DNA of 7,296 bases from Pseudomonadota bacterium. GTDB lineage: Bacteria > Pseudomonadota > Gammaproteobacteria > Acidiferrobacterales > Acidiferrobacteraceae. Shown here one piece after another: positions 1-7,296 of the stretch; the stretch's first letter is position 1, and every line of letters begins with the position of its first letter. Under the pieces are notes generated by a model. The model did not search any database. It worked only from the letters and a program-made list of their open reading frames with translations, and was not told the DNA's origin. Position numbers and translations under genes: made by a program. The DNA is taken from the NCBI GenBank assembly GCA_021795255.1, contig JAJYPQ010000183.1:1-7296 (forward strand). The letters run 5' to 3'.

Positions 1-2205
1 CACTTCATACTCGACTTGATGGCGTTCACGCCCGCGGCCTTCTTCAATCCGGACCACCATCCGGGGCTGGTACAATTCGGCTCGCGCCTGCTGTTCGCGG
101 GTGAGTCCGGCTTTATCGAGTGCCGTCACGGTGACGGATTCCTGGGACACCGCGCCTTGCTCGCGCAGGCCTTCACGGATATGGCGATTGATCTGCTGAC
201 GCAGATCGTTGGTGCCACTGACAACCAAAGTCTTGTCCCGAGTGTCGGCATCACGGTTCAGGTAATCGGCCGCTGTGGCGTGGGCGATGGCCGCCCGCTT
301 TTCTTGCATAGTGGGTTTAGCGCATTCCTTCTGTACATTGTGGGCCGAACGGCCCATCTCGACCTCGCGCATATACGGATGGGCTAAGGCGGTTGCTTGG
401 GCGGTCTCGCCCTTAGCGAAGGCCTGCGCGATCTCCCGCAAAGCGGGATCGCGTTGACGTTGAATCTCGTCAATGGTGGCGTACTGGATGGCGTGCGTTT
501 CGATCATGTGTTGGAAGGGACTACCGGCCTCGACGGCGGAGAGCTGGCGCGGGTCGCCGACCATAAGCAACCGAGCCCCTTCGACGTCGACGCGTTTTAG
601 CAAGGCGTCCATATCTTTGCCGGACACCATGCCCGCTTCGTCCAAGATATAGACGCGCGGACCTTTCCCCGAATGGGACCTACCGGCTGACGGCTGTGAT
701 GCGAGGGGGCTCGCCAAGGTCCGAGTGTCGTCGGCGCCGGCCGATTTCAATGCATGGGAGGCCGCAGCGCTGGGGGCGATACCGACGACCTCATAACCCC
801 GTTCCTTGGCCGCCTCGACATATCCCGCCATCGATGTGGTTTTCCCAGCACCGGCGGCACCGACGATGCCGACCACTCGGTCAGTCGAGGTCAGAGATAA
901 GTGGAGGGCTTCGCGCTGACCCTGGGAAAACGGGAATCCCTGCGAGGCCTCGCGATCCTTTATGAAGGATTTGGCATCCTCGCCCGCCAGAAGAGATGCG
1001 GCCTGGCCTTGGCCTGCGGTGGCGCGGGCCAAAATTTCTTGCTCTCGGTAAAGAGCTCCTTTAGTCGTAAGCTTGCCGCCGCCCACATCGATGAGGCCGG
1101 CGGTTTCACCAGTCAGGGCCAGATCGATCTGATTGAGCGTGGTACCGCCCATGCCCGCTTTTAACGCCTCAAAGCGCGTTTGCGCTTGGCTAAAAACACT
1201 GTCGCGCTCGCCCAGGTGGCGGGCGGCACTTGCTACGGCCTCGGTGGTGAGATCGGGTGATGCAACGGGGCCCCGGACACTGGCTTCACGCATGATCTTG
1301 TCCAGGTCGATACCGACCTCGCGGATCCGCGAGCGCCATTCCCAGCGCTGGTCAGACTGGGAGAGCTGGGACTTGCTTCCCCGGGTGGCGAGATTGGCGG
1401 CTTCTTTTTGGGAGTCCGAGGCCTCTGCTCGGGATGAGCCCCGAGCCTCAAGGGCCTTATCCACCTGATCCGTCCGCCGGGAAAAGGGTATCGAGTCCTT
1501 ATCGCTTAAGGCCGCGAACTCCCAGCCGTCTTGGGTCAGCCGGATCTCGTATCCCAGTTCTTGAACGCGCTGCGCCAAGTAGGCCTTTTGGGCAAAGTCG
1601 GCGGTCTTCGCCAACACCATCTGCTCACCCCATTGCAGATCGACCCGGACCCATTCGCCATCCGCGCGCTGCGTCATATTGAAAGTCAGCAGATGGGTAT
1701 GAAAATCCATGTCGGCGGTGCCCGCGACCGTGCGCGCGTCTTCATGCCGAAAGGCCGCCATGACCAGAGTCCCGGTTTTCTGGGACGCGGTGCCCCCGTG
1801 GCCCAGACGCGCGGCGGCCACCTCTTTTTCGATCACCGTGGCCGCCACCTTCACGCTCTCATCCCATAAGGCCACGAGGCGCGGATCGTGGGTTGCCATG
1901 AGGGAATAGGACTTCATGGCGGAGAGCGTGATGTCGGTGCCAAGTCGGGCGGCATCCTTGCGCCCCCCTCGTATAGAGAGATCGGTGCCGTCGGGGAGAC
2001 GGCCTTCCAAGAGTGCGATCAATTGTTCGCGATCCACCGCGCCTTCCAGGCCCAGGGCCGTGGCGCCTTGGCCCAACCACTGCGAGGGGGCGGCCTTGTT
2101 TTGGTAGTAGCCCACCGATGCCTCGGCCGACTTCTTTTGGTTTTCCAGGTAGTCGACGATGCCGCCCGCGCCGCGGCCGGATTTGAGATGTTTGATGCGC
2201 AGCAT
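1..2205 (-). CDS. mobF: MobF conjugative relaxase-helicase (TrwC/TraI family), C-terminus cut by window edge
   Basis: This enzyme would nick one strand at oriT, stay bound to the 5' end, and unwind the plasmid as a 5'-3' helicase during transfer. The minus frame is open for 735 codons from the ATG at 2205 to the window edge. The N-terminal relaxase domain (about 1-300) shows candidate catalytic tyrosines Y19 and Y33/Y34, a TrwC-like stretch near 90-100 (GTDITLSAMKS), and the metal-binding histidine triad H154, H169, H171 (FRHED then DFHTH) followed by NMTQ. The helicase part has Walker A GAAGAGKT at 449-456, motif II DEAG at 522-525, and GDPRQL from 550. MobF relaxases are usually about 900-1100 residues or more, so 200 or more residues are missing. 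The start is fixed by a strong ribosome site and similarity to the TrwC N-terminus. No TrwA-like or coupling-protein gene lies between oriT and this gene, unlike R388. Family assignment is very secure. Confidence 0.96.
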   Translation of the reverse strand, partial: MLRIKHLKSGRGAGGIVDYLENQKKSAEASVGYYQNKAAPSQWLGQGATALGLEGAVDREQLIALLEGRLPDGTDLSIRGGRKDAARLGTDITLSAMKSYSLMATHDPRLVALWDESVKVAATVIEKEVAAARLGHGGTASQKTGTLVMAAFRHEDARTVAGTADMDFHTHLLTFNMTQRADGEWVRVDLQWGEQMVLAKTADFAQKAYLAQRVQELGYEIRLTQDGWEFAALSDKDSIPFSRRTDQVDKALEARGSSRAEASDSQKEAANLATRGSKSQLSQSDQRWEWRSRIREVGIDLDKIMREASVRGPVASPDLTTEAVASAARHLGERDSVFSQAQTRFEALKAGMGGTTLNQIDLALTGETAGLIDVGGGKLTTKGALYREQEILARATAGQGQAASLLAGEDAKSFIKDREASQGFPFSQGQREALHLSLTSTDRVVGIVGAAGAGKTTSMAGYVEAAKERGYEVVGIAPSAAASHALKSAGADDTRTLASPLASQPSAGRSHSGKGPRVYILDEAGMVSGKDMDALLKRVDVEGARLLMVGDPRQLSAVEAGSPFQHMIETHAIQYATIDEIQRQRDPALREIAQAFAKGETAQATALAHPYMREVEMGRSAHNVQKECAKPTMQEKRAAIAHATAADYLNRDADTRDKTLVVSGTNDLRQQINRHIREGLREQGAVSQESVTVTALDKAGLTREQQARAELYQPRMVVRIEEGRGRERHQVEYEV
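336..357. repeat. Palindromic 22-bp repeat, copy 1, inside the relaxase gene
   Basis: CATTG followed by TGGGCCGAACGGCCCA and T. The 16-nt core has 7-bp arms around AA. The same 22 bases occur at 3968-3989. Here it falls in coding sequence near relaxase residues 617-624 (GRSAHN), in the frame-preserving part of the helicase domain. Confidence 0.75.
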
Positions 2206-2210
2206 GAGCC

Positions 2211-2217
2211 TTCCTCC
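2211..2217 (-). promoter_or_regulatory. Ribosome binding site of the relaxase gene
   Basis: On the minus strand GGAGGAA lies 5 nt before the ATG at 2205. It is a near-perfect Shine-Dalgarno match and supports this start for the relaxase. Confidence 0.8.
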
Positions 2218-2281
2218 ATGACGAGATTGCTCATAGCGGCCGGCGCGGAAATGACCTGGGCCTTTGTATGGGGTCTGCGCG

Positions 2282-2344
2282 CCCCGCCTACCGGCGGACG
2301 CCACCGGAGCGCTGCCCGCGCTTGGTGGCCGGGGTGGGGCGGGT
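2282..2344. repeat. Long GC-rich imperfect dyad upstream of the relaxase gene
   Basis: The core arms GCCACC-gg-AGCGC (2300-2312) and GCGCT-t-GGTGGC (2318-2329) face each other across the 5-nt loop TGCCC. Outside them, a CCCCGCC-type run near 2282-2292 is partly complementary to the GGGGTGGGGCGGG run at 2331-2343, extending the dyad. It lies 70-140 bp before the relaxase start, so it would fall in the untranslated leader or promoter region. Possible roles are a leader structure limiting relaxase expression or an accessory oriT element. The structure is visible; the function is inference. Confidence 0.5.
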
Positions 2345-2483
2345 TCACTCCCGGCTCAAAGCGGCTCGACACGCTCGCCTTCGCCGGGCGCCACCCGCTC
2401 CCGGCCGTGGTCTTCAGGGCGTGGGATGGGGAGCACACAGGCACACAGACGGCGGCAAAGCCGGCCCTTGAGCGCATCGAAGG

Positions 2484-2504
2484 GCACAAGCCGAAGGCTG
2501 GTGC
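2484..2504 (+). repeat. Nic-proximal hairpin of oriT
   Basis: GCAC-a-AGCC (2484-2492) pairs with GGCT-g-GTGC (2496-2504) around a GAA loop, with one symmetric A/G mismatch. In MobF systems the relaxase domain recognises a hairpin just 5' of the nick, and this one has the expected size and position. Confidence 0.65.
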
Positions 2505-2521
2505 GTATGTGTGGTCTTTCA

Positions 2522-2542
2522 GCCCATCGCGAAGCGGTGGGC
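2522..2542. repeat. Second oriT hairpin, 3' of the nick
   Basis: GCCCATCGC (2522-2530) pairs with GCGGTGGGC (2534-2542) around a GAA loop. There are nine pairs, one of them a T-G wobble. It begins 9 nt after the proposed nick. It could terminate transfer, act as an accessory-protein site, or be a single-strand structure in the leading region. Confidence 0.55.
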
Positions 2543-2565
2543 GTCATACCCATATTTGTCTGAAT

Positions 2566-2598
2566 ACGGTATCAACACCGTACCAATACGGTACCAAT
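2566..2598. repeat. Phased 9-bp motif array C (three copies, 11-bp period)
   Basis: Three near-identical 9-mers, GGTATCAAC (2568), CGTACCAAT (2579) and GGTACCAAT (2590), are each separated by 2 bp, giving an exact 11-bp period. A weaker copy may sit at 2557. Read on the other strand the motif is RTTGGTACC, which matches the motif of array B in inverted orientation. As I recall it, StbA of R388 binds 9-bp direct repeats separated by 2 bp next to its operon and oriT. The match in spacing makes this the likely binding array of the StbA-like protein encoded downstream. Confidence 0.65.
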
Positions 2599-2650
2599 AC
2601 TGACGGAACTGGAACGAGTTGAGGTGCTTATAGGGCATTCTTACGCCACA

Positions 2651-2692
2651 GTTGCGACAGAGTTGGGACAAGGTGGGGCGAGGGTAGCGAAA
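2651..2692. repeat. Phased 9-bp motif array A (four copies, 11-bp period)
   Basis: GTTGCGACA (2651), GTTGGGACA (2662), GTGGGGCGA (2673) and GTAGCGAAA (2684) follow each other at exactly 11 bp. The first two are strong matches and the last two are degenerate. The orientation is opposite to array C. Probably part of the operator/stability site of the downstream operon. Confidence 0.5.
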
Positions 2693-2723
2693 GTTGGTAC
2701 CGAGTTGGGTTCCTATTGGGGCC
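2693..2723. repeat. Phased 9-bp motif array B (three copies, 11-bp period)
   Basis: GTTGGTACC (2693), GTTGGGTTC (2704) and ATTGGGGCC (2715) are spaced 11 bp apart. The step from array A to B is 9 bp rather than 11, so the helical phase shifts here. GTTGGTACC is almost the exact reverse complement of the array C motif. The last copy overlaps the -35 region of the candidate promoter, which would fit autorepression by the bound protein. Confidence 0.5.
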
Positions 2724-2746
2724 ATTTCCGCTCGTGCCGCTAGAGT
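2716..2746 (+). promoter_or_regulatory. Candidate promoter of the stb-like operon
   Basis: TTGGGG (2716-2721) and TAGAGT (2741-2746) are separated by 19 bp, about 30 bp ahead of the first start codon. The match is only moderate and the spacer is long. The position between the repeat arrays and the operon is the main support. Confidence 0.3.
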
Positions 2747-2777
2747 AGGTAACGGCATCGCAAAAGAGGACCACAAC

Positions 2778-3125
2778 ATGACCATCCATGACCAAGCCAC
2801 CCGATTGACCGCGCGCGTCGCACCCTATCTTGAGGCCATCGCCAAAGCCCGCGCGGCGGGGCTCACGTGGGCGGATATCGGCCACCTGTTTCAGGTCAAG
2901 GCGCGGCGCCTGCAATGGGCGGTGAAGCACTGTCGGTACACCGCGGAGCAAAAGCCCTTGCCGGAGCCCGCATCAACCGCCGCCAAGCCCGCACCACGCG
3001 CCAGCACACAGCCGGCGAAAGCGGCCCCCGCGGCACCACCCCTCCCCCCGCCTCCAGGGCAACGCCCCGTGGCCACGGATCAGATGTCGGAGCTCGACCG
3101 GATCCGGGCCGAGTTCGACCGATAG
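2778..3125 (+). CDS. Small HTH DNA-binding protein, StbA/TraK-like
   Basis: A 115-residue protein, first of three co-directional genes. Residues 5-52 look like a compact helix-turn-helix (AGLTWADIGHLFQVKARRLQ at about 27-46). Residues 58-98 form an Ala/Pro-rich linker including PPLPPPP, and a short charged helix ends the protein (MSELDRIRAEFDR). AGAGGA sits 7 nt before the chosen ATG; the longer in-frame version lacks this and would run through the promoter region. In IncW and IncP-like plasmids the gene next to oriT facing away from the relaxase encodes an oriT- or repeat-binding protein (StbA, TraK). StbA controls plasmid positioning and transfer and represses its operon. The 9-bp arrays just upstream are the likely target. 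The StbA-like role is inferred from HTH, order and arrays rather than sequence identity. Confidence 0.75.
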   Translation: MTIHDQATRLTARVAPYLEAIAKARAAGLTWADIGHLFQVKARRLQWAVKHCRYTAEQKPLPEPASTAAKPAPRASTQPAKAAPAAPPLPPPPGQRPVATDQMSELDRIRAEFDR

Positions 3126-3140
3126 ATCCCCTTCGGGGAT
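3126..3140 (+). repeat. Hairpin directly after the StbA-like stop codon
   Basis: ATCCCC (3126-3131) and GGGGAT (3135-3140) pair around TTC, immediately after the stop. No T-run follows (AGGTAATTT), so it looks like an RNA-stability or attenuation element rather than a full terminator. Confidence 0.45.
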
Positions 3141-3172
3141 AGGTAATTTCCGCCCCCGCAGCTATTGCCAAC

Positions 3173-3191
3173 GGGCCGGATCGTCCGGCCC
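3173..3191 (+). repeat. Hairpin just upstream of the StbB-like gene
   Basis: GGGCCGGA (3173-3180) and TCCGGCCC (3184-3191) form a perfect 8-bp stem with a TCG loop. It ends 4 nt before the GAGAGGAA ribosome site of the next gene. It may set the ratio of the first two proteins by protecting or processing the mRNA, or by limiting read-through. Confidence 0.5.
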
Positions 3192-3209
3192 CTTTGAGAG
3201 GAAACCAAT

Positions 3210-3935
3210 ATGACCGAAAACCCCAAACTTCTGATCTCCCATGGCGACAAGGGCGGCACCGGCAAGTCTATGGCCGCAGCCTTGGTACTCGACCACTTCT
3301 TGGCAACGGGCGCTCCTGTCCTATTGATCGAGGGCGATGCCGGGATCCCAGACCTTGCCTTGCGTTTTCGCGGGTCAGTGCCCGTGACGCTGGTCAATTT
3401 GAATCGGGCCGGCGATGCCGAGACCAGTTTCAACAAGTTGGGCAACGTCCTGGAAGCCGCGGCCGCCGCTGGCCAGCATGTCGTAGTCAATATGCCCGCC
3501 GGCGCCGGGGACACGATTGACGAACTGGCCCCGGTCCTATCTGAGATCGTCAGTGCGGTCGGGTATGAACTGGTCGTGACATTCAGTATCGGGCCCCACC
3601 GCACGAGCACTGACGCGCTCCTGAAATCGCTGGATCGGGGACTCCTGTCCGTTGTCGATCCGGCCCGCCGCTCGGTGCTCTTTCCGCTGTTCTTAGGGAT
3701 CGCCGCGCAGTTTGATTGGAGCAAGTCGCCCAGCCGCGCGGACTTTATGAGCGCGGGTGGCAAAGAGGCCGCCATTCCGGCCCTGCGCCCCGACGATCTG
3801 CGCGACAAGATCCTGGCCGCGCCGGGGGCATTCTCGGTCCTGGGTGAGGATAAAGCGGCGCTCACGATCACCGAGCGCGCGCTTTTTCGGCGCTGGCTGG
3901 CACTCGCGCATGCAGCGATCGCCTCAGTTGTTTGA
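3210..3935 (+). CDS. stbB: ParA/MinD-like ATPase of the StbB/TraL family
   Basis: A 241-residue P-loop protein. A deviant Walker A motif, GDKGGTGKS (12-20), carries the signature lysine K14 and the P-loop lysine K19. LLIEGDAG (38-45) supplies the Walker A'-like aspartate D43. The Walker B position VVVNMPAG (91-98) has asparagine where most ParA proteins have aspartate. The length fits IncP TraL and IncW StbB. In R388 StbB is needed for conjugation and works against StbA, which favours vertical stability. Placement second after the HTH gene, beside oriT and opposite the relaxase, matches those operons. GAGAGGAA lies 6 nt before the ATG. The P-loop ATPase assignment is secure; StbB versus TraL naming is less so, because both belong to the same broad group. 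Confidence 0.85.
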   Translation: MTENPKLLISHGDKGGTGKSMAAALVLDHFLATGAPVLLIEGDAGIPDLALRFRGSVPVTLVNLNRAGDAETSFNKLGNVLEAAAAAGQHVVVNMPAGAGDTIDELAPVLSEIVSAVGYELVVTFSIGPHRTSTDALLKSLDRGLLSVVDPARRSVLFPLFLGIAAQFDWSKSPSRADFMSAGGKEAAIPALRPDDLRDKILAAPGAFSVLGEDKAALTITERALFRRWLALAHAAIASVV

Positions 3936-3967
3936 CCCCAAAGGCCGGGAACATTACCCCGGTCCTT

Positions 3968-3989
3968 CATTGTGGGCCGAACGGCCCAT
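3968..3989. repeat. Palindromic 22-bp repeat, copy 2, between the StbB-like and StbC-like genes
   Basis: Identical over 22 bases to 336-357 and in the same orientation. It lies in the 71-nt gap between two stb-like genes and ends 5 nt before the ribosome site of the third gene. As RNA it would form a 6-7 bp stem, so it may act as an intercistronic mRNA structure. Confidence 0.75.
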
Positions 3990-4006
3990 TCACCGAGGAA
4001 CAGAAG

Positions 4007-4732
4007 ATGAGTAACGAGCAGGTAAACGGCAATGCCCGAGATACGGCCTTGGAATCCTTGCCCCCCGAGCTACGCGAAGCGCTGCTGCGCAAGGCCTCCG
4101 ACTTAGGCGTACACCGCGCTGATGATGTGGTCTGGGCGCTCGTCGCCTCGGTCATCGATGCGGCGGCCGCCGCTCAGATGGCAGGACAACACGTAAAAAC
4201 ATTGGTAGAAGAAACGGGGAAGGTGCCGGATTTGATCTACCAAGGGACCATGCGCGCCGGCAATGATCTCAAGGAAGGCGTGGCCCAAGCCATCGAAGAC
4301 AAGACCGTGGAAGCCGGCCAGGCGCTGGTCGGCGCCATCGCCCACGCGGCGGGCAAGGGGGCCACGGACCTGCAGAAGGCCGCCGCCGGCCTCGATCGGA
4401 TGGGGGCTGATAAGGCGGCCGCCTTCATCGAGCAGTGGAAGGTCCATCTGGCCCATGCGATCAAGGAACAGGCCAAGGCAAGTCTGGCCTGGAAGCTCGC
4501 CGAGGGTTGGGGTGTGATGGTTGCCCTGCTAACGGGGATGTTTGTCTTTGGGATGCTAACCATGACTGGCATTGGGATCCTGTCCCATCGGGTCATCCTG
4601 TCCTCGACGGTGACTTATCATAGGGCAGCCGCGGGCAATCCTCCGCAGATCAACTTCGTGGGGCCGCTCTACCGGGCGGCGTCGTGCCCACCGGGGGAGG
4701 CGTGTTTGGTGGTGCCAGGGTCTGGTGATTAA
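4007..4732 (+). CDS. Helical membrane-anchored protein, StbC/TraM-like, third gene of the operon
   Basis: A 241-residue protein. The N-terminal 15-60 (LPPELREALLRKASDLGVHRADD, broken as LPPELREALLRKA and DLGVHRADDVVW) resembles the short N-terminal segment of TraM-type transfer proteins. Residues 60-165 are Ala- and Lys/Glu-rich and probably one long amphipathic or coiled-coil helix. Residues about 168-192 form one hydrophobic membrane segment (LLTGMFVFGMLTMTGIGIL). The C-terminal tail of about 50 residues has two cysteines, C227 and C233. GAGGAA at 3995-4000 lies 6 nt before the ATG; an upstream TTG frame lacks a ribosome site. Position after HTH and ATPase genes fits StbC or IncP TraM, but RP4 TraM is shorter (about 145 residues). 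A membrane anchor for the ATPase is a reasonable guess, not shown. The gene is clearly real; the family is tentative. Confidence 0.8.
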   Translation: MSNEQVNGNARDTALESLPPELREALLRKASDLGVHRADDVVWALVASVIDAAAAAQMAGQHVKTLVEETGKVPDLIYQGTMRAGNDLKEGVAQAIEDKTVEAGQALVGAIAHAAGKGATDLQKAAAGLDRMGADKAAAFIEQWKVHLAHAIKEQAKASLAWKLAEGWGVMVALLTGMFVFGMLTMTGIGILSHRVILSSTVTYHRAAAGNPPQINFVGPLYRAASCPPGEACLVVPGSGD

Positions 4733-4785
4733 ATAACAGTTAATATGCCCAGATCGTTACCGAGCGTGCAGACGTCCTGAAGGAT

Positions 4786-4809
4786 AAAAAACCGGCCTAA
4801 GTGGCCGGT
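4786..4809 (-). terminator. Rho-independent terminator of the GIY-YIG gene
   Basis: On the minus strand ACCGGCC-ACTTA-GGCCGGT is followed at once by six T residues, about 37 nt past the stop codon of the GIY-YIG gene. On the plus strand the stem is followed by A residues, so it is not a canonical terminator for the convergent stb-like operon. Confidence 0.85.
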
Positions 4810-4845
4810 AAAAGTAATACATTGCGAGAATTCTATACACTTAAT

Positions 4846-5169
4846 TTATGCCCGCTTAAGCTGAACATTCATCTTTGGGTTATGCAATTGAATGAGCACA
4901 CGTTCCAGTTCATCGCGACGAGACGCTTCACGGACAAGCGCTGCATGAACATGTGTTGCGCCCAGTTTCTCTGCTTCATCCCATCTCTCATGACTAGAGA
5001 ACCGATCCCGGAAACTTTTCGCCTGGCCAATATAGAGCGAATACCAAAAGCGCGTGTCGCTATGGCAAAAAATGTACAAACCAGGAACATCATGCCAATC
5101 AGAATCTATGCGACAAACTTGAAACTCTATGGAATTATTGTTTCCGACAGACCAATTTACCGTTGTCAT
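4846..5169 (-). CDS. Small standalone GIY-YIG nuclease-family protein
   Basis: The 107-residue protein carries a complete small GIY-YIG core: GLYIF (30-34) and LYIGQA (45-50) give the two signature tyrosine motifs, FRDRFSSH (53-60) the arginine-containing helix, and ELERVLIQ (87-94) the metal-binding glutamate, followed by NPKMN (97-101). No DNA-binding or other domain is attached. The ATG at 5169 is preferred (GAGG 9 nt upstream); a TTG at 5199 would add 10 residues. The gene has its own terminator and faces the stb-like operon. GC is roughly 43%, well below its neighbours, so it looks acquired. Small standalone members include cargo endonucleases, defence nucleases and proteins of unknown role; the sequence does not decide. 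The homing-endonuclease reading is weak because no intron or interrupted gene is visible. Confidence 0.85.
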   Translation of the reverse strand: MTTVNWSVGNNNSIEFQVCRIDSDWHDVPGLYIFCHSDTRFWYSLYIGQAKSFRDRFSSHERWDEAEKLGATHVHAALVREASRRDELERVLIQLHNPKMNVQLKRA

Positions 5170-5268
5170 TGCAAGGTACCTCGCTTCAGAAAAGGTCAAC
5201 AGGATGGTGCTAGCATGAGCCCTGTGTTCTGAAGAGCGGAATGGAGAAAAGCGTATTAAGACGATGGC

Positions 5269-5409
5269 CTACGCGAGGCGGTCGTCGGTTAGCTTAAGTC
5301 GTTGTATCCGGTGTCCATCACACACGATCATCACCCCAACACCACTAATATCTGCCACATCACACTCCGGCAGTCCATATAAAATACTACTAGATGTGGT
5401 GTTTTTCAA
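5269..5409 (-). CDS. Possible 46-residue small ORF downstream of the P-like gene
   Basis: A minus frame from a TTG at 5409 to the TAG at 5271-5269 reads as a normal-looking mixed protein (GLPECDVADISGV, then MIVCDGHRIQRLKLTDDRLA). The frame also stays open upstream into the P-like gene (GTG at 5442). No candidate start has a good ribosome site, and the TTG coincides with the -35 of the promoter candidate. I recognise no family. It could be chance or the remnant of a longer gene. Confidence 0.18.
   Translation of the reverse strand: MKNTTSSSILYGLPECDVADISGVGVMIVCDGHRIQRLKLTDDRLA
5381..5409 (-). promoter_or_regulatory. Candidate sigma70-type promoter toward the GIY-YIG gene
   Basis: On the minus strand TTGAAA (5409-5404) and TATTTT (5386-5381) are separated by exactly 17 bp in an AT-rich setting. 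It would start transcription near 5374, giving the GIY-YIG gene a leader of about 200 nt, and would make that gene independent of the replication operon. Confidence 0.5.
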
Positions 5410-5434
5410 TACACAATATACTATACCGTGTATT
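5408..5434. repeat. Inverted repeat at the end of the P-like gene
   Basis: AATACAC (5408-5414) and GTGTATT (5428-5434) are perfect 7-bp arms 13 bp apart, overlapping both the TAA stop of the P-like gene and the -35 of the promoter candidate. No T-run follows on the minus strand. An operator is more likely than a terminator. Confidence 0.4.
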
Positions 5435-6050
5435 ATGGGCACAGTAGAGCACGCATCGCAGTCAGCGCGGCCTCCGCCACCTCGGGTCGCGCGGGTGTCG
5501 GAAGTTTTTCTAGAGCCTGGGGGATCGGCGCCTCGAACTGTTCCCCGGCCAATATACGGCGCGTCACGATCTCATAGGCTCGCTCAAACATCGGACGGCT
5601 TTTGGATTCGGGGAGCGTGCGCAGCTCAAAGAGACCCGTGGCCTGCGCGGCGGCATAGACCGCGGGGTGGCTCCATTGGTGATCCCGATCTGCCAGCGCG
5701 GCTTCACGATACGCAGCGTCAGGTGTCGGTAAGCCCAAGTCCTCGGCCGTGGGCGTACACAGCGCCCGAAACTCCGGCAAAGTGGGCGGCCACCCGCCTT
5801 CGCGATGCGTCGCACAGCGCGACAATCCACGGCCGACCTGGGCGGGCGTCAAGCCGTGCAAGCCTCGCAACCAGGTTGAGTCATCCTTCGCCCCAAACGC
5901 TGACGTCCAACGATGGCCGTAGATCCGCGTCATCCGGCGCCACAGGTCCGCCAGGTGACGTTCCGTCAAAAAGTTCTGGCTGGTAGAGGTGGGCTGTGGC
6001 GCGCTCGACGCGACCGACAGCGGAGTTGTCAATGCGCTGATGGGTTGCAT
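5433..6050 (-). CDS. Phage lambda P-like replication protein (helicase-loader candidate)
   Basis: A 205-residue protein. Residues 33-98 contain the pattern seen in lambda P-type loaders: LWRRMTRIYGHRW, then W-LRGLHGLTPAQVGRGLSRC, then GGWPPTLPEFRALC, comparable to lambda P around its PSPGQF-WC segment. Residues 100-205 are helical and Ala/Arg-rich with no ATPase motif, so it is not a DnaC-type AAA loader. Lambda P binds DnaB and the initiator and releases DnaB at the origin. AGGAG lies 7 nt before the ATG at 6050, a strong site. The first 57 codons lie inside the end of the upstream initiator gene in another frame. Lambda P is slightly longer at 233 residues. The family link rests on this pattern and the gene order after an O-like initiator. 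Confidence 0.75.
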   Translation of the reverse strand: MQPISALTTPLSVASSAPQPTSTSQNFLTERHLADLWRRMTRIYGHRWTSAFGAKDDSTWLRGLHGLTPAQVGRGLSRCATHREGGWPPTLPEFRALCTPTAEDLGLPTPDAAYREAALADRDHQWSHPAVYAAAQATGLFELRTLPESKSRPMFERAYEIVTRRILAGEQFEAPIPQALEKLPTPARPEVAEAALTAMRALLCP

Positions 6051-6924
6051 ATGAAGTCTCCTGTTTCAAGGCAAAGAGGCCTTTCCAGCCGTTTGCGATC
6101 GATTGCCGGACAACAGCGAGTTGTCCGCCCAGCCCTTCCGCCTCTGATCCGAACTTCACCAGTCGGGTCTGAGCCGCTTCTACCGATGCCTGATGGATGG
6201 GTTTGCGGATAGCGGATCGGAAGGTCACATACTCCGTCCAGGCTTCCAGATCCAAGCCTCCGACTAGTGGCGTGAGAAGCGCCTGGTTAGGGGGTTTGTG
6301 GGTGCGGCATCGCACAGGAAGGTGCGTGCCGCAGTTCGTATCGCCATGCCCAGGATTATCAGTGGTGGGCGGTTGCACCGTCCCCCGTGGGGGGACTACC
6401 GAGCGTAGCGAGGTAGGGGGGTTGTTAGTAATCTCTGCTGTAGTCTCTGTATTAGCATGCGGTCTGGCCGCATGCTTGTATGTGGTATCACCACATACTG
6501 GTTGGTGGTCACACCCCATACTGGTTGGCGGCTCTGCTCCATCCTTGGGTGTGGTACCACTGCCACCAAGATCGCCGCCATTATTCATATTCAAAAGACG
6601 GCTCGTTAAGACGGTCACGTCAATCTTGAAATACAACTTTGCCGGAATCCCCCGCAGCGCCTCTTCCCATACTCCCGTTTTTCTTAGCAGTTTCCTGGCC
6701 GCCTCCTGCTCCCAGCGGGTGAGCATGGTTTCCTCATACCACTCTTCTTGTTTTTTCCAGAACCAGCCGTCTGGATCCTTTGTTCTGCTACTCCAGTAAA
6801 GGGCCTGTGACAGCATCAGGCCGGCGTGCACGCTACCGGCAAGGCGAGCCAGACAGCGATGAAAAGAGACCGGCCGATCAAGAATATCGGCGATCGAGTT
6901 CGTAGAATTCAATTTCTGACTCAT
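5881..6924 (-). CDS. Lambda O-like plasmid replication initiator candidate (winged-helix)
   Basis: A 347-residue protein. Residues 18-110 resemble the winged-helix N-terminus of phage and plasmid initiators (SVHAGLMLSQALYWSSR, GWFWKK, EQEAARKLLRKTG, GIPAKLYFKID). Residues 112-222 are a Thr/Pro/Gly/Asn-rich linker whose DNA contains the iterons and hairpins listed separately. Residues 223-288 form a second helical domain (LEAWTEYVTFRSAIRKPI through IANGWKGLFALK) typical of O-like and DnaD-like replication proteins. A tail follows with QPELF at 315-319, resembling a beta-clamp-binding motif. The ATG at 6924 is chosen because GGGGGA lies 7 nt upstream and because it overlaps the previous stop as ATGA; an ATG at 6951 has no good site. 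Initiator function is inferred from domains, intragenic iterons and the P-like partner. Confidence 0.78.
   Translation of the reverse strand: MSQKLNSTNSIADILDRPVSFHRCLARLAGSVHAGLMLSQALYWSSRTKDPDGWFWKKQEEWYEETMLTRWEQEAARKLLRKTGVWEEALRGIPAKLYFKIDVTVLTSRLLNMNNGGDLGGSGTTPKDGAEPPTSMGCDHQPVCGDTTYKHAARPHANTETTAEITNNPPTSLRSVVPPRGTVQPPTTDNPGHGDTNCGTHLPVRCRTHKPPNQALLTPLVGGLDLEAWTEYVTFRSAIRKPIHQASVEAAQTRLVKFGSEAEGLGGQLAVVRQSIANGWKGLFALKQETSYATHQRIDNSAVGRVERATAHLYQPELFDGTSPGGPVAPDDADLRPSLDVSVWGEG
6303..6333. repeat. Long hairpin in the initiator linker region
   Basis: TGCGGCA-t-CGCAC (6303-6315) pairs with GTGCG-TGCCGCA (6322-6333) across AGGAAG. There are 12 pairs with a single bulged T. This is the strongest inverted repeat in the window and lies in coding sequence. 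Confidence 0.6.
6380..6396. repeat. GTCCCCC/GGGGGAC hairpin
   Basis: A perfect 7-bp stem (6380-6386 with 6390-6396) around GTG. It is followed at 6396-6417 by a weaker dyad, CTACC...GGTAG, containing GAGCGTAGCG. Both lie in the proposed origin. Confidence 0.55.
6420..6456. other. AT-rich segment beside the iterons, candidate unwinding element
   Basis: About 39% GC within a region that is otherwise near 60%, lying immediately on the P-gene side of the iterons. In lambda the AT-rich segment of ori has the same position relative to the iterons. It is short, and a second AT-rich patch (about 6579-6596) lies on the other side. Confidence 0.4.
6454..6498. repeat. Two adjacent 9-bp-stem palindromes overlapping the first iterons
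   Basis: AGCATGCGG (6454-6462) pairs with CCGCATGCT (6468-6476) around TCTGG. One base later GTATGTGGT (6478-6486) pairs with ACCACATAC (6490-6498) around ATC. Both stems are perfect. The second is formed by the end of iteron 1 facing the start of iteron 2, so iteron and palindrome recognition would compete. Confidence 0.6.
6467..6556. repeat. Four iterons with a 23-bp period
   Basis: Copies start at 6467, 6490, 6513 and 6536. Each is about 21 bp and shares the pattern CATnCTkG (from copy position 5) and GyGGy (from position 16). The two central copies match at 17 of 21 positions; the outer two match each other at 16 of 21. The period of 23 is not a multiple of 3, so the repeats are not a by-product of repeated amino acids. 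This indicates selection on the DNA, probably for binding by the initiator. Lambda ori also has four iterons. Confidence 0.65.
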
Positions 6925-7295
6925 GCTGCCATCCCCCACCCGAAATCGCATTGCCGGGGGTCCACGAACCGCCGGCGCGGACGGCGGCTTGTTGCACGGC
7001 GAGATGCCTTGGGTGGCGACGGCACGCGGGGCACCAACATCAAGATGGGTGTGGCAAAAGCGTTACCCGGTGACGCTTTCCGCTTGCGGCCAGCAGGACT
7101 GGGCGGCCGTTTCGTCACTATGGCGGTCGGCAATGGATCATCGAGATGTGCCGCCCGTTCCTCGATGGTGGTGTTGGCCTTTGCCCAGTCCCATTGCCAG
7201 TCCTGGATTTGCCGAACGCGTCGCGCGGATCGCCCGACTTCATTCCCGATCTTCTCGGATTCCCCAGCACCGTGCCGCGCAGACGAAACCAGGAC
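6921..7295 (-). CDS. C-terminal part of an unrecognised basic protein, coupled to the initiator
   Basis: A minus frame is open from the right edge to the TGA at 6923-6921, giving 124 visible residues. The first part (GAGESEKIGNEVGRSARRVRQ, as GESEKIGNEVG then RSARRVRQIQDWQWDW) could be an HTH-like helix pair. The rest is Arg/Pro/Lys-rich with stretches such as SRRPRRRFVDPRQ and is probably disordered and nucleic-acid binding. The stop overlaps the initiator ATG as ATGA, which suggests translational coupling and one replication operon. I do not recognise the family; a ParB-like or regulatory protein is possible but unproven. GC-rich DNA often leaves frames open, so the evidence is the ATGA junction and the uninterrupted frame. 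Confidence 0.5.
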   Translation of the reverse strand, partial: VLVSSARHGAGESEKIGNEVGRSARRVRQIQDWQWDWAKANTTIEERAAHLDDPLPTAIVTKRPPSPAGRKRKASPGNAFATPILMLVPRVPSPPKASRRATSRRPRRRFVDPRQCDFGWGMAA

Positions 7296-7296
7296 A

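What the first reader, a model, noticed from the sequence alone, without database searches (positions are those of the whole stretch)
6467..6556. Four 23-bp-period iterons hidden inside the initiator coding sequence
The copies at 6467, 6490, 6513 and 6536 keep an exact 23-bp step, which shifts reading frame each time. The repeats therefore reflect DNA-level selection. They lie over the disordered linker of an O-like initiator, beside an AT-rich stretch, mirroring lambda ori on a conjugative-plasmid backbone. The iteron sequence is one I do not recognise.
Basis: partly seen in the sequence, partly recalled or inferred. Interest (0 to 1): 0.8.

Follow-up and report, generated by a model that had tools for sequence, protein, structure and literature searches.

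The report
Replication origin inside initiator gene
A plasmid carries its probable replication start site inside the gene for the protein that recognises it, as evenly spaced DNA repeats plus a short melting element, and the same layout recurs in many phages and plasmids.

Summary
Confirmed and extended. The 23-bp array is real: 0 of 1000 synonymous and 0 of 1000 Markov shuffles reached it. It runs on to 6454, each unit a 6-n5-6 dyad. A 23-bp step is the best linker period in 46 of 59 non-redundant genes with this N-domain and in 18 of 21 fetched later, while unit sequence and peptide diverge.

(1) Directly 3' of the array is a 12-bp repeat, CAGAGAnTACn (6428-6450), in the least stable DNA of the gene; its core occurs in 47 of 59 genes. 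Searched as DNA alone it leads to linkers whose best period is 21-24 bp in 55 of 55 non-redundant loci. (2) The inner half-site triplet follows one recognition-helix residue (W80 here): R with CGC, K with GGG/GGA, most others CCG/CAG/CCA. A prediction fixed beforehand fitted 11 of 13 new genes.

Best reading: a portable origin, bound by the N-domain, opened at the 12-mers, with helicase delivered by C-half and P-like protein. The scheme is known (lambda, pSK41); the shared 12-mer and one-residue code appear new. Nothing was bench-tested.

The parts
6523..6545 (-). iteron unit 1 (AGGATGGAGCAGAGCCGCCAACC)
   Evidence: 23-bp step, dyad register
6500..6522 (-). iteron unit 2 (AGTATGGGGTGTGACCACCAACC)
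6477..6499 (-). iteron unit 3 (AGTATGTGGTGATACCACATACA), 6 of 6 arm pairs
6546..6568 (-). degenerate fifth unit, distal end of the array
   Evidence: 10-14 of 23 matches to the others
6428..6450 (-). two copies of the 12-bp repeat CAGAGAnTACn (ACAGAGACTACAGCAGAGATTAC), candidate unwinding element
   Evidence: core AGAGAnTAC in 47 of 59 representative genes; the 36-mer starting at 6420 is the least stable of 1035 in the gene
6604..6894 (-). N-terminal DNA-binding (winged-helix) domain of the initiator
   Evidence: HMM and AF2 model, pLDDT 89
6712..6714 (-). codon of W80, second residue of the recognition helix, predicted specificity residue
   Evidence: covariation R2 0.67, z 14; helix 60-73 of the model
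5881..6951 (-). O-like replication initiator gene (356 aa from the ATG at 6951; homologues P0001 and P0002 start at the internal ATG at 6924)
   Evidence: phrog_9773 1.2e-35, phrog_678 6.9e-16; start
5433..6050 (-). lambda P-like helicase loader, overlapping the initiator gene in another frame
   Evidence: phrog_109 5e-29, PF06992 2e-7
6380..6396 (.). palindrome at the cassette junction
   Evidence: sequence; a similar one in L104
6396..6416 (.). second palindrome at the cassette junction
   Evidence: sequence; a similar one in L104

Best explanation
The stretch 6421-6568 is the plasmid's replication origin, built into the linker-coding part of its own initiator gene. Dimers of the initiator N-domain bind four (five) 23-bp palindromic iterons, placed just over two helical turns apart (inferred). 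The resulting complex strains the adjacent weak DNA, which carries 12-bp CAGAGAnTACn repeats and opens (inferred). One opened strand of the repeats is probably held by the initiator or another factor, in the manner of loop-back models (inferred). The C-half and the P-like protein then bring the host helicase (inferred from lambda). Because recognition domain and target are contiguous, they move between C-half backbones as one cassette (supported by sequence). Target specificity is set largely by one residue at the start of the recognition helix (supported by covariation).
For: Array significance. Period 23 best in 46 of 59 homologues and 18 of 21 fetched later. Common unit register and 6-n5-6 dyads. 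Core of the 12-mer in 47 of 59; array and element go together, 44 both, 9 neither, 6 one only. Element constrained as DNA: copies are 11 bp apart in L138 and L143 and 14 in L144, out of frame, while the motif is kept, and Glu codons in the TExT repeats are GAG 101: GAA 2 against 706: 634 elsewhere in the same 59 ORFs. Element coincides with the least stable 36-bp windows of the gene. DNA-only search for the element leads to upstream DNA with best period 21-24 bp in 55 of 55 non-redundant loci; 0 of 202 control stretches reached the observed median score. Residue 80 against inner triplet: R2 0.67, z 14; 11 of 13 in new genes. P-like loader next door. Cassette exchange: P0001 N-half 100% identical to the window, but C-half 96% to P0003, whose N-half is unrelated.
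Against: No binding, melting or replication was measured. 13 of 59 homologues have another best period. Synonymous shuffles keep 23 as the best period in 902 of 2360 cases, because the peptide carries the imprint of the repeat. Steps of 23 bp also occur in some O-like ORFs without this N-domain and without the element (L084, L087, L092), so the step alone is not special to this clade. The element is absent from lambda, from 73 of 73 ORFs found through the C-half, and from the other N-types of this plasmid family as far as their proteins show. The window's own central pentamers lack the A-run common in relatives. The specificity code rests on few independent switches (4 and 2 pairs on supported branches) and missed 2 of 13.
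Confidence: 0.83

Rival explanations
1. The repeats are initiator-binding sites used for autoregulation, incompatibility or copy control (handcuffing), and the origin proper lies elsewhere.
For: Iterons have such roles in many plasmids (recalled; handcuffing is mentioned in PMC5703833, passages). No replication start was mapped here.
Against: Coupling of the array to an unstable 12-mer element on its 3' side; location inside the gene rather than at its promoter; P-like loader adjacent; same layout as lambda ori, annotated inside gene O, and as pSK41 ori (PMC5703833, passages).
Confidence: 0.1
2. The periodicity and the TExT repeats are protein-level features (a repetitive linker) or chance.
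For: 12 bp is in frame, and 99 of 104 copies of the element lie in one phase. Synonymous shuffles keep part of the 23-bp signal.
Against: 23 bp shifts frame each copy. Element copies 11 or 14 bp apart keep the motif and lose the peptide. GAG 101: GAA 2. 0 of 1000 shuffles.
Confidence: 0.03
3. The 12-mer element is not a melting element but the binding site of another protein (for example host DnaA, a primosome or nucleoid protein), or a recombination site for swapping cassettes.
For: It is shared by loci with different iterons, as expected for a site read by a shared factor. It sits near the cassette junction.
Against: It lies in the least stable stretch of the gene, tandem and directional next to the array, as in known unwinding elements. 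73 of 73 O-like ORFs found through the C-half lack it, which argues against a factor that all O-like systems need.
Confidence: 0.25

Closest known systems
Phage lambda ori within gene O, with O and P (NC_001416; PMC7466680 and PMC5043065, passages)
   Same: Four palindromic iterons inside the initiator gene, AT-rich DNA directly 3', P-like helicase loader encoded next.
   Different: Lambda iterons start 20, 24 and 23 bp apart; here exactly 23. No CAGAGAnTAC repeat in lambda. The N-domain is not detectably related to lambda O by sequence.
RepA_N initiators of staphylococcal plasmids, pSK41 type (PMC5703833, passages; PDB 4pql, 4pt7, 5kbj)
   Same: Four Rep boxes centrally within rep; the linker is encoded by the origin; winged-helix N-domain (nearest predicted fold); chimera pPR9 swaps N-domain plus origin.
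   Different: No RepA_N Pfam match in 51 members. Gram-negative plasmid and phage setting with, in the window, a lambda P-like loader. The 12-mer element and residue-80 code are not mentioned in the passages read.
PLE RepA of Vibrio phage satellites (PMC7145576, passages; PDB 4ro3)
   Different: Origin lies in a non-coding region, not inside the initiator gene.
Unwinding-element repeats of iteron plasmids such as RK2 (PMC10797057, passages)
   Same: Tandem 13-mers next to iterons in the unwinding element, bound as single strand by Rep.
   Different: That review says such repeats vary in length, spacing and sequence between replicons; CAGAGAnTACn is shared across many replicons with different iterons.

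Membership tests
PHROG 9773, replication initiation O-like | profile match over the N-domain and linker | tested here: met
   1.2e-35, residues 19-180
Lambda-type O/ori replicon | iterons within the initiator gene with unstable DNA directly 3' | tested here: met
   lambda for comparison
Lambda-type O/ori replicon | P-like helicase loader encoded next to the initiator | tested here: met
   PF06992 2e-7, phrog_109 5e-29
Lambda-type O/ori replicon | lambda O-type DNA-binding domain | tested here: not met
   no Pfam family for the initiator at E 0.1; lambda O (L213) not hit by the N-domain HMM at E 0.01. Sequence level only
Lambda-type O/ori replicon | initiator dimer binds each iteron and opens the adjacent DNA | not testable with these tools
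   needs footprinting and melting assays
RepA_N initiators (PF06970) | Pfam RepA_N match | tested here: not met
   no RepA_N hit at E 0.1 for the window protein or for any of 51 N-domains
RepA_N initiators (PF06970) | winged-helix N-domain of RepA type | tested here: inconclusive
RepA_N initiators (PF06970) | origin inside the initiator gene | tested here: inconclusive
   iteron array and element inside the gene; that they act as the origin is inferred
Rep_3 iteron plasmids (RK2, F, pSK639 type) | Rep_3 domain initiator | tested here: not met
   no Pfam match for the initiator at E 0.1

The most novel reading that the evidence does not exclude
A large group of phage and plasmid initiators, in Proteobacteria, Cyanobacteria and Firmicutes, shares one standard origin cassette: a winged-helix domain, a palindromic array at a nearly fixed 22-24 bp step whose inner triplet is read by a single recognition-helix residue, and a common 12-mer, CAGAGAnTACn, that is the sequence-specific opening site. 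Cassettes plug into different helicase-delivery modules (P-like, DnaC-like, DnaB, primase-helicase), so origin identity and helicase recruitment evolve separately.
Probability: 0.5. Interest if true: 0.85.

Novelty: new variant of a known kind. Interest (0 to 1): 0.73.

Why it matters
Unwinding-element repeats have been described as differing from replicon to replicon (PMC10797057, passages). A single 12-mer shared by many initiator genes with different iterons would be a general opening signal whose reader can be sought directly. The one-residue code would let origin specificity, and perhaps compatibility groups, be read from sequence for uncharacterised phages and plasmids. The DNA signature also locates candidate origins in unannotated contigs: in 398 genomes of one phylum the two-copy pattern occurred in 2, with no hit for the reversed control pattern in the rows shown, and both lie in initiator-like ORFs after an array, one at 23 bp (L014) and one at 22 bp (L483).

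Tried and rejected
DNA relatives of 5300-7296 in the plasmid collection: none. No whole genome is held for the window. The closest DNA relative fetched, L014, is nearly identical over the N-domain and array and too close to test conservation. PDB sequence searches found no relative: none at E 1 with A1, one chance-level splicing-factor match (E 1.2) with A3. Chance and protein-repeat explanations were rejected.

Limits and dropped rows. A3 holds 51 of the 59 representatives. The 8 left out are L013, L113, L206, L111, L207, L112, L209 and L210; L111 does have a 23-bp array. In one search, 44 of 51 rows passed the unit score, and 3 of these (L145, L194, L205) gave no half-site and entered as empty vectors; in L197 (R) CGC ties with GTG, in L127 (K) GGA ties with GGG. 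In one search, 13 of 21 genes were scored. The others were 3 without a good array, 2 with alanine (no prediction made; both CCG), and 3 whose residue my pattern missed; one search shows R there, and CGC is their commonest triplet, but this was read afterwards. Of the 11 fits, L228 is a four-way tie. No K gene was in the new set. The misses were L227 (S, TCG) and L267 (H, CGG); L008, also H, has CGG too. In one search an array means best period 22 or 23 with at least 25 of 46 matches. The synonymous-shuffle control keeps period 23 as best in 902 of 2360, so it shows excess strength, not absence of signal. In one search, 80 of the 120 stretches reported were read. Tree tests cannot reach p 0.05 with so few pairs. 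Whether the named records overlap the IMG/VR set was not checked. Resemblance of the element to DnaA-trios was considered and not tested. Paper searches: for the 12-mer strings matched 89 papers, of which 20 were listed and none concerns replication origins; one search listed two reviews; none. Searches looked for the wider literature. Subscription papers are mostly not held.

Full report
OBSERVATION. Over 6467-6558, 44 of 69 positions agree at offset 23. Of periods 10-40 at all places in the gene, 23 at this place is best for each window length tried. None of 1000 synonymous-codon shuffles and none of 1000 Markov sequences equalled it. The array is degenerate: pairs match at 12-17 of 23, and the repeat finders report at most two copies. 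The step shifts the frame each time.

THE GENE. The ORF 5881-6951 (minus strand) matches O-like initiator families (phrog_9773 1e-35; phrog_678 7e-16) and has no Pfam match. The overlapping ORF 5433-6050 is a lambda P-like loader (phrog_109; PF06992). Elsewhere in the window are a TrwC-type relaxase with helicase domains (1-2304), an ORF with a weak ParA-type match below Pfam's cut-off (3210-3935) and a GIY-YIG ORF just below it (4846-5199). The resemblance of the 2778-4732 genes to plasmid Stb operons is recalled and comes from no call. The initiator is therefore on a mobilisable or conjugative element rather than an obvious phage; transfer genes beyond the relaxase are not in view.

CONSERVATION TEST. 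The nearest DNA relative fetched, L014 (MAG Proteobacteria DBS1-1.bin113), is too similar to be informative. I built an HMM of the N-domain and found 125 ORFs in the loci held; 118 had at least 150 nt after the domain, and these reduced to 59 with linker DNA at most 80% identical. In the linker region the best period between 15 and 40 was 23 in 46 of 59; the rest were 21 (4), 18 (2), 33 (2) and one each of 22, 24, 25, 27, 28. The observed repeat score exceeded all 40 synonymous shuffles in 47 of 59, although such shuffles still favour 23 in 902 of 2360 because the peptide carries the imprint. A second, later set of 21 non-redundant genes gave 18 of 21. N-domain identities to the window in A3 are 38-66%. 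Steps of 23 bp are not confined to this clade: L084, L087 and L092, O-like ORFs without this N-domain, also have them.

UNIT. In a common register the units of relatives read roughly AGnWTGnnn-n5-nnnCAWACn, with 6-bp arms around a 5-bp centre that is often an A-run such as GAAAG or AAAAC. The window's units are 6523-6545, 6500-6522, 6477-6499 and 6454-6476, together AGnATGnnG-n5-CCnCnnnCn, with a degenerate fifth at 6546-6568. Lambda's iterons are annotated at steps of 20, 24 and 23.

A SECOND ELEMENT. 3' of the array, 47 of 59 genes carry AGAGAnTAC, mostly at 12-bp spacing (49 of 57 spacings); the window has two copies (6428-6450). Twelve bases are in frame, so a protein reading (TETTTEIT) had to be excluded. 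In L138 and L143 the copies are 11 bp apart and in L144 14; there the DNA motif stays while the peptide changes. The Glu codon of the repeats is GAG 101: GAA 2, against 706: 634 elsewhere in the same ORFs. The least stable 36-bp window of the whole gene starts at 6420. Array and element occur together: 44 both, 9 neither, 3 array only, 3 element only.

DNA-ONLY SEARCH. A search of IMG/VR for two copies of the element stopped at its limit with 120 stretches. I read 80 of these, with 82 elements: 61 in ORFs with this N-domain and 21 in others. Of 55 non-redundant cases the best upstream period was 23 in 43, 24 in 6, 22 in 4 and 21 in 2. None of 202 control stretches from the same contigs reached the observed median score. 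By single linkage 48 of 55 N-parts fall in one group, so the element may belong to one diverse winged-helix superfamily rather than to unrelated initiators. A 44-bp query hit 50 of 50,697 phage records and 15 of 72,556 plasmid records at E up to 1, several annotated as replication initiators or O-like proteins, including Staphylococcus, Bacillus, Xanthomonas and Burkholderia phages and Levilactobacillus plasmids. Of seven opened, L475 (23), L476 (22) and L479 (23) show clear arrays, L478 (22) a moderate one, L480 ties at 32 and 23, and L477 and L481 are weak. Against universality: 0 of 73 ORFs found through the C-half carry CAGAGAnTAC, and lambda lacks it. In 398 genomes of the phylum of L014's genome, 2 matched and the reversed control matched none in the rows shown. 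Both matches are in initiator-like ORFs with arrays.

SPECIFICITY CODE. Across 44 genes with a good array, alignment column 73 (residue 80 of the window protein, TR-x-EQ) explains 67% of the variance of the inner half-site triplet (z 14). The next column by z has z 8.8 and R2 0.19; the highest other R2 among the 14 columns printed is 0.35. R goes with CGC in 12 of 13 (one of them a tie; L191: CGA), K with GGG/GGA in 7 of 7, and Y, F, S, W, T and C mostly with CCG, CAG, CCA or CTG. The AF2 model of the domain (pLDDT 89) places this residue second in the recognition helix. The window is informative: its nearest domain by identity is the K-class L003 (66%; T-class L001 has 64%), but it has W80 and mostly CCA/CCG half-sites. 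On a tree built without that column, 4 supported pairs for R/CGC and 2 for K/GG never go the opposite way, too few for significance. I wrote the prediction down before fetching new loci; it fitted 11 of 13 scored genes. Of nine named records, six read clearly and fit: Marinobacter plasmid, Synechococcus phage Ssp-JY37 and Acinetobacter plasmid pANC7933.3 (R, CGC); Pseudomonas phage Atpa001 (S, CCG); Vibrio phage R20L (Y, CAG); Escherichia phage SaltyDalty (Y, CCG). The Comamonas plasmid is weak, and the two Calothrix plasmids have period 22 and were not readable. Six of the nine carry AGAGAnTAC; SaltyDalty, the Comamonas plasmid and Calothrix p2 do not.

MODULE EXCHANGE. P0001 is identical to the window over the 168-residue N-half, including the array and element region, but its C-half is 85% identical to the window and 96% to P0003, whose N-half is unrelated (20%). 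P0003-P0012 carry other N-halves on a related C-half (68-88% identical to the window's). The junction contains two palindromes, with similar ones in L104, which has yet another N-half. Domain and origin thus appear to move as one cassette, as reported for the chimera pPR9 (PMC5703833, passages). DNA was available for L014 and L104 only; P0001-P0012 were compared as proteins.

PARTNERS. In the records opened, the gene next to the initiator is annotated as an ATP-binding protein, DnaC, DnaB or DnaB-like helicase, primase/helicase, DUF6475 or hypothetical; the window has the P-like gene.

MECHANISM. Shown by sequence: array, element, instability, covariation, exchange. Inferred: dimer binding to each unit, opening at the 12-mers, single-strand capture, helicase delivery through the C-half and the P-like protein. 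[quoted passage not shown] PMC5043065, passages). In iteron plasmids Rep binds one strand of the opened repeats (PMC10797057, passages).

NOVELTY. Origins inside initiator genes are textbook. The shared 12-mer and the single-residue code were not found in the papers searched, a library that lacks most subscription literature.

Noticed in passing
window 339-356 and 3971-3988: The same 18-nt palindromic string TGTGGGCCGAACGGCCCA occurs twice, inside the relaxase gene and just after the weakly ParA-like gene.
   Followed up: no
window 2563-2600: 11-bp direct repeats (AATACGGTACC, 3.5 copies) in the region between the relaxase gene and 2778-3125, possibly StbA-type or oriT-linked sites (the suggestion is recalled).
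   Followed up: no
window 6380-6416: Two adjacent strong palindromes near the point where N-half cassettes are exchanged; a similar pair is in L104 with a different N-half.
   Followed up: partly
window 5881-6050: Initiator and P-like genes overlap by 170 bp in different frames.
   Followed up: no
window 4846-5199: GIY-YIG nuclease-like ORF, just below the Pfam cut-off; a GIY-YIG gene also lies just upstream of the initiator region on plasmid pANC7933.3.
   Followed up: no
L111, L112, L208: ORFs that seem to hold two N-domains in tandem (L111, L112; the 689-aa frame of G635); L111 has a 23-bp array after the last one.
   Followed up: no
L354 (NZ_CP156783): The initiator region is annotated as two CDS; the array and element lie in the second.
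   Followed up: no
L477 (NC_022531, 8.4-kb Bacillus plasmid): Three CAGAGATTAC-like repeats in a stretch without a listed gene, preceded by degenerate repeats.
   Followed up: partly
L084, L087, L092: O-like ORFs without this N-domain and without the 12-mer that nevertheless have strong 23-bp arrays, 42 of 46 matches.
   Followed up: no
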